Origin: Neoscytalidium dimidiatum
Lineage: Eukaryota; Ascomycota; Dothideomycetes; Botryosphaeriales; Botryosphaeriaceae
DNA length: 64,000 nt
NCBI GenBank assembly: GCA_037367355.1
Contig: CM074695.1
Coordinates: 248,001-312,000, forward strand
Direction of reading: 5' to 3'
Position 1 is the stretch's first letter. The number at the start of each line of letters is the position of its first letter. The position numbers were made by a program, and so were the translations under genes. Shown piece after piece: positions 1 to 64,000 of this stretch. The notes under the pieces were generated by a model. It was not told where the DNA came from, searched no databases, and worked only from the letters and a program-made list of their open reading frames with translations.

Positions 1-1061
1 ACGGCCGTGGGCTTTCAGGCGTTGAAATCCGACTACTATGTCTCGGCCGCTCAGAAGCTGAAGCCTGATATCGTAATTGGGCTGGGGGACATTATGCACG
101 GCCATAGCAAGCCGAGTCTGAAACGGATAGACAAGATGGGCGATCGCACAACCGTGTGGATGCGGGACATCATCGCGGGGAAGGGTGGGCTCGACAAGAC
201 GAAGAAGGGCACCGCTTACAACATCTTCGCACCCATCCTCCCCGTCGGCAAGGAGCTACAATCATGGTACCTAGATGCACTGGTGGACGAAATGACGCCC
301 CACCTCTCCGGCCTGGCGCTCTACGATTCATCATCTCTAGGTGACATCCCCGACAAGCTGTCGGATCTCCCGCGTCTTGCTCTCGACAACCCCGCCACTC
401 CTCAGAAAGTCCTCCATGCCGTCTCTCTCGGAATGGACCTCTTCACCATCCCATTTGTCAGCCAAGCGACGGACGCCGGCATCGTCCTGGCCTTTGAGTT
501 CCCTGTCAAATCCCCGCCACCAGCAGCCGACTCGGAGCGCAAACCGCTTGGGATCGACTTCTGGCTCCCTCGCCACGCGGCGGATCTGTCTCCACTGACG
601 CCGGGCTGCGAGTGCTATGCGTGCACGAGGCATCACCGGGCGTACTTGCAGCATCTGCTCGTGGCGAAGGAAATGCTCGGATGGGTCCTCGTCCAGATAC
701 ACAACCACCACGTCATGGATCTCTTCTTCGAGGGGATCCGGAGCAGCATTGATAACGGCACGTTTGAAGAGGATAAGGCCGCGTTTGAGCGGGCCTACGT
801 GGATCAGCTTCCGGAGAAGACAGGCCAGGGTCCGAGGTGAGTGATATTGGGTTCGATGACGGATAATGCGTTTTGCTGACGATGTGCAGGCTGCGAGGCT
901 ACCAATTCACGTCAAGCGGACCGGGAGAGCCGAAGAAGAACCCTTCGGCTTACAAGATGCTTGATGAGCGGAAGGAAGTTCTAGAGGAGTCAATCACGCC
1001 TGGCTCGGGGACAGATGCGAAGGATCTTGAGGACAGGGGGTTCGCGGAGGTGCAGAAGTGA
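1..1061 (+). CDS. Queuine tRNA-ribosyltransferase accessory subunit 2 (QTRT2-like), 5' truncated by window edge
   Basis: C-terminal part of a tRNA-guanine transglycosylase-fold protein. In eukaryotes this subunit pairs with the catalytic QTRT1 to exchange guanine-34 for queuine in tRNAs with GUN anticodons. The reading frame is open from base 1, so the start lies outside the window. An intron spans 837-889 (donor GTGAGT, acceptor GTGCAG, branch GCTGAC), and the join gives P-R-L-R-G-Y. The zinc site typical of the family is visible as C-E-C-Y-A-C followed about 25 residues later by I-H-N-H-H. The segment G-L-G-D-I near the 5' end fits the TIM-barrel strand of the family. The tail after the intron is short and charged. 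Assignment rests on the Zn motif plus overall family resemblance; assignment to the non-catalytic subunit rather than QTRT1 is an inference from sequence flavour. Confidence 0.8.
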
Positions 1062-1224
1062 GGTGATGAAGCTCGTTTGGGAAATGCTCGACGCCGTCAT
1101 ATATGATAGATTCTCGCTGCTAAACCCGCTGGCTCATCGGAACTTTTAGCAGATCGCAGGTGAGTTGTCTCGGTGGCAACTACGTCTAGAAGTCTGATTC
1201 AACTTTCTTTGAGCCTTAGTCGGG

Positions 1225-2631
1225 TCATGTAAGAGGAAATCGATCATCCTGTGAGCCCAAGAGCTCACGGTTCCAAAGCTCTTTGGTCATGGCCGTGGAA
1301 GTCTGTTTGAAAGGCCTTTGGAGTTGAGGAGCAGTGAAAAGAACGAAGGTCGTCCGCGAAAACAAGGGTATTTTAGGGTTAGAAGCGCGGCGCCGGATGC
1401 CGTAATAGAGCGTGATGGCCACTATTGCGAATTTGAAGAGCCTGAGATGAAGACAAACGCCACGGGATCAGCGCTTTCTTGCTCTCTGCGGCTGCAGTGG
1501 TCAGGAGGGGGGCTTCATGACTTACCAAGCGGCAGGCCCGCGCAGCCTGTTCAACCAATTGTCCAGCATGATGTAGCAAGACAACCAGAGTATTTGCCTA
1601 AAGATGTACTTGAGGCATTTCGCGACGAGACGGGGAAAGCCGACAAGGATTATGTATGCCATGCCGACCAAAATTCTCGGCAATCGGCATACCATGTCCG
1701 TCAGGAATCCTGGAAGTCCAAGTGCCTTGTCTTTCAGGATCTGTGGGGTTTGATATATTTTCTCTTTGACGGACTCGAGCGCTGATGCAGCTAAACTCGC
1801 CGTCCGGTGAGGTCGTTCGATCGCAGTCTCTTCTGCAATGAAGTTCTATGTCACGCAAGTCAGCCCATTGCATGGTGGAAAACGAAGAGCCTCTTGCACT
1901 AACAGGATGAGCTGGTGGTCGGATGCATGATTCTTGTTGCTGAAGGTAGACGTCCCGCAGCGGGTTGGGAGATGATGCAAATTGGTTCTCCGAGCCATCG
2001 CCTGAGCTCTCCTCCTCGATCGTGATTCCACCCTGGTATGTGGGTGAGTAATTTTTGAACCACAATGCGGTATAGCAGAGCCTTAAATGTCGCGCCGACA
2101 GCCCCAGAGTTACCGATGAAGCCAGAAGGAAGATACACAACACAAGATGTCTCATGTTCCCAAGGAAATGGATCGTTGTTCCTAAAGCCAGGCTAATGAG
2201 CTCGACGGCGAAGAGCAGTAATGGCTTGCTCTCAAAGCTTTCGGCACCGTAAACGGTGCGGAGACGAATTAAAGTTGCGCATAGGTGCAGGGTCTCAAGC
2301 AAATCTTAATAATAAAAAAAAAGGGATATTCGAGTCAGCAAGAATACTGAAAGCTTATGAGGAAGTGCTGCGGACTTATTCCTGCAATTAAAGGTTTGTC
2401 GAGGCGCGGATCATAGTAGTGTGATATGTATTCATCGTGAAATACCGCGATCAGAGCAAGATGGGCGGCAGCACGACACCAGGCCTGCAGCGTCCAGCGT
2501 GACCTGATGCAGATCTTCTCCGAGCCATGGCCATCTCGTACTCTTGCTATGACGAGGGTCCCGGGCGGCAGGCGAAGGCCGTCGAGTATAGAGCTTATCG
2601 TGAACAAACTCTTGCGGGCGAGAGCTCCCAT
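1225..2631 (-). CDS. Hypothetical multi-pass membrane protein, four exons
   Basis: I do not recognise the family. Four minus-strand exons join in phase: 2631-2376, 2304-1900, 1832-1526 and 1441-1225, giving about 394 residues. The last join (donor GTAAGT, acceptor CTCAG) is firm: it continues a membrane segment across the splice (RGPAAW to LFKFAIVAITLYYG). The first intron uses a weak GTCCGC donor and the second a weak GTGCAA donor, so the 5' half is less certain. The N-terminus begins MGALARKSLFTISSILDGL. Hydrophobic segments lie after the first splice (LLLFAVELISLALGTTIHFL and VLCIFLLASSVTLGL) and in exons 3-4 (ILVGMAYITLVGF, ILWLSCYIML, FAIVAITLYYG). An acidic Ser/Glu stretch lies between the two groups. 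It diverges from the HET gene at 2945 with about 310 bp between start codons. Confidence 0.55.
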
Positions 2632-2944
2632 TGCCAAGACCAGGAAATGATGCGGGATCAGAGGCTCCCGACAGGACTGTAAGAAACTACGGGCGGAAGC
2701 AGTTACATAACCTGTGGGTGGGTGGCACTCTGCTATTCTAAGCGCCGCACAGCCCCGAGGGCGCGTCTCGCCTTGGCTGTCAGGCAGCAGGAAGCAGGCA
2801 GCAGGCATCTCTGCTGCGTCGCATGGTCTCAGCCACGCACACTGCTTACACCACCAATAATGACACAGCAGAGTACAAGTAGAACCCGCTGAGGGACGCA
2901 GCTTCACCTTTCCACAGTTCGAGCAACCACAACTGCGTTTGAGA
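2632..2944. promoter_or_regulatory. Divergent intergenic region between membrane protein and HET gene
   Basis: This 313 bp stretch separates two start codons pointing away from each other and must hold both promoters. No clear TATA box or named operator is visible. The minus-strand frame stays open through most of it, without a methionine better than the one at 2631. Confidence 0.4.
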
Positions 2945-5164
2945 ATGGTACTGTGTTCATCCTGTCAAGCGTTCGACATCCAGACGTTCAAGAAAGCCCC
3001 TCTGGGCATGCGCGGATATGAGCAACGCTCGGTGGAACAGGCAGCTCTTGCGGGCTGCACCTTTTGCGGATTTCTTTGTGAGAATCTCAGCGCCGAGATG
3101 CAGCGTGCGCGCGCAGCGTATGGAGACAAAAGCTGGGTGCACATGAGGATGAGCAGGGATCATGAATCAAGCTCCGCGGCGAAGAGCAAGGAACTTGGTT
3201 GCAACACGCTCGACATTATTCTCGCGCCTCAAGACCTCCTCGTCGTGGGCGATGAGCGTATCTTCGATGACTGTGGCGACAGATGCATCATTGCTCCGCT
3301 TGAGCTACGTGTTGTTGCGGAACAAGGTAATCAGCCCTGCCTCATGTCGCCCGAAGACTAAATCTGTCCAGACAGCCCAGCTGCATTGAATGGAGATATT
3401 GTTGGGAGATATCTTGGCGATGATCCAGCGTCTGAGATTCATCTCCAAGCCATCCGTCAGTGGCTCGACGAATGTCTGTCAAAGCATCCGCAATGTCGCC
3501 GTACCGCGTCAGGAGCTGAAATAAACGCGAAGCATGTCCAGCTACCCACCCGCTGTATAGACGTGACAGGAAATACTCTGAAGCTCCGGGATACTTCACA
3601 AACATGGAGTAGTTACATCACTCTCAGCCACCGGTGGACTGAGCAGACGCACAAGAGCAGAACTGTGGGGAGTATCGTCGGTGCGAGAACGGAAGAGATC
3701 AACCTCTCCAGCCTTCCGAAGACGCTTCAAGATGCAATCTCTATCACCAGGAGGCTAGAAGTTCCATACCTGTGGGTCGACTCCCTATGTATCATCCAAG
3801 GCGATGATGGAGGCGCCGACTGGCTGAGAGAAGCACCAAATATGGGCCAGTATTTCCAAAACTCGCTCTTTACATTATCAGCAACCGGAGCTTCGAACAG
3901 AAAAGGCGGCTGCTTCCAGGAACGCCCTCCCGGAATCGTTGGGCCTTTGGTCAGGCTCCCCTACCGGGATCCACATGGAAGGAAGATGGGACATTTCTAT
4001 GTCCATAAAAGGGAAACATCTGCTACGCAAGAATACATAGACCGTGTTAACAAGACTGAGCTAATGACCAGAGGCTGGGTCCTCCAGGAGAGACTTCTGA
4101 GCCGGAGGGTAATCCACTTCACTGAATCACAACTTTTCTTTGAGTGCGCAACACACAATCCAAGAAGCGAATGCATGGAGACCGTATTCGTCGACCCGCG
4201 CTCCCGCTGCATGTCCGAGATTACGCATACCCCTTCTGTCGATGTCTCCTCCCTATGGCATAGCGGCAAGACACCCTTCATTGAAATCTCGACCTGGGAG
4301 ACGAGCATCTCTCACAGCGACCACTGGTATAGCATCGTGGAGCAATTCTCGGCAATGGCCCTGACGAAACCCGCACAAGATAGACTAGCTGCTGTGGCTG
4401 GTATCGTTGGGGAATTCCAGAAGATCCTTGAAAGGGACCACGCTGATCAAAAAATGCCACTTTACCTAGCTGGTCTCTGGCTCCACGACATCCATTATGG
4501 GCTCCTTTGGGGGTCATGCCACGAAGGTGAGCGGCCTCAGCTTTCCGGGTGCGAGACCCCCAGCTGGACTTGGGCAACGTACATGTCCCCCGTCCGTTGG
4601 CATGGTGGGTCCGCAAATACGGAGAAGAGCTGTGATATAATCGGCCTTTCAGGTCTGAGGAGCATATGGCATGATGTAGAGGCAAAAAATGGGTTTCGGG
4701 ACCTACCTACCACGGATTCATTCGGCGTGTTGACTGCCTCCATACACCTGAAGATCCGCGGAAACATCCAGCCCATCATGTTGAGCGGAGCGTTCTCGGA
4801 TGACCACCATGAATACCTCAAGACATGGACAGGCATCGACACAAGTGTTCGTAGTCGTCAGTGGCAGCTGGTATATGATCTGGACGGCCGTGAAAAACAT
4901 GGCTGGGCTTCCATCGACAACGCCGCTGCCGCCGCCGAGTACGCAGCCGGAAAATATCTCGTACTGCCTGCGTTGCACGTCTCAACCACAACAGGCGTAC
5001 CCGGAGGTATTGAGTTTGGTTACTTTGGCTTCACGCATCACGTTTACAACTTTCTACTCCTGCGACAGGTCGATCACGGACGCTTTCAAAGGCTTGGCAT
5101 GGGCAAAATCTTTACCAAGAACTTCTTCAAAGATGCGAGCAGCCAGGAGGTTGTCTTGGTTTAA
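2945..5164 (+). CDS. HET domain protein (heterokaryon incompatibility family)
   Basis: Predicted 721-residue cytosolic protein. One intron spans 3327-3380 (donor GTAATC, branch GACTAA, acceptor CCCAG); the join reads VVAEQ-AALNGDIV. The N-terminus carries the C-S-S-C ... G-C-T-F-C-G cysteine pattern common at the start of long fungal HET proteins. The HET domain itself is clear: Y-I-T-L-S-H-R-W at about 206-213, Y-L-W-V-D-S-L-C-I-I-Q at about 257-267, and the R-G-W-V-L-Q-E-R block further on. HET proteins trigger cell death or growth arrest after fusion of genetically different hyphae, and many homologues have unknown specificity. The start at 2945 is the first ATG of the frame. Nothing shows which partner it senses; no NLR or prion-like gene lies beside it. 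Confidence 0.88.
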
Positions 5165-5820
5165 GTGGCTGAAGCAGTTCAGAACTACAACAAGAAATAA
5201 TATTTTTTTGTCTCGCCTGTATTGCAGAGAAAGAGGCATCTACTGAAACCTAGAACGCTCAAGAAAGCCCACGACTCCAATGAGGGACCATGATCATTCC
5301 CTGTAAGCTGAAGTTCAATCAGCTTCATGTACACGTGGGTATGCATTAATATTTGATATCCTTGTTGGTGTGTCCAAAACTTGTCGGATCAAATACATTC
5401 GGTCTCGGAAATCTGGCTACGCGTACCCGGTTAACGTCGAATTAATTCAAATACTAAGAAACGCACCACTGCGTAATCCAATGGACGGAAGTAAACGGGC
5501 TTAAGCCTAAAAGTAAGCGTGTACCTCCGCTTCCGGGGGCCAAATAGTCTTGGCCCCGATAGACAGTAGCGCCGAAAGCTACAGGACGAAAGCCTCCGAT
5601 CTAGAAGCAAAGTCACATAGGCCGCTCGCATGGTTCAGAATCCTAACCCCAAACGCGCATCAAATACGAATTATCGTTGACGTCATCTGACAAGTTTGAA
5701 TCAGTCGCCTACCAAACAACCATAGCCCTTCCCCAAACTACATAAACATAACAAACTTTCCCCCCCTTGCAGCCATCATGTGAAAACAACCTACTGCGCC
5801 AAATCATCAACATTCATCCA
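5165..5820. other. Intergenic region, no gene seen
   Basis: About 650 bp between two plus-strand genes. The first part should hold the 3' untranslated region of the HET gene. Around 5490-5560 there is a cluster of inverted repeats (annotated separately). The last 120 bp is C- and A-rich, as expected for a fungal 5' leader. No open frame here looks coding. Confidence 0.5.
5498..5557. repeat. Two adjacent inverted repeats (palindrome and hairpin)
   Basis: A perfect 10 bp palindrome, GGCTTAAGCC, lies at 5498-5507. A perfect 8 bp stem with a 6 nt loop lies at 5536-5557 (GGGGCCAA, loop ATAGTC, TTGGCCCC). They are in noncoding DNA between the HET gene and the monooxygenase. They could be a transcription-factor site, a folded 3' end, or a fragment of an old element; the sequence alone does not decide. 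Confidence 0.45.
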
Positions 5821-7032
5821 ATGTCCCCATCCATCCTCATCGCAGGCGGCGGCATCGCCGGCCCCGTCCTGGCCTTCTGGCTCCGCCGCGCCGGCTGGGC
5901 CTGCACCATCGTCGAGCGCTCGCCCGTCCCGCGCACGACGGGGCAGCAGATCGACCTGCGCGGCGCCTCGCGCGAGGTCGTGCGGCGCATGGGCCTGGAC
6001 GACGCCGTGTCCGCGCGCGTCGTCAAGGAGCAGGGGCTGGCGTTCGTGAACGCGGACGGGAAGCACCTCGCCGCGTTCGGCGCGAGGTCCGACGGCGCGA
6101 GCTTCACGGCCGAGGTCGAGATCCTGCGCGGGGAGCTGGCGTCGGTGTTCCTGGACGCGACGAAGGAGGGCGTGGAGTACGTGTGGGGGGACTGGGTGAC
6201 GGGGCTGGTGGAGGTGGAGGACGGCGGCGGCGGCGGCGGCGGCGGCGTCGAGGCGACGTTTGCGAAGGCGGAGAAGAGGCGGTTCGACGTCGTGGTCGCG
6301 GCGGACGGCATGAATTCCCGGACCAGGCGGCTGGTCTTCGACGACGCGGACGCGCTGCGCCATCTCGGGCAGTACATGGCGTACTTCACCATCCCGCTCG
6401 CGCAGCACGACGACCCGTGGGCCAAGTGGTACAACGCCCCCGGCGGCCGCTTGATCCTCATGAGACCGGATCTGGACCGCAAGAGGACCGGTGTGTACAT
6501 CGCGGTTTGCGGAAACGACACCCCGGCGGACTACCTTCGGAAGGGGGTGCAGGAACAGATGCAGATGTGGGAGGAACTGTTCAAGGATGCTGGCTGGGAG
6601 GCGGAGCGCGTGATCAAGGGCATGTACAACTGCGACGACTTCTACATGCAGCAGATTGCGCAGGTCCGGATGTCGCAGTGGTCGAAGGGGCGTGTCGCGT
6701 TGCTTGGGGATGCAGCATACTGCCCCTCTCCAATTTCCGGGCTGGGTGCCTCATGCGCCATCGAGGGAGCATACGTTTTGGCCGGGGAGCTGACGAAGCA
6801 TCAAGGCGACTACAAGGCAGCGTTTTCGGGATACGAGGAGACGATGCGGCCAGTCATCACGAAGGCGCAGAAGCTCATTCCTGGCACTCCTGCGCTTGCC
6901 AATCCGCAGACTTCGTGGGGAATCTCTATTATGAATGGCCTTCTGGGGGCTATTTCTTGGTCAGGTTTGGCGAACTGGTTTCAGGGAGGCGTTCTTTCCG
7001 AGATTGTGGATTTGCCCGAATATGATATGTGA
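5821..7032 (+). CDS. FAD-dependent monooxygenase (PHBH fold)
   Basis: Intronless 403-residue flavoprotein of the aromatic hydroxylase / TetX-like group. These use FAD and NAD(P)H to put one oxygen atom on an aromatic or polyketide substrate. The dinucleotide-binding G-G-G-I-A-G is at residues 9-14, the D-G motif (V-V-A-A-D-G-M-N-S-R-T-R) at about 157-169, and the G-D motif (A-L-L-G-D-A-A-Y-C-P-S-P) at about 292-303. A glycine run encoded by a GGC repeat near 6220-6246 sits in a loop between the substrate domain and the DG motif. The ATG at 5821 is the only in-frame ATG before the FAD motif. There is no C-terminal membrane helix. Third-codon positions are strongly GC-rich in the first 700 bases and less so after. 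No biosynthetic core enzyme is adjacent, so the substrate is unknown. Confidence 0.88.
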   Translation: MSPSILIAGGGIAGPVLAFWLRRAGWACTIVERSPVPRTTGQQIDLRGASREVVRRMGLDDAVSARVVKEQGLAFVNADGKHLAAFGARSDGASFTAEVEILRGELASVFLDATKEGVEYVWGDWVTGLVEVEDGGGGGGGGVEATFAKAEKRRFDVVVAADGMNSRTRRLVFDDADALRHLGQYMAYFTIPLAQHDDPWAKWYNAPGGRLILMRPDLDRKRTGVYIAVCGNDTPADYLRKGVQEQMQMWEELFKDAGWEAERVIKGMYNCDDFYMQQIAQVRMSQWSKGRVALLGDAAYCPSPISGLGASCAIEGAYVLAGELTKHQGDYKAAFSGYEETMRPVITKAQKLIPGTPALANPQTSWGISIMNGLLGAISWSGLANWFQGGVLSEIVDLPEYDM

Positions 7033-8875
7033 TAGTTTTATTTGCTCACTTTGCGTAGAGCACCTAATTTTTTTTTTTTTTAAAATTTTCTTTTTTTTGA
7101 TGTAAGTTGCTACAACGCACCCTTTTAGACTGGCAAAAAGCCATCAAGCGAAAGCGAACCTCCAAAAACTAATTATACTTTCCTATGCTGTGTCACTGCG
7201 AGCTTCACGTTAGTTCATGGTTCAGATCAGGTGGCTGGTTTGCCAAATATGCTGCTGTATGGGAATCGAAGCAGCCTCCAGGACGCTAATATGTAAACAC
7301 ATTAGTAACATTCACATACGGACGACTGCTTCAGCTCCGCATATGCTACACTGTCCAGTCAAGTTCAAAAGCCTACCATGATTCGTCGCTTAGCTAGTTT
7401 CATCCAATTTCGTTAAACAGACAATCTACATACCCTCCCACAGATTATAGCATTGATCCGACTCATCTCCTCAATTGCTTCCAACTGAAACCTTACTAAG
7501 CAGTATCTCATCTCAGTACGCGCAAAACTTCTTCCAGCACTCGTACAAATCAACCGATCTCTCTCAACATATTTGCGCCTGCCCAGTCGAGGAATATGTC
7601 TCATATCCACAACACCATAGTCCATGTAGGGATGAAGTAAGGGATTATTTGCGCGGTAGAAGTGTTTATCGTAAAGAAGTACGCGAGAATATGAATCTGC
7701 CCCTGTCGGCGTCTTTAAAAGCATCGCTACCAGATTTTGCACATTGAATGATAGATCACGGACTGCCTTGCCTTGCGTTGCGCGGTCTAGCCACGTACGT
7801 CCAGTGGAGAGGATAAATATCACCACTTCTGCGCATAGGAAAGCGCACGGATACTGCTATGTAGAAGCAGCAAAATTTCCTTTGCTGAAGCCTTTTCAGT
7901 AAGTCTTTGCACTCTCTTCGTCACTCTCCATCAGGGTAATCCCAAGCCTGCATCATCAGAGTCATGGGCTTCAAAGGCCGTCTGCTACTAGATGCGCAAC
8001 AATTTCCTCAATTCTCATTCTCTTCTGTGGGACGTCTATTACTGTCTATGCACGCTTCTTTGACGTTTGTAGGCGCAATATTCTCCTCAGATGATGGTGA
8101 CGGCGATGGAGAAACGCTTGATTTCCTACACGGCCGTTCATTTTGAGACCTCAGCTCGCACATAGAGAGATATCAACATGTCCATCTTGTCTACAATCGC
8201 CTGAAGAATTCCCATGCAGTCTTGCAGAACTTTAGATTGTCTTCTGAGAGTGCCCATGTGTAAGCGAAGCCTGTGTTCAATGTTTGCTTGTAGGCAGGCA
8301 ACTTTGTGAGGCAGATGCGCCATACCCAGTTGCGCTCTGACATCATGAATTCTACCCCCCACTGGATGTGGGTTTTTGGCCGGTCTTTCAGGAGATGAAT
8401 ATTGTTGTTTTTACATGCTAGCATGAAGAAGACCTCATATGCTCAAAGATGTCACTATAGAGGTCGACGAGCGTCATACCTACTCTATTGGACTGTTTGA
8501 GCAACACTGGCATTGAAATGCCAGCGATTGGTAGAGTATGAAGTGTTTATTCCTGAAAACTCTTCCGAGGTTTCAGTCATCGCCTTGAAGATTTTGTCCG
8601 AGTAGTGAAGCCTGGCTTTGAGAGAGTGCCAACACATAGAATCCCGCAATGACGGAAATAACAAAAGCGAGCAGTCAAACACGTGGGTTGCAATCAATAA
8701 AGGCTGTCTTTGGCCATTGTGATCGATGGTTCTGAAATCTAAAATGACGCAAAAGTGGGAGAAATCCTTACAAGGCTCCTTCGACATTCCTTCATCTATC
8801 ATGATGGCCGTCCAAGTTCAGCACGCCGCACCTGGCCAGTCGTACGCAGCACATCACCATGTCAAACTCATTATT
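7033..8875. other. Long noncoding or decayed stretch with minus-strand coding-like fragments
   Basis: About 1.8 kb. The first 60 bp holds a T-rich tract (about 7069-7098), probably part of the monooxygenase 3' region. Between 7413 and 8802 several minus-strand frames read like protein (7413-7826, 8138-8424, 8485-8802), but I could not join them into one gene with good splice signals. Base composition is lower in GC than in the flanking genes. The fragments could be a decayed gene or exons of a poorly conserved one. Confidence 0.4.
8138..8802 (-). pseudogene. Possible remnant or unresolved spliced gene
   Basis: Two minus-strand frames lie in series. The first (8802-8485) reads ...FCVILDFRTIDHNGQRQPL..., ending in a stop before a GTATGA donor-like site. 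The second (about 8430-8191) reads ...IQWGVEFMMSERNWVWRIC..., rich in tryptophan and aromatic residues; an alternative overlapping frame ends at 8138. Both look more protein-like than chance frames nearby. No in-phase splice joins them, so either one exon edge was missed or the gene is broken. I do not recognise a family. Confidence 0.25.
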
Positions 8876-9394
8876 TCAAGCGTTACCAAATTTCAGACCA
8901 AACAGCTCCGCTGTCAACTTTCCCCCGAACGCCTCATGCTCAATCTTCGTAACAGATTCAAATCCCAATCCTTCGTATATCCTCCTCGCCGGCTCAGAGC
9001 TCTGCATCCAGACCACCATTCTCTTATACCCTGCGTCCCTGGCGAACGCCACCGCCTCCTTCACTAACCTCTTCCCCACACCCCTGCCCCTCTCCTCCGG
9101 CTCCACAAGCAGCAGCCGCAGCATGGCCGTCATCTCGACCTCCTCCTTCTCGTTGAAAAGCATCACGCAGCCGACGAAGGTCCCATCTTTTCGTTCCGCA
9201 ATCCACAAGCGCTCGTAGGCCGGATCGTGCGTGTCGACAAAGTCGGCGCAGGTGCGCGCGACAAGCGCTTCGATGCCGACGTCCCAGCTGTAATCTTGCG
9301 TGTACAGGACGCCGTGCCTGGAGATGATGTGCCCGATGTCGCCGGGGCGGAAGTTGCGGAGGATGATGTCATTTTCGAAAGTGTCGTTTGCCAT
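8876..9394 (-). CDS. GNAT-family N-acetyltransferase
   Basis: Intronless 172-residue protein covering one GNAT domain. The acetyl-CoA pyrophosphate-binding motif A is clear: L-L-L-V-E-P-E-E-R-G-R-G-V-G-K-R-L at about 94-110, followed by the A-F-A-R-D-A-G-Y-K-R segment and motif B (R-R-I-Y-E-G-L-G-F-E) near the C-terminus. The start at 9394 is the first ATG; in-frame upstream codons begin only with GTG. The acceptor substrate cannot be read from the sequence; small-molecule or MarR-associated GNATs look most similar in layout. It stands alone, with noncoding DNA on both sides. Confidence 0.85.
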   Translation of the reverse strand: MANDTFENDIILRNFRPGDIGHIISRHGVLYTQDYSWDVGIEALVARTCADFVDTHDPAYERLWIAERKDGTFVGCVMLFNEKEEVEMTAMLRLLLVEPEERGRGVGKRLVKEAVAFARDAGYKRMVVWMQSSEPARRIYEGLGFESVTKIEHEAFGGKLTAELFGLKFGNA

Positions 9395-10527
9395 TGTAGT
9401 GGTATGTGGGGGGGTGGATGGTAAGAGAAGAGACTCGTGAGGGTAATCGTTCACTTATGGATAGACGTGGAGGACACGGGCGATGATAAGATCCACGCTA
9501 AGCAGGGGAGTCGGTGTTTAAGCTTCAGGTGACACTGACAGGCGGAAGAGCCTCTCCCTCTTGTAACTGCGCTTCCCTCCGATAGGAAAATCATCCTCTC
9601 ATCAGCACATCACCATCGTGGACCCGTCCACGGTGCGCCTGCTGTCACCGCGGAATCGGGCCGTGTCCTTGATGCTTGCTTGGCAGCACCGGCCCGATGA
9701 TGGCGAGATAATGTTGTAAAATTCCCTCGCGAGTCTAAAGACGGCAATTTTGAATTCGCCGAGCGGACCTCGGGGTTCTTGAACCCAAACGCACCCATCT
9801 CCGCTGATAGTGAGTATCAAGGCCACCAGGGACGTCAGCTCCCAGTGGGGAGCATGGGATGCCCCTCCAATCGTGCAGTTCGGAGATGTCAAAGGCCACT
9901 CGACCGTTGCTCGAATCACTCCAGTACGCCCCGCATTTGTTTTTTCCCCGCTCGCCTCCCTTTCATTCGCTAATCTGCGCTTGTTGCATTTACCGATCCC
10001 TGCTGGAGATCTATGGCTCAGAATTAAGAGCCCGTGCTTGCAACCTTAACCAAATTGGTCCATGGCGTCTACCGCCATAGCCGCGTTTGCAACGTCTCGA
10101 ACCGCAATAGCATTAGTGATGCTGTACTAAGAATTGCCCATACCACTACAGTATAGGCAGGGCTTGGCAAATGAGGCTGAAGAAAAGTTGGGTAGATATC
10201 CTGGGTTGGTAAGCTGGAGGCTGAGAGTCTGTCGGTAGATGGTTTTGAGGCTGTCAAGGTGTTAGGGTTGTCCCGTCATCAATGAAGATGTCACGGAATA
10301 GCAAACGCCGATATCACTTCTACAGATGTCAACAAGGCTTTCAATTTTGCCGCAAGAGGTTCAGGTGGATTCCACGGTATGATCCATCTTTCACCGTCCT
10401 GTAGTAAATTATTCCGTACTGTCAAAACCTTTATTGCGTCAATACGCGGCACCACCACCAACTTCCGTTCCCAGATCCGCCCTATCTAGAATCTTCATAT
10501 TTTCCCTATCGTATTGTGAAGCTTCTC
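9395..10527. other. Intergenic region, no gene supported
   Basis: About 1.1 kb between two minus-strand genes. Several open frames of 60-105 codons exist on both strands, but none has family motifs, good codon use or splice signals. It should contain the promoter of the GNAT gene and the 3' end of the gene at 10528-11220. Confidence 0.45.
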
Positions 10528-11220
10528 CTAGGTAACTTGCCGGTCGTGCTTCGCGACAATCTGCTCGTACTCTGCCTTCAGAATCGCACGGCGGAGCACC
10601 AGGGAGTACTCATCGGTCCAGTCCTTCTTGATCTCCGATGGGATTGTGTTGCAAATACGCATGAGTCTTTCCGTCCACGGGTTGTCGCGCCAGTAACCAC
10701 AGTCCTCGTATAAAGGGGCCGGATACAGGTAGAGCGGGTCCATGCTCGACTCTTTCTTCACCTGCTTGTCAAAATACAGGAATCCCACACCCCCCTCGCC
10801 ATGTAGCTCCGGTGAGGGTACGGTGAGGAGGAAGCCTGAGAACTGATCATTCTTACGTGTGTAGGTTGGGACGAGACGTCTGATGCGATCCTTGGCGAAG
10901 GCGGATCGGGTGTCACGGTAGTGGGTGATGCAGACGTCGATGGTCTGGTCGGACGGAACGTGGCCAAGGAAAGTAACATCAAGCCTGATCTCTGTGGCTA
11001 GGGGCGGCCCCAGCAGTCCGTCATGGAGTTTTTCGACGAGTTTGTTCAGTTCATGGTCGGTATAGGAAGATATATCGAAGGTGACATAGACTTGGAATGA
11101 GATGGGGGGACGGATCTTCTGACCGCATCCGTCGTAGATCATGATGACCTTGTGCTTGCCGTCATGCGTTCTACAGTGATGACGCGAGTTGCGGGAGACG
11201 GCAAGTGGATTGTCACCCAT
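10528..11220 (-). CDS. Hypothetical protein, 230 aa
   Basis: Unrecognised intronless protein with a true ATG at 11220. The composition is that of a soluble globular protein. It has a basic, His-rich N-terminus (RHHCRTHDGKHK), alternating beta-like segments in the middle (SFQVYVTFDISSY, EIRLDVTFLGHV), and an aromatic stretch DPLYLYPAPLYEDCGYW near 180. The C-terminal 40 residues are charged and probably helical. No signal peptide or membrane segment is seen. The good length and protein-like composition support a real gene; function unknown. Confidence 0.6.
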   Translation of the reverse strand: MGDNPLAVSRNSRHHCRTHDGKHKVIMIYDGCGQKIRPPISFQVYVTFDISSYTDHELNKLVEKLHDGLLGPPLATEIRLDVTFLGHVPSDQTIDVCITHYRDTRSAFAKDRIRRLVPTYTRKNDQFSGFLLTVPSPELHGEGGVGFLYFDKQVKKESSMDPLYLYPAPLYEDCGYWRDNPWTERLMRICNTIPSEIKKDWTDEYSLVLRRAILKAEYEQIVAKHDRQVT

Positions 11221-12424
11221 AGTGCGGCTTAGAGACGGCGTAGTGAGTTTTGGAGGGGGGTGTTTTACCGGGCGTTGTTGAAGGGCAGCTACTTTCAGGC
11301 GAGAGAAGCTGGGCTGGAAGAATGGAGACTTATAACCAGCGGGAGAAAACAGATTTTGAAATGATGAGCGTTGTTAGTTGCAGGAAATTCTGCAACTTCA
11401 AGGTATTTGATATAGCCCGATAGAATAACTTTGTTGGATAGACAAAGAAGGAAGGCATGCAGGATTCTACCACTTTCTCGTAAAGCGATTAGAGTCAGCA
11501 GTCGACGGAAGTCAATTTCCACATCGAGAAGAAGCCATTGGCGTAATTCACCGCCTGGATCAGCGTTATGAGGAGACACGGAAAACAATCGAAAACAAAG
11601 TGGGCTCCTGTATAGCAGTCCATAGCAATCACCCTGTACATGAGTTAATACATCACACTAGTACGGCCACGTTGCCAGCAGCTGCTTGCGTGTAATCAAG
11701 ATGCTCTGGAAACTGACTCAACACCTCATCAGCTCTTTCAGTCACGCAGTTAGATGTCGATGGCCATTGATAAAGCAGGCGATTACCTCACGTGAAGACC
11801 GGTTCTGAAAAGGCGACATTCGTTGCAGTTGAGAGGTGAGAGCTGCAGTCGCGTAAACGCGTCGGCGAGATCTTGGCGATGTATGGCCTGTGCGCGCTTA
11901 GTCATCCCCAGCCACCGCGAAAGAAGGCGCGACCTGCCGCCGATATGCCGACCGCATCTCAACACCGTCAACACCCATCAACCCCATCAACACCACCATC
12001 GTTACCACTGCTATTAAGCCTCTTAACCGATCGTTATCCGGCACCGACTAGTCTGCCAGGTACTCGCCTTCACCGGGAGTAGCCGGCTCGTCAACTGCTC
12101 CTCGCCCATCGAGCCATACGGACCCTCGCCAGCAGGCCATCTGCCCAGCATCCACCCACCGAACGTCCGCGCGACCTTCGCTGGAAGATCTGGGGTCTGT
12201 CAGGGACTATTCTGTCGCCGTGCGCGTCTCTGGGGCTCGATGCGACGGGGCTGCGGCAAGACGAGCGCCGACTTTGATCGTTTGTCGTTCGAGTGGAGTC
12301 AAGGTTGCTCCTTACGCACAAAACCTGGGCGGGCGGGATTCTGCGCTGTCAACGCTGCGGCGCAGGGAATATTTTATTGGTGATACCCTTCAGCTTGCTG
12401 TAACTGACAAGCTTAGCAGCAGCC
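11221..12424. other. Intergenic region, no gene supported
   Basis: About 1.2 kb between divergent genes (minus-strand start at 11220, plus-strand start at 12425), so both promoters lie here. A minus-strand frame at 11295-11588 has no recognisable features. The 11960-12010 part is a short CA/TC-rich low-complexity tract. Confidence 0.4.
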
Positions 12425-13554
12425 ATGGCGAGTTCCACAACAGATAGCAGTGTTTTGCTCGACTACGTCCCCGCTGTAGTGCAATGGCACTGTCCTTATC
12501 AAGAAACCATTCAGTGTCTAGACCAAATCTCCCTGCGCATCTGCTTCGATGAACCACCAAAATCTTCGTATTTTAAACTTCGCATTCCTGCATCGTTCAA
12601 AGCTCTACGCAAAACCCACATCTTTATTCCCATAGCTCCCGATCGGATTACCGAACTGCAATACACGGATGCTCCCGAGATCCCTGAGTCTGTCAAAAGA
12701 CCACTCCTGTTCACCACCGACCCAATCGTTTGTTTTCGCTTTATCCTGGCCCAGCACTCCGTAGTCATCGTCCCCTCAGATATATCCCTCACGCCTCGCA
12801 ATAAGAAATTCGGAGACGTACTTGAAAGTGTTCGAGCGCTCTCCCACGCAACAGATTTCACGGCATTCTTCCCCGTCAATGATGAATCTTTCAAGCCTCG
12901 TGCTTCCGCTCTCTGCGCTTCCATCGGCTCTCTCTCCCCCGTGACCAGCGAGCTCGACCTCGTCAGCCTGTACAACGGTCGCGGCGCCCGCACCCTCGAG
13001 GACTGCGATTTCGCCCTCGCCGCAGCGCCAGCTCCCGTCGTCGAGAGCCCTCCCTCCTACGACGAGCTGGGCCAGCTGCCCGAGCCCAGCCGGAGCAACC
13101 GTAAGCACAGCAACCACCACCGCCACCTGGTCCAGACCTTGAAAATCTAACACCACACGCAGCCCAACCCCCAGCCAAGAAGCTCAAGGACGGAGAAGAG
13201 CCCTGGGCCCAGGCCCTCCGCGACCTCCGCGCCGACACGCACGCGCGGCTGAGCGCCCTCGACGCGCGCACGCAGGCGCGCCTCAACGACGTCGCGGACC
13301 GGCTGGAGGCCCGCATCGACGACCGCTTCGAGGAGCTGCGGAGGGAGGTCGCGGCGCGGCTGGACGCGTTCGAGGCGCGGCTGGAGGAGGTGCAGGACGA
13401 GGCGGCGGACACGGTGGACGTGCGGTTCGAGGAGCGGATCGACGGCGCGAGGGACGAGCTGCGGGAGTTCGTGCGGGAGGAGGTGAAGGGCGTGGGGGAC
13501 GAGGTGAGGCGGGAGGTGCTAGAGGGGGCGCGGCTGGCAATTGTGTATGATTGA
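12425..13554 (+). CDS. Hypothetical protein with beta-rich N-terminus, PPxY motif and C-terminal coiled coil
   Basis: Predicted 355 residues in two exons; intron 13101-13162 (GTAAGC, branch TCTAAC, CGCAG) joins SRSN-P-QPPAKKLKD. Residues 1-180 look like a folded, beta-rich domain. Residues about 195-225 are Pro/Ala-rich and carry P-P-S-Y-D-E-L, a PPxY motif of the kind bound by WW domains of Nedd4/Rsp5 ubiquitin ligases. The second exon is almost entirely a charged heptad-type coiled coil (for example ARLSALDARTQARL and RFEELRREVAARLDAF) of about 110 residues. Exon 2 is much more GC-rich than exon 1. The family is unknown to me; the PPxY function is inference only. Confidence 0.72.
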
Positions 13555-14502
13555 TTGATGGGGGTAGAGTGGGCGGTGGGTTGATACCATTTACTCTCGG
13601 TGGGTGGTTTCGGCTGGTTGGGTTATTCGCCCGGCGTATCTTTCAAATAGGGTTTGGAATGCCCATCAGATGTGCTTAAGATGAATTGATGAGAAATTCC
13701 CGTGCGATGAAACAAGCTCGATTTTGCACCAGAAACAAATGTGCCTGTCGAGCCACAGTTTTAGAAGTACAAGAGACCAGAGAGGCAAACACGCGGCGCA
13801 TAAATCACGAAATCCTACCAAAGGACGAGATTTAGCTTTTTTCATCAACATTGCCCTCTTATCGCATAAAATAACCATGCAGAATGACAGCCTTTCGCAT
13901 TGTCTCGGATATGTAACCGCATGGGTATTCCTTTACCGATTGCCCTTTCGATTTGCCAACTGTTTGCATAGTCACACCAAGCAACCACCATGTCGTTATA
14001 TTGAAAGACCGAGCATTCTCTAGGCTCATCTGAGCAGCCGAAGCTATCAGTGCATATGCAGGAGTATCGGTCTCCGATACCCGATATTTCACAAGACATT
14101 GATGTTCTGTCTACTGGCCAATCACCGAAGAGTGTCCAAAGCTGAGCGGTACGTCAACTTTGGCATAGAATGTGTGGCCGTATCAAGTCATTAGATGCAG
14201 CCCGTACCGGCGTAGGCACGTGAACTAATGAGATAACAATTAAAATTGGTGCAGATAGTCGGGAAGAAATTGAAGAGATGGAGCACTTCGGGCACGTCAA
14301 CACTGCTTCAGTAAATAACAGAATTGCTTCTGTGGACAGTTCTCGGTTAGCAGGCAAATGGATAGCCAAGACTCCAGATGTCGTCGATCGGCACAATCCC
14401 CGCTTTTACATTCTCCACACGACTCATTACCAGAGTCGCGATCAAAGTACGAGCATATCAACATACTTTCCTCAGGCCGTCAGGCCTACGCTCGCGTCAA
14501 TA
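13555..14502. other. Intergenic region with an in-frame upstream extension
   Basis: About 950 bp. From 14278 an ATG opens a frame continuous with the transporter that follows, adding 75 residues with no membrane or domain character (Ser/Thr/His-rich). I treat it as 5' leader and start the transporter at 14503. The rest shows no coding signal. Confidence 0.4.
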
Positions 14503-16194
14503 ATGCCGCCATCAAAATCCGATACCGCTGTTCAAGTGATACGCCAGGATGCCAACAACAGCGGCGGTGAAACCATGCGCTCTCCCATCTATTTCCCTAA
14601 TTATTCAACTAGGCCGCACTCAACGCTGCTCAAACGTTCAAGTCGACAGCGCTATCCTGGCGCGCTCCTCTTCAATCTTCTCTCCTTTACTCTTCCTGCT
14701 TTATACGCTACCCTGTCTAAGCTCTGGGTTGCCAACATATCAACGTCTCTTGTTGCCACCACCGACGCCTACACTTACATCTCTGTCGTCGCCGAGGTAT
14801 TGAACGAAGGACTCCCGCGCGCATCGTGGCTAATTATTGGTAACCTAACATCGCGCACCTTTACCCAACGTCTTACTCTCACCTACACGTTAATCGTATT
14901 TCAAACGGGTTTGGGACTGATAGTGTCTATCGTCATCATTACCATCGCGCCCTCCTTCACGTCCGCCTTTGTGCCGCGCGAGACGCGCGCCGCCTCTGTG
15001 AAATACGTTCGGATTAGTGCCTTCTCAGCACTCGCTTCCGCTATCGAAGTCGCCGTGGCCGCCAGTACACGGGCTCTCGATCGGCCGGACGTCCCTCTGT
15101 TGATCAGCAGCGTCAAGTTCGCGATCAACATCACGCTTGATCTACTGCTCATCTCGCGGTTTCACGTTAGGACACACAATCCAACTGTCAACACGCAAGC
15201 TACAATACGGCTGATATGCGACCTTAGCGCTGCGGGAGTAGGCTTGGTATATTTCCTTGCAAGCAGCCTGCGCGAATGGAACAGGAAGGAAGATGGAGCG
15301 GCGCAGACGGCGAGCGCGACTAGAGAGCGGCCAAGGCTTTCGCTCGCTGCACTGAAGACTTTACTACCACCTGGCTCTCTAACATTTCTCGAGTCGGCAA
15401 TTAGAAACGCGCTGTACCTGTGGCTAGTGAGCGGAATCGTGGCAATGGGGAATGAGTACGCAACAGCTTGGGGCGTATTCACGACTATTCGATGGGGCCT
15501 TGTCATGGTTCCCGTTCAGGCGCTAGAGGCTACTTCCTTGGCATTTGTCGGCCATTCATGGGGCGCTTGGAGGACAAGAGTCGGCGAGCACTCACGACGG
15601 CCCAGAGTCTCGCCGCAGGAACTATTTGGTAAGCAAAAGCCCCCTGAAATATGGGCAACGTAGCCCGAGTTTAATGATTTTAGTCATAATGCGTCCGGCG
15701 CTCTTATCCTGTGTAATAGCTCTAGTCTTTGAGGTGCCATTGTGCATCTTCCTCGCTCGATGGGGAGCTCGCCGTTTTGCGTACTATCTGTCTGGCGCAG
15801 AGACGGTGTCAGCCATCACAGAGAAGATGTGGAGAGTATGTAATGCCCACTTCTCAATTCTTCTACAGCTGGACTAACTTGGGGGAAAAAGACGATAGAC
15901 TGGACGTATATCTTCTATGCCCTCAGTACACAAATGGCCACGATTTTGCTGGCAACCCGTCCACTCTGGTATCTCTGTCAATCATTGGTGTCAAACATTC
16001 TCTGGGTACTGCCGTGGGCAATCGTGGTTAGTAATGTGGGAATCACACCCGAAGACGCCTGGAAATATCATTCAATCGTCTTTGGTGGATCCCTCGTATT
16101 CAGCTTCTTCGACATTCTTCTATTCGTCCTTGCTTGGGCGCGGAGACTGAAAATGGGGAAGATGAAGCTGCCGCCCCTGCAGCGCCAAACGTAA
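14503..16194 (+). CDS. MATE-like multidrug/toxin efflux membrane protein
   Basis: Predicted 526-residue polytopic membrane protein in three exons. Introns are 15629-15683 (GTAAGC ... TTTTAG) and 15836-15891 (GTATGT, branch CTAAC, AAAAAG). About ten to twelve hydrophobic segments are visible, for example [37 protein letters not shown] and, after the second splice, [13 protein letters not shown] and [15 protein letters not shown]. The repeated layout and the [20 protein letters not shown] segment resemble fungal MATE-type (multidrug and toxic compound extrusion) relatives, which use ion gradients to export organic cations. The classification is by general resemblance, not by a diagnostic motif. 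The start at 14503 is chosen because the hydrophilic lead is then of usual length; an alternative start is 14278. Likely plasma or vacuolar membrane. Confidence 0.7.
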
Positions 16195-17234
16195 CGACCC
16201 ATCTCATAATGGTACAGGGAGCAGAAGAAGAAACAAATGTGTGACACCGCACTTAATTTTCGAGCAGGTAATGATGCTATCTATATCCTACACGAGACTA
16301 TCCAGCATCAACGGCAATACCGTGTGAACTTTGCCAAGTGAAACTGTTCCGAACATTATCTCTTGAAATATCGACCTTACGTGAGTTCAAGTGTCGATGT
16401 GATTCCCACTACAATGAGTCCATAAGTATTGGGTGAAGGACAGAGATAGGTGGGGGTGTCACACTACATCAGAGAAACGGGAAAGCTGTAGTGCCACAAG
16501 GGAAAGCCACTGGGATGAAGCCTGGTGATTGCTTCCCTCGCTACTTTTTGCAAAGCGTGCGCGGCTGAGATTTGTCATTTGGGATCATCAAATAAACGCC
16601 AAGCACCATATTACACAGTGTGGAGACTTGTAACACCCTAGCTCTAACGGCTGCGAATGAGGTCCTGCATCTATCTCCAAGCCCCGCAAGAATTTCCGAA
16701 TGTAAACCAGTGCACGTACCGGAATGCGTGCCTGGTTCCAAGTGTGGAGAGCTACTCCTTCCTTCTCTCCCGAAGCCTCCTACTATTCTTATATAAAGAA
16801 CAAATAGGCTGTCGAATATAGTTGTTGGATGAGAATATTCTTTTGTTCTCGAGGCTGATTTCATGTCAACATGGCAGACACGATCCGAGTATGATTTCAT
16901 CAGTGCTCATGCGTCCTGCAAGGGTGTCTGCGGTGTTGAGAGTTGTGTGTAACGTTATCAATTAGGCCAGATTTGCAGACCGCTATACCCCGTTCGATAT
17001 CTGAAATTTTCAGGATTTTGCTCATTGTTAAATTGTCTGTTCCAATGCCCCGGAGAAGTTGCGCGTATTGCTCTGCAAATCACCTTGCTCCACCAAAGGC
17101 GCTCAATTTTTTCGCCACGAGTTGAGTTCCGTGGAATCTTTCACGTCCGTTCTATCTTCGACTATAAACTAAGCAGGTTGTGCAATGCGCAATGCCCATT
17201 CGATCTTGATCTGTATAGCTTCCAAGAAAGAAAT
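16195..17234. other. Intergenic region, no gene supported
   Basis: About 1.0 kb, lower in GC than flanking exons. Scattered frames of 60-119 codons lack family features. The last 200 bp should be the promoter and leader of the GIY-YIG-like gene. Confidence 0.45.
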
Positions 17235-18743
17235 ATGAGGAGAGCAATGAGGTGAGTCTATTTTCCTTTTATGTTCTTCGTTCGGTAATGTTAGGTCGCG
17301 TTTGGCAAACATGTGTCCGAACCACATCTTCGTAGATACTGTGCTTTGTAAGCGTACTAACCTCTAATTGCCGGTACCAGTCTTCTACGCAGCACGAACA
17401 TGCGACCAACTGAAGCATCTAGGAGGCTGCTCAGTCCTGTTTCGGTGTTTGGTAATACTGCACGGGATTATCTTCGTGAACATGCAAAGATAGCGGCTAT
17501 CAAGGAATACGGTGCAGACGGGCTTCGCGCTCGACGCGATACGACCAAAAAGGAGAGAAGGGATAAAGAAGGTCCGTTGGAAGATCGAGACATCAAGTTT
17601 CATCTAAAAAGAGGATTATCATTCGTGGAACTTGAAGTCTGTCTCCAAAGGACTAAAGAATACATTTACAGAAGGGCCAAACAGTTCCACCACGAGGAAT
17701 TGAAAAGGTTGACCAAGAACAAAAGAGGCGAATGGTCCAATGAAGAAATAGAAGCGCTGTTGCTTCTTCGGAGAGAGAGCAGATCTACGAGAGAGATTGC
17801 GGCGTTGCTGCGTAGACCTGTCCAGAATGTTCGTAAGAGACTCCACGAGCTGGAGGATCGCATTTCTGCTACGGATGGCCCTCCCGTCACTGAAGGATCA
17901 CATGAGCTGCCTCCGGCCATGGGAGAGGCTCTTTTCGAGTCTCGATTTTTCCAAATTTGGCAAGGTATGATGGCAGACAAGGTTACTGAGACTTGGCGGG
18001 AGATAATCTCACAGAGAAGTGCGGACGACTGGTTATTCATTATCTCAAAAGGAATCCCGGAGCCTTTGAAGCATTTGCTCACGAGATTGGACAACCCTTC
18101 ATTCAGGGATCTACAAGAATTGGCTTGGACGCACACAATCAAGGCCGGTGTCTATGGTAGACTGTTGGTCCCACGATATTACGACGTCTCGATGAGGCAC
18201 GAACGGCTTCTTTATATTGGTTCTGCAACCCGGTTCGGAGCTGGTTTGGATGGAACGATGGAGCAGCACGTGAAGAAGAAAAAACCCGGACTGGTAAAGA
18301 GGTTGGAAAAGGAGATAGACATTAAGAACCTTAAGAGGCCGGGTCAGTTCATAACCCTGATGAGCATGAATATGGACAGCTCGAAGAAAGAAGATATCCT
18401 TGAAGTAAAAAGAACAGTGACCATAGCTGAGGCTATCCTTACCATCTGGTTGGGCGCATTCAGAGACGATCTTCCTCTTTGTTCTCACTACCCCTGGGAT
18501 TCAGCGCTGAAAAACTACGTTGGGTCTTGCTGGCGCAACCCCTTGACAAAAAAGCTCGAGGATCCTGATGCTAAAGACGAGAAAAAATGGAGAAGACTTA
18601 TGCGTCTTCGTAAGAAGCTTCTACCACCCATTCGCCATGATTACCTGAGGTACGGTACTCCGGATAAAGAGAAGTTTCAAGAAACAGGCATGCCGGGCGA
18701 TCGGAGATACGTAGATGAAGGTAAAGGAGGGCGAAAGAGGTAA
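17235..18743 (+). CDS. Myb/SANT-like plus GIY-YIG-type nuclease-like protein
   Basis: Predicted 459 residues. A tiny first exon (17235-17251, MRRAM) is followed by an intron 17252-17380 with a GTGAGT donor and a perfect TACTAAC branch site; CAG at 17392 is an in-phase alternative acceptor. If the first exon is wrong, the protein starts at 17400 (447 aa). Residues about 120-165 (GEWSNEEIEALLLLRR, then STREIAALLRRPVQNVRKRL) look like a Myb/SANT or helix-turn-helix fold. Residues 262-264 are G-V-Y and 284-286 are Y-I-G (L-L-Y-I-G-S-A-T-R), the GIY-YIG signature. R290 and H302 (E-Q-H) lie downstream, and E356 in T-I-A-E-A-I-L-T-I-W sits where the metal-binding glutamate is expected. GIY-YIG domains cleave DNA in repair, restriction and homing enzymes. 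The C-terminus is Lys/Arg-rich. Activity is inferred only. Confidence 0.68.
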
Positions 18744-19445
18744 TGGAAGGGAAAGAGAGAATGAGGAGACGGGAAAGCAAAGGAAGGAACTGAAGGGCGA
18801 GTTTATCTAGCTACGGGCGAAAGGGCATCCGCGAGGCGTGACGCAAAGGGTGGCGACGTGTCATCGGAGAAAATCGCTTACTAGAAAAGCGGGAAAGAGA
18901 GGTGTTTTTGTATTGTCACTGGAGATCTAACAAGACACTTGTATCCAATTCGGAATGAATAAAGAATGTCTTTTACTCATTCACATTACATCATCCCGAC
19001 CAAGCCCGAATAAAAAGGGAGGCTCGCCAACATAAAAGAACTCGAAAGCAGCAAAAGCACAACCCCCGCGACGAGACTTTCTCCCTGTAAACTCAGCCAT
19101 GCATATAAATGGTATAGTAGGTATCTGCCAAACGACGCTGGTGAACTGACCACTTGCCTGAGTTTTATCCGCCAAACGATGAAAAGCTAAAGTAAAAACC
19201 TCCAACAATGCTCGGGACAAGAACAAGCGCGACAGAAAACGCCAGAGAGCTATGTAGGTATATACAACAGCCGTTATCAGGAGTATCAATGCGCGAGATA
19301 GAAAGAGAAGATCAAAACGCCAACTCCTACTGTACATACGCATTTGCTGTGGGGTCATCTATCTTTAACAGGGGGTGGAAAAAAAAAAAGAAAACATGCT
19401 AAAGGAAATAACGTGTCCCCATGCACGGTATTTACAGTGTCCGTC
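18744..19445. other. Intergenic region between convergent genes
   Basis: About 700 bp between the stop codons of two convergent genes; it should hold both 3' untranslated regions. The sequence is A-rich near 18950 and 19380. No gene is seen. Confidence 0.5.
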
Positions 19446-22400
19446 TCACCGGAGCATGTAGCTCATGTCCGGCAGCCCAGACACGAATTTCTTGACGGCC
19501 TCCTTGTCCTGCTCGGTCCAACTACCGGTAACGATGGTCGGCTGCGGCTGATCCGCCGCTGCAGCCTTCAAGTCGTTCTGCGAGTTGGCGGGTGACAGCT
19601 TTCCCGGCCCAGCCAAGATGTCATCAAATGTCGTGGCAGAGCCGGAGCCGCTGCGTGAGGGTTGGAGGATTTCATCGAAAGTGATGGGCGTAGAGCTGGA
19701 GCGGTCAGTGCGAGTAGCACCGCCGAGGATGGCATCGAAAGTAATGACGGGAGTGTTCGAGGCTGCAGGGTTCGATTCAGATACTTGGGTAGAGGGGAAG
19801 TTGGGGCTGGAGGAAGTACGGTTGCGTGAGTTCGTTAGCGATGTATTAGAAGTAGAGTTTGCTGGCTTCTCGAAGATTGACAAGTCGACACCACCCCACG
19901 GGTCAGACTCCGTGGATGAGGTTACGCCTGCAGGCGCCGTAGGTTGGCTATCCTTTGGCTGCTGTAACCATGGCGACATGGATGGCGTGCTGATAGTAGA
20001 CTGAGAGATAGGCAGCGTCGAAGACCGGGCGGGGTTAAGAGGACTGAGTGGTCTTGGCGGGTTCGGCTTGGGCAACCATGCGCTCGTCGACTTCGGAGGG
20101 GTCATGCGGGGCGGTGAGGCCAGTCCTGAAGAGGTTGGCGAAAGAGGCAATGTAGCAGACCGGATTGGCTCAGGCACCAGCGGACTTGGTGGGTGAGTTC
20201 GGGTAGTCTTACTCATTGGCAGATTGATCGGTGATACACTGCGCGGAAGTCCTGCCTGGCTTGGCGAGGGAGGTACAATAGCAGGTGATGTTGCTGCGGG
20301 AGACTCAACCATCTCGCCCCAGTCGTCATCATCGTTAACGTCGAGGGATTGTACGCTAGTATCCAACGGTGCAAGTTTAGTACTTGGTTTTGACGCTGAA
20401 GGTGGCTCCACGGACACAGTTACGGGCGGAGGTACTTCAGATGCAGGCTTCCATGGATCTCCCCACGGATTCTCGTCAGGTGTCATGATCGCTGGAGACG
20501 CCATTGGTGACTCTACCATTCCACCCCAGCTTTTGTTCTCTTGTGTGAGGGACTCAGCTTTGGGTGGTGGAAGATTCGTCTCAATTGCTGGCAGTGCTGG
20601 CGGGGGCGCAGCTTCCTCAACCTTTGGAGAGGGAGGACGTGGGGTGGTTTCAATGGGAGGCAGTGGCGCCGTTGATGTTGAAGTACTAGACTCTTGTTGT
20701 TGGGAGGCATTGGATTTTGCTGTAGGTGGCCTCGACCAGGCATTGTCGAACGCATTGTCCCACGGGTTCGGCTCGTGTTTCCTAAGGGGGATCTCCGGCT
20801 CGTGTTCAGTACGAGTTATTTCTGGCTCGGGGTCTGGAAGAGACACCTCGTTTGCCAAGGGTGACTTTGACGCTGTCTTGGCCCAAGGACTGTCCCAGGA
20901 TGGCAATGACTCAGTTTTTCCCGGAACAGACAATCCATCTGAAACAGTCAAAAAGCTAGCATTAGACACGGACCTCTTATGTGCCAGGTCGGTCTTCTTC
21001 TTCCTCTTCGGGAACGTCAACCAGCTCAGTCTCTTCTTTTTCTTCTCCTCAGCTGGTTTTTCCTCGGGTTCATCAGAAGCTGGCTGTTCGGGCTCTGGAG
21101 ACGCGAATGGATTGTCAAACGGCGAGGGGCCGTGGGCAATTCCAGAATCTGACACTGTGCGCGCGTGCGGCGGCCGTTGATTTTTGATCTTCTCGGCAGA
21201 AGCTTTGTCTGGTCTCCAGCCGATGATCTTGTCCTGGGAATTCTTGACCGGTTCCCATGTAGTTGACAGATCTTCGAGAGATCTCTGCGGTGGTTGGGGC
21301 GGTTGCTCCGCTTGCTCAGACTCCTTCGCGGACTTCCAGGCTTCTGCTTCTTCGATCGATGTCCTCGCTGAAGTTCTCGTTGATTTCCACGCTTCTGCCT
21401 CTTCTGGAGATGTCTCTTCCGGTTTCCAGGCGTCCGTTTTCTCGGTAGATTTTCTTGCAGATCTCCAGGCATCTGTTTCCTCGGAGGACTTCCGCGCTGG
21501 ATGAAGAGCATCCGATTCTTCGAAAGACTTCTTTGCCGATTCCCAAGCATCTACTTCTCCCAGAGAAGGTGTCGCTGGGTTCCAGGCATCAGCTTCATCC
21601 AGAGAGGACTTGGTTGGTTTCCAAACGTTGGCCTCCTCAAACGATGGCTTCGCTGGCTTCCAGGTGTCCTTCCGTTCGAGAGAGCGGTCAGCGGACTGCC
21701 AAGCGTCCTCAGTTTCCTCGAAGGAGCTCTTCGGGGCTGCTGAATCAACCTTTTCTTCAAAGACAGTCCTTTGTGGTGGCGCAGAGATTGGCATAATGGT
21801 CTCCTGGGCAGCTGCCTTTTCTGCAGATGGAGCAGCCCATGGATTGTCGCTGTTGTTGGAGGTGGAAAAGGCAGTCTTTGAAGGTGGTGCTGACGAAGCT
21901 GCAGGCTCTTTCGGTTCCTCAACTGTGGTGCTCCAACTGAATTGTGGAATTTCGATTGTAGATGAGATAGAAGGTTTCCGTGGAGCGGGCACTGTAAGTG
22001 ACATTGGTCTCTGTTTGGTCTCCTCCAAGTCAAAAGTAGCCTTCTTCGGTGTTGGCACAGCCGAAGCATTACGCTTGTGTGAGTTGACGGAGAAGACGCT
22101 TGAAGCAGGCGAGGGCATGGGGTAATCCCAGCCAAACATGGCACCTGGCTTGCCGCCAAGTAGCGTACGTCCATTAATGCGGTCTTCGGACGCCCATCTT
22201 GCCACGATCTGATTGGTCTCGGCGCGGACGGTTGAGCCTTGCCAACCTATGCGGACATAACTGTCGTGACTCTTCCCGCTTGCCACTTCATGCATGGTCT
22301 CTACACGAGTGAGGCGGTACCAGGCTTTTCGTGCATTGGTTGGCTTGATTGGAGAGTCATCAACCTCTGGCAGTTTCTTTTCGGGGGTTGTTGCGGGGAA

Positions 22401-23561
22401 AAGCTGCCCAATGAGATTCAGGTCAGGCGTGAAGTCAGCCTTGACGAAGGGTCGTGGGCTATTTGGCACGGATTCGTCTAGGCCTGGCGCTGAGGCAATT
22501 ACAGTGACTGGAGAAGGAGGCTCAGACTCGACAGGACTACAAGCATCCTTTGCTGGCTCGTCCTGAAGACCCGCATCTTCTGCTTCTTCCTCAAAGTCAC
22601 CAAAATCGTCATCATCAAACGTGTCCGCAGGTGCATCGTCAGTATCAGCATGGTTTGTGTCCTCGAAGCTGTCTTTCGATACAACCTCAGGCTTATCCTT
22701 GGTCTTGACTTCTGCCAAATCCTCATTCCCATGCGCGCGTGCCTCTATGGGTGTCTCCTTCGGTGTCTCGTCAGCCGGCGTCGGGCTTGCTGTCCGACTT
22801 TCGGTTTCAGCATCCTCTTCCTCTGGCTCCTCCACGGTCCCAATCACCTCCTTGTGCTGTTCGGTCCCGCCATTGGCGCTCGCGCTCGGTGGCTCGACAT
22901 CTTCGTCGAACGAGGTTCTTGTAGAATCGGAGAAAACATCGCCATGGCTGACTTCAGAAGGCGAGGTGGAGGGACGGGTAGAAATGCCGCTTTCGAACTC
23001 TTCGGAGTGCGGTCTGGTGGTGGTCGGTGCAGACGTATCGAGGACGGTATAACCAGCGACGTCAGGCCCAATCGTGGTGCCAGAGTCGGACGAGTCGACC
23101 TCGGGTAGTGTGGGAGTTGCGGGTGGTGCCCCTGATTCCTCGGGAGCGTCAGACGACGGCGTGGGTTTGTGAGACAGGCTCTCAACGGTCGCGCCGCTCT
23201 TCGCCTCTTCTGCTGGCTGCGGCGCCTCGCGCTCGGCTGTTGTAGGCTGTTTCGTAGAATTCAGTGTTTCGTGGAGCTCTGCTGGCTTGTCGGCGTCTGC
23301 AGGCTCAGGGTCCGGCAGGCCCCAGGCAGGCGGTTCAGTGAGCACAGCAGGCTTCAGCGGCGGCGAAGGCTCGCTGTTCGGGTTTGCCCAGACGTCGGAC
23401 TCGACAGGCTCGCTCCATTTGGCCTGCTCCTCAAAGAAGCCGCTGACCACGGGTGTCACGACGCGTTCCTTGCTTGGGTTGTCGGCTAGGATGTGGATGT
23501 CGACGGCCGGGGGATGCTTCGAGGCCGCATCGTCTTGCCATGGGTCGCCCCAGTCGTCCAT
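19446..23561 (-). CDS. Large disordered protein with DFGDF motifs and tryptophan repeats
   Basis: Single-exon 1371-residue protein, very rich in Pro, Ser, Glu and Ala and almost surely disordered over most of its length. It begins MDDWGDPWQDD. Near residues 317-325 is D-D-D-D-F-G-D-F-E-E-E, which matches the adaptin-ear/GAE-binding type (DFGDF) found in clathrin accessory proteins. An N-P-F-A-S motif (EH-domain type) lies near residue 815. One block looks folded and conserved, residues about 414-480: A-W-Y-R-L-T-R, Y-V-R-I-G-W-Q-G, V-A-R-W-A-S-E-D-R-I, then M-F-G-W-D-Y-P. Tandem 13-residue repeats centred on Trp fill about 607-794. The C-terminus W-T-E-Q-D-K-E-A-V-K-K-F-V-S looks helical. A role in membrane traffic is inference from the short motifs. 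The start is the first ATG of the frame. Confidence 0.8.
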   Translation of the reverse strand: MDDWGDPWQDDAASKHPPAVDIHILADNPSKERVVTPVVSGFFEEQAKWSEPVESDVWANPNSEPSPPLKPAVLTEPPAWGLPDPEPADADKPAELHETLNSTKQPTTAEREAPQPAEEAKSGATVESLSHKPTPSSDAPEESGAPPATPTLPEVDSSDSGTTIGPDVAGYTVLDTSAPTTTRPHSEEFESGISTRPSTSPSEVSHGDVFSDSTRTSFDEDVEPPSASANGGTEQHKEVIGTVEEPEEEDAETESRTASPTPADETPKETPIEARAHGNEDLAEVKTKDKPEVVSKDSFEDTNHADTDDAPADTFDDDDFGDFEEEAEDAGLQDEPAKDACSPVESEPPSPVTVIASAPGLDESVPNSPRPFVKADFTPDLNLIGQLFPATTPEKKLPEVDDSPIKPTNARKAWYRLTRVETMHEVASGKSHDSYVRIGWQGSTVRAETNQIVARWASEDRINGRTLLGGKPGAMFGWDYPMPSPASSVFSVNSHKRNASAVPTPKKATFDLEETKQRPMSLTVPAPRKPSISSTIEIPQFSWSTTVEEPKEPAASSAPPSKTAFSTSNNSDNPWAAPSAEKAAAQETIMPISAPPQRTVFEEKVDSAAPKSSFEETEDAWQSADRSLERKDTWKPAKPSFEEANVWKPTKSSLDEADAWNPATPSLGEVDAWESAKKSFEESDALHPARKSSEETDAWRSARKSTEKTDAWKPEETSPEEAEAWKSTRTSARTSIEEAEAWKSAKESEQAEQPPQPPQRSLEDLSTTWEPVKNSQDKIIGWRPDKASAEKIKNQRPPHARTVSDSGIAHGPSPFDNPFASPEPEQPASDEPEEKPAEEKKKKRLSWLTFPKRKKKTDLAHKRSVSNASFLTVSDGLSVPGKTESLPSWDSPWAKTASKSPLANEVSLPDPEPEITRTEHEPEIPLRKHEPNPWDNAFDNAWSRPPTAKSNASQQQESSTSTSTAPLPPIETTPRPPSPKVEEAAPPPALPAIETNLPPPKAESLTQENKSWGGMVESPMASPAIMTPDENPWGDPWKPASEVPPPVTVSVEPPSASKPSTKLAPLDTSVQSLDVNDDDDWGEMVESPAATSPAIVPPSPSQAGLPRSVSPINLPMSKTTRTHPPSPLVPEPIRSATLPLSPTSSGLASPPRMTPPKSTSAWLPKPNPPRPLSPLNPARSSTLPISQSTISTPSMSPWLQQPKDSQPTAPAGVTSSTESDPWGGVDLSIFEKPANSTSNTSLTNSRNRTSSSPNFPSTQVSESNPAASNTPVITFDAILGGATRTDRSSSTPITFDEILQPSRSGSGSATTFDDILAGPGKLSPANSQNDLKAAAADQPQPTIVTGSWTEQDKEAVKKFVSGLPDMSYMLR
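21180..21740 (-). repeat. Degenerate 39 bp coding repeat (13-residue Trp repeat)
   Basis: Inside the large disordered protein, about ten to twelve units with the pattern W-K/R/N/E-P/S-x-x-x-S-x-E-E-x-D-A follow one another with a period close to 13 residues (39 bp). Examples are WKPAKPSFEEANV, WKPTKSSLDEADA and WNPATPSLGEVDA. Units have drifted apart, and one has lost its Trp (DALHPARKS). Spacing loosens at both ends. Confidence 0.8.
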
Positions 23562-24192
23562 GATCTCGCGGCGTGCGGGCAGCGCTCGTTCATGCTGATT
23601 GGGGTAGGCAGAGCATGGTAGGACGAGCTACTGCTGGCAAAAAACAACAGCTCCGAGTCGGGCGCGCGAAAGAAAGGTGTTCCTGAGCAAGCGGTGTACT
23701 TCAGTACCTCTTGGGGACTGGCGCACTGGGTCCCCGGTCGAATTCCCCCGGCCCATTCCAGTTCCCGAATCCCGTTCCCGCTAAACCTTCCGCGCCGGGG
23801 CCTGCCCTGCCCTGCCCTGCCCTGCAGAGAGCAGGCAAAAATAGCATTGCCAGCGGGTGCTTCTGCGCGCACTTAGAGTGACCTGCAGCTGCATCTACCA
23901 ACACAGCCAGACTCGTCCGGCTCCGCGATCGCCCCGACGGCGAGCCGCTGGCTGCTTCTAGTGCGCTTCCCCGCGCGTTCCCCACGTTTCGGGGCGGTGC
24001 CGCCCTGCCATCCTAGACTGATGACGACACCCCAACGCCTACAAGCTCCTCGGATATGCCTTCATTGGCCATGCGGGGATCTAGCCTACATAGCCGGCCC
24101 GTTCAATACCAACTCCATGGAACGACTGTGTTCATCATCTCGTATCGCTCTTGTACATACATCTGACTCTGCTGACACCCTACTCGCGAATC
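23562..24192. promoter_or_regulatory. Divergent promoter region
   Basis: A 631 bp stretch between divergent start codons of the disordered protein and the acyl-CoA synthetase. It contains a five-unit CCTGC tandem repeat at 23801-23825 and GC-rich flanks. No TATA box is obvious. Confidence 0.45.
23801..23825. repeat. Pentanucleotide tandem repeat (CCTGC)x5
   Basis: Five exact copies of CCTGC in the divergent promoter region between 23562 and 24192. Confidence 0.9.
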
Positions 24193-26223
24193 ATGCCCCA
24201 AAAATCTCCTTTCCAGATTGACATTCCTGCCTGCAACATTCTCGACTACCTCTTCCCAGCCGGAGAGGCGCCTTCTGAGGATCCGATATGGATGGACGCC
24301 GAAAATACAGACCGCTCGTTGTCGCCCGCCCAGTCGTTGCAATGGGTCAAGAGATTGGGAGCAGGACTTCAAAATTTGGGCCTGAGTTCCGGTGATGTCG
24401 TCGTGGTATATTCAACCAACCACATTTTTGTTCCCGTCGCATACTGTGGAATAGCCGGCGCTGGCTTCATTTTCAGCGGGTGCAATCCAGCATATGGTGT
24501 AGCAGGTCCGTTCTCCTCTTTTCTTCGACTATTTTCATTCATCCGTCCGGGACCTTGTTTAGATTCGCGGCCCTGATACCTTACCGTCGTGATTTCGACT
24601 TCTTTATCGGCCAAGAGATGCTACCGCCTCAGGCTCAAACGGCATTGTCTCACCCCGGGAAGTTACAAGACTCTCCAATTTTTTTTCCATAACAAAGGAA
24701 AAGAAAGAAAGAGGGAAAACTGACGTTCACACTCTAGAAACGGTCTATCAAATTGAGAACACCGGTGCCAAAGCCATCCTCGTCGACCCCTCTCTCCTCG
24801 ACACCCTCCTTAGCGCTGCCACAAAATTGAACTTCCCCCACAACCGCATCTACCTCTTCTCCGACACCCAATGCCCCCCGACGCACAACCTCCACGACTG
24901 GCGGACCCTCCTCCCTCCTCCCCACTCCACCAACACCTGGACCTGGCCATCTCTCACCCCTGCCGCCTCCCGCACCACCACCGCCGTCCTCAACTACTCC
25001 TCCGGCACGACAGGGCTCCCCAAAGGCGTGCAAATCACCCACGCCAACATCATCGCCAACACGGCCCAGTCCCTGTACATGCGCGACCTCGACCAACCCT
25101 ACACGCCCGCCACCCGCCCGCCCGAACGCTGGCTCGGCTTCCTTCCCCTGTACCACGCCTACGGCCAGCTGTGGACCATCTCCGGCGCGCTCAAGACGCG
25201 GTCCCCCGCCTACCTCATGCGGTCCTTCTCGTACCCGGCCTTCCTGCGCCACATCCAGACGCACCGCGTCACGCACCTCCAGACCGCGCCGCCCGTCGTC
25301 ATCATGCTGGCCAAGCGGCCCGAGACGCGCGCCCACGACCTCTCGTCGCTGCGCAACGTGCTGTGCGGCGCCGCGCCGCTGTCGGCGGACCTGCAGAACG
25401 AGGTGGCCGACGCCCTGGGCGGCGCCAAGATCGTGCAGACGTGGGGCATGACCGAGCTGACGTGCTCGGGCATGCACGTGCCCGGCGGCCGGGACGACCG
25501 CCGCGGCGGCGTCGGCTTCGCGGATCCGAACTGCGAGGTCAAGCTGGTTGACGATGCCGGGTGGGAGGTGGGCGTTGGGGAGAGGGGCGAGGTGTACGTG
25601 CGCGGGCCGAACGTCTGTCTGGGGTATTGGCGGAATGAGGGGGCGACGAGGGAGCTTTTTGATCGGGAGGGCTTCTTGAGGACCGGAGATGTGGCGGTGC
25701 GGGATGGAAGGGGGTGGTACTGGATCGTGGATCGGAAGAAGGAACTGATCAAGGCGAGTTCTCGTCTTGTTGAATGTCCGAGGGGAAGGTGATAGGGCTT
25801 TGCTGACTGATCGGGTTGCAATTCCAGGTCAAGGGATTCCAGGTCGCACCTGCGGAACTGGAGGCCGTGTTGTTGGAGAATGAGAACGTTGCCGACGCTG
25901 CCGTTGTGGGTGTTCAAACGTAGGTGTCAGGAGTTGGAGGTTTAACCTTCCTTCTTGTGCTGACGCCATTCAGGAATCACGAAGAACTACCGCGTGCATA
26001 TGTCGTGCTCAAAGATCGTGCGAAAGAGAACGGCATCTCCGAGGATGATATTGTTACTTGGACGGCTTCGCGCGTCGCGAAGCATAAACAGTTACTCGGT
26101 GGTGTCATGTTTATCGAAGAGGTGCCCAAGTCACCATCCGGCAAGATTCAGCGGAAGATCATGAGGGAATGGGCAAAGAGAGATGCGAAGGCCTTGAAAA
26201 AGAACGCTAAGGCTAAGCTGTAA
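24193..26223 (+). CDS. Acyl-CoA synthetase / 4-coumarate-CoA ligase-like, peroxisomal
   Basis: Predicted 556-residue AMP-forming ligase that activates a carboxylic acid (fatty or aryl) to its CoA thioester through an acyl-AMP. Four exons: introns 24506-24737, 25754-25827 and 25920-25973. The first intron is long (232 nt) with a GTCCGT donor. The second is a GC-AG intron: only AAG|GCGAGT ... CCAG|GTC keeps the family sequence E-L-I-K-V-K-G-F-Q-V-A-P-A-E-L-E. Motifs: ATP loop Y-S-S-G-T-T-G-L-P-K-G at 191-201, W-G-M-T-E-L at about 340, R-T-G-D near 419, and the catalytic P-S-G-K with Lys at 531. The protein ends A-K-L, a type 1 peroxisomal targeting signal, so a peroxisomal location, for example in beta-oxidation or side-chain activation, is likely. 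The substrate is not determined. Confidence 0.88.
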
Positions 26224-27646
26224 TCAATGTAGGTGTACTCTCCTTCCTGCGCTCTACAAGATCTGCTCTCACTATTTCGCAACTTCAGAAAATCTTATCT
26301 CTGTAGCTGTTGCCGTTGGAGCATTTGTTTAGATTTGCATGTTGTTGATCTTGTCCAGCGTGCAGGCCCGACGTCTGCTTCAGTTCCATATGAGCACTTT
26401 CGCTCGTTACTTTGCTCTGGAATAGACGATGTATTAATGCCGGGCCGCAACTATGGTAACTTATTTTACGAGGAAGCCTAGCCACGATGCCGTTCGTGAA
26501 TACTGAGAAAATGAAAGCAATTCCAAGTCTTAGTCAAGTTAGCAATGGCAACAAGATTAAATACGAATCTCCTTGAGCTAGATTCTTACAAAATGAGCCG
26601 AAATCTACGGTGGAGGCAGAGCTATCCATGGGTGGCGTCCTTAAATCGGCCCATATCACTGCATATGGTTACGAAAAGGTTATAAGCACCGATAAAGAAA
26701 TGGCTGCCCTCAACTTTGTCGCCTTTCTCGCGCACGGCCTTAAGATTAAATGTCTTAATGCGATTACCTTGAGCTTCAATTTTGCACAATTTCTGCAAGA
26801 CATGCGACCCGCAATTTCGTTCCGTATCATTTCTGCGTCCGAAGACTAGCAATTACAGCCACACAGTGCACAGATCATCCACCATCCAGCTTGTTGTATT
26901 TGCATTACACCGCGTTTGAGCGAATCGAGCAAGCAGAACAGCTGGCAGTATCCCCGGAAATCATAGTTGTCTCCGTGGTAAGTTTTTCTCTCTCTCTCTT
27001 TTTTTTTTTCCTGCGCTTTGCTTAATCATAATGTTCATACCCAAAACCCTGTCAAGCCCGTCGTGAGACCTAACATCCTGGTAATAAATGCTCTTAATGG
27101 ATTTTAGAAGGTTTGCTTCTAATGATGCACTAAAGATAAGGTGAGAAGCGGATAGACTGCGCAGGACGCACCCTGAAAATTCTCAACCGAACTTCGGACT
27201 GATTTCTTGCTTGCATTCTTATATGCCGGGAGGTGAAGAGTCCTGGGGAACTTTGAGTTTCAAATAGAAAGTGATTCAGCTAATCGGCCCAACATGCACG
27301 AGGCATTGACGACCGATGTGCGGAAAACGGATTAAGCGTCTTGGCTAAGACCTGGCGGGTGGCGACTTTATGCCAATAACCCTCATGCAACACCTTCTAC
27401 TACGGTGGCGCATCCATATCATGCCATGAAAAAGCCATAGAGCGCAAACTGTGAGAAGTCGATGTGAAGCACCAACTTTCTAGCTCCCCGAAGCTAGTGC
27501 TGGTAACTGCCGGGGTTTCGCCAAGTTTGTTACCAGAGTTTTACTGATGCACCAATGACAGCATTATGTTGCAGATGCGGTGGAGCAATGGGTCCCATCG
27601 ACCCTCTTTATCCGACCTCCCTCGTGACTGACCATATGCGGTGAAA
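26224..27646. other. Intergenic region between convergent genes, no gene seen
   Basis: About 1.4 kb of lower-GC DNA between the stop codons of the acyl-CoA synthetase (plus) and the TFIIIC subunit (minus). A CT/T-rich tract lies near 26988-27010. An 80-codon plus-strand frame at 26610-26849 has no support. Confidence 0.45.
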
Positions 27647-29631
27647 TCAATCATCGTCATCTTGACCCTCAATCCCCGCACCTTCGTTCATAGGTCCCAT
27701 TAAATCATCCACACCGTCTTCGTCGGCTTCGGTATCCTCATCCTCGCTCTCAGCCGTGACAGTCGAGTCGCGATCTTCCACGTCTTCTTCCACATCGTCT
27801 TCGTTCTGAGTAACAGCGTCCTCGTCTCCCGGCGCTTCCTTGTCAGACCGGCCCGGTAGATCATCCGCAGCCTTGGCTGAGCTGTTCATGGCAGTCTGAG
27901 ACTGCCGATCAGTTGCATCTGCATCCGCCATTTCAACGTCGGTGTTCTGGAGTCCCTGGTCTTTTCGCCAGAAGCGGAAGTTCTGTTTGGCTAGGTTGCG
28001 TATATCGGCAAGCATCTTATATTCCTTTTCAGATACTGTAGGGTCCCGGCCAACTGACGTCTCCTCGAGGTTCTCGAGGGTGATGAGGTCAGGAAAGTCA
28101 ACTATCCGCCTGTAATCTTCGTCCTTCGGTATGTCACCCTTCATGATTACGGAGATCTTGTCACGCATCAGCACCTTGACCTTCGCCCAGGTGCCATTAA
28201 GGTACCATCCATCCGACTTTATCTGTTTCACTGGTTACCATTGAAAATCATGGAGCTTTCTCACTGCACTCACGTTACTTTCCGAGCGCAGCCTGTCTGT
28301 ATCAAGAATTCTACGAAGCTGTGGATCGGTGATGTCGCATGCTTGCCAAACCTTGCCATCAGGAGTGAGGGTCTTGCCATCGAAGAGATGAGAGGTCTTC
28401 TTTTTGTCCCTCGGCTTTCCTTCCCTGCGCCAGACATTGCGCGCATCCATCCATTTGTTCGGATCTTCGCTCGACTCTTTCTCTGTTGGCATCACAATTT
28501 TGAACATGAGTGTTTGATAGTGTCGATATTTGGGATCCTTGCGCGGATCGACTCCAAATTTGATCAGGGTATCACGCCAAGGGCCGGATTTGAAAGAATA
28601 GCCGACGTAGGCATATGAGCTTCGGATGGAATCGTCAGTGGGTGCGTCGATGTGATTCATGAGATAGCGTTTTGTCATTATAGGTCTCTCATCAAGAAGT
28701 TTGCGCATATTGGCGATGGTGCTGCGGATATGAGGATCCAAAGCCTCTTCTGGAGGAAGAGGGACTGGCGACTCGTGCAAGATACTCTCAGCATCGATTT
28801 CCACAGAATGCATGATAAATTTGCGGCCAGCAGTCGGGTTGTACATTATCTGCCGGCCTTCGGCGTCTTGATGAATTTTGACGGCCGGATTCTGTCGGTA
28901 AGAGTAGTTGTAAGGCACCTCAATCATAGAGAACTGGGCAGACGGGCCAACATCCGGCTCCGATTTGTTACCACGCTCATCGCTTAATTTGAAGTTCTTG
29001 AGCTTTGGATACTGGAAGGGAAGAAAGGTGTCGCGGAGCATGTTTGCCAGTGGTAGTGTTGAGGTAGCATACTGGAAATCGGGCAGCTGGCGAAAACGGT
29101 GGTTCTCATGAGCCAAGCCTACGGGCTGAATGCTGTAATTGTCAGGATTGTCGCGCAGACTTTGCAGAAGGATCTGGGCATCCGTATGGGGAGCCTCGTT
29201 TGCTGCCGGGTCATCCACCCACGGGCCGTCAGAGCCTCTTTTGCGTTTCCTGCCCGTCCGCTTAGGCACGGTGACGCGCAAGAGCAAGTTCTGCGTCTTC
29301 ACGAAAGAGGACATGACAGGCTTAGCCATTGGATCGTCTGGGCGTAGAGAGGCACCAATGGTCTTGTCGCGGTCCTTGGTGGTGAGGAACTTGGCCGGTC
29401 AGATGGCGGCAGGAGTTGACGGGCGGGGAGACATACCTTGTCCAGCACGCCGCGGCCGCCCAGCGACTTGATGCCATTGTCGATATTCTTGACAATGCAC
29501 GGGTGTTCGATACTTACGACGGCAGCGGGCGGCACAAGCAGCGCAGGCGACGAGGGCTCTGCGGGGCGCTGCTGGTGGCTGAGCTGAGCGGGCGGCGGGT
29601 CGTAGAGGCGGTCGACGGCATCGTCGTCCAT
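27647..29631 (-). CDS. TFC1: Transcription factor TFIIIC subunit 5 (tau95 / Sfc1 / GTF3C5)
   Basis: Subunit of the RNA polymerase III factor that recognises the A box of tRNA gene promoters. Predicted 628 residues in three exons: 29631-29437, 29389-28274 and 28222-27647 (donors GTATGT and GTGAGT). The first acceptor could instead be 15 nt further on (exon from 29374), also in phase. The N-terminus has the family signature E-H-P-C-I-V-K-N-I-D-N-G-I-K-S-L-G-G, followed after the splice by L-R-P-D-D-P-M-A-K-P-V and L-L-L-R-V-T-V-P-K-R. The middle carries the V-P-Y-N-Y-S-Y-R region and the long basic DNA-binding part (R-P-I-M-T-K-R-Y-L-M-N-H, then F-K-S-G-P-W-R-D). The last exon has S-D-G-W-Y-L-N-G-T-W and ends in a long acidic tail of Asp and Glu, as in yeast and human homologues. 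It diverges from the PP2A gene. Confidence 0.9.
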
Positions 29632-30285
29632 GGCGGCAGTGGCGCGCAGCAATGGGGCACTGCAGGCGCGGCTGATGGTGTGGTCGCGTAGGCGGGCCTG
29701 GGATTGACTAAATTTAAGATGGGAAGGCTGCGGGCCCCGCAGCACGGCGGGCGGTCATCTACGCGCTAGCGTAGGGTCCGAGCCAGCACCAGCAAGCTCG
29801 CTCTCGCGGCCTGAACATCACTGCACCTCCTCGACGTTACAGCCAGCACACGCCCTCCACCGCGTCCCTTCCCGCACCCTGCCTCTGCACGCTCGCATCC
29901 AGCAGACCTCCGCGCACGCCTCGCCTGTTGGAACCTGGCCATCCAGAGCGCTCGGCCCTACGTCGGCGTCCTTCCGCCCGCGTTGCTGTCGCCGGCCGCA
30001 TCGCATACAGGTAGTCAGTGCCCGGTCACCACTGCTCCGCCCTCGCAGCGACACCTCTCTTTCCTACTCTCTGCCTCACCCCATGCTCGTCGGGTCGCTG
30101 TAAACTCGCATCCGACACCACTCCCCGGCGCCCGTCGCTCCCGCCGCGAGATCCAGCTGGCTTTCGGCGAGGCCAGTGTCGCGCTCCGAGTCCTTTGACC
30201 TGGAACGCCTTCTGGAACCTCCGCACCTCCTTCCGCTCCCCACGACCAACATCCACAGCTCGCCGCGCACCCGCGCTGTGCCTCG
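29632..30285. promoter_or_regulatory. Divergent promoter region, TFIIIC subunit / PP2A B56
   Basis: A 654 bp GC- and C-rich stretch between two divergent conserved genes. It holds both leaders and promoters; pyrimidine-rich tracts near 29980-30090 look like a fungal transcription start region for the plus-strand gene. No specific factor site is claimed. Confidence 0.45.
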
Positions 30286-33109
30286 ATGACTATGAAAGGC
30301 TTTCGCCAGAGAGTGGTAAGTGAGCTCCAATTCCTCCCTGTCCGCCCGTCCCGCTGCCCGACCCGGCGCCGCGTCACCCGTGTCCTTGCTAAAGTCGAGG
30401 TAGACCGACAAGCTGCGCGCCCACGACTCCAAGAGTTCGTCAAAGAAAAAGGACCAGTCAGGTACTTCTTCGCCGTCGCACGGAAACTCGGGCACCCACT
30501 CCCCTGCCGGCTCCGCGCACGCCACGCCCACCTCCTCGCAGACCCAACTCCCTATCAACAAGCCGCTACCGTCGAATGACAATTCCGCTGCCCCAGCCGG
30601 CCACCCGGCCCCAGCGCAGCCAGCCCAGCCCGGCGTACCCAATTCACTTGCGCCCGGCGCACAATTTATGAGCGGTCAGCCTCACTTGGCTCAGGGTGCT
30701 GGTAACGGAATACCTGGCGCCGTCCCAGGGACGCCGAACCGCGGAGGCCAACCTCTGGCACCGAGTGTTGTCATTAGCCCCAGTGCTCCTGTGAGTACCC
30801 ATGTCTCACATCCCGCCACACGCCAACCCCAACCCGGCGTTCTTGCATCGCTCGCCCCACCTCTCCGTTTGCCTTTCGACAATGAACCTCACTGACACGA
30901 CTTGATCTAGCACGTACCTCCCCCGGGAGCCGCCGAGACCATGCCTGGAGACCTTCTTCCGCCCAAGGCTGGTAGCAAGTCGCTCCTCTTCGACCGCCTG
31001 CAGACTACGCCAAAGGATGTTGCTGAGGGAATCCGCACGCCCAAGAGGCAGCATTCGTCGCGCTTCGACATTTCTGACCAGAGTAAGCGTGAGCTGGAGA
31101 AGCTTCCTGGTTTTCACGAGGTTGCGCCCAACAAGCGGGAGGAACTGTTCATGCAGAAGATTGATCAATGCAACATCATCTTCGATTTCAACGATGCCAG
31201 CGGAGACATGAAATCCAAGGAGATCAAACGCTTGGCCTTGCATGAGCTGCTGGACTACGTCGCCAACAACAGACAAGTCATTACCGAACGCATGTACCCG
31301 CGCGTCGTTGAGATGTTCGCCAAGAACCTATTCCGTCCTATTCCTCCGCCGATGAATCCCCAGGGTGAAGCGTTTGATCCTGAGGAAGATGAGCCTGTCC
31401 TTGAGGTTGCTTGGCCTCACATTCAGGTCGTCTACGAGTTCTTCCTGCGCTTCATTGAAAGCCAGGATTTCAACACCAACATTGCTAAGCAGTACATTGA
31501 TCACGGATTCGTCCTCCAGGTAAGGAAGAAAAAATACATACACACGCTGAAGTTCAAAAGTCTCTCTGAGCTAACCCAGTGTAATACTTAGCTGCTTGAG
31601 CTCTTCGATTCGGAAGACCCCAGGGAGCGCGATTTCCTCAAGACAACGCTGCACAGGATATACGGCAAATTCCTCAACCTCAGATCCTACATTCGGAGAT
31701 CGATCAACAACGTCTTCTTTCAGTTCATCTACGAGACCGAGCGTTTCAACGGCATCGCTGAGTTGTTGGAAATTCTGGGCTCGATTATCAACGGCTTTGC
31801 TCTGCCTCTCAAGGAAGAACATAAGCTTTTCTTGACCCGTGTGCTGATCCCACTCCACAAGGTGAAGAGTCTCAGCATGTACCATCCACAGTTGGCATAC
31901 TGTATTGTTCAGTTCTTGGAGAAGGACGCTGCGTTGACTGAGGAGGTTTGTTACGTGTCAGATCCGAACGGTCGGAAGTTTCGCTGATCCCTTCCCAGGT
32001 TGTGCTCGGTCTCCTCCGTTATTGGCCTAAAGTGAACAGCACCAAGGAGGTCATGTTCTTGAACGAGGTTGAGGATATTTTCGAAGTCATGGATCCCGCG
32101 GAGTTTGCCAAGGTTCAAGAACCGCTGTTCAGCCAGTTGGCCAAATCTGTTGCGAGCCCGCATTTCCAGGTAAGCTCTACTATCCGTGCTAAGCCCCCGG
32201 GCAACTGCTAACGATTTTGGTAGGTTGCTGAGCGTGCCCTATACTTCTGGAACAATGAATACTTCTGCAACCTAGTCAGCGACAACGTTGAGGTCATCCT
32301 TCCGATCATGTTCGCTCCTCTGTACGAGAACTCCAAGGGCCACTGGAACAGGTAGGCGTCGTGTCTTTGAGTCTTCTCCAGCTTTCACATGTTGCTAATA
32401 ATCACCAGGACTATTCACGGCATGGTGTACAATGCTATGAAGCTCTTCATGGAGGTTAACCCGCAGCTCTTCGACGAGTGCTCCCACGAATACGCAGAGA
32501 AGCAGCAGAACGCGCAGTCTGAAGAACAAGCCCGCAAGCAAAGATGGGACAAGCTCGCCGAGCTGGCCGCGGCGAGGAAGTCCGGCTCAGCCGACACAAA
32601 GGCCTCGCTCCCTGCCACTGGATCCAAGGTCGGATCACCCATGCGCACGGACGACCAGGACCCCTTGAGCCAGGACAGCCAACGGAGGTTAGAGGCTCTG
32701 CGGCTTCAAGACGACGCCATGTCCAACAGGGAGCGGAGGCCCAAAGACTACGCGGTACGTTAGTCTGTCTCAAGTACGATGCATTTCTGGAGCGCTTTTC
32801 TTCACTTCACACGACGGCTTTTGTACACACCACCTTTTAGAACAGTTTAGAAAAGCTTTCCGTTCTTACGCCGCGCTTGTACGGATGCGAAGTCATGTAC
32901 AGACCGACTGTGTGATCTCTCTTCTCTTGAGGGTCGGGACGGACCAACTAACCGGCCTTTGGAAACAGAGGCGTCATCATCACTCGGCTTCGGCAGATGA
33001 AGGCAGGCGGTCTGGTCGACCTCGCAGCAACAGCCGGCCCAACTCTGCTGGCGGCTCTGCACCTAATTCGCGCACAAATTCCAGCAGCAGCGTCAAGAAG
33101 GTCGGTTGA
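30286..33109 (+). CDS. RTS1: PP2A regulatory subunit B56 (Rts1 / ParA)
   Basis: Targeting subunit of protein phosphatase 2A, acting in cytosol and nucleus in cell-cycle and septation control. Predicted 711 residues in eight exons. Introns: 30316-30433, 30791-30910, 31520-31591, 31946-31998, 32170-32223, 32352-32408 and 32755-32968. The first intron could end at 30412, which would add seven residues. The N-terminus is [10 protein letters not shown], then a disordered Ser/Pro/Gly region to about residue 165. The B56 HEAT-like core follows: [48 protein letters not shown]. The C-terminal tail is Ser/Arg/Asn-rich with a basic end (SSSSVKKVG). The last intron is 214 nt, longer than the others. Core identity is certain; the exact first and last exons are less so. 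Confidence 0.93.
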
Positions 33110-34708
33110 GGGCGGCGGATCATAGCGATTCATTGTATTTCTTCTTCGAGATCCTGGTTCGGCTGGGATATGGGGCCGGTCGTGTCTGGACTCGACTCGG
33201 CTCATTGCGGCATACACAAGTGTTTTGCAGATGGAAACTGTACTCTGGCGGCTTCATGGCAATGGCGTGGGGGACTGAACGGCCGCATCCGTTCATCTGC
33301 TGTCCAGTAGAGGGTTCTTCGATTCTTTTCTGTTTTCCTAGCATCTGCTCGAGTCATGGGTGCAGGATGCGCACTTCTTTTATCATTCGTGGGTTCTGAA
33401 GCGGTTCACCTCTTTATCATCAATTTTCTTGTCTTTTGTTCTTTTCCTACCTATTACCTGTTTCTGCTGTGTCGATCGATTCGGCGTTCCCGTGTTTGCA
33501 GTGCGCGGAAAGCCGGCTGGCTGTAGAAGGCTAGCACCACCAGACGACGGCTCTGGGTGACTGGATGGTGTGAGTGTGTTGGCTGCGTTAGACGGGGCAG
33601 GTTTCGTCGATACATGAGAAAAGCAATCGATTCACCGCGCTTAATGAGACTGCTGTTTGCGGATTGCCTTGAGAAGGTTGGGAACAGGCGCGCGACTGTG
33701 CCCTATGTATTGCAATCTGCCAATAGCGCGGAAGATGCTCCCCGTGCATATCCGGCCTTTTAGCGTTCGCGACAACATTTCCTCTTTCGGCAATCATCTG
33801 GTTCCGGCCTCAGGCAGATGCAATAATATTTTGCTTCTGATAATGACGTGAGTCAAGAGCAACAGGAGGCTCTCACTTGACTGGTGAATCACGGACTTCA
33901 AGCGGTCATCCCTCGGCCCAGCAAGCCGGGGACGTGATTTGATGCCTGGGGTACTGAGCCGGCCGCCTGCATCCGGCCCCGGCTCGGGATGCGGCGGATT
34001 GGGAGATCCGGGAGCCGTGTCGTCTATTCATGGCTGGCATTTGGTATAGTATACTTGCTGAGTGTCCTCTGACCGTTCTCCGCCGGTTGTTATGAGCGTC
34101 CACGCCAGCTGAGCGCGTACGGAAGCGCCTGCTACATTATTGTCCCAGGAGCGAGGTTGTCAAATTGGTGGCGCAACAGCGACTTGGCTTAGGGAACACT
34201 GTCGGCCGAGCACCTTCTCAAGCTCTGGCGCAATTGGCAAGGGACCGAGGCGCAGAGGCGCGGAGCAGACGCGCCAAGGATGCACATGTCGCGATGCGCA
34301 GCGCAGTGGCCACCAGGGCGTCGTGCGGGTGCAGGACTGGGGCGGCCAGAGAAAAGCGTTGAAGACGCGCCGGCTGGCCGGGAGGCAGTTTGTTGGCTCG
34401 GCGCTGCTCGAACAATTTCCGACGGGCCCCTTAAACCACGCGACTCAGCCGCAACGTCAGCCTTCAGTTTTCTCCGCAGCGAATTTCTGTCTTCTTTTGT
34501 GTCGCTCCTTTGCCGTCTGTTTCCCTGCCCGACGCCGTGAGCAAGGCTGGGCGCTACTGCAGGTGTTGCGCATAAGATACATTCAGCAGGTCCGACTGTC
34601 CGACTCCCCCGGTTCCCTCGAAACAATCTCCGCCGCGACCTTACACTTGCAACCCGCTGCGCGCGCATCTTTCTCCAACCAACGCGTCCCGCAAGCCCGA
34701 CCGCCGCA
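33110..34708. other. Long intergenic region, no gene supported
   Basis: About 1.6 kb. The first 400-500 bp, T-rich near 33310-33460, is probably the 3' untranslated region of the PP2A gene; the last few hundred bases are the promoter and CT-rich leader of the elongase. A 263-codon frame beginning at 34140 overlaps the elongase start in another frame and has low-complexity Arg/Ser character, so I do not call it. Confidence 0.45.
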
Positions 34709-35910
34709 ATGTCGAAGCCAGATTGGATTCAAGTCGGTGTACCGACTCTCGACCGCCCGTTCGGCGTGCAGCTGTGGCCCATTTTCGAGAAGGCCTTCGA
34801 GACCGTCAAGGGCTACAAGCCGCAGGACTTCCGCTTCACCCAAGGCGAGACGCCCTTGTCCACCTTCAAGTCCTGCGTCATCATGCTTGTCTCTTACTAC
34901 GTCATTATCTTCGGAGGTCGCGAGGTTATGAAGAACTACCCGGCGCTGAAGCTCAATGGCCTGTTCAAGGTCCACAACTTCTACTTGACTGCCATCAGCG
35001 GCGTCTTACTGGTGCTCTTCCTCGAGCAACTGATCCCCGAGCTCGTGCGCAACGGTGTTTTCCACGCCATTTGCGAGTATGACGGTGGCTGGACTGATAA
35101 GCTGGTCATTCTGTACTATGTGGGTTTCCGCAAATTCTGCTATTGTTGCGGTGAGGTTTACTAACTTTGGCCGCAGCTCAACTACCTCACCAAGTACCTC
35201 GAATTCATCGATACCATTTTCCTGTTCTTGAAGAAGAAGCCTTTGAGTCCGTCTTTCCATACAATGCTGGGTGCTACTTAAGCTGACCCCCGTAGCCTTC
35301 CTGCATACCTACCACCATGGCGCGACCGCCCTGCTCTGCTACACCCAGCTGATCGGCCACACCTCCGTGTCTTGGGTTCCTATCACCCTGAACTTGACTG
35401 TTCACGTGGTCATGTACTGGTACTACTTCCAGAGTGCGCGCGGAATTAAGATTTGGTGGAAGAAGTACATCACGATCATGCAGATCATCCAGTTCGTTCT
35501 GGACCTTGGTAAGCCAATTCGAGCCGGCAGGATTGTACAAGACTGACTGTAAACCAGGCTTCGTCTACTTCGCGTCCTGGACCTACTTCACCTCCACCTA
35601 CTTCCCTTGGCTTCCTAATGCCGGCAAGTGCGCGGGCGAGGAATTCGCAGCCTTTGCTGGCATCGCGATCCTTACCTCGTACCTGTTCCTGTTCATCCTC
35701 TTCTACATTGCTACCTACAAGAAGCCGGTTCCCAAGGGCCGCGGCCGTGCGAAGAGCGCTCTGGTCGAAATGAAGGACGAGAAGGTCCCCACGGTCGGTG
35801 CCGTTCGCCGCCGTCTCAGCGGCGCGTCGCAGTCTCTTGCCAACGGCTACTCCTCTCCTGCTGCTGCCGCCACCTCGAACGGTCGGGTGACGCGCTCGCG
35901 GAAGGCATAA
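34709..35910 (+). CDS. ELO-family very-long-chain fatty-acid elongase
   Basis: 3-ketoacyl-CoA synthase of the ELO family in the endoplasmic reticulum membrane. It condenses malonyl-CoA with acyl-CoA to lengthen fatty acids for sphingolipids. Predicted 348 residues in four exons; introns 35120-35176, 35247-35295 and 35509-35557. The second has a GTCCGT donor, forced by the family sequence [14 protein letters not shown]. The catalytic H-x-x-H-H box is H164, H167, H168. Other family blocks are [11 protein letters not shown] (exon 2), [12 protein letters not shown] and Q-I-I-Q-F-V-L-D-L. Seven hydrophobic segments are expected. The cytosolic tail is basic and Ser/Ala-rich. It is closest in layout to yeast Elo2/Elo3 (Fen1/Sur4); which of the two cannot be told here. 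Confidence 0.95.
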
Positions 35911-36688
35911 TTGTACGACCTATAATAGCGCCTGGCCGCGCACTTACGTTCTTGCGTCGAACCTTTTGGATTCTTCAGGCACAAAGATTAGGGACGGAAT
36001 GGGCAGCTGCGGCACTACTTTGACAACGAAACTCTTCGCATAGAGGAGCATGATGGGCGGGTGGGCATGGATACGACTTCTAGAACCTTGGTTTTGGTTC
36101 GTTGGTGGGTATCTCGCATTAAAAGACATCGAGGGGCTGCTCCGGGTGGTGGTTCTTGTCCTGTTTTTGCATTTCGCGAAGGAGCAGCCTCACGTAGACG
36201 GTATGGCATTAACACTATTGTAATAAGAACACGCCCTTCGTTATGTATGAACGAGTAGCATAGATGTACTGTATAGCATGGAGAAGACGCGGGGATGAGC
36301 GTCTTAGATACTGCAGTGGATAATGCATAATCGGTTCGCTCGCACAGGTGCAGATTTGTTGAGACTGCGCAGCGTCCCGAGCAGATGGCACGACGATGGC
36401 GATGTCCAATGGCGCTGGCAACAATACCAGGATAGCCGACGTGTCAGCAGCATGAGTCAGGAGGAATCCAGTTGCTGCAATTCGCATGGACAGGCTTCGC
36501 ACGTGACTGAGCTGGAGCGAAATTGAGGGAAGAATCCGGGATGGCGGGCGGTGGTAGGGCCGTCAACTCACACCACCAACGTACCTCGCTGCTACCTGCG
36601 TTAAACAGCTCAAACCCTCGCATCTCCGCAGCACGCACCCACACCTTTCCTGCATCACATTGCCAGCCCACTCCCCCGGCCCTATATA
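35911..36688. other. Intergenic region, 3' UTR and COX6 promoter
   Basis: About 780 bp between two plus-strand genes. No coding frame is supported. The final 100 bp is CA/CT-rich, as in a fungal leader. Confidence 0.5.
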
Positions 36689-37568
36689 ATGTCCGCCAGC
36701 ATCCTCCGAGTCGCGGCTCGCGCCAGCCGCCCGACCTTTGTCCGCAGCGCTGCGCCCGTCTCTGCTGTGCGCTTCCCCAAGAGCTTCAGCACCACCGTCC
36801 GGAGGTCCTCCGACGAGCATCACGAGGAGAGCTTCGAGGAGTTCACTGCCAGGTACGGAACGACCGATCCGCGCGCCCTCTGAGACGCCAATGGCTGCGC
36901 TGCCGCTGCGAGAGGGCCTCTGCAGGCTCTGCCATGCCGTCGCCGTGCCTTGAGCTGTGCGCCCGTCGCGCCCACAGCGACCTTCGACGAACCCGGAGCT
37001 GACATGAATTGCGGCCATTGACAGGTACGAGAAGGAATTCGATGCCGTTCAGGATGTTTTTGAGCTTCAGGTACGTACTGCCTGTCCTTCCCTTGATCCG
37101 CCGGCGATACTCGGCCTGTGCGGGCCAGGTCCGCCGACCTCATCGACAACGACGAGCCTCCCAATGACGCGCGAACCGTCAAACTAATGGCAACCTCGAT
37201 CTCTAGCGCAACCTGAACAACGCCTTCGCCTACGATCTCGTTCCCTCCACCTCGGTCATCACCGCCGCTCTCAAGGCTGCTAGGCGCGTCAACGACTTCC
37301 CCACTGCCGTCAGGATTTTCGAGGGTGCGTTGCTGTTATCTCGTTTGCGTCGGTCTCTGCGTTACGGCAGAAGATTACAGACTGTCGCAGGGCTGTTTCG
37401 ATTGAGATGTAATCCACGATGGAGCAATTGTACTGACCATGCGTCACAGGCATCAAGGCGAAGGTTGAGAACAAGGGCCAGTACGAGGAGTACCTGAAGG
37501 AGCTGGAGCCCCTCCGGGAAGAGCTGGGCGTTGCGCTCAAGGAGTCGCTCTACCCCGAGTCGCACTAG
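36689..37568 (+). CDS. COX6: Cytochrome c oxidase subunit VI (COX5A homologue)
   Basis: Nuclear-encoded subunit of respiratory complex IV in the mitochondrial inner membrane, matrix side. Predicted 148 residues in four exons: 36689-36852, 37025-37070, 37207-37324 and 37450-37568. The N-terminal 35-40 residues (MSASILRVAARASRPTFVRS then FSTTVRRSS) are a typical Arg/Ser-rich mitochondrial presequence. The mature part shows the family blocks E-S-F-E-E-F-T-A-R-Y-E-K-E-F-D, R-N-L-N-N-A-F-A-Y-D-L-V-P, A-A-L-K-A-A-R-R-V-N-D-F-P-T-A-V-R-I-F-E-G and Y-L-K-E-L-E-P-L-R-E-E-L-G. Introns of 172, 136 and 125 nt are long for this window. The second exon is only 46 nt. Confidence 0.95.
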
Positions 37569-38443
37569 ACATATACACATCATCCTTTAGAGCAAATTCT
37601 GGTTGCATAATGGTCGGCCCTGGGGGTTGGTTGCAAAGTGGGAAGAATAGCGCAGGATCAAACGGTTGCTGTCGAGCGGTTGGTAGGCAGTGGATGGTGT
37701 GGGAAAAACGTGGGAAGGGGCGTCTGTATCATCATCACCCGGCATGGACGTTGTCGCACGTACAATAGTCGTTTCTTTCGCGCTGCTTCGAGGCAATTGT
37801 ACAGCTGTCAAAAATCACGCGCCGCGCCGTCCTGGTCACTTTGCTCAGCCTTGCGGATCTTTCAAGTGCCTGCCTTCAATGTCTATCTACGGGAGATTGA
37901 TATTTTATCATTCTTTCGTCTGATACTTCAGAATTATAGGCCGTGGGATTTCTCGTCTCGCATACACAGCGGCTCACAGGCGAGCTGAGACTGCTGCCTC
38001 AGCGATACTTCCCATTTCAGAAACATCATGAGATATCTCGAGAGGCACAGTAACGGGCGGTGACGATGAATTGCCGACGATGCCGATTACGGGTGGGATT
38101 TACATTCGGCTCGGTCTTCATTGGTGGGAGGCTGATAGTCATCCGCAGCCACTGAAACGGAGGATCCGCGCGAGAATCAAGCAGATAGGGACGCGTAGGA
38201 AAGCGGACGCGCAACGCGAGACAGGCGGAATGCGCTCTACGTTTGCAGCATAATACCGCCCGGATGAGGCATGAAAATGGCAGGGCTTGGCATCAACGAC
38301 CGGGCCGATCAAGGACCCCCGCCCCCACCACGAACTTTACTTCTTCCAGCTCTTGCCTCCGAACTTTTTCTATGCCGTGAACCCTCCACCACACGGTCCC
38401 CAACCCCAAACGCCGCCACGCGTGTACAGTCGCCGCCTGAAAG
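37569..38443. other. Intergenic region, no gene seen
   Basis: About 870 bp between COX6 and the FGAM synthase gene, both on the plus strand. Only short chance frames are present. It should contain the COX6 3' region and the purine gene promoter. Confidence 0.5.
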
Positions 38444-41400
38444 ATGGCTGCGACGCAAGAACCTTACCTGGTCATTCCAGGCTCTTCCGCCTTCTCCGAC
38501 TTCCGCTGCGCGAAACTCGCACGGGAGTTGGGCGCGGAGGATGTGCGCGCCATCTGGATTCACTTCGTCAATCCTACCGCTGAGCTGGACAGCGAGCAAT
38601 TGAAGGCTCTCGAGCAACTGCTGTTTTACGGAGACATCCCTCGCCCGGACGACCGCCTGTACCAGACCATCCTCGACGCCCTCACCCGCAATGGCGAGCC
38701 CCGCGACGAGAACACCGCACTCTTCTACATCTGCCCCCGCCCAGGCACGATTTCGCCCTGGAGCACTCAGGCCACCGGCATTGCACACGTGTGCGGCCTC
38801 AAGGAGTCGGTGAAGCGCGTCGAGCGCGGCATGGTCATTGCTGCCACCTTCCCCGCGGATAAGCGGCCCGCCGCCGACGAGATCCCCCAGCCCGACCTGC
38901 TCCACGACCGCATGACCCAGACGATCAGCCGCTCCCAGCCGGACCTGAACTACACCTTCGGCGAGCACGAGCCCGCGCCCGCGACCAGCGTCGACCTGCT
39001 GGCCGAGGGCACCACGCCCAAGGAGGCGCTGCAGAAGGCCAACCGCGAGCTGGGCCTGGCGCTCGACGCAGCAGAAATAGACTATCTGGTGGAGGCGTAC
39101 ACCGAGCATCTGAAGAGGGGCCCTGTGGACGTGGAGCTGTTCATGTTCGCCCAGGTCAATTCGGAGCACTGCAGGCACAAGCAGTTCAATGCGGACTGGA
39201 CGATCGACGGGGTCAAGAAGCCCATGAGCCTGTTCGGCATGATTAAGAATACCCACAAGAAGAACCCGCGGTATACGGTCAGTGCGTATAGCGATAACGC
39301 GGCTGTTCTGGAGGGTGAAAATGCTAGTTTCTGGGCTCCGAATAATGCTACAGGGGAGTGGGTGCAGACTAAGGAGCTAGTCCACTTCCTTGCCAAGGTG
39401 GAGACCCATAACCACCCGACTGCCGTCTCTCCTTTCCCCGGTGCTGCTACTGGCTCTGGTGGTGAAATCAGAGACGAGGGAGCTGTTGGCCGTGGATCTA
39501 AGCCTAAAGCCGGTCTCTGCGGGTTCAGCGTGTCGGACCTTCACATTCCTGGTTTTGAGCAACCTTGGGAGTTAGATGTTGGTAGGCCAGCGCATATTGC
39601 GAGCAGTCTGGACATCATGCTCGAGGCGCCCATTGGTAGCGCTGCTTTCAACAACGAGTTTGGTCGTCCCTGCACTACCGGATACTTCCGCACGCTTACC
39701 GCTAGAATCCCCGTCAACGAGAAGGAGACAGAGATCAGGGGTTACCACAAGCCCATCATGATTGCTGGTGGTGTTGGAACTATTCGCCCACAGTTCGCGC
39801 TGAAGGATCCCGAGTTGGTCACCCCCGGTGATCATTTGATTGTTCTTGGTGGTCCCGCTATGCTGATTGGTCTGGGTGGCGGTGCTGCATCCAGTGTTCA
39901 GTCTGGTGAGGGCTCGGTCGAGCTAGATTTTGCCAGTGTTCAGAGAGGCAACGCCGAGGTCCAGAGGAGAGCGCAGGAAGTCATCAACACTTGCACTTCG
40001 TTGGGTCCTCAGAACCCCATTAAGTTCATTCACGATGTTGGTGCAGGTGGCCTGTCCAACGCGCTGCCGGAATTGGTTCATGACTCCGGGCTTGGCGCTA
40101 CCTTCGAACTGCGTGAGGTTGACAACGCGGATAAGGGTATGAGCCCGCTCCAGATTTGGTGCTGCGAGGCGCAAGAGCGCTATGTCATGGCCGTGGGTCC
40201 CGATGGATTGGACCTCTTCAAGCGTATCTGCAAGAGGGAACGCTGCGGTTTCTCTGTTGTCGGTGAGGCAACTGGTAGCAGGTCTTCTCACAACAACCAG
40301 CTTATCCTTATGGACCGCGACTCTCCCGACTACCCTAAGCCGATCGACCTGCCCATGTCTATACTTTTCGGCAAGCCTCCCAAGATGTCGAGGATTGTCG
40401 ATTCCAGAAAGCTCAAGCTGCCTGTTTTCGATACCAGCTTGACCTCTTACATCTCCGATATTGAGCCCGAAGGCATTTTCCCAGAGGCTGTCTCTAGGGT
40501 CCTTTCTCTCCCCTCTGTTGGCTCGAAATCTTTCCTTATCACCATCGGTGATCGTACCGTTGGTGGTCTTACCGTCCGTGATCAGATGGTCGGCCCGTGG
40601 CAGACTCCTGTTGCCGATGTCTCAGTAACGGCAACTTCTTTGCTCCCCGGCGTCAGGACTGGTGAGGCTATGGCCATGGGTGAAAGGCCCAACATCGCTC
40701 TCATCTCCGCTGCTGCTTCTGCACGCATGTCCGTGGCCGAATCATTGATGAACTTGGCTGCAGCGAGCATTCCTGATCGCCTTGCCCGCGTTCGCCTCTC
40801 AGCTAACTGGATGGCCGCCAGCAGTCACCCTGGCGAGGGCGCGGCTCTATATGAGGCGGTTGAGGCCATTGGTATGGAACTCTGCCCAAGACTGGGTATC
40901 AGCATCCCCGTCGGCAAGGACTCCATGTCTATGAAGATGAAGTGGCAGGATCCCGCCTCCAAGGAGGGTAAGGAAGTCACTGCTCCTCTCTCTTTGGTCA
41001 TCTCGGCGTTTGCGCCAGTTGACTTCATCGACAGGACATGGACTCCTGCACTTCACCGTCTTGAGGACGTTGGCGAGACAGTCCTCCTCTTTGTTGATCT
41101 CGCCCAGGGCAAGAAGGCCATGGGTGGTTCTGCTGTTGCTCAAGTCTTCGGCCAGGTTGGCGATGAGGCGCCGGATGTCCGGGATGCTGACCTTATCAAT
41201 GACTTCTACGACGCTGTTGAGCAGCTTCACGATTCTGGCATTGTTCTGGCGTACCATGATCGGTCTGATGGTGGTCTCTTCACTACCCTGGTTGAGATGA
41301 TGTTCGCCGGTCGTTGTGGTCTGGAGGTGATGTTGGATGACCTGTGTCCTAGCAAGGACGTCAAGGATATGATTGAAGCGCTCTTCAACGAAGAGCTAGG

Positions 41401-42592
41401 TGCTGTCTTCCAAGTCCGGAAGAAGGACGAGATTGAGTTCAGGAGCTGCTTTGCTACTTGCGGCCCGCCTGCTGGAATGATCAAGAAGATCGGCCGCGTC
41501 CCGGTCGCTACCAAGCAGAACCTGGTTCTGACCCGTGAGGCTCGCGTTGTCTATAAGGAGAGCCGGAAGGAGCTTCAGCGCCAGTGGGCTGCTACGTCCT
41601 ACCATATGCAGAGACTCCGCGACAACCCTGCCTGCGCTGACTCAGAGTACGAGAATATCAGCGATGATGTTGACCCTGGTCTTGCCTACAACTTGACTTT
41701 CAACCCGAAGGACAACATCCTGCCGATCACAACCTCTCTCACTTCCATGGTCGCAGCCAGGCCCCGCGTTGCCATCCTCCGCGAGGAGGGTGTCAACGGC
41801 CAAGCCGAGATGGCTTTCGCCTTCAATGTTGCCGGCTTCTCAGCCATCGACGTCCACATGACAGATATCCTCACCGGCCGCGTCTCACTCGCCTCGTTCG
41901 TCGGCCTCGCAGCCTGCGGCGGCTTCTCGTACGCCGACGTCCTGGGCGCTGGCCAGGGCTGGGCCAAGAGCGTCCTCCTGCACGCTGAAGCGCGCAAGGA
42001 GTTCCAGACCTTCTTCGAGCGCAAGGACACGTTCGCGCTTGGCGTATGCAACGGCTGCCAGTTCCTCTCTCGCGTCAAGGAGCTCATCCCGGGTTGCCAG
42101 TCCTGGCCCACCTTCGAGCGCAACCTCAGCGAGCAGTACGAGGCCCGCGTCTGCATGGTCGAAGTGCAGGACCCGCCGCCCGCGAGCCCCAACGCGGGGC
42201 AACCGCCATCCGTCTTCCTCCACGGCATGCACGGCTCCATGCTGCCCATCGTCGTCGCCCACGGCGAGGGCCGCGCCACCTTCCCGGCCTCGTCGCCCGC
42301 CGGCGCGGCCTCGTCGCCAGAGAGCCTGCAGAACGAGGGCCTCGTCGCGCTGCGCTACGTCGATAACTACAAGCGCCCGACCGAGCGCTACCCGTTCAAC
42401 CCGAACGGCAGCCCGAACGGCATCACGGGTGTGAGAAGCCCGGATGGCAGGGTCCTCGCGATGATGCCGCACCCGGAGCGGACGATCCTGCGGGACGTGA
42501 CGAGCTGGGCACCGAAGGGGTTGCAGGACGGTTGGGGCGAGTTTGGCCCGTGGGTGCGGATGTTTAAGAGTGCGAGGAGGTGGGTCGGTTGA
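38444..42592 (+). CDS. ADE6: Phosphoribosylformylglycinamidine (FGAM) synthase
   Basis: Fourth step of de novo purine synthesis: FGAR plus glutamine plus ATP gives FGAM. Intronless 1382-residue single-chain form, the usual eukaryotic and gamma-proteobacterial length. Order: N-terminal PurS-like domain (about 1-170), linker, two AIR-synthase-like halves with N-S-E-H-C-R-H-K near residue 235, [15 protein letters not shown] near 320 and a second half with H-D-R-S-D-G-G-L, then a C-terminal glutamine amidotransferase domain. In the amidotransferase the nucleophile is Cys1202 in G-V-C-N-G-C-Q, and the His/Glu pair is H1343/E1345 in M-M-P-H-P-E-R. All key residues are present, so it should be active in the cytosol. 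The ATG at 38444 gives the normal N-terminus. Confidence 0.98.
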
Positions 42593-43164
42593 TGTGATTT
42601 GGGAGGATGAAGGTCCGGGCTTCTCTTTCTTTCTTGATGGGTGGATCGGATGGCGTTTGGTAGACTGGATTTCTTTTGTCTTTGTGATTGCTTTCTCCGC
42701 ATAAGGAGAGAGAAGAAAAATATGGGCGGGAAATATTACTATATCAAAAGAGAAGGGATGAGATCGCAGGATGGATATTGGTGATTGGGATGTGGGCACA
42801 TTTTAGTTTCCATTGTGGCAGAGCAGACCACGTGGGTTAGATAGGTGAATGCAGATGTCTGATGTTTTTCACTCTCTGGAGGGTTAGGTGGACTTTTGTT
42901 GTGCATGTGTAGGGTTCTACCAGAGCATTTTTGATAATTTGCTGGTGGACACTTATTGCGTCAAGGGAAGCTAAATCAATCGCCGCAGCCACTAGCGGCA
43001 GGTGCAGCCGAGGACGGGGATTGTGACGCGCGCGCCCCAAGCTCCGTGGTGGCCTGTTGAAGCAGCTCCAACTCCAACGACACGCTGCACCCATTTGCGA
43101 CAACAACTTTCCCTTTCCTCCATTCCCACCACCCCACGGGCCTACGAGCGCAATATCAACCAAG
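42593..43164. other. Intergenic region
   Basis: About 570 bp holding the 3' region of the purine gene (A- and T-rich around 42700-42800) and the promoter and leader of the SNARE gene. No gene is seen. Confidence 0.5.
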
Positions 43165-44205
43165 ATGATGAACGCCGCGAATGACGAGGACCCGTTCCTC
43201 CAGGTCCAAGCGTACGTTACCATTGCTCCATCCGCATATCCTCCCGTACCCGCCCGCAATGCGCATGTCGCGATGCTGCAGCCTACGGATGTCGCTCGCG
43301 AACCACCCTACTTCCAATGGCCCTGTAGCCCATCGTCGTCAACATCGCCACCGCCATCTTCTCAATTCATCATGCACGATCGGCTAACAGCTACCTATCC
43401 GCACCAAACAGAGACGTCCTCTCCCTCCTCAACCAAACCCGCCCGCTCTTCCAGTCCTACCTGCGCATCCGCTCGTCCGCCTCGTCCCCTTCCTCCCCGG
43501 AGCTCGCCGAGGCCCGCCAGGAGCTCGAGGCCTCGCTGACGGACCTGTCCGCCGACCTGCAGGACCTGGTCGACAGCGTGCGCGCCGTCGAGCGCGACCC
43601 GTACCGCTTCGGGCTCGAGATCGACGAGGTCGAGCGGCGGCGGCACCTGGTCGGGGAAGTCGGCGACGAGGTGGAGCGGATGAGAGCGGAGCTGGTGAAG
43701 GTGGTGGCCGGCGGGGCCAAGGGGAAGGGTGTCGCCGCCGGCGCCGGGGGCAATCCGGACGTCTTGCCCGATCCGGACGGGTTCGAGGATCTGGAGGACG
43801 GCGTGGACGGGGAGGGCGGCGACGCGTACGCGGCGCTGGAGCAGGAGAGGCAGATGGAGCTGCTGCAGGAGCAGGATCGCGAGCTGGACGGCGTGTTCCG
43901 GACGGTGGGGAACCTGAGGATGCAGGCGGACGAGATGGGGAGGGAGTTGGAGGAGCAGGGGGGCATGCTGGAGGAGGTGGATGTCGTGGCGGATCGGGTG
44001 GGCGGGAAGCTGCAGAATGGGCTGAAGAGGGTGGGGTGGGTCATACGGCAGAATGAGGGTGAGTGTGGTGGTCTTGGTTTCTTTCGTCGCTGCAGCCCTC
44101 TTGCGACTTGCGCTAACGTGCCGGGCAGACAAATACTCCAGCTGCTGCATCGCGGTGCTGATATTTGTATTGATTGTCGTCCTGGTCCTGCTCATCGTCC
44201 TCTGA
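43165..44205 (+). CDS. TLG1: Qc-SNARE of the Tlg1 / syntaxin-6 family
   Basis: Membrane fusion protein of the endosome-to-Golgi route. Predicted 256 residues in three exons: 43165-43211, 43412-44058 and 44129-44205. The first exon encodes MMNAANDEDPFLQVQ, the usual start of the family (D-P-F). An N-terminal helical domain (about 16-100, with D-L-Q-D-L-V-D-S-V and V-E-R-D-P-Y-R-F-G-L-E) is followed by a Gly-rich linker. The SNARE helix (about 140-225) has its central glutamine in R-E-L-E-E-Q-G-G-M-L-E-E-V-D. The last exon encodes K-Y-S-S-C-C and the single C-terminal membrane anchor (239-256). The 200 nt first intron has an extra GCTAAC-type branch candidate near its end. The central linker is Gly/Ala-rich and strongly GC-biased. 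Confidence 0.92.
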
Positions 44206-45591
44206 GGTCGACAAGCCAATACTGGCATGGCCGTACCAAGCCGAAAAGAAAGCCCGAAGCCGCTCCAGAACCAGCGGAATTTTTGGCTTCTCTTCTAATC
44301 CACCACTGACGTCGATGAGCCGAGCCTTTCGCATGGCCTATTGACAAGCGCACGGCGGATTGCCTAATCGGGATAGAGCAAGGGCAGCACGACACGTTTC
44401 AAGGACGAGGATCTTCAGGCACTATCATCCAGTTCCCTCCTCTACCCACAGCCACAAGTACTTCCTGCAGATGTATGCTACGCTGTAGGTGGGAAGAAGT
44501 AGCACGCTGTGAGAGCGGCCAACTCTATCACCGTTCCACTGAAGGAGGTAGGGGAAGAAGCAGGGATGGAGGCGATGGCAAGACCTCGGCTCTCGAATGA
44601 GATGATATCAGCCACTTCAATCGCCGAGAGCTCCTCCATGGCACACGCGCACGACCGCCGTGCGAAGGATGGTATAGCATTTCTCATGCCCCTAGAGAAG
44701 GATTCTTAAGAACCACGAGTCTTGCACACGAGATGGTTCAGTAGGACGCTTCCACCTCGCTTTAAATGATTCATGCAAGAAAGAGCCTCCTTCGTGCTCG
44801 GCGCAGGCAAAGAAAGTCCCTCGGGGCACTAGATTCTTGGATGTGCGCATTCTTGGCGGTTGGGACTGGGTGGTGGCCACTACGGTAACACTCGTCCCTT
44901 TCTTCCTGGAGCTACACGTGCACCTTCGGGCTGCGTTCAGATAGATTTTGAGTGGTTAGAATTCTCAGTGCACATTCCTCATCTCTCCCCTTCCCGCAAA
45001 GATCCCAAACATTTACACATTCCAGTTGTCCAGCCTCCTGAAACAGTGAGGAATGTGGTTCGAGCTCGCGTCTACCCGCCAGTATCACCTTAAGGGCCTT
45101 TCTCACTTGGTGGAGGATGGCTGGCCAATCCAGCCTACCTACATGCTTCCGATACTTGCCTCATTAAATCATCCCAACCTCTCACAAGTTCTCCGCTAGC
45201 CTCACGTTTCCTAGGTATCATATCTAGCTTTTTCAAGATGGGACATCCTGCTTCGTTTCCTAGGGGCCAGCTGGTTCCTTTCCTGCTTCCTTGCTTTCTG
45301 CCCGTCTGCAGTGCAGGTAGGACACTACTGCAGGCAGCACGTTATTTGATCGCCAAAGGACTGCACCAGCAACGAAGAGTGAAGAATTTCGTCTTCAGCG
45401 AGCTCATCATACTAATCTCCCGCGCGAGAAAACAATTCGGAAGGGTTGTGTTTCGTCACTAAATCCCACCTTCTCTCCGCTAAGCTGAACCAGATAATCA
45501 CAAGGTGTGCTTATCTTTTTCGATCTGGTGGCCCTAAGATCAAAGAGGTTATTTTGCTTGAGAGGGCGGAGTCCATTCCGCCCAGGTTAAA
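44206..45591. other. Long intergenic region, no gene supported
   Basis: About 1.4 kb between two plus-strand genes. Short frames (66-78 codons) lack start context, motifs or splice partners. It holds the SNARE 3' region and the promoter of the membrane protein at 45592. Confidence 0.45.
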
Positions 45592-47185
45592 ATGACCTCT
45601 TTCCCTCTCCGTTTCGACTGGCTCTGTCGCCACCGCAGGTCAGTGCAAGGTTTGGAGAGACTCTGGAGGCCGACTCCAGCAATACGTGCGCAGCAGCAGC
45701 CTGTGAGACGAAGACGCTGGACACTGCTGACAATCACGATATGCCTACATGTCCTGCTGTGGAGTTCGGTCATCCCGCTAATCACCATGCTCGCCTTGTT
45801 CGCAGCACAGAGTATCGATACTACGATACTACCATCGACAGTTCTGACGATTGTTTCAGTATGTTACTTGGGTTCCTAGTCAACTGGAGGTAGGCTAACA
45901 GCTCACACAGGCCGTTGCATCAATATTTTACATCGCCCTCCACGCGATCGTTGCGCGCAGGCAAAACAAGATGCAGTATGGAGTCACTTCACGAAAATTT
46001 GAGAATGCTTGCTATGTTGCCATCCGGCTCGCCGTCACCCTCTGTATCTTGTGGCTCATGACGTCCGGGTGGAACCTCATCATCGCTGCTCGTCAGCCTG
46101 TTTGCATTTCGGAGTCCACACCGGACGGTAAGAGTGCGGACTGGAAAGTTGGAAGTTCATGTGTTGCGGAACGATTCAGTGCTGCTATTTCCTTCGTTGC
46201 ACTGTAAGTTTTTTTTTTCAATTCCTCAGCTTGAATCAGAGAATACTCATCGCTCTTCTAGAGTCGCATCCTGCACTCTCTTCGGCATTCTCGCTGTCGT
46301 CCGCCGCCCCTTCGAAGCCAGCCTTTTTGGCCCATCATCAGCTTTAATCTCCTTGACCCGTCAAGATCACTACACCCGCTTCTACCGTGACCGCAAGCTC
46401 TCCCACCCGGAAGATGGCATCTACCATCCCTCTCCGCGCCGTTCCCGTCCCTCCACATCAACGCTGACCTCCCTCACCGCCTCATCCTCCCTCCTACGTC
46501 CCGACACTGCCATGACTGAAAAGACAGGGGGCGTAGGTCACGGCATTGCAGCCAGTCTCCTCTCCACCCCAGGTCCTTCCTTCCCATCCACACCTTCTAC
46601 AGGCAACGCCGCCAACCCACACTTCAGCTGGGTACCCACGCCTCGCACTGGAAGCAGGAACAGCAGCAATGGCCTCGGCATCTCGACTTCACCTCCCGCA
46701 GGCCCCGTCCCAGCACTCACATCGACACCCGTCTTCGGCCCTCCCCTCCGCAGCATCCCCGCCGCCAGGGGGACGCGCAGGACATCCAGCGCTGAATCAG
46801 TCATGCAAACCCTCCCATCATTGTACACTCCCGCCACCCACCAACGCCACCACCGCCGCTCCAGAAGCTACGGGCACCCGAGGACGATGCTGGCGAGCGG
46901 CGCGCTCGTCTCCCCGACATCGCCATGCTCTCCACCATCGCCAGCAGCGCCGGCAACGCCGCCCCGCGCAGCGCGCTCCCCGCCCCCGCTCGACTCCGCC
47001 TGGCGCGCCGTGCATCCGCATCCGCCGCCGCCCAATGCGGGAGTGCTACAGGTACCGCGAGCGAGGGCGCGGCCACCCAGTCTACCGCAGTTCTCGCCGC
47101 CCTTGAAGCAGGGGCCAGCGAGGCGGGATGTCGTCGAGGCGCCGACAAGACTGACGACCGCAGCGCTGGCGAGCTTGACGGCGGC

Positions 47186-47230
<45 letters not shown>

Positions 47231-48602
47231 CCAGCCCTCCCCCTCGTCGCCCCCGAAAACGCAGCAGCGTCCCTGCCGGCGCGGACAACACCGGCGCACG
47301 CCGTCCGGCCCGCCTCCCGCGATGCCGCCGAGCGTGCGGCCCGTCGTCGATGACGGTGTCGCCGCTACAGCTTCTTCTTCCTCTCCCCCTCCTCTCTCCG
47401 CCGCCGCCTTGATGTCCACCCCTCCCCGCAAGCCGGCACCGGCTCGAGGTCAGGCTCCAGCAGCGCCGCCGGACCGCCCTTCCACGCCCGTCAACCGGAC
47501 CGCCGCCGCTGCTCCCGCTCCCGCTCCCGCTCCTCCCGCCCCGCATTCCCTGCGCTGCGCTTCCCCCGCCCTGCTCTCCCTCCAGCAGCGCGCCGCGCGC
47601 CAGCGTCCGCTCGGGCTGCGCCCCAGGGCGAGTTTCGGACGCGGGAGCCAGTACAGCGGGAGCTCCGGGCGGAGCGTGAGCAGCTCGCCGCTCAGCACGA
47701 TGGTGCGGGCGTGCGAGGTGGAGGCGGAGGCGGAGGCGTTGAGGGAGGAGAGGAGGGTTGCGGAGGGGGTCGGGAGCGGCGTGTTTGGCGGTGGGGACGG
47801 GGGCGTGTTGGAGGGTGTGGAGAGGACGGGGAGGTGGTGTCGGGTGAGGAGGATGAGGGGGAGAGGGGGTTTGAAGGGGAGGAGGAAGGCGGGGGAGGAA
47901 GAGGAGGGGGAGGAAGGCGATTTGGGGGTCGAGGGGAGGAATTGGGTGAGGAGCGCGTCGGGGGAGGAGAGCGTGAGCGAGGGCGGGGAGGGGAAGAGGG
48001 AGAGGGAGGACAGTGGCGTCAATCTGGAGGGGTCCTCGTCGGCGGAGAGCTGCGGCGATGGCTCGGTGGGGGAGTTGACGGTGAGGAAGAGTAGGGGGCT
48101 CCTTCTGCCTCCTTGGAATGGCGGCGTGGGGGCTGGAGCTACTTCTTCCGCTTCGTCGCCTGAGCAGTCCTTCCTGGAGGCTGTACTGGCCGCTGGCAAG
48201 GTCACCCCGCTGCTGCTACAACAGCAACAAGTACAGCAGCAAGTCGGTGGCGAGCCGTGCTTTAGGTCCGCTTCCTCGCCCGGCGATGACGCGACGGCTC
48301 CCGTAGGCGGTGCTGGCCTTTCGCGCAGCGGGACTATCGTAATCCGACGGGCGAGATCGCTGGAGGAGCTTCAGCAACAAGGACTGGGCATGGTCTCAGC
48401 GGCTGCAACGCACGACGATCGGTGTGGGGCTATGCCTAGCGTAGGACTGGGACTCAGTTGGGTGATCAGCGCACACGAGGGCGCCATTCAAGCAAGTCAG
48501 AAAAGGGAGGCTTCGCTTGAAGTTGAAAAGCTAACGGACGGACGTTCACAAGAGGTGAGGAGAGTCCCGCGAACAAGGCGGCGGACGGTTGGGCAGGGGT
48601 GA
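45592..48602 (+). CDS. Four-helix membrane protein with long disordered C-terminal tail
   Basis: Predicted 966 residues in three exons; introns 45859-45910 (GTATGT) and 46204-46261 (GTAAGT). The first 220 residues contain four hydrophobic segments: WTLLTITICLHVLLWSSVIP with LITMLALFAA, LTIVSAVASIFYIALHAIVA after the first splice, AIRLAVTLCILWLM, and the segment crossing the second splice, AAISFVALVASCTLFGILAV. This layout is like MARVEL-type fungal proteins, but I see no diagnostic motif. From about residue 230 to the end the protein is Pro/Ser/Ala/Arg-rich and disordered, with a run of 13 glutamines, acidic Glu/Gly stretches (about 690-790) and a short Q-rich part near 850. The tail keeps one frame open through 2.3 kb of GC-rich DNA, which supports coding. 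Function unknown. Confidence 0.72.
47187..47225 (+). repeat. (CAG)13 microsatellite encoding polyglutamine
   Basis: Thirteen exact CAG codons in frame in the disordered tail of the four-helix membrane protein. They are followed by CGA-CAC-CAG, so the glutamine run ends in R-H-Q. Confidence 0.95.
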
Positions 48603-49348
48603 TGTGCGTACTGGAAGTATAATCGATGGACTAATAGTAATAGAGTAAGTCAGGCCGGAGACGCATTAGCAGCTCTGTAATAGAGATCAATGATAGATTT
48701 TCAAAAGCCAAATATGACTGTCAGGGTAGCTTTGCTATTTTATTCACAGGCGTTTCAGAAAAACTCCCTCTCCTTTGGACTAATTCAGGGGCTGGTAATA
48801 AATATGATTCAGAACTGAACCTAAGGTTACCGCGCAATAAGGAGAAACATTGAAAAATGCACCCTTAATATTGAAACGGACCGCGAACCAATTATACTAG
48901 GGTTTAATACCCCGACAATGTTACAGCCCATCCGAGCGTTCCTATCTTCAAATGCCAGCGCGTTTTTAGGACCAATCACAGGGCTTATTAAGCGCAAACC
49001 TCAGCCATACAAATTACGTTATATTCTACAGAGTCCGGAAGGCACAATATGATTACAAAGTTCATATGCAATATAGTCTAACAAGTTTGGATAGAAGAAG
49101 GAGCTGTGTCTATGTACTACCCGGACTCTTTGTAATATTTGACAGACAGATCGGCTTCATGTTCCAAGATTTCGCACTTAGATTCAGCGCTCAAAGCAGC
49201 AATATACACTGCCACCATGTTATACCCACCTCGGAATGGATGTGTTCTTCACTGAAATCTAGCTAAATGGGCCTTTCGTTCTAGCAGAAGTATAGTTAAA
49301 AGGCGGTATGTTCCTTACATGTAGAAAAGCCATTGACCTTGCTTCCGG
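48603..49348. other. Low-GC intergenic region
   Basis: About 750 bp, visibly AT-rich against the GC-rich tail gene on its left. Convergent genes end on both sides. Repeated TTAATA/AATATG-type words and no coding frame suggest neutral or once-mutated DNA; a decayed element is possible but no ends or transposase remains are recognisable. Confidence 0.45.
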
Positions 49349-51190
49349 TCAGACCAGTTCAAAAGTCTCCATGTCGTTGTCCTCCTTTCCCTGCATAGCC
49401 TGCCCTTGCATTACTCCGTGGATGTAGCAGTCACCGATTAGTTCGTACTGGATCTTTCCCTGATACCCTTTTTGGCATCTTTTCTTCCGAAGGACGAAAG
49501 GTGAACGTCCACCTTTCAGACAGCAGATAATGTCTTCCTCGCGCGCCCTTTTCGGACCCATTCCAAAATAGCCACTCGTGGTCCTGATGGTGCTTCGATA
49601 TATTGCATTCTCGACGAAGCGGTCTGCAAGCTCACTATTTCTCTCAAATGGTTTCTGTTCTATTCCTTCGTGGAAAGTTTCCCAGAACTTCCTGCTGAGC
49701 TCCCCAAGGTTCTCCGGAATTCCGTTGGTCATAAGATGAAAATTCAGTGTAAGGAAGAGTGCTACTTCCGGAGACTCCCCAGGTAGTCGATAACAATTGG
49801 ATGCGTCGTTGCGCACATTCTTGCAGAAAGACCATACTTCCTCCCAGGCATCATTGTTCGTACCATGGTCTCGTAGAATGGGGTCGGAGCGGATCATGCG
49901 CACTTTCTCAATGCGACCGATTATAATTCCTGTCACTTCGAGGATTTCCCGATATAGATCGGCATTGGGCTCCGTCAGGATGGGTTGTTCGGCATTAGGT
50001 TGCGCCAGTATGAGTTGTCCGGCATGTGTATTGAACATTTTCAAATTGAATATTCTGGAGGGGCTGACTGCTTCCGTTGAAGTTGAAGCATACCTTTCTG
50101 GGAAGGCGTTCCAATCAGGAACCCAGCTTGGCGTCCGTACATGGTACCCAGACGGTGGTTTCGTATACACGTCATTGACCGCGCTGAGTACATCAAGCGT
50201 ACCACTCTTGGCTATCAATGCTCGAGCACAAGAGATGTATACCTCTCTCTCCGACAGGCTATAGTCGATTGGGATCACTGGTCTCCGTGCTCTTGTGATC
50301 ATTTCGAGGAGAGCGAATACCCGATCTTTCCCGTCCGTAACACCCAGTCCCCTTGTCTCGATAAGAAGGTCGAGGAGCTCCAGTTCCGTTCCTTCTGCCA
50401 GAATGTGATCTGCGAGATTTACTATTGGTGGAGCTTTGAATCGAGTCGAACGTTGGGGAATCCTGGCATCTCTGTTATTTATGTATTTAATGAGGTTGGT
50501 TGCCTCGTCAGCAAATTTCTGCCATGGAACTGTGTGGTTTCCAAGGATGACCATGGGATCTTTGGGCAGAATGACTTCCTGCAACACCCAGGTGCGTCTG
50601 AACCAAGCTTGCTCCAAGATCATGAGCATAAAAATAAAGGCTCTCGGCACCTGGGGTCTTCCGTTATTATATACTTGATTCTCGATTTGAGTCCGCAGAT
50701 CAGTCATCTTGCCTTCGTCATCTTGAAGGGCTTCTCCGGGATATACAAGGACTCGTTTGGCTTCACGGAAGATTTTTCCCATAAGCCTAACTTGGTGGCC
50801 CTTTTCGTCGTGGTCACTCTGATTTATGCATACAGCATCGATCCAGACGGCTCTGACAGCGAGCTTCGTATCTCGGAGATGCTTCAAGAGCCGGTGACAA
50901 TTCCTTGTCACCTTCAAGATGGCCTTTTGCTCCGAATCGACAGAGATTAATATTTCTTCGCTCCCCTCGCCCCATGTATACGACAGTGCATCGTACTCAG
51001 GCATCGGCTCCTCGTCAAGTCGTACTTGGGCGATTGTGCAGATAATTGGGTCGTCAGCTTTGCCAGGCGAGATATGGAGAAGCCTAATTGACTCTCCAGG
51101 CCCAAGAGTTTGATACTGGTATTTTGGAAAAGGGGACGTTCGGCCAATGTCCACTGAACCAAAAGGTCGGGAATTGTTCTGTGAGGCCAT
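49349..51190 (-). CDS. HET domain protein (heterokaryon incompatibility family)
   Basis: Intronless 613-residue protein of the common short HET class. Early segment I-R-L-L-H-I-S-P-G-K-A-D-D-P-I-I-C is the usual lead. The HET domain follows: Y-D-A-L-S-Y-T-W-G-E at about 66-75, R-A-V-W-I-D-A-V-C-I-N-Q about 112-123, H-Q-V-R-L-M-G-K-I-F, V-L-V-Y-P-G-E, and A-W-F-R-R-T-W-V-L-Q-E-V. The C-terminal half ends with the family's G-D-C-Y-I-H-G-V-M-Q-G block. The start used is the first ATG (51190); six in-frame codons lie upstream without an ATG. No partner gene is adjacent. It differs in class from the HET gene at 2945, so the two are not a recent duplication. Confidence 0.93.
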   Translation of the reverse strand: MASQNNSRPFGSVDIGRTSPFPKYQYQTLGPGESIRLLHISPGKADDPIICTIAQVRLDEEPMPEYDALSYTWGEGSEEILISVDSEQKAILKVTRNCHRLLKHLRDTKLAVRAVWIDAVCINQSDHDEKGHQVRLMGKIFREAKRVLVYPGEALQDDEGKMTDLRTQIENQVYNNGRPQVPRAFIFMLMILEQAWFRRTWVLQEVILPKDPMVILGNHTVPWQKFADEATNLIKYINNRDARIPQRSTRFKAPPIVNLADHILAEGTELELLDLLIETRGLGVTDGKDRVFALLEMITRARRPVIPIDYSLSEREVYISCARALIAKSGTLDVLSAVNDVYTKPPSGYHVRTPSWVPDWNAFPERYASTSTEAVSPSRIFNLKMFNTHAGQLILAQPNAEQPILTEPNADLYREILEVTGIIIGRIEKVRMIRSDPILRDHGTNNDAWEEVWSFCKNVRNDASNCYRLPGESPEVALFLTLNFHLMTNGIPENLGELSRKFWETFHEGIEQKPFERNSELADRFVENAIYRSTIRTTSGYFGMGPKRAREEDIICCLKGGRSPFVLRKKRCQKGYQGKIQYELIGDCYIHGVMQGQAMQGKEDNDMETFELV

Positions 51191-52093
51191 TTCGTGGGGG
51201 TCGGACAATCAGAGGGTGCGATTTCGAAAGTTGCACACTAAAGATGCGGTGAAGACGTAGATCGACTTTTCAAGCAGGGCGGGTGGAAGAAGCCTGAGGA
51301 ATGCATCTAAGTTGCGGCTGCGCACAGAGTAGATTCGGCTGTAGTTAAGACTCGTCTTCGTGCGTTGTCATTGCATGCTTTTCAGCTGTAGGCAACACCC
51401 GTATTTGTGCGTTGTCATTGCATGCTTTTAGGCGACGTGGCTAAGCGATGGACCAATGACCGTTTACTGCAGCTAATTTTGTTGAGTAGGAATATGTAGA
51501 ACTGTATCAAGGTCACTAACCCGCGCTGTAAACAGTGTGATGTGGTACGTTTGCAGTTCGACAGAACAGGGCTAGGCAGAACTGACGAGGCAACCTGGAG
51601 AAAGGCCCTGTTCGGAAGATGCAAGGTCGAGGTCATCATGCAGGCTAAGTTTAGATAAGCTGGAAGAACAGGGTTATAGGAATCATATATGGCTGATAGA
51701 CGAGGACGATTCGCGGTCGAGTTATCTGGCTGTCTGGCAAAGTTGAAAAAGTGATCCACCTCAGCATCACCAAGAACGCCATGGCAACCACAATAAATGA
51801 CGTGCCGATAGAACAACCAAACAGGAAAATTGGAAGGCCTGAGAGCGGGGAAAGGTAGACATTACTTGCGCTCTAAGGAAGCTACATACTGTGACGTGAG
51901 AAGACCTAGACATTATTCCATACAGACAATACCGCACGAAACTGAGACCGAAACCGAATACCATTTGGGTGAAGCAAATCCCCCAATAAGACCGAGTACG
52001 AACCATGAACAAGAACCGAGTACTGACCTCCGCGCGGCTAGCATCCGCCGAGCGTCATGACATTCATGCGCAGGTACGAGCGCCAAAACAACG
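51191..52093. other. Intergenic region, no gene supported
   Basis: About 900 bp between two minus-strand genes; contains the HET gene promoter and the 3' end of the MurQ-like gene. A short direct repeat is visible: the words TTGTCATTGCATGCTTTT recur near 51365 and 51412. No gene is seen. Confidence 0.45.
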
Positions 52094-53120
52094 CTACCTA
52101 TGCGGCGCGCCCCTACGGCCAGTAGCAGCCTTATTGTTGACGCCATCGGAGATCATACCGAGGATCTGTCACAACTCCCGAGTTAGCACGACATCCCACG
52201 AAGCACGAACGAAACACCAAAACACTCCTCCCCAATGCATCCTCGCTCGATCCAAGACGAGCACAACCAGGCAAAGGAAAATAAAAAAGAGAGAACGAGA
52301 CACAGAGAGAAGGGAGAGAGACACCCACCATCTTCAGCGCCAGCCCGGCCTTAAAGCCCATCTCGGGGCCCTCGGTGTTGCACTCGACGACGTGGGAGCA
52401 GATGGAGCCGATGGCGCCGATGCGCATGCGGGCGATGCCCAGCACCAGGCAGCCGGCGTCCTTGGCAAACTTGAGCCCGCCCAGCACGTACAGCGAGGAC
52501 ATGGGCAGCAGGATGCCGACGACGGTGTCGAGGGCCGGGTTGAGCGGCGGCGAGAGCACGGCCAGGTCGGCCTTGCCCAGGTCGATGGACTCGTCAACGC
52601 CCTCGGCCTCGTAGCGCATGGCGATGTCGCCGCCGGCGAGCTGGCCGACGAAGCGGCGGGGTGGGATGGATGGGTTGGCTTGCCTTTTTTTTTTTTTTTA
52701 GCGAGTGGGGTGGGATGTTGTGGATAGGGATGGGGTATGAGTGTTGGAGAGCCTCACACTTCTGCGGCTTCGAGGACGCCGTATCTAGGGATGGGGTTGT
52801 CAGTACTCAACGCCGGGTAGGGGAGATGTAGATTGGATTGTGGGAAAGCGGTTTTGCTAACCTTCCTCCCGGGCCAGAGCCAAGGTAGATCACCCGTCCG
52901 CCCTTGGCTACCCTGGGCGCGATCAGGTCAATGGCTTTGGCGATGTCTGGCAGGCAGGCCTCGACGGCGGCGCCGACATTTGCGTTTTCGGAATGCATGG
53001 CCTCTGCAAGATGACGAGTGAAGGAGAAAACGTCAGAACGGCGTGCGGAACTTTACGGAATTGGCACTCCTCTCGGACCGTCGACGTACGGCACATCTCG
53101 AGCGTCGATTGGGGAGCCAT
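52094..53120 (-). CDS. Short, divergent MurQ-like SIS-domain protein
   Basis: Resembles N-acetylmuramic acid 6-phosphate etherase (MurQ), which removes lactate from MurNAc-6-P in bacteria and has fungal homologues. Predicted only 219 residues against about 300 for MurQ. Five exons: 53120-53057, 53003-52862, 52784-52758, 52683-52329 and 52165-52094. The acceptor of exon 4 follows an A15 tract, and the third exon is only 27 nt. Matching blocks: S-T-L-E-M-C, A-A-V-E-A-C-L-P-D-I-A-K-A-I-D, G-G-R-V-I-Y-L-G-S-G-P-G-G-R-Y-G-V-L-E-A-A-E, Q-L-A-G-G-D, S-S-L-Y-V-L-G-G-L-K-F-A-K-D, E-G-P-E-M-G-F-K-A-G-L-A-L-K-M. The glutamates after the glycine loop and in the Y-E-A-E-G-V-D-E segment could stand for the catalytic pair. 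The sugar-phosphate SIS loop is changed (I-L-L-P-M-S-S), and the C-terminal part is missing. It may be inactive or changed in role. Confidence 0.62.
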
Positions 53121-54217
53121 GTCCCTTCCTCCTCCTGCCCCGTCTTGCGTAAAAGCGGTTGCGGTGGTGGCTCGCGAGTCGCGTGGGCGTCCGTGTTGCA
53201 TGTTGGCGGTCATGATGGGCGAGATAAAGGAATACATCCTGGGCTCCGGCATGGCGGTTGACCTAGTTTCTTGCGTGAGCTGTGAAACCTTTTTTTTTTC
53301 TTCCTTTCCTCAGCCCAAGAAAAAGTCTAAACCGCAGCTGTCGCAGGGAGGAGGAGGTTGTTTATCCCCGGGCTGATCATGGGCGTCGCCGGGAGATTGC
53401 AGCTCCGCCGTCCAGAACGAGCCAGGGCCAATCCCTGTCCATCTGCCACACGGACCATCTGGAATTGACAAATGCCCCGCGACGCGCCCTTGCTTTGAGG
53501 CCTGATGTAGGGAGGTGGGCTGCCTATACCGCTGTTTTGTCAGTTTGCCCTTCTGTACACAATCTCTCACCGTCGGATGGGTATTGAGGTGAGAAAAAGA
53601 GCAAGTAATCAGAGCCGTATATTTCTTTTTCAGCCTCAGTAAGCCAGCTGATTTGGAGAGCAATACTCTCCCCGGACTAATGGAGCAATATGGCATCAAC
53701 GCCGGCCAAATTTATGCTTGTATGGATTGTGACTTGAGCCGTCGGTACACTCGAGCCGAAGAGGTTTAGGATGAAGGCGAAACGGGAAGGTCATGGTGTC
53801 GACAGCTGGTTTTGCGCAGACAAGATAGATTCAGAGTTAACATGTTCGTTTCGTGAGATTTTCTGAGATAGTATACCGAGAGCACATGTATGCCATCGTC
53901 GCTGATATAATCCATCTAAAGATGTATTCTAACACGGCTTTTTTTTTTTTTTTTAATTTTTGGTACTGGAGGTGCCAAGACCAGTCGTGTTTAGACGAGG
54001 ACAACGCGCGTCCAGTCGGGACAGAAGCACATCCAATCATTCATCCATTATCTCTTTCATAAATCCTCTTGACGCCATAAGCTCCCTTTCCCGGGGCGGG
54101 GCAAGGCGGATCTACTTGGTGCCTGCCAGGAGTATGTACAGATCCTTCTCCGCTCTATTGGCGCCCATGGTGATGATGTTCCTGTGGTTTCTTGTACTCT
54201 TTTTCGTCGCGTAGCCG
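53121..54217. other. Intergenic region, no gene supported
   Basis: About 1.1 kb. T tracts at 53290-53299 and 53939-53954. It contains the promoter of the MurQ-like gene and the 3' region of MIM1. No coding frame has support. Confidence 0.45.
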
Positions 54218-54766
54218 TCACTCCAAGGCAGCGTACATGTCGATCTCCTCGCCACTCCGTCTCCGCCTGCGGATGGGATCTGTCTGCATCTGGACGCCGG
54301 GGCCGACTCGCCGGGTGCTAGATCGGTGTGAGGGGAAAACCTAGAGTGAATGAGCAAGTCGAGTCGCTAGGAGCACGAAGAGCCCCCGAGATGAAGCAAT
54401 AGACAGGAAAGGTGTGGGGAGAAGTGGTCCGAAGATGACGAGTGCTGGTGGGCGCTAGGCGCGCAGCTCTCGAGGGGTCGACGCTTGACTGACCTTGGTA
54501 CCCGACCAGCCAAGGCGGAAGGCAATCTCATGGGCGAAAAGCTCGCCAAAGCCCAGCATCAAGCCATTGATGAAGGGAAGAACAAGATTTATAGCAGCGC
54601 CGCGCACCAGGCCCCATACGGTGGGCGGCGTGTACAGGATGACGGGCGAGCTGGATGACGACGGCGGCGATGAGGACAGCTCGTTGTTGCCGTCGTAGTT
54701 CTCGCTGTCGGACGGAATGGTGACGGACTCGGACATGGGGTTTCTCTCGGGGGCGGGTGAAGCCAT
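54218..54766 (-). CDS. MIM1: Mitochondrial import protein Mim1
   Basis: Subunit of the MIM complex of the mitochondrial outer membrane, which inserts single- and multi-span helical proteins and helps assemble the TOM complex. Predicted 131 residues in two exons, 54766-54494 and 54340-54218; intron of 153 nt with GTCAGT donor and CTCTAG acceptor. The disordered Ser-rich N-terminus (about 1-45) faces the cytosol. The conserved single membrane span with G-x-x-x-G-type packing is W-G-L-V-R-G-A-A-I-N-L-V-L-P-F-I-N-G then L-M-L-G-F-G-E-L-F-A-H-E-I-A-F-R. Exon 2 adds V-F-P-S-H-R and a basic run R-R-R-R-R-S-G before E-E-I-D-M-Y-A-A-L-E. The core sequence is diagnostic. Confidence 0.92.
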
Positions 54767-55105
54767 GATGGAAGGCGCGGGGCGAGGGTATGCGGTATGC
54801 GGTATGCAGAGCGGGTGGGGAGGGGCGCGTGTGGATGTCTCGAGCGGCGACGCTGTGTTGGAGCAGTCGGCGTCCGGGGCGCGTGGAAGCTTCGGCCATG
54901 CACACACAGCTTTCGCGCCGCCGCCTACTGCAGTGACGTTGCCCCGCCGCTGCCTTCAGTCGCCGACTCTCTTTTCCACTGCTCAGCTCGAGTTTCGTCC
55001 GAACGGCCACATAAACCTCCGCCTCCATCTTTGCGCACTCACTGCACACCATCTCCAACTCATCCCTCAGCTTCCCGATCGGCCGACCAGCACACAGCTG
55101 CTGCC
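54767..55105. promoter_or_regulatory. Divergent promoter, MIM1 / SHP1
   Basis: Only 339 bp separate the start codons of two conserved divergent genes, so the promoters must overlap or share elements. CT-rich and CA-rich tracts near 55000-55100 mark the SHP1 leader. A GGTATGC word repeats twice near 54790 on the MIM1 side. Confidence 0.5.
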
Positions 55106-56489
55106 ATGACTGAACCTACGGGCGCTCAGCGCGACAACCTGATCTCGCAGTTTTGTACCGTCACCGGCGCTGGACCTCAACAAGTACGCCCGGCACGCCT
55201 TTTGAGCTCCAGAAACTCGAGAATGGCGACTGACGCAGCTTGACAGGCCGAGACAGCACTGCGCGCCACCGAGTGGGACGTCGCCAACGCTATAACCATG
55301 TACTACGCTTCCCAGGACGAGCCAGAGGAGCAAGACTCCGCCTCACCACCTCCTGCACAAGCTCCCCCAGGTTACACTGGCCCTCGCACTCTCAGCGGAG
55401 CTCCCGCTCCTGCAGCTGCCCAGCCCTCTTCTTCTCGCTCTTCGTCAGGCGCACGTGGTCAGCAGCGTGGCGGCGCACGCGGTGGTCTTAGGACCTTGAG
55501 GGATATTCAGAACGAAGGCGCACATCAGGGACACGCACACAGCCACGATGATGACGATGACGATGAAGATCAGGATTTCTTTGCTGGCGGTGAGAAGTCA
55601 GGCCTGGCCGTCCAGAATCCCAACAGCGGCCCTAGTGCTCGCGACCAGATCAACAGCATTCTCGACCGCGCTCGGAGGTACCAACTGCTCCTGTCCCCGC
55701 CACACTGTATTTCACGCAATCGCTGACATAACCTTAAGAAATGCTCCCCGTCCTGGTGGTGACGATGAGCCTCCTGCCCGCCAGTCTTACTTCAGAGGCC
55801 AGGGCCAAACCCTTGGTGGCGACGATGAACCTTCCCGCGTCGTTCCCGACCCTCTGGCAGGCGCCAGCGCTCCTCGCCGTCTCGAGCGCGTCCGCCGGGT
55901 TATGCACCTCTGGCGCGACGGCTTCTCCATCGACGACGGCCGCCTCTACCGCTACGACGACCCCGCCAACGCTGGCCTGCTGGAGATGATCAACAGCGGC
56001 CGAGCCCCTCTCGATATCTTGGACGTAGAGCACAATCAGGAAGTCGACCTGGAGGTCCAGCCACACAAAGATGAGGACTACGTGGCCCCAAAGCCCAAGT
56101 ACAAGCCTTTCTCCGGTTCGGGCCATCGGCTAGGCAGCCCTACGCCGGCTGCCACCAGTGGAAGCTCCACACCTACGCCCGCCGCTCCCGCTGCTTCGTC
56201 TAGCTCCACAACTTCTCAGACCCCCACCGTCCAAGTCGACGACTCGCAACCTACTCTCAACATGCAGATCCGCCTCGGCGATGGCACTCGTCTGCAGTCT
56301 CGCTTTAACACTACTCACACCGTCGGTGATCTCTACGATTTCGTCAACAGGGCCAGCACGGCAAGTTTGGAGCGCGACTATGCGCTTATGACCACCTTCC
56401 CTAGCAAGGAGCTCAACGACAAGGCGCAGGTCCTGGGCGACATGGCAGAGTTCAAGCGTGGTGGTGTTGTGGTGCAGAAGTGGAAATAA
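55106..56489 (+). CDS. SHP1: Cdc48/p97 cofactor p47 (Shp1), UBA-SEP-UBX protein
   Basis: Adaptor of the AAA ATPase Cdc48 in ubiquitin-dependent membrane fusion and protein turnover. Predicted 419 residues in three exons; introns 55184-55246 and 55678-55738. UBA-like domain at about 1-50, split by the first intron (I-S-Q-F-C-T-V-T-G-A, then A-L-R-A-T-E-W-D-V-A-N-A-I). Then a disordered linker with a His/Asp run (H-S-H then seven D). SEP domain about 215-285: V-M-H-L-W-R-D-G-F-S-I-D-D-G-R-L-Y-R-Y, I-N-S-G-R-A-P-L-D-I-L. A Pro/Ser/Thr linker follows, then the UBX domain about 340-419: T-L-N-M-Q-I-R-L-G-D-G-T-R, F-N-T-T-H-T-V-G-D-L-Y-D-F-V, ending V-V-Q-K-W-K. All three domains are intact and the length is normal. 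Confidence 0.95.
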
Positions 56490-57282
56490 GCGATGACCAG
56501 GTCTCAAGGGCAGGGGAAAGGTCTAGACGGTTGACAGTAGCATTCGGACTGGGGGAATGGCTGGTGGCTGGTGATTATTCGGTTGCATAGTGCTTGAAAG
56601 GCGTCATACGAGCTTCAAGCAAGTGGAAGGTTGGTATTCGGCTTCCAGAAAATTTCTAGACAATGAACAGATATAGGATGGAATCAGAGCAAAATCTACT
56701 GCTACTTGGCTGTTCGAATAAGAGATATGGAAATGACGGCTGCTTCAAGCCTGGATGCTTGAGGTAGGCGCTGGTGGGTTGATTGGCAGCTTCCTCACAG
56801 CCATCTCGGGCTCAACTGCGTCTCGAGCGCGAGTTATGTTTGTCTTCTTCACTCCCCATACTCGCTCACTTCTCGCTCCTAAGCAGTCGCTACTATGCCA
56901 CTTACCAGTCTTTATATGGTCATTATGACCCACACTGCTTTCTTAACCTCTACCGCCTTCTTGTCCGCGGGGTGTGGACCCTGTTCGAGTGCACTGGCCG
57001 CTCCTAGCTGATCAGGATTGAGACCTGGTTGGCTGGCCGTGATGAAGGGGGCAGCGGGGCGGCCGTCATCCATAACGTCTCCTGGTGATCCTAACCCTTC
57101 CTTGAAAAAGCTGTCACGTACCCCGCAGAGGCGGTTTAAGGACATTTAAAAAAAAGAATATGGTTATATGCCGCTACTCTTCTTCTTCTAACTTATGGCT
57201 AATCTGGTGATCTAGAAAAATTAAAAGTACGGCAATTATCCCCCCCTCCGCCCCCCCTTCCCAAAAAAAAAAAATTGACAAG
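56490..57282. other. Intergenic region between convergent genes
   Basis: About 790 bp between stop codons of SHP1 (plus) and the two-helix protein (minus). A/T tracts near 57135-57275, including a C-rich then A-rich junction at 57240-57275. No gene is seen. Confidence 0.5.
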
Positions 57283-58026
57283 TTAGCAGAACGCATTTGA
57301 CAGCGGCCAGTCTGGCGCCTCCTCATATTTCATCAGCTTCCGATTCTTGAGGCTACATGACACATTCTTTTGATATCTGGAGTCCATCTTGCATCGAATA
57401 CTTCTGAATACATCTCGAGGCTCGATTACGAGTTGCTGCAGCTTCAAACGCTTGCCGGCGAAATACGCACCTGTCCTTACTTCACAATACCATCGATCCA
57501 TCACATCCAAATGGATTCCTACAACCCGAAGTGATATCTTCTCATCCTTGCAACTCCACTGCCTCTTCAGTACGACAGATCGCCTCTTTAATAGATAGCT
57601 CAGCAGACAGGTTCGGAGCGTCCAATGGATTGAAGCGCTGTGCCTTTGGCTTTGAGATACGGTGTTCTTTCGCCGCCTGCTAAGAACCTTCAGGCCACCA
57701 AATAGTCCGATAATTACCCACGTTTCCACCACAAAGAAGAAGTACGCTAGGTCCTGGTTGCCCTACATCAGTCGAATCTGTTTACCGGTCTTATTATTTC
57801 TACCAGCGACTATACTCAAGGTTAAGAAGGTAGCCAACATTCTAAAAATTGCCGGATGACCTATGAGCGACAGTGCCCCGCGCCATCCGGTCTTCCACTT
57901 CTGCATCTTCTGTTCGGGGTCACGTCCTGTCAGCAACGACTGTTGTTTCCCTCTCCCCGCGCTGCGATCGATCGCCGTCACTAGGGAATCGCTACTCACC
58001 GCCTTCTGACGGGCGTATTCCTCCAT
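57283..58026 (-). CDS. Hypothetical protein with one or two membrane helices
   Basis: Unrecognised; predicted 228 residues in two exons, 58026-57804 and 57746-57283. The intron (GTAGAA, branch ACTGAT, CCTAG, 57 nt) joins T-F-L-T-L-S-I-V-A to A-Y-F-F-F-V-V-E-T-W-V-I-I-G-L-F-G-G, making one long hydrophobic region of about 35 residues that could be two helices. The N-terminal 50 residues are charged. The C-terminal 110 residues are basic, with several Arg/Lys clusters and Trp/Cys, and carry no motif known to me. The frame is open upstream of the first ATG, so an additional 5' exon is possible. Confidence 0.5.
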
Positions 58027-58581
58027 CGAGCCTTTCCCAACCTCCCTAACCCTGGCACCAACCCTCTTTTCGCTCCCACTAGCACCTCTCCTTTCCAGCG
58101 CTCCACCCACCACCTCAGCGTCCCGCCTCCTCTCTTCTTCTTCTCCTTATATCAGCGGAGAGTGGCCTTTGAAAGTTTCGGCTGAGATGACCGACATGTA
58201 CCATTGTCTGAGTACGGGAGACAATAAAGAGTTTTTTTTTTTTTTTTTTTTACAAAAGAAAGTCAGAGGAGAGTGGTAGCGATACGCAATTGCAGCCAGA
58301 ACATGTACTCTCGCCTGTCAAGGCTCTCGCAGCCTTCAACATCCACTCACTCACTGAGAATTTATGAGAGAAAGAGGAGAGAAGGTTAGCATAATATTAC
58401 AACACAGCGATTTCAAGAATGAAGCTGCGCTTACAATTTAGAGAATCGCAGATTTGCTTTCAATTTCCGCTCAGTGAAAGCAAAAAGCACCTATGCCCGC
58501 CCAGACTGCCCGTGCAAAGCACAAACACCCCATTCATGCCAACCCCATCAACCAGCCAGACTGGACCTCCTCCTCACTCCC
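58027..58581. other. Intergenic region with T20 tract
   Basis: About 550 bp between two minus-strand genes. It contains a run of 20 T at 58232-58251. The left part is the promoter of the two-helix protein, the right part the 3' region of the questin-oxidase-like gene. No gene is seen. Confidence 0.5.
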
Positions 58582-60067
58582 CTACAACTGCGCCCTCCCC
58601 TCGCCTTGTCCCTCCTTCAGCGGCACGTCCCTCCACGCCTCCTCAAACCCGGCACTGCGCACCCACCTCGGCCCACCCGCCTCAACCGAGTCCATGCCCA
58701 TGGCCGCAGCCTTCCACCACAGCTCCTCGCTCCCGATCGCCTTCCCCGCCGCCCCCGAAACCTTCCTGCTCGCATCCCTCCCGTTCGCGATCGCCCGGAT
58801 CAACTTCGCGGCGTGGCCGTCGTCCTGCACGAAGGCGCCGACGCGCTCGAACAGCCTGTCCCAGCCGTCGGTCGGGACCTTGGGCGCGTAGTCGGCCAGG
58901 GCGGAGGGGCTGAGGGCCGGGGCGCCGCGCGAGGCGTAGTTGGCGAGGTCGAAGCGGGCCTTCCACTCGAGGATGCGGGCACGGGCGGCGGGCGGGAAGG
59001 CCGGGTTGGCGAGGAAGGAGGAGAAGAAGATGGAGGAGGTGACGGAGTGCATGTAGAAGAAGTCGAGCTTGGCGGTGTGCGGGGGGTGTTGGGCGGCGAC
59101 GGTGAAGTAGACTGCTTTACCGTTAGCACTCGGAACTTTCTTTAGAAGGTCTTTTTGGTTTTTCTTTTCTTTTCTTCTCTTTCTTCTTGCGGGGAGAGTG
59201 GGGTTAGGTGCTTCGTCTCTTACCACACGCCTCGATCATCTCCTCCGTCTTCCTCTCCAGCTCCCCCTCGTCCTCCGGGTTCGCAACCACCCACTTCGCC
59301 GCGATCTCGCACATCTCCCGGCCGGCCCGCCCGATCACCCCGTCCCGCAACCGATTCCGATCCTCCCACCTCGCCGCCTTCGCCGTCTTCTCGTTCGCCC
59401 TCACCTCCTCCAGCAGCCCCAACAGCGTCGCCTCCCCCCCACCCGCCTTCCCAGCCCCCCTCCTCCTCTCCTCCGCCACCCGCTCCGCGCCCAGCAGGTA
59501 CTCCCCGATCCACGCATCGTGCGTGGCGGCCTGCGCCAGCGCCTCGGCCACGATGGCGGGCTGCCCGAACTCGACGCCGAACCCCAGGTGGATCAGCGGG
59601 TGCGCGAAGCCGGCGAACGTGCGCACGAGCAGGTCGTCGGCGCGCGCGTCGCGCGCGAAGAGGTACTCGGCCAGCACGGCGGGCACGCCCTTGGCGTCGA
59701 GCTCGGCGGCGAACAGCGCGGCGTAGTCGCGGTAGTGGCGCTCCTGGCCGAGGTGCTCGGCGAAGGCGGCGGGCGCGCGCAGGTCGCGCGCGAGGGCGGC
59801 GTCGAGCGGCACGGGCGGGCGCTGGTAGGTCTTGTTGCTGTCGTAGGCGCGCTGGATGGCGTCGGGCGGCGCGCCGAGCGCGTAGAGGGTCAGCAGGTGG
59901 TGCACGATGTGGTTGTGGAAGCCGTCGTCGTTGAAGTAGATGTGGTGCTTCTCGTGGTTTTCTTGGAGGAGCTCCGCCGTCTTCGCGGCCGAGTCCTGCC
60001 GCAGCGGGGTGACCGCGAAGGCGGGCTTTTCGGCGCCCGTTAGATGGATCTTGGTTGCGGTGGCCAT
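58582..60067 (-). CDS. Questin oxidase-like protein (DUF4243)
   Basis: Predicted 457 residues in two exons, 60067-59224 and 59111-58582; intron of 112 nt (GTAAGA, branch GCTAAC, GCAG). Family members such as GedK act as Baeyer-Villiger-type oxygenases on anthraquinones in fungal polyketide pathways; others have no known substrate. Visible blocks: E-N-H-E-K-H-H-I-Y-F-N-D-D-G-F-H-N-H-I-V-H-H-L-L-T-L-Y-A-L-G-A-P near the N-terminus, a central A-H-P-L-I-H-L-G-F-G-V-E-F segment, and Y-F-T-V-A-A-Q-H-P-P-H-T-A-K-L-D-F-F-Y-M-H-S-V-T-S-S near the start of exon 2. The paired histidines fit the family. The gene is very GC-rich. No polyketide synthase lies in the window, so it stands alone here. Confidence 0.85.
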
Positions 60068-61299
60068 GGTTCTTCTTAGCGCTTGTAGAGCTGGCGGATC
60101 GAGCTTTGTGTCCGGTATTGTCGAAAATGGTTGGTAGGCTGGAAGAGCCCGAAGAAGTGTACGCCTGTAGGGCCCAGCAAAGAGTCTCTGGTACGGTGGA
60201 ATCTTGAAGGTCGTTATGGTGTTTTGTTCGCTGCAATCGCGAACAGGTAAACCCTGGATGATCGGGTAGGTCTTGATGAAGGGCTCTCCACCCCTCTTTA
60301 TACTTGGGCAGCCTGTGCTCCAGAATCCTGACGATCACGAAAACTTGTACTTTACCTGTCCTACACACGACTGGGTGCTAGAAACGCGGGGGGCGAGGTT
60401 TAGTTGATGAGAGAGTGCATTGATGAAGCGGGGCGAGGGGCTATCGGAAAAGCAGTTGGTTCCCGTTGCGGCGATCCCCACCTTGATGCTCGTTTTAGAG
60501 CAGGTGAGGTCTTCTCTCGCTGCATCCTTGTCGACATGTGGTTAATTCTGACGTATGGTGCGGTCCGAGGCATGATCCTTAGGTGGTCCTTTTTGCTAAT
60601 CCACTGGGCTGTCATTGGTCAATACCCGGTCTGCAGACCTACATGGTGTCTTGGCGATCTGGTGATCTTCCAGCCGAACATAGGTTGGTTGTGTCCGTTC
60701 GCTGAGTAACAGCCAAGAGTCTGGAGCGAGTAATGGGGGCCGGGCTTGGTATTGGTTCTGCAAGATCGCATGCTGCTTCCTCTTTGGTCGGAATCCAGAC
60801 GTTCAACCCCACCGTCGCGGGCGATTTTGTCCCGTCTCGGAGGCTCGGAGTCCGGAAAGCGCGAGAATTCCGTAAGAGGGATCGTCGCGGCCCGAGGGAA
60901 GCGGCTTACTTACCCATTTCCAGACCAGCCATTGGCCAGTACGGAAGAATCCCTCCATTGGTCAACCCGGATCCTCTCTGACCCCTGCTCACACACGTAC
61001 TGTTAGGATTTTGTGTATTCTAGACGGCACCTCCACTTCATTTGAGATGTTCACCATTACTTTCAAACTCGCCATTTAGCTACGCTTCACTTATAATCTG
61101 ATTGTCGCGTCCATCAGCATAGTATCTTAGCCAATGTCATAGCGACCGTTTCCCCAGTACTGTCATATACTCCAGTCCCAGCAATGGTATGCAGCACTAG
61201 CCCCGAACGCCGATGCAATGCAAACGTGACATATGTCGCTTCACCAGATAGATCATCCTGCGGTCATTTTCACATGAAGTCAAGCAAGACCTAGTCTCC
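60068..61299. other. Intergenic region, no gene supported
   Basis: About 1.2 kb; the left part is the promoter of the questin-oxidase-like gene, the right part the 3' region of SGT1. Frames of 70-100 codons exist but lack support. Confidence 0.45.
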
Positions 61300-62521
61300 T
61301 CAGTACTCCCACTTTTTCGCCTCCATGCCGTCGGGTGGGCTTGTTTCGACCTTGGCTTTGCTGACCTCAGACCAGTTGGTGCTGAGCGCCGTGCCGTTGC
61401 TCTCCTGGTAGCTCTTCATCATCGCCCTGCGCGTGTCTGGGTCCGCATTCTTGTAGAGCTTCCGGAAGAAAGCGTTGGCCGGGTCTCCGCCGTCATCATC
61501 ATCATCGAAATCGTCGCCGCTCGCGTCCTTCGGCTTCGTTAACTCCGTTGCCAGCTTATCCCAGTCCTTCGGTCCAGAACGCGACGACGTGGGGTAGGAC
61601 GGTGCAGAAGTGGTGGTCTGTTTCGCGGCTGCCGTGTTCGTGGCTGCCTCGAGGAGGGCTTCGTCCTTGCTCTCCAGAGCGGACCATTTCAGGCCGGGCG
61701 TTGCCTTCTTTAGTACGACCTCGACCTTCGAGGGTGTGACGTTGTACTTGGACTGCTCTGGAATGATTTCGCCAAAGAGGGGATCCAAGGTGAATTCGAA
61801 ACTTGTCGAGTTTGCGGTCGGGAATGATACCGACAACTGAGGGATGAATCGCGTCAGCAATGCTTACGTCACAGTTGCCCGGTTGACTTACGCTGCGCTT
61901 TTCGAACTCAACTGTGACCTTGTCTTTCGGTACGCCCTTGGCCAGGATGTTGATAGTAACCGTGTCGCCGCCGGAGTACCAATCATGCCTGACCTTATTC
62001 GCTGGAGTCGGCTGAGGAGCGGCGGGCTGCGTTGGAGCTTTGTCTGATTTGGATAGATTGGCAGCTGCCGTTGGTGTGGTAGACTCAGGCTCAGTATCTG
62101 GTACCTCGACCGCTGTCACCTTGCGCGCCTCGTCGTCCTCGGGGAGGTTCTTCAGCTTATTTTGGATCTTCATCTCCCACATGGGCAACGTCTTCTCCTT
62201 CTCGTTGTATTTCTTGACCAAGTCGAACACGTAGCCGGCGTTTGCATATTGACCGAGAGCGAACAGAGTCACGGCGCGGCGCTGCTGGGCTTCGGCGATG
62301 AGCTCGCGCTTGGCGCGCTTGGTTGCGAGGTTGACGGCGATTTCGGCATCCTTGAGCGCGGCTTCGAGGTTGGGCGGCGAGGAGCGTTGGTAGGCAGTGG
62401 AACGGCCAATGTAGTACGGCGCAGCGGTGGGGTTGTGCGTGAGGGCTTCGGTGTACTTGGCAACGGCGATGTCGTACTGGCCGGCCTGGAGGGCTTCTTG
62501 AGCTTTGGCAGCTTGATCCAT
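61300..62521 (-). CDS. SGT1: Sgt1 co-chaperone (TPR-CS-SGS)
   Basis: Hsp90 co-chaperone linked to SCF ubiquitin ligase and kinetochore assembly. Predicted 388 residues in two exons, 62521-61892 and 61836-61300 (GTAAGT, branch GCTGAC, CTCAG). TPR region about 1-115: A-L-Q-A-G-Q-Y-D-I-A-V-A-K-Y-T-E-A-L, Y-Y-I-G-R-S-T-A-Y-Q-R, A-V-T-L-F-A-L-G-Q-Y. CS domain about 175-265: V-R-H-D-W-Y-S-G-G-D-T-V-T-I-N-I-L-A-K-G-V-P, crossing the intron at F-E-K-R-S-L-S-V-S-F-P. SGS domain at the end: S-G-P-K-D-W-D-K-L, an acidic run, A-F-F-R-K-L-Y-K-N-A-D-P-D-T-R-R-A-M-M-K-S-Y-Q-E-S-N-G-T-A-L-S-T-N-W. All three parts are intact. Confidence 0.95.
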
Positions 62522-62808
62522 GATGAGGCGGGTGTCTCGGATTCGAGAAAGTGTTGGTCGGTGGTTTGTGCAGCTCCACAGCCAGAGCTGGATATAAAAG
62601 GGTACGGTGGGGGTGCAATATGCAGGGACGGTTGCCCGAGTAGTCCAATGTGTTTGCTGGTGGAAACGCGCAGAAGCTCCCGGTGCCTGATGCGCGGGGC
62701 AGCGCGTCTTCCTGTCGCACCCGAGGCTTTGCCGATGAGACGTCATCGCACCACGTACCCTTTCTCCCTCACCTTCAAAATCCACCGTCTTTTTTCTGCT
62801 CTGCCTGC
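62522..62808. promoter_or_regulatory. Divergent promoter, SGT1 / small RWD-associated-like gene
   Basis: A compact 287 bp region between two divergent start codons. The plus-strand side ends in a CT-rich leader (62755-62805). No TATA box is claimed. Confidence 0.45.
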
Positions 62809-63253
62809 ATGTCTCGCGTCGCCCGACCATTGTACAATGCCTTGATCCGCACGCATCACATCACCTCTAGAAAGAAAGTTGCCAACTTGAGGAAAGCTGC
62901 TGATCACCATGGCGTGTATGCTCTCCTTTGCAGCGGCGGCTGCCCGGGTATCATGTATGCTGAAGGCAGCCCCAATGGAGTGAAGGAATGGGTCTCCTCT
63001 GTAAATGTAGGATTTTTCGATCGACTCTGGCATACGATGAATCTCTGACGCCTGACAGAGACTTCGATACAAAGACTATCAATTGGCCGTGCGCCCTGCT
63101 CCCATCAGCCCAGAGCATGGTTCCCCTGAGGACCGCGATGTTCCGGTTGGCCTTTTCGAAGTGAATTCTGTCAAAGACTTCGGCGTTGTTATGCAGCAAC
63201 GCGGACTTTGGTCTTGGTGGAGAAGAGGCATGGGCTATGTATCCGACGATTGA
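62809..63253 (+). CDS. Small conserved-looking protein, resembles RWD-associated (DUF1115) region
   Basis: Predicted 128 residues in two exons; intron 63001-63058 (GTAAAT, GACAG). The protein is basic at the start (MSRVARPLYNALIRTHHIT), then K-K-V-A-N-L-R-K-A-A, G-V-Y-A-L-L-C-S-G-G-C-P-G-I-M-Y-A-E-G, V-K-E-W-V-S-S-V, R-L-R-Y-K-D-Y-Q-L-A-V-R-P-A-P. It ends in a Trp-rich stretch L-W-S-W-W-R-R-G-M-G-Y-V. The K-P-G-I-x-x-V-E-G plus R-L-x-W/Y-K pattern recalls the C-terminal domain that follows RWD domains in RWDD2-type proteins, here without an RWD domain. The family link is by memory of the pattern and is uncertain; that it is coding is well supported by the in-phase splice. Confidence 0.65.
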
Positions 63254-64000
63254 AGAAAGCGCTCCGGAACTCCCTCTTTGCGAGCGGAAGCTGATCCATG
63301 CCGATTCGGAACTCGCGCCTGCCGCTGATCGGAACAGATTTTTTCGTGTGGATGCCACTGTAGCCATATGCCCATAACGGCCCAATCCGGAAAACTTCAC
63401 ATACCTCACATCTTCCACCGCCGGGGAAGCTGGGTATTGGGGTAGGACTGCCGCCCGCCTCTTGCAGAAATTCCGAGGATATGTAAGTTAGATATCTCAG
63501 CGTTTCCCTTCCTGCAGAGTCGCAATGATGCTTCTTTGTAGTGGTATTTCTGAAACCAGAATGTCGATACCACTTTCACCGATCTTCTGACAGACTCACT
63601 TGTCGCCCTTATCTTGAAAAGGCTCCCTCCAGTAAGAAACATGCTGATCATACGATACTTGCAGGCTTGTTGTTGTTGTTGTTGTTGGGGCGAGGTGTTC
63701 GATGTGGCGATGGCAGGGCTTGAGTTGAAGTATGCGCCTAGATGCCAAAGTCCCAGTCCACATATAAAATTCGAAGAAAGTGAACACCTCGAAAGAGATC
63801 TGGTGAACCGCTTGTGCCCTTATGTGATGGAGTGAAGTCGGTGCAACCCCAGAAATAGCGCGTGGTCAATCGAAGCATTCGGCCAGATGCATGTGTTGTA
63901 ATTCGAAATGGACAATCGCGTCCGGTCGACCCCTTCCACTACGCAGATATACCCGAGCAAATAAAACAAGGAAAACGTCGAGAAGAGTGGGAGACCATCG
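63254..64000. other. Right edge, no gene supported
   Basis: About 750 bp to the window end. It holds the 3' region of the small gene, a TTG microsatellite and short chance frames. Nothing else is recognised. Confidence 0.45.
63667..63687. repeat. (TTG)7 microsatellite
   Basis: Seven exact TTG units in noncoding DNA near the right edge of the window. Confidence 0.9.

Follow-up and report, generated by a model that had tools for sequence, protein, structure and literature searches.

Gene structure and genomic surroundings

We show that the 64 kb window (the whole stretch of DNA analysed, which sits in contig C1 of a genome of 43.76 Mb and 40 contigs) carries on its forward strand a two-exon gene for a predicted protein of 459 amino acids, laid out as follows:

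17235..17251, + strand: putative exon 1, 17 bases, the start of the 459-amino acid model; this start is predicted, and further upstream starts are possible
17252..17380, + strand: putative spliceosomal intron, 129 bases, with a GTGAGT donor, a TACTAAC branch (CTAAC at 17357-17361) and a CAG acceptor at 17380
17381..18743, + strand: exon 2, with the stop TAA at 18741-18743; its first ATG opens a 447-amino acid frame at 17400
18958..18963, + strand: possible polyadenylation signal AATAAA, 215 bases past the stop; another lies at 19009

Removal of the intron at 17252-17380 gives the protein of 459 amino acids whose numbering was used by the earlier note on this DNA and is kept here unless the 447-amino acid frame is named; a second in-frame CAG, ending at 17392, is an alternative acceptor. 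This is a real gene, since its long frame is intact and the intron signals are present. The gene frame holds 460 codons without a stop, which at the local base composition would be open by chance at one place with a probability of about 3e-12, and the other five frames of 17400-18740 contain 11, 12, 23, 23 and 25 stops. The GC content by codon position (0.53, 0.41, and 0.50) follows a pattern that resembles the neighbouring frames, the third-position value being the lowest among nine frames measured in the window. The start of the protein is Arg-rich, with 8 Arg, 1 Asp, and 2 Glu within the first 40 residues.

The gene is single-copy. In a whole-genome search the whole protein, each half, and the flanking DNA match only themselves, bar a 157-base upstream piece (window 16042-16198) with 69% identity to C6:3160738-3160894, which is perhaps an exon of a paralogue. 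Repeats around the gene are short (14-19 nt), and mobile-element marks (copies, terminal repeats, and a mobility partner) were not found for this gene, in line with the earlier claim that it stands alone without a transposon or intron partner. Paralogues were also sought with three DNA patterns over the whole genome, the backwards patterns serving as control. Pattern 1 gave 8 places (7+1) against 6+9 for its control, pattern 2 gave 3 places (2+1) against 20+16, and pattern 3 gave 115 places (48+67) against 64+70. By eye, none of the inspected places (8/8 of pattern 1, and 3/3 and 30/115 of the other two, 33 loci) resembled a relative except the gene itself. Six of these 33 loci had a loose GIY-like triplet upstream and were rejected, with stops nearby in all. 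As to the neighbourhood, a MATE-transporter-like frame lies upstream (window 14224-15660, + strand; MatE E 0.0005, below the family cut-off), and the window also holds two HET-domain (heterokaryon incompatibility) frames, at 3362-5161 (+ strand) and 49352-51208 (- strand), with Pfam E values of 2.4e-25 and 3.8e-29.

Protein searches returned no relatives. For the whole protein none was found at E 0.001 among the 7997 scored candidates sharing most words, drawn from 5.8 billion proteins, and for residues 235-375 none at E 10 among the 91 candidates scored. The search sees only proteins that share 5-residue words with the query and are 0.55-1.75 times as long, so an orthologue that has diverged fast or lacks annotation could be missed. 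As a control, the Tau95 frame of the same window (28238-29398) gave 498 matches in the same search, being 84-87% identical to proteins of Lasiodiplodia, Neofusicoccum, Diplodia (two species), and Macrophomina, which places these five Botryosphaeriaceae species in the database without implying that each proteome is complete, and which makes a host from that family most likely. Among viral and prokaryote contigs there were 10 and 25 pattern matches, of which tblastn confirmed 0, and the best tblastn matches to phage records had E 5 for the whole protein and E 9 for the C-terminal part.

A helix-turn-helix/Myb-like N-terminal half

The N-terminal half contains two nested features:

17514..17864, + strand: helix-turn-helix/Myb-like region matching PHROG 323, residues 39-155 of the 447-amino acid frame (51-167 of the 459-amino acid model)
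17751..17846, + strand: best single helix-turn-helix, Sigma70_r4_2-like, residues 118-149 of the 447-amino acid frame

PHROG 323 (D5-like transcriptional regulators) matches the larger region with E 1.2e-8; with the first 165 residues shuffled (eight times) or reversed, no value was below 0.073. Over the whole genome the gene is the best match to this profile (5.9e-8), and the one other place (0.043) looks by eye, from its frames, like a Myb protein. Since the same profile also matches in 12 of 14 control prokaryotes, the match indicates a helix-turn-helix and not phage descent, and the likeness to D5-like phage transcriptional regulators and to Myb-like proteins is confined to the helix-turn-helix region. 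Pfam Sigma70_r4_2 on a protein fragment gave E 1.9e-5 and 24.6 bits, under its cut-off of 25.7. Other comparisons were negative: no Pfam Myb family was among the matches listed up to E 10; a self-comparison gave no sign of two tandem like repeats in the region, the score being equalled by 25% of 5000 shuffles; and the two matches of a PDB search with this part (E 0.55 and 0.61) were neither of them helix-turn-helix factors by name. A PADLOC type I methyltransferase model matching residues 91-158 (E 0.0061, 12.9 bits) was taken as chance.

The front half is thus well supported by its sequence profile as helix-turn-helix/Myb-like and DNA-binding in kind. The profile search bears out the earlier note in calling the protein DNA-binding, the PHROG 323 match and its shuffle control being the support; of the Myb/SANT-like helical segment that it described, the helix-turn-helix/Myb-like kind stands and a Pfam Myb assignment does not.

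Motif layout and profile searches of the C-terminal half

The C-terminal half carries the following motifs and candidate residues:

18147..18155, + strand: GVY, residues 262-264
18213..18221, + strand: YIG, residues 284-286, within LLYIGSAT
18231..18233, + strand: Arg290, 4 residues after the G of YIG, the Arg named by the earlier note
18255..18257, + strand: Thr298, which takes the Arg position in 2 of 5 MAFFT modes, those that keep His302 in register
18267..18269, + strand: His302, candidate helix His
18300..18302, + strand: Arg313, within GLVKRLEKE and 43 residues before Glu356; 1 of 5 MAFFT modes aligns it with the Arg
18429..18431, + strand: Glu356, in TIAEAILTIWLGAF, candidate catalytic Glu, placed by eye

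Much of what had been read from this half by eye is confirmed: GVY and YIG are separated by 19 residues, Arg290 and His302 follow, and Glu356 lies 70 residues after YIG. The pair is commoner than composition predicts. When the protein is shuffled 200,000 times, the pattern G[IVL]Y-x(6,35)-Y[IVL]G turns up in 0.144% of the products, and of the 520 window frames of at least 60 amino acids 1 has it, that of this gene. With Ser or Thr after YIG the figure for the 200,000 shuffles falls to 0.0135%; these frequencies are to be read with the fact that the patterns were written after the protein was seen and that many other motifs could have caught notice.

Searches with family profiles did not recover the family. 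With E up to 10 the Pfam, NCBIfam, and PHROGs listings, whose filters drop most weak matches, contain no GIY-YIG family, and the 34 places matched by PF01541 over the whole genome (33 on contig C40 and one, an SLX1-like exon, on C1) do not include this gene. A profile of nine GIY-YIG domains from the same genome gives it 2.3 bits, a score matched or exceeded by 5 of 500 shuffles and by 0 of 99 window frames, and an 18-sequence GIY-YIG profile gives it 1.7 bits, equalled or beaten by 75 of 2000 shuffles; the latter profile without its SLX1 rows still scores two SLX1 sequences at 12-13 bits, compared with 1.7 for the gene. The hhalign scores were matched or exceeded by 3/200 shuffles with a mitochondrial profile, which speaks for the domain, by 21/200 with SLX1, which speaks against it, and by 3/200 with the joint profile, a test that misses distant members, because a true domain (L027) also scores low against SLX1. 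PHROGs with the C-terminal part returned one family of unknown function (E 0.21), and AlphaFold2 on the single sequence gave uninformative models, with a mean pLDDT of 34.7 for the 447 amino acids and 34.2 for residues 232-385.

These results sustain a strong rival explanation, which could well be correct, in which the C-terminal half is not GIY-YIG at all and the gene encodes a helix-turn-helix/Myb-like, transcription-factor-like protein whose unrelated C-terminal half shows the motif layout by coincidence. The profile tests at or near shuffle level speak for it, as does a PDB search with the C-terminal half, in which none of three matches was a GIY-YIG chain and the best was a plastid ribosomal protein (E 0.082). 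However, the rarity of G[IVL]Y..Y[IVL]G[ST] in shuffles and its uniqueness among the window frames argue against coincidence.

At the catalytic Arg the gene departs from its comparators. We compared it with 18 of them (eight C40 domains, the SLX1-like exon, four PDB SLX1 chains, four phage enzymes, and 1mk0); chain 1ln0, with Ala at the Arg position and presumably an engineered mutant, was left out. Counted from the G of YIG, 18/18 have Arg at +8 and His or Tyr at +12, whereas the gene has Gly294 at +8 and Arg290 at +4. With the mitochondrial profile hhalign opens a 4-residue gap that brings Arg290 into line with the catalytic Arg, and five MAFFT modes place there Gly294 twice, Thr298 twice (with His302 in register), and Arg313 once. 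Beyond LLYIGSAT no alignment was stable across the MAFFT modes and hhalign, and no supported alignment reached Glu356. The Arg-to-Glu distance is 40-53 residues in 17 comparators (18 were examined, the 1mk0 stretch being too short, and two of the PDB SLX1 chains have Gln at the Glu place), and in the gene Glu356 lies 43 residues from Arg313, 58 from Thr298, and 66 from Arg290; from YIG it is 70 residues away compared with 48-61 in the comparators. Since only Arg313 has a comparator-like distance to Glu356, it appears to be the best-placed candidate, which would imply a loop 19 residues longer in an unstable alignment, and Arg290 as the catalytic Arg is doubtful. According to PMC1564403, the superfamily is marked by the two motifs, after which come an Arg in the middle and, in the C-terminal part, a Glu. 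The gene has this full set only if one of the candidate Arg residues is the right one. In sum, the motif layout fits the GIY-YIG nuclease that had been proposed, while a family profile match is missing, our own profiles stay near shuffles, and the catalytic Arg shifts from one alignment to another.

Known GIY-YIG systems and a possible role for the protein

The GIY-YIG homing endonucleases (PF01541; I-TevI 1mk0; the C40 set) resemble the gene product in having GVY and YIG, a later His and Glu, and an attached DNA-binding part. They differ in that the gene gives no significant profile match and has no Arg at +8 after YIG, its motif gap is 19 residues compared with 10 in 1mk0, and it is a nuclear gene with a spliceosomal-type intron. 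The DNA-binding part follows the nuclease in I-TevI type enzymes, whereas it is N-terminal here. NUMOD domains are likewise fused C-terminally in the GIY-YIG superfamily (PMC1564403). Contig C40 (307,956 bases), which is taken for the mitogenome, is GIY-YIG-rich; many of its PF01541 places occur again about 176.9 kb further on, so the assembly probably goes round the molecule more than once. With SLX1, represented by the genome's own exon (G000:C1:316796-317002), the gene shares YxGS and the QH pair; however, SLX1 has RRLRQH where the gene has GTMEQH, and the profile gives no support for SLX1 kinship. This exon lies about 5 kb past the window, has the usual Arg and His, and resembles solved SLX1 structures (best E 5e-29). 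The T5orf172 genes (PF10544), whose domain we take to be of GIY-YIG kind, are also nuclear fungal genes matching such a domain, but a genome search up to E 10 did not place our gene among the four loci found (C12:1955072, C5:151892, C10:188846, and C12:1651902, all on contigs other than C40). Ascomycetes have a protein family with a YIGSAT-like motif, on which no result here depends. In the titles and abstract openings of the open-licence literature we found no nuclear fungal protein combining GIY-YIG with Myb/HTH; many papers on fungal GIY-YIG concern mitochondrial introns, and PMC4226871 and PMC10512326 both deal, in the part of their text available, with mitochondrial enzymes.

We favour, with a probability slightly above one half (about 0.54), a lineage-restricted helix-turn-helix protein whose GIY-YIG-like domain has diverged strongly. 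The gene, nuclear and single-copy in a Botryosphaeriaceae fungus, would then be lineage-restricted or evolving fast, and the N-terminal helix-turn-helix/Myb-like module of its product (about residues 51-167) may bring the protein to DNA. Residues of about 250-400 would form the GIY-YIG-like domain, with loops longer than in homing enzymes or SLX1, in the order GVY and YIG strands, helices, and then Glu356, with Arg313 as the best-placed candidate catalytic Arg. From these parts we infer a protein that might act as a helix-turn-helix-targeted DNA-processing protein. That this domain can cut is a tentative prediction, which takes slightly more than half of this probability. The rest goes to a sub-case of the same reading, by itself rather unlikely and somewhat less likely than cutting, in which the GIY-YIG-like fold has lost its Arg, with Thr298 in its place, and was reused without cutting to bind DNA or a partner. 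Consistent with such a loss are the Gly at +8 where all comparators have Arg and the Thr at the Arg place when His302 is in register, but Arg290 and Arg313 fit other alignments and Arg313 lies at a comparator-like distance to Glu356. A flat reading of the Arg as simply lost was withdrawn after these alignments and Glu distances. Least probable is that the gene is a decaying leftover without function, mobile or horizontally acquired in origin. The lack of relatives in protein searches and the low third-position GC would agree with this; the intact frame and intron signals, the absence of a second copy, and the shortness of the repeats nearby speak against it.

A more specific version of the diverged-domain reading, to be regarded as speculative, is that of a nuclear fungal family, seen once so far, in which a Myb-like/HTH head is joined to a long-loop GIY-YIG domain with Arg313 as catalytic residue, or to a domesticated, non-cutting remainder of one, and which may serve as a lineage-restricted factor in genome defence or gene control. 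The Arg-rich start would allow import into the mitochondrion, where this genome carries many GIY-YIG genes. If the fold is not that of GIY-YIG, the gene would be an orphan helix-turn-helix/Myb-like protein of ordinary interest. If the diverged GIY-YIG-like fold is true, the nuclear genome of the fungus would encode a GIY-YIG-like protein that has a DNA-binding head at its N-terminus and a catalytic Arg that was displaced or lost, and the nuclease fold would have been retained or put to another use away from introns and repair.
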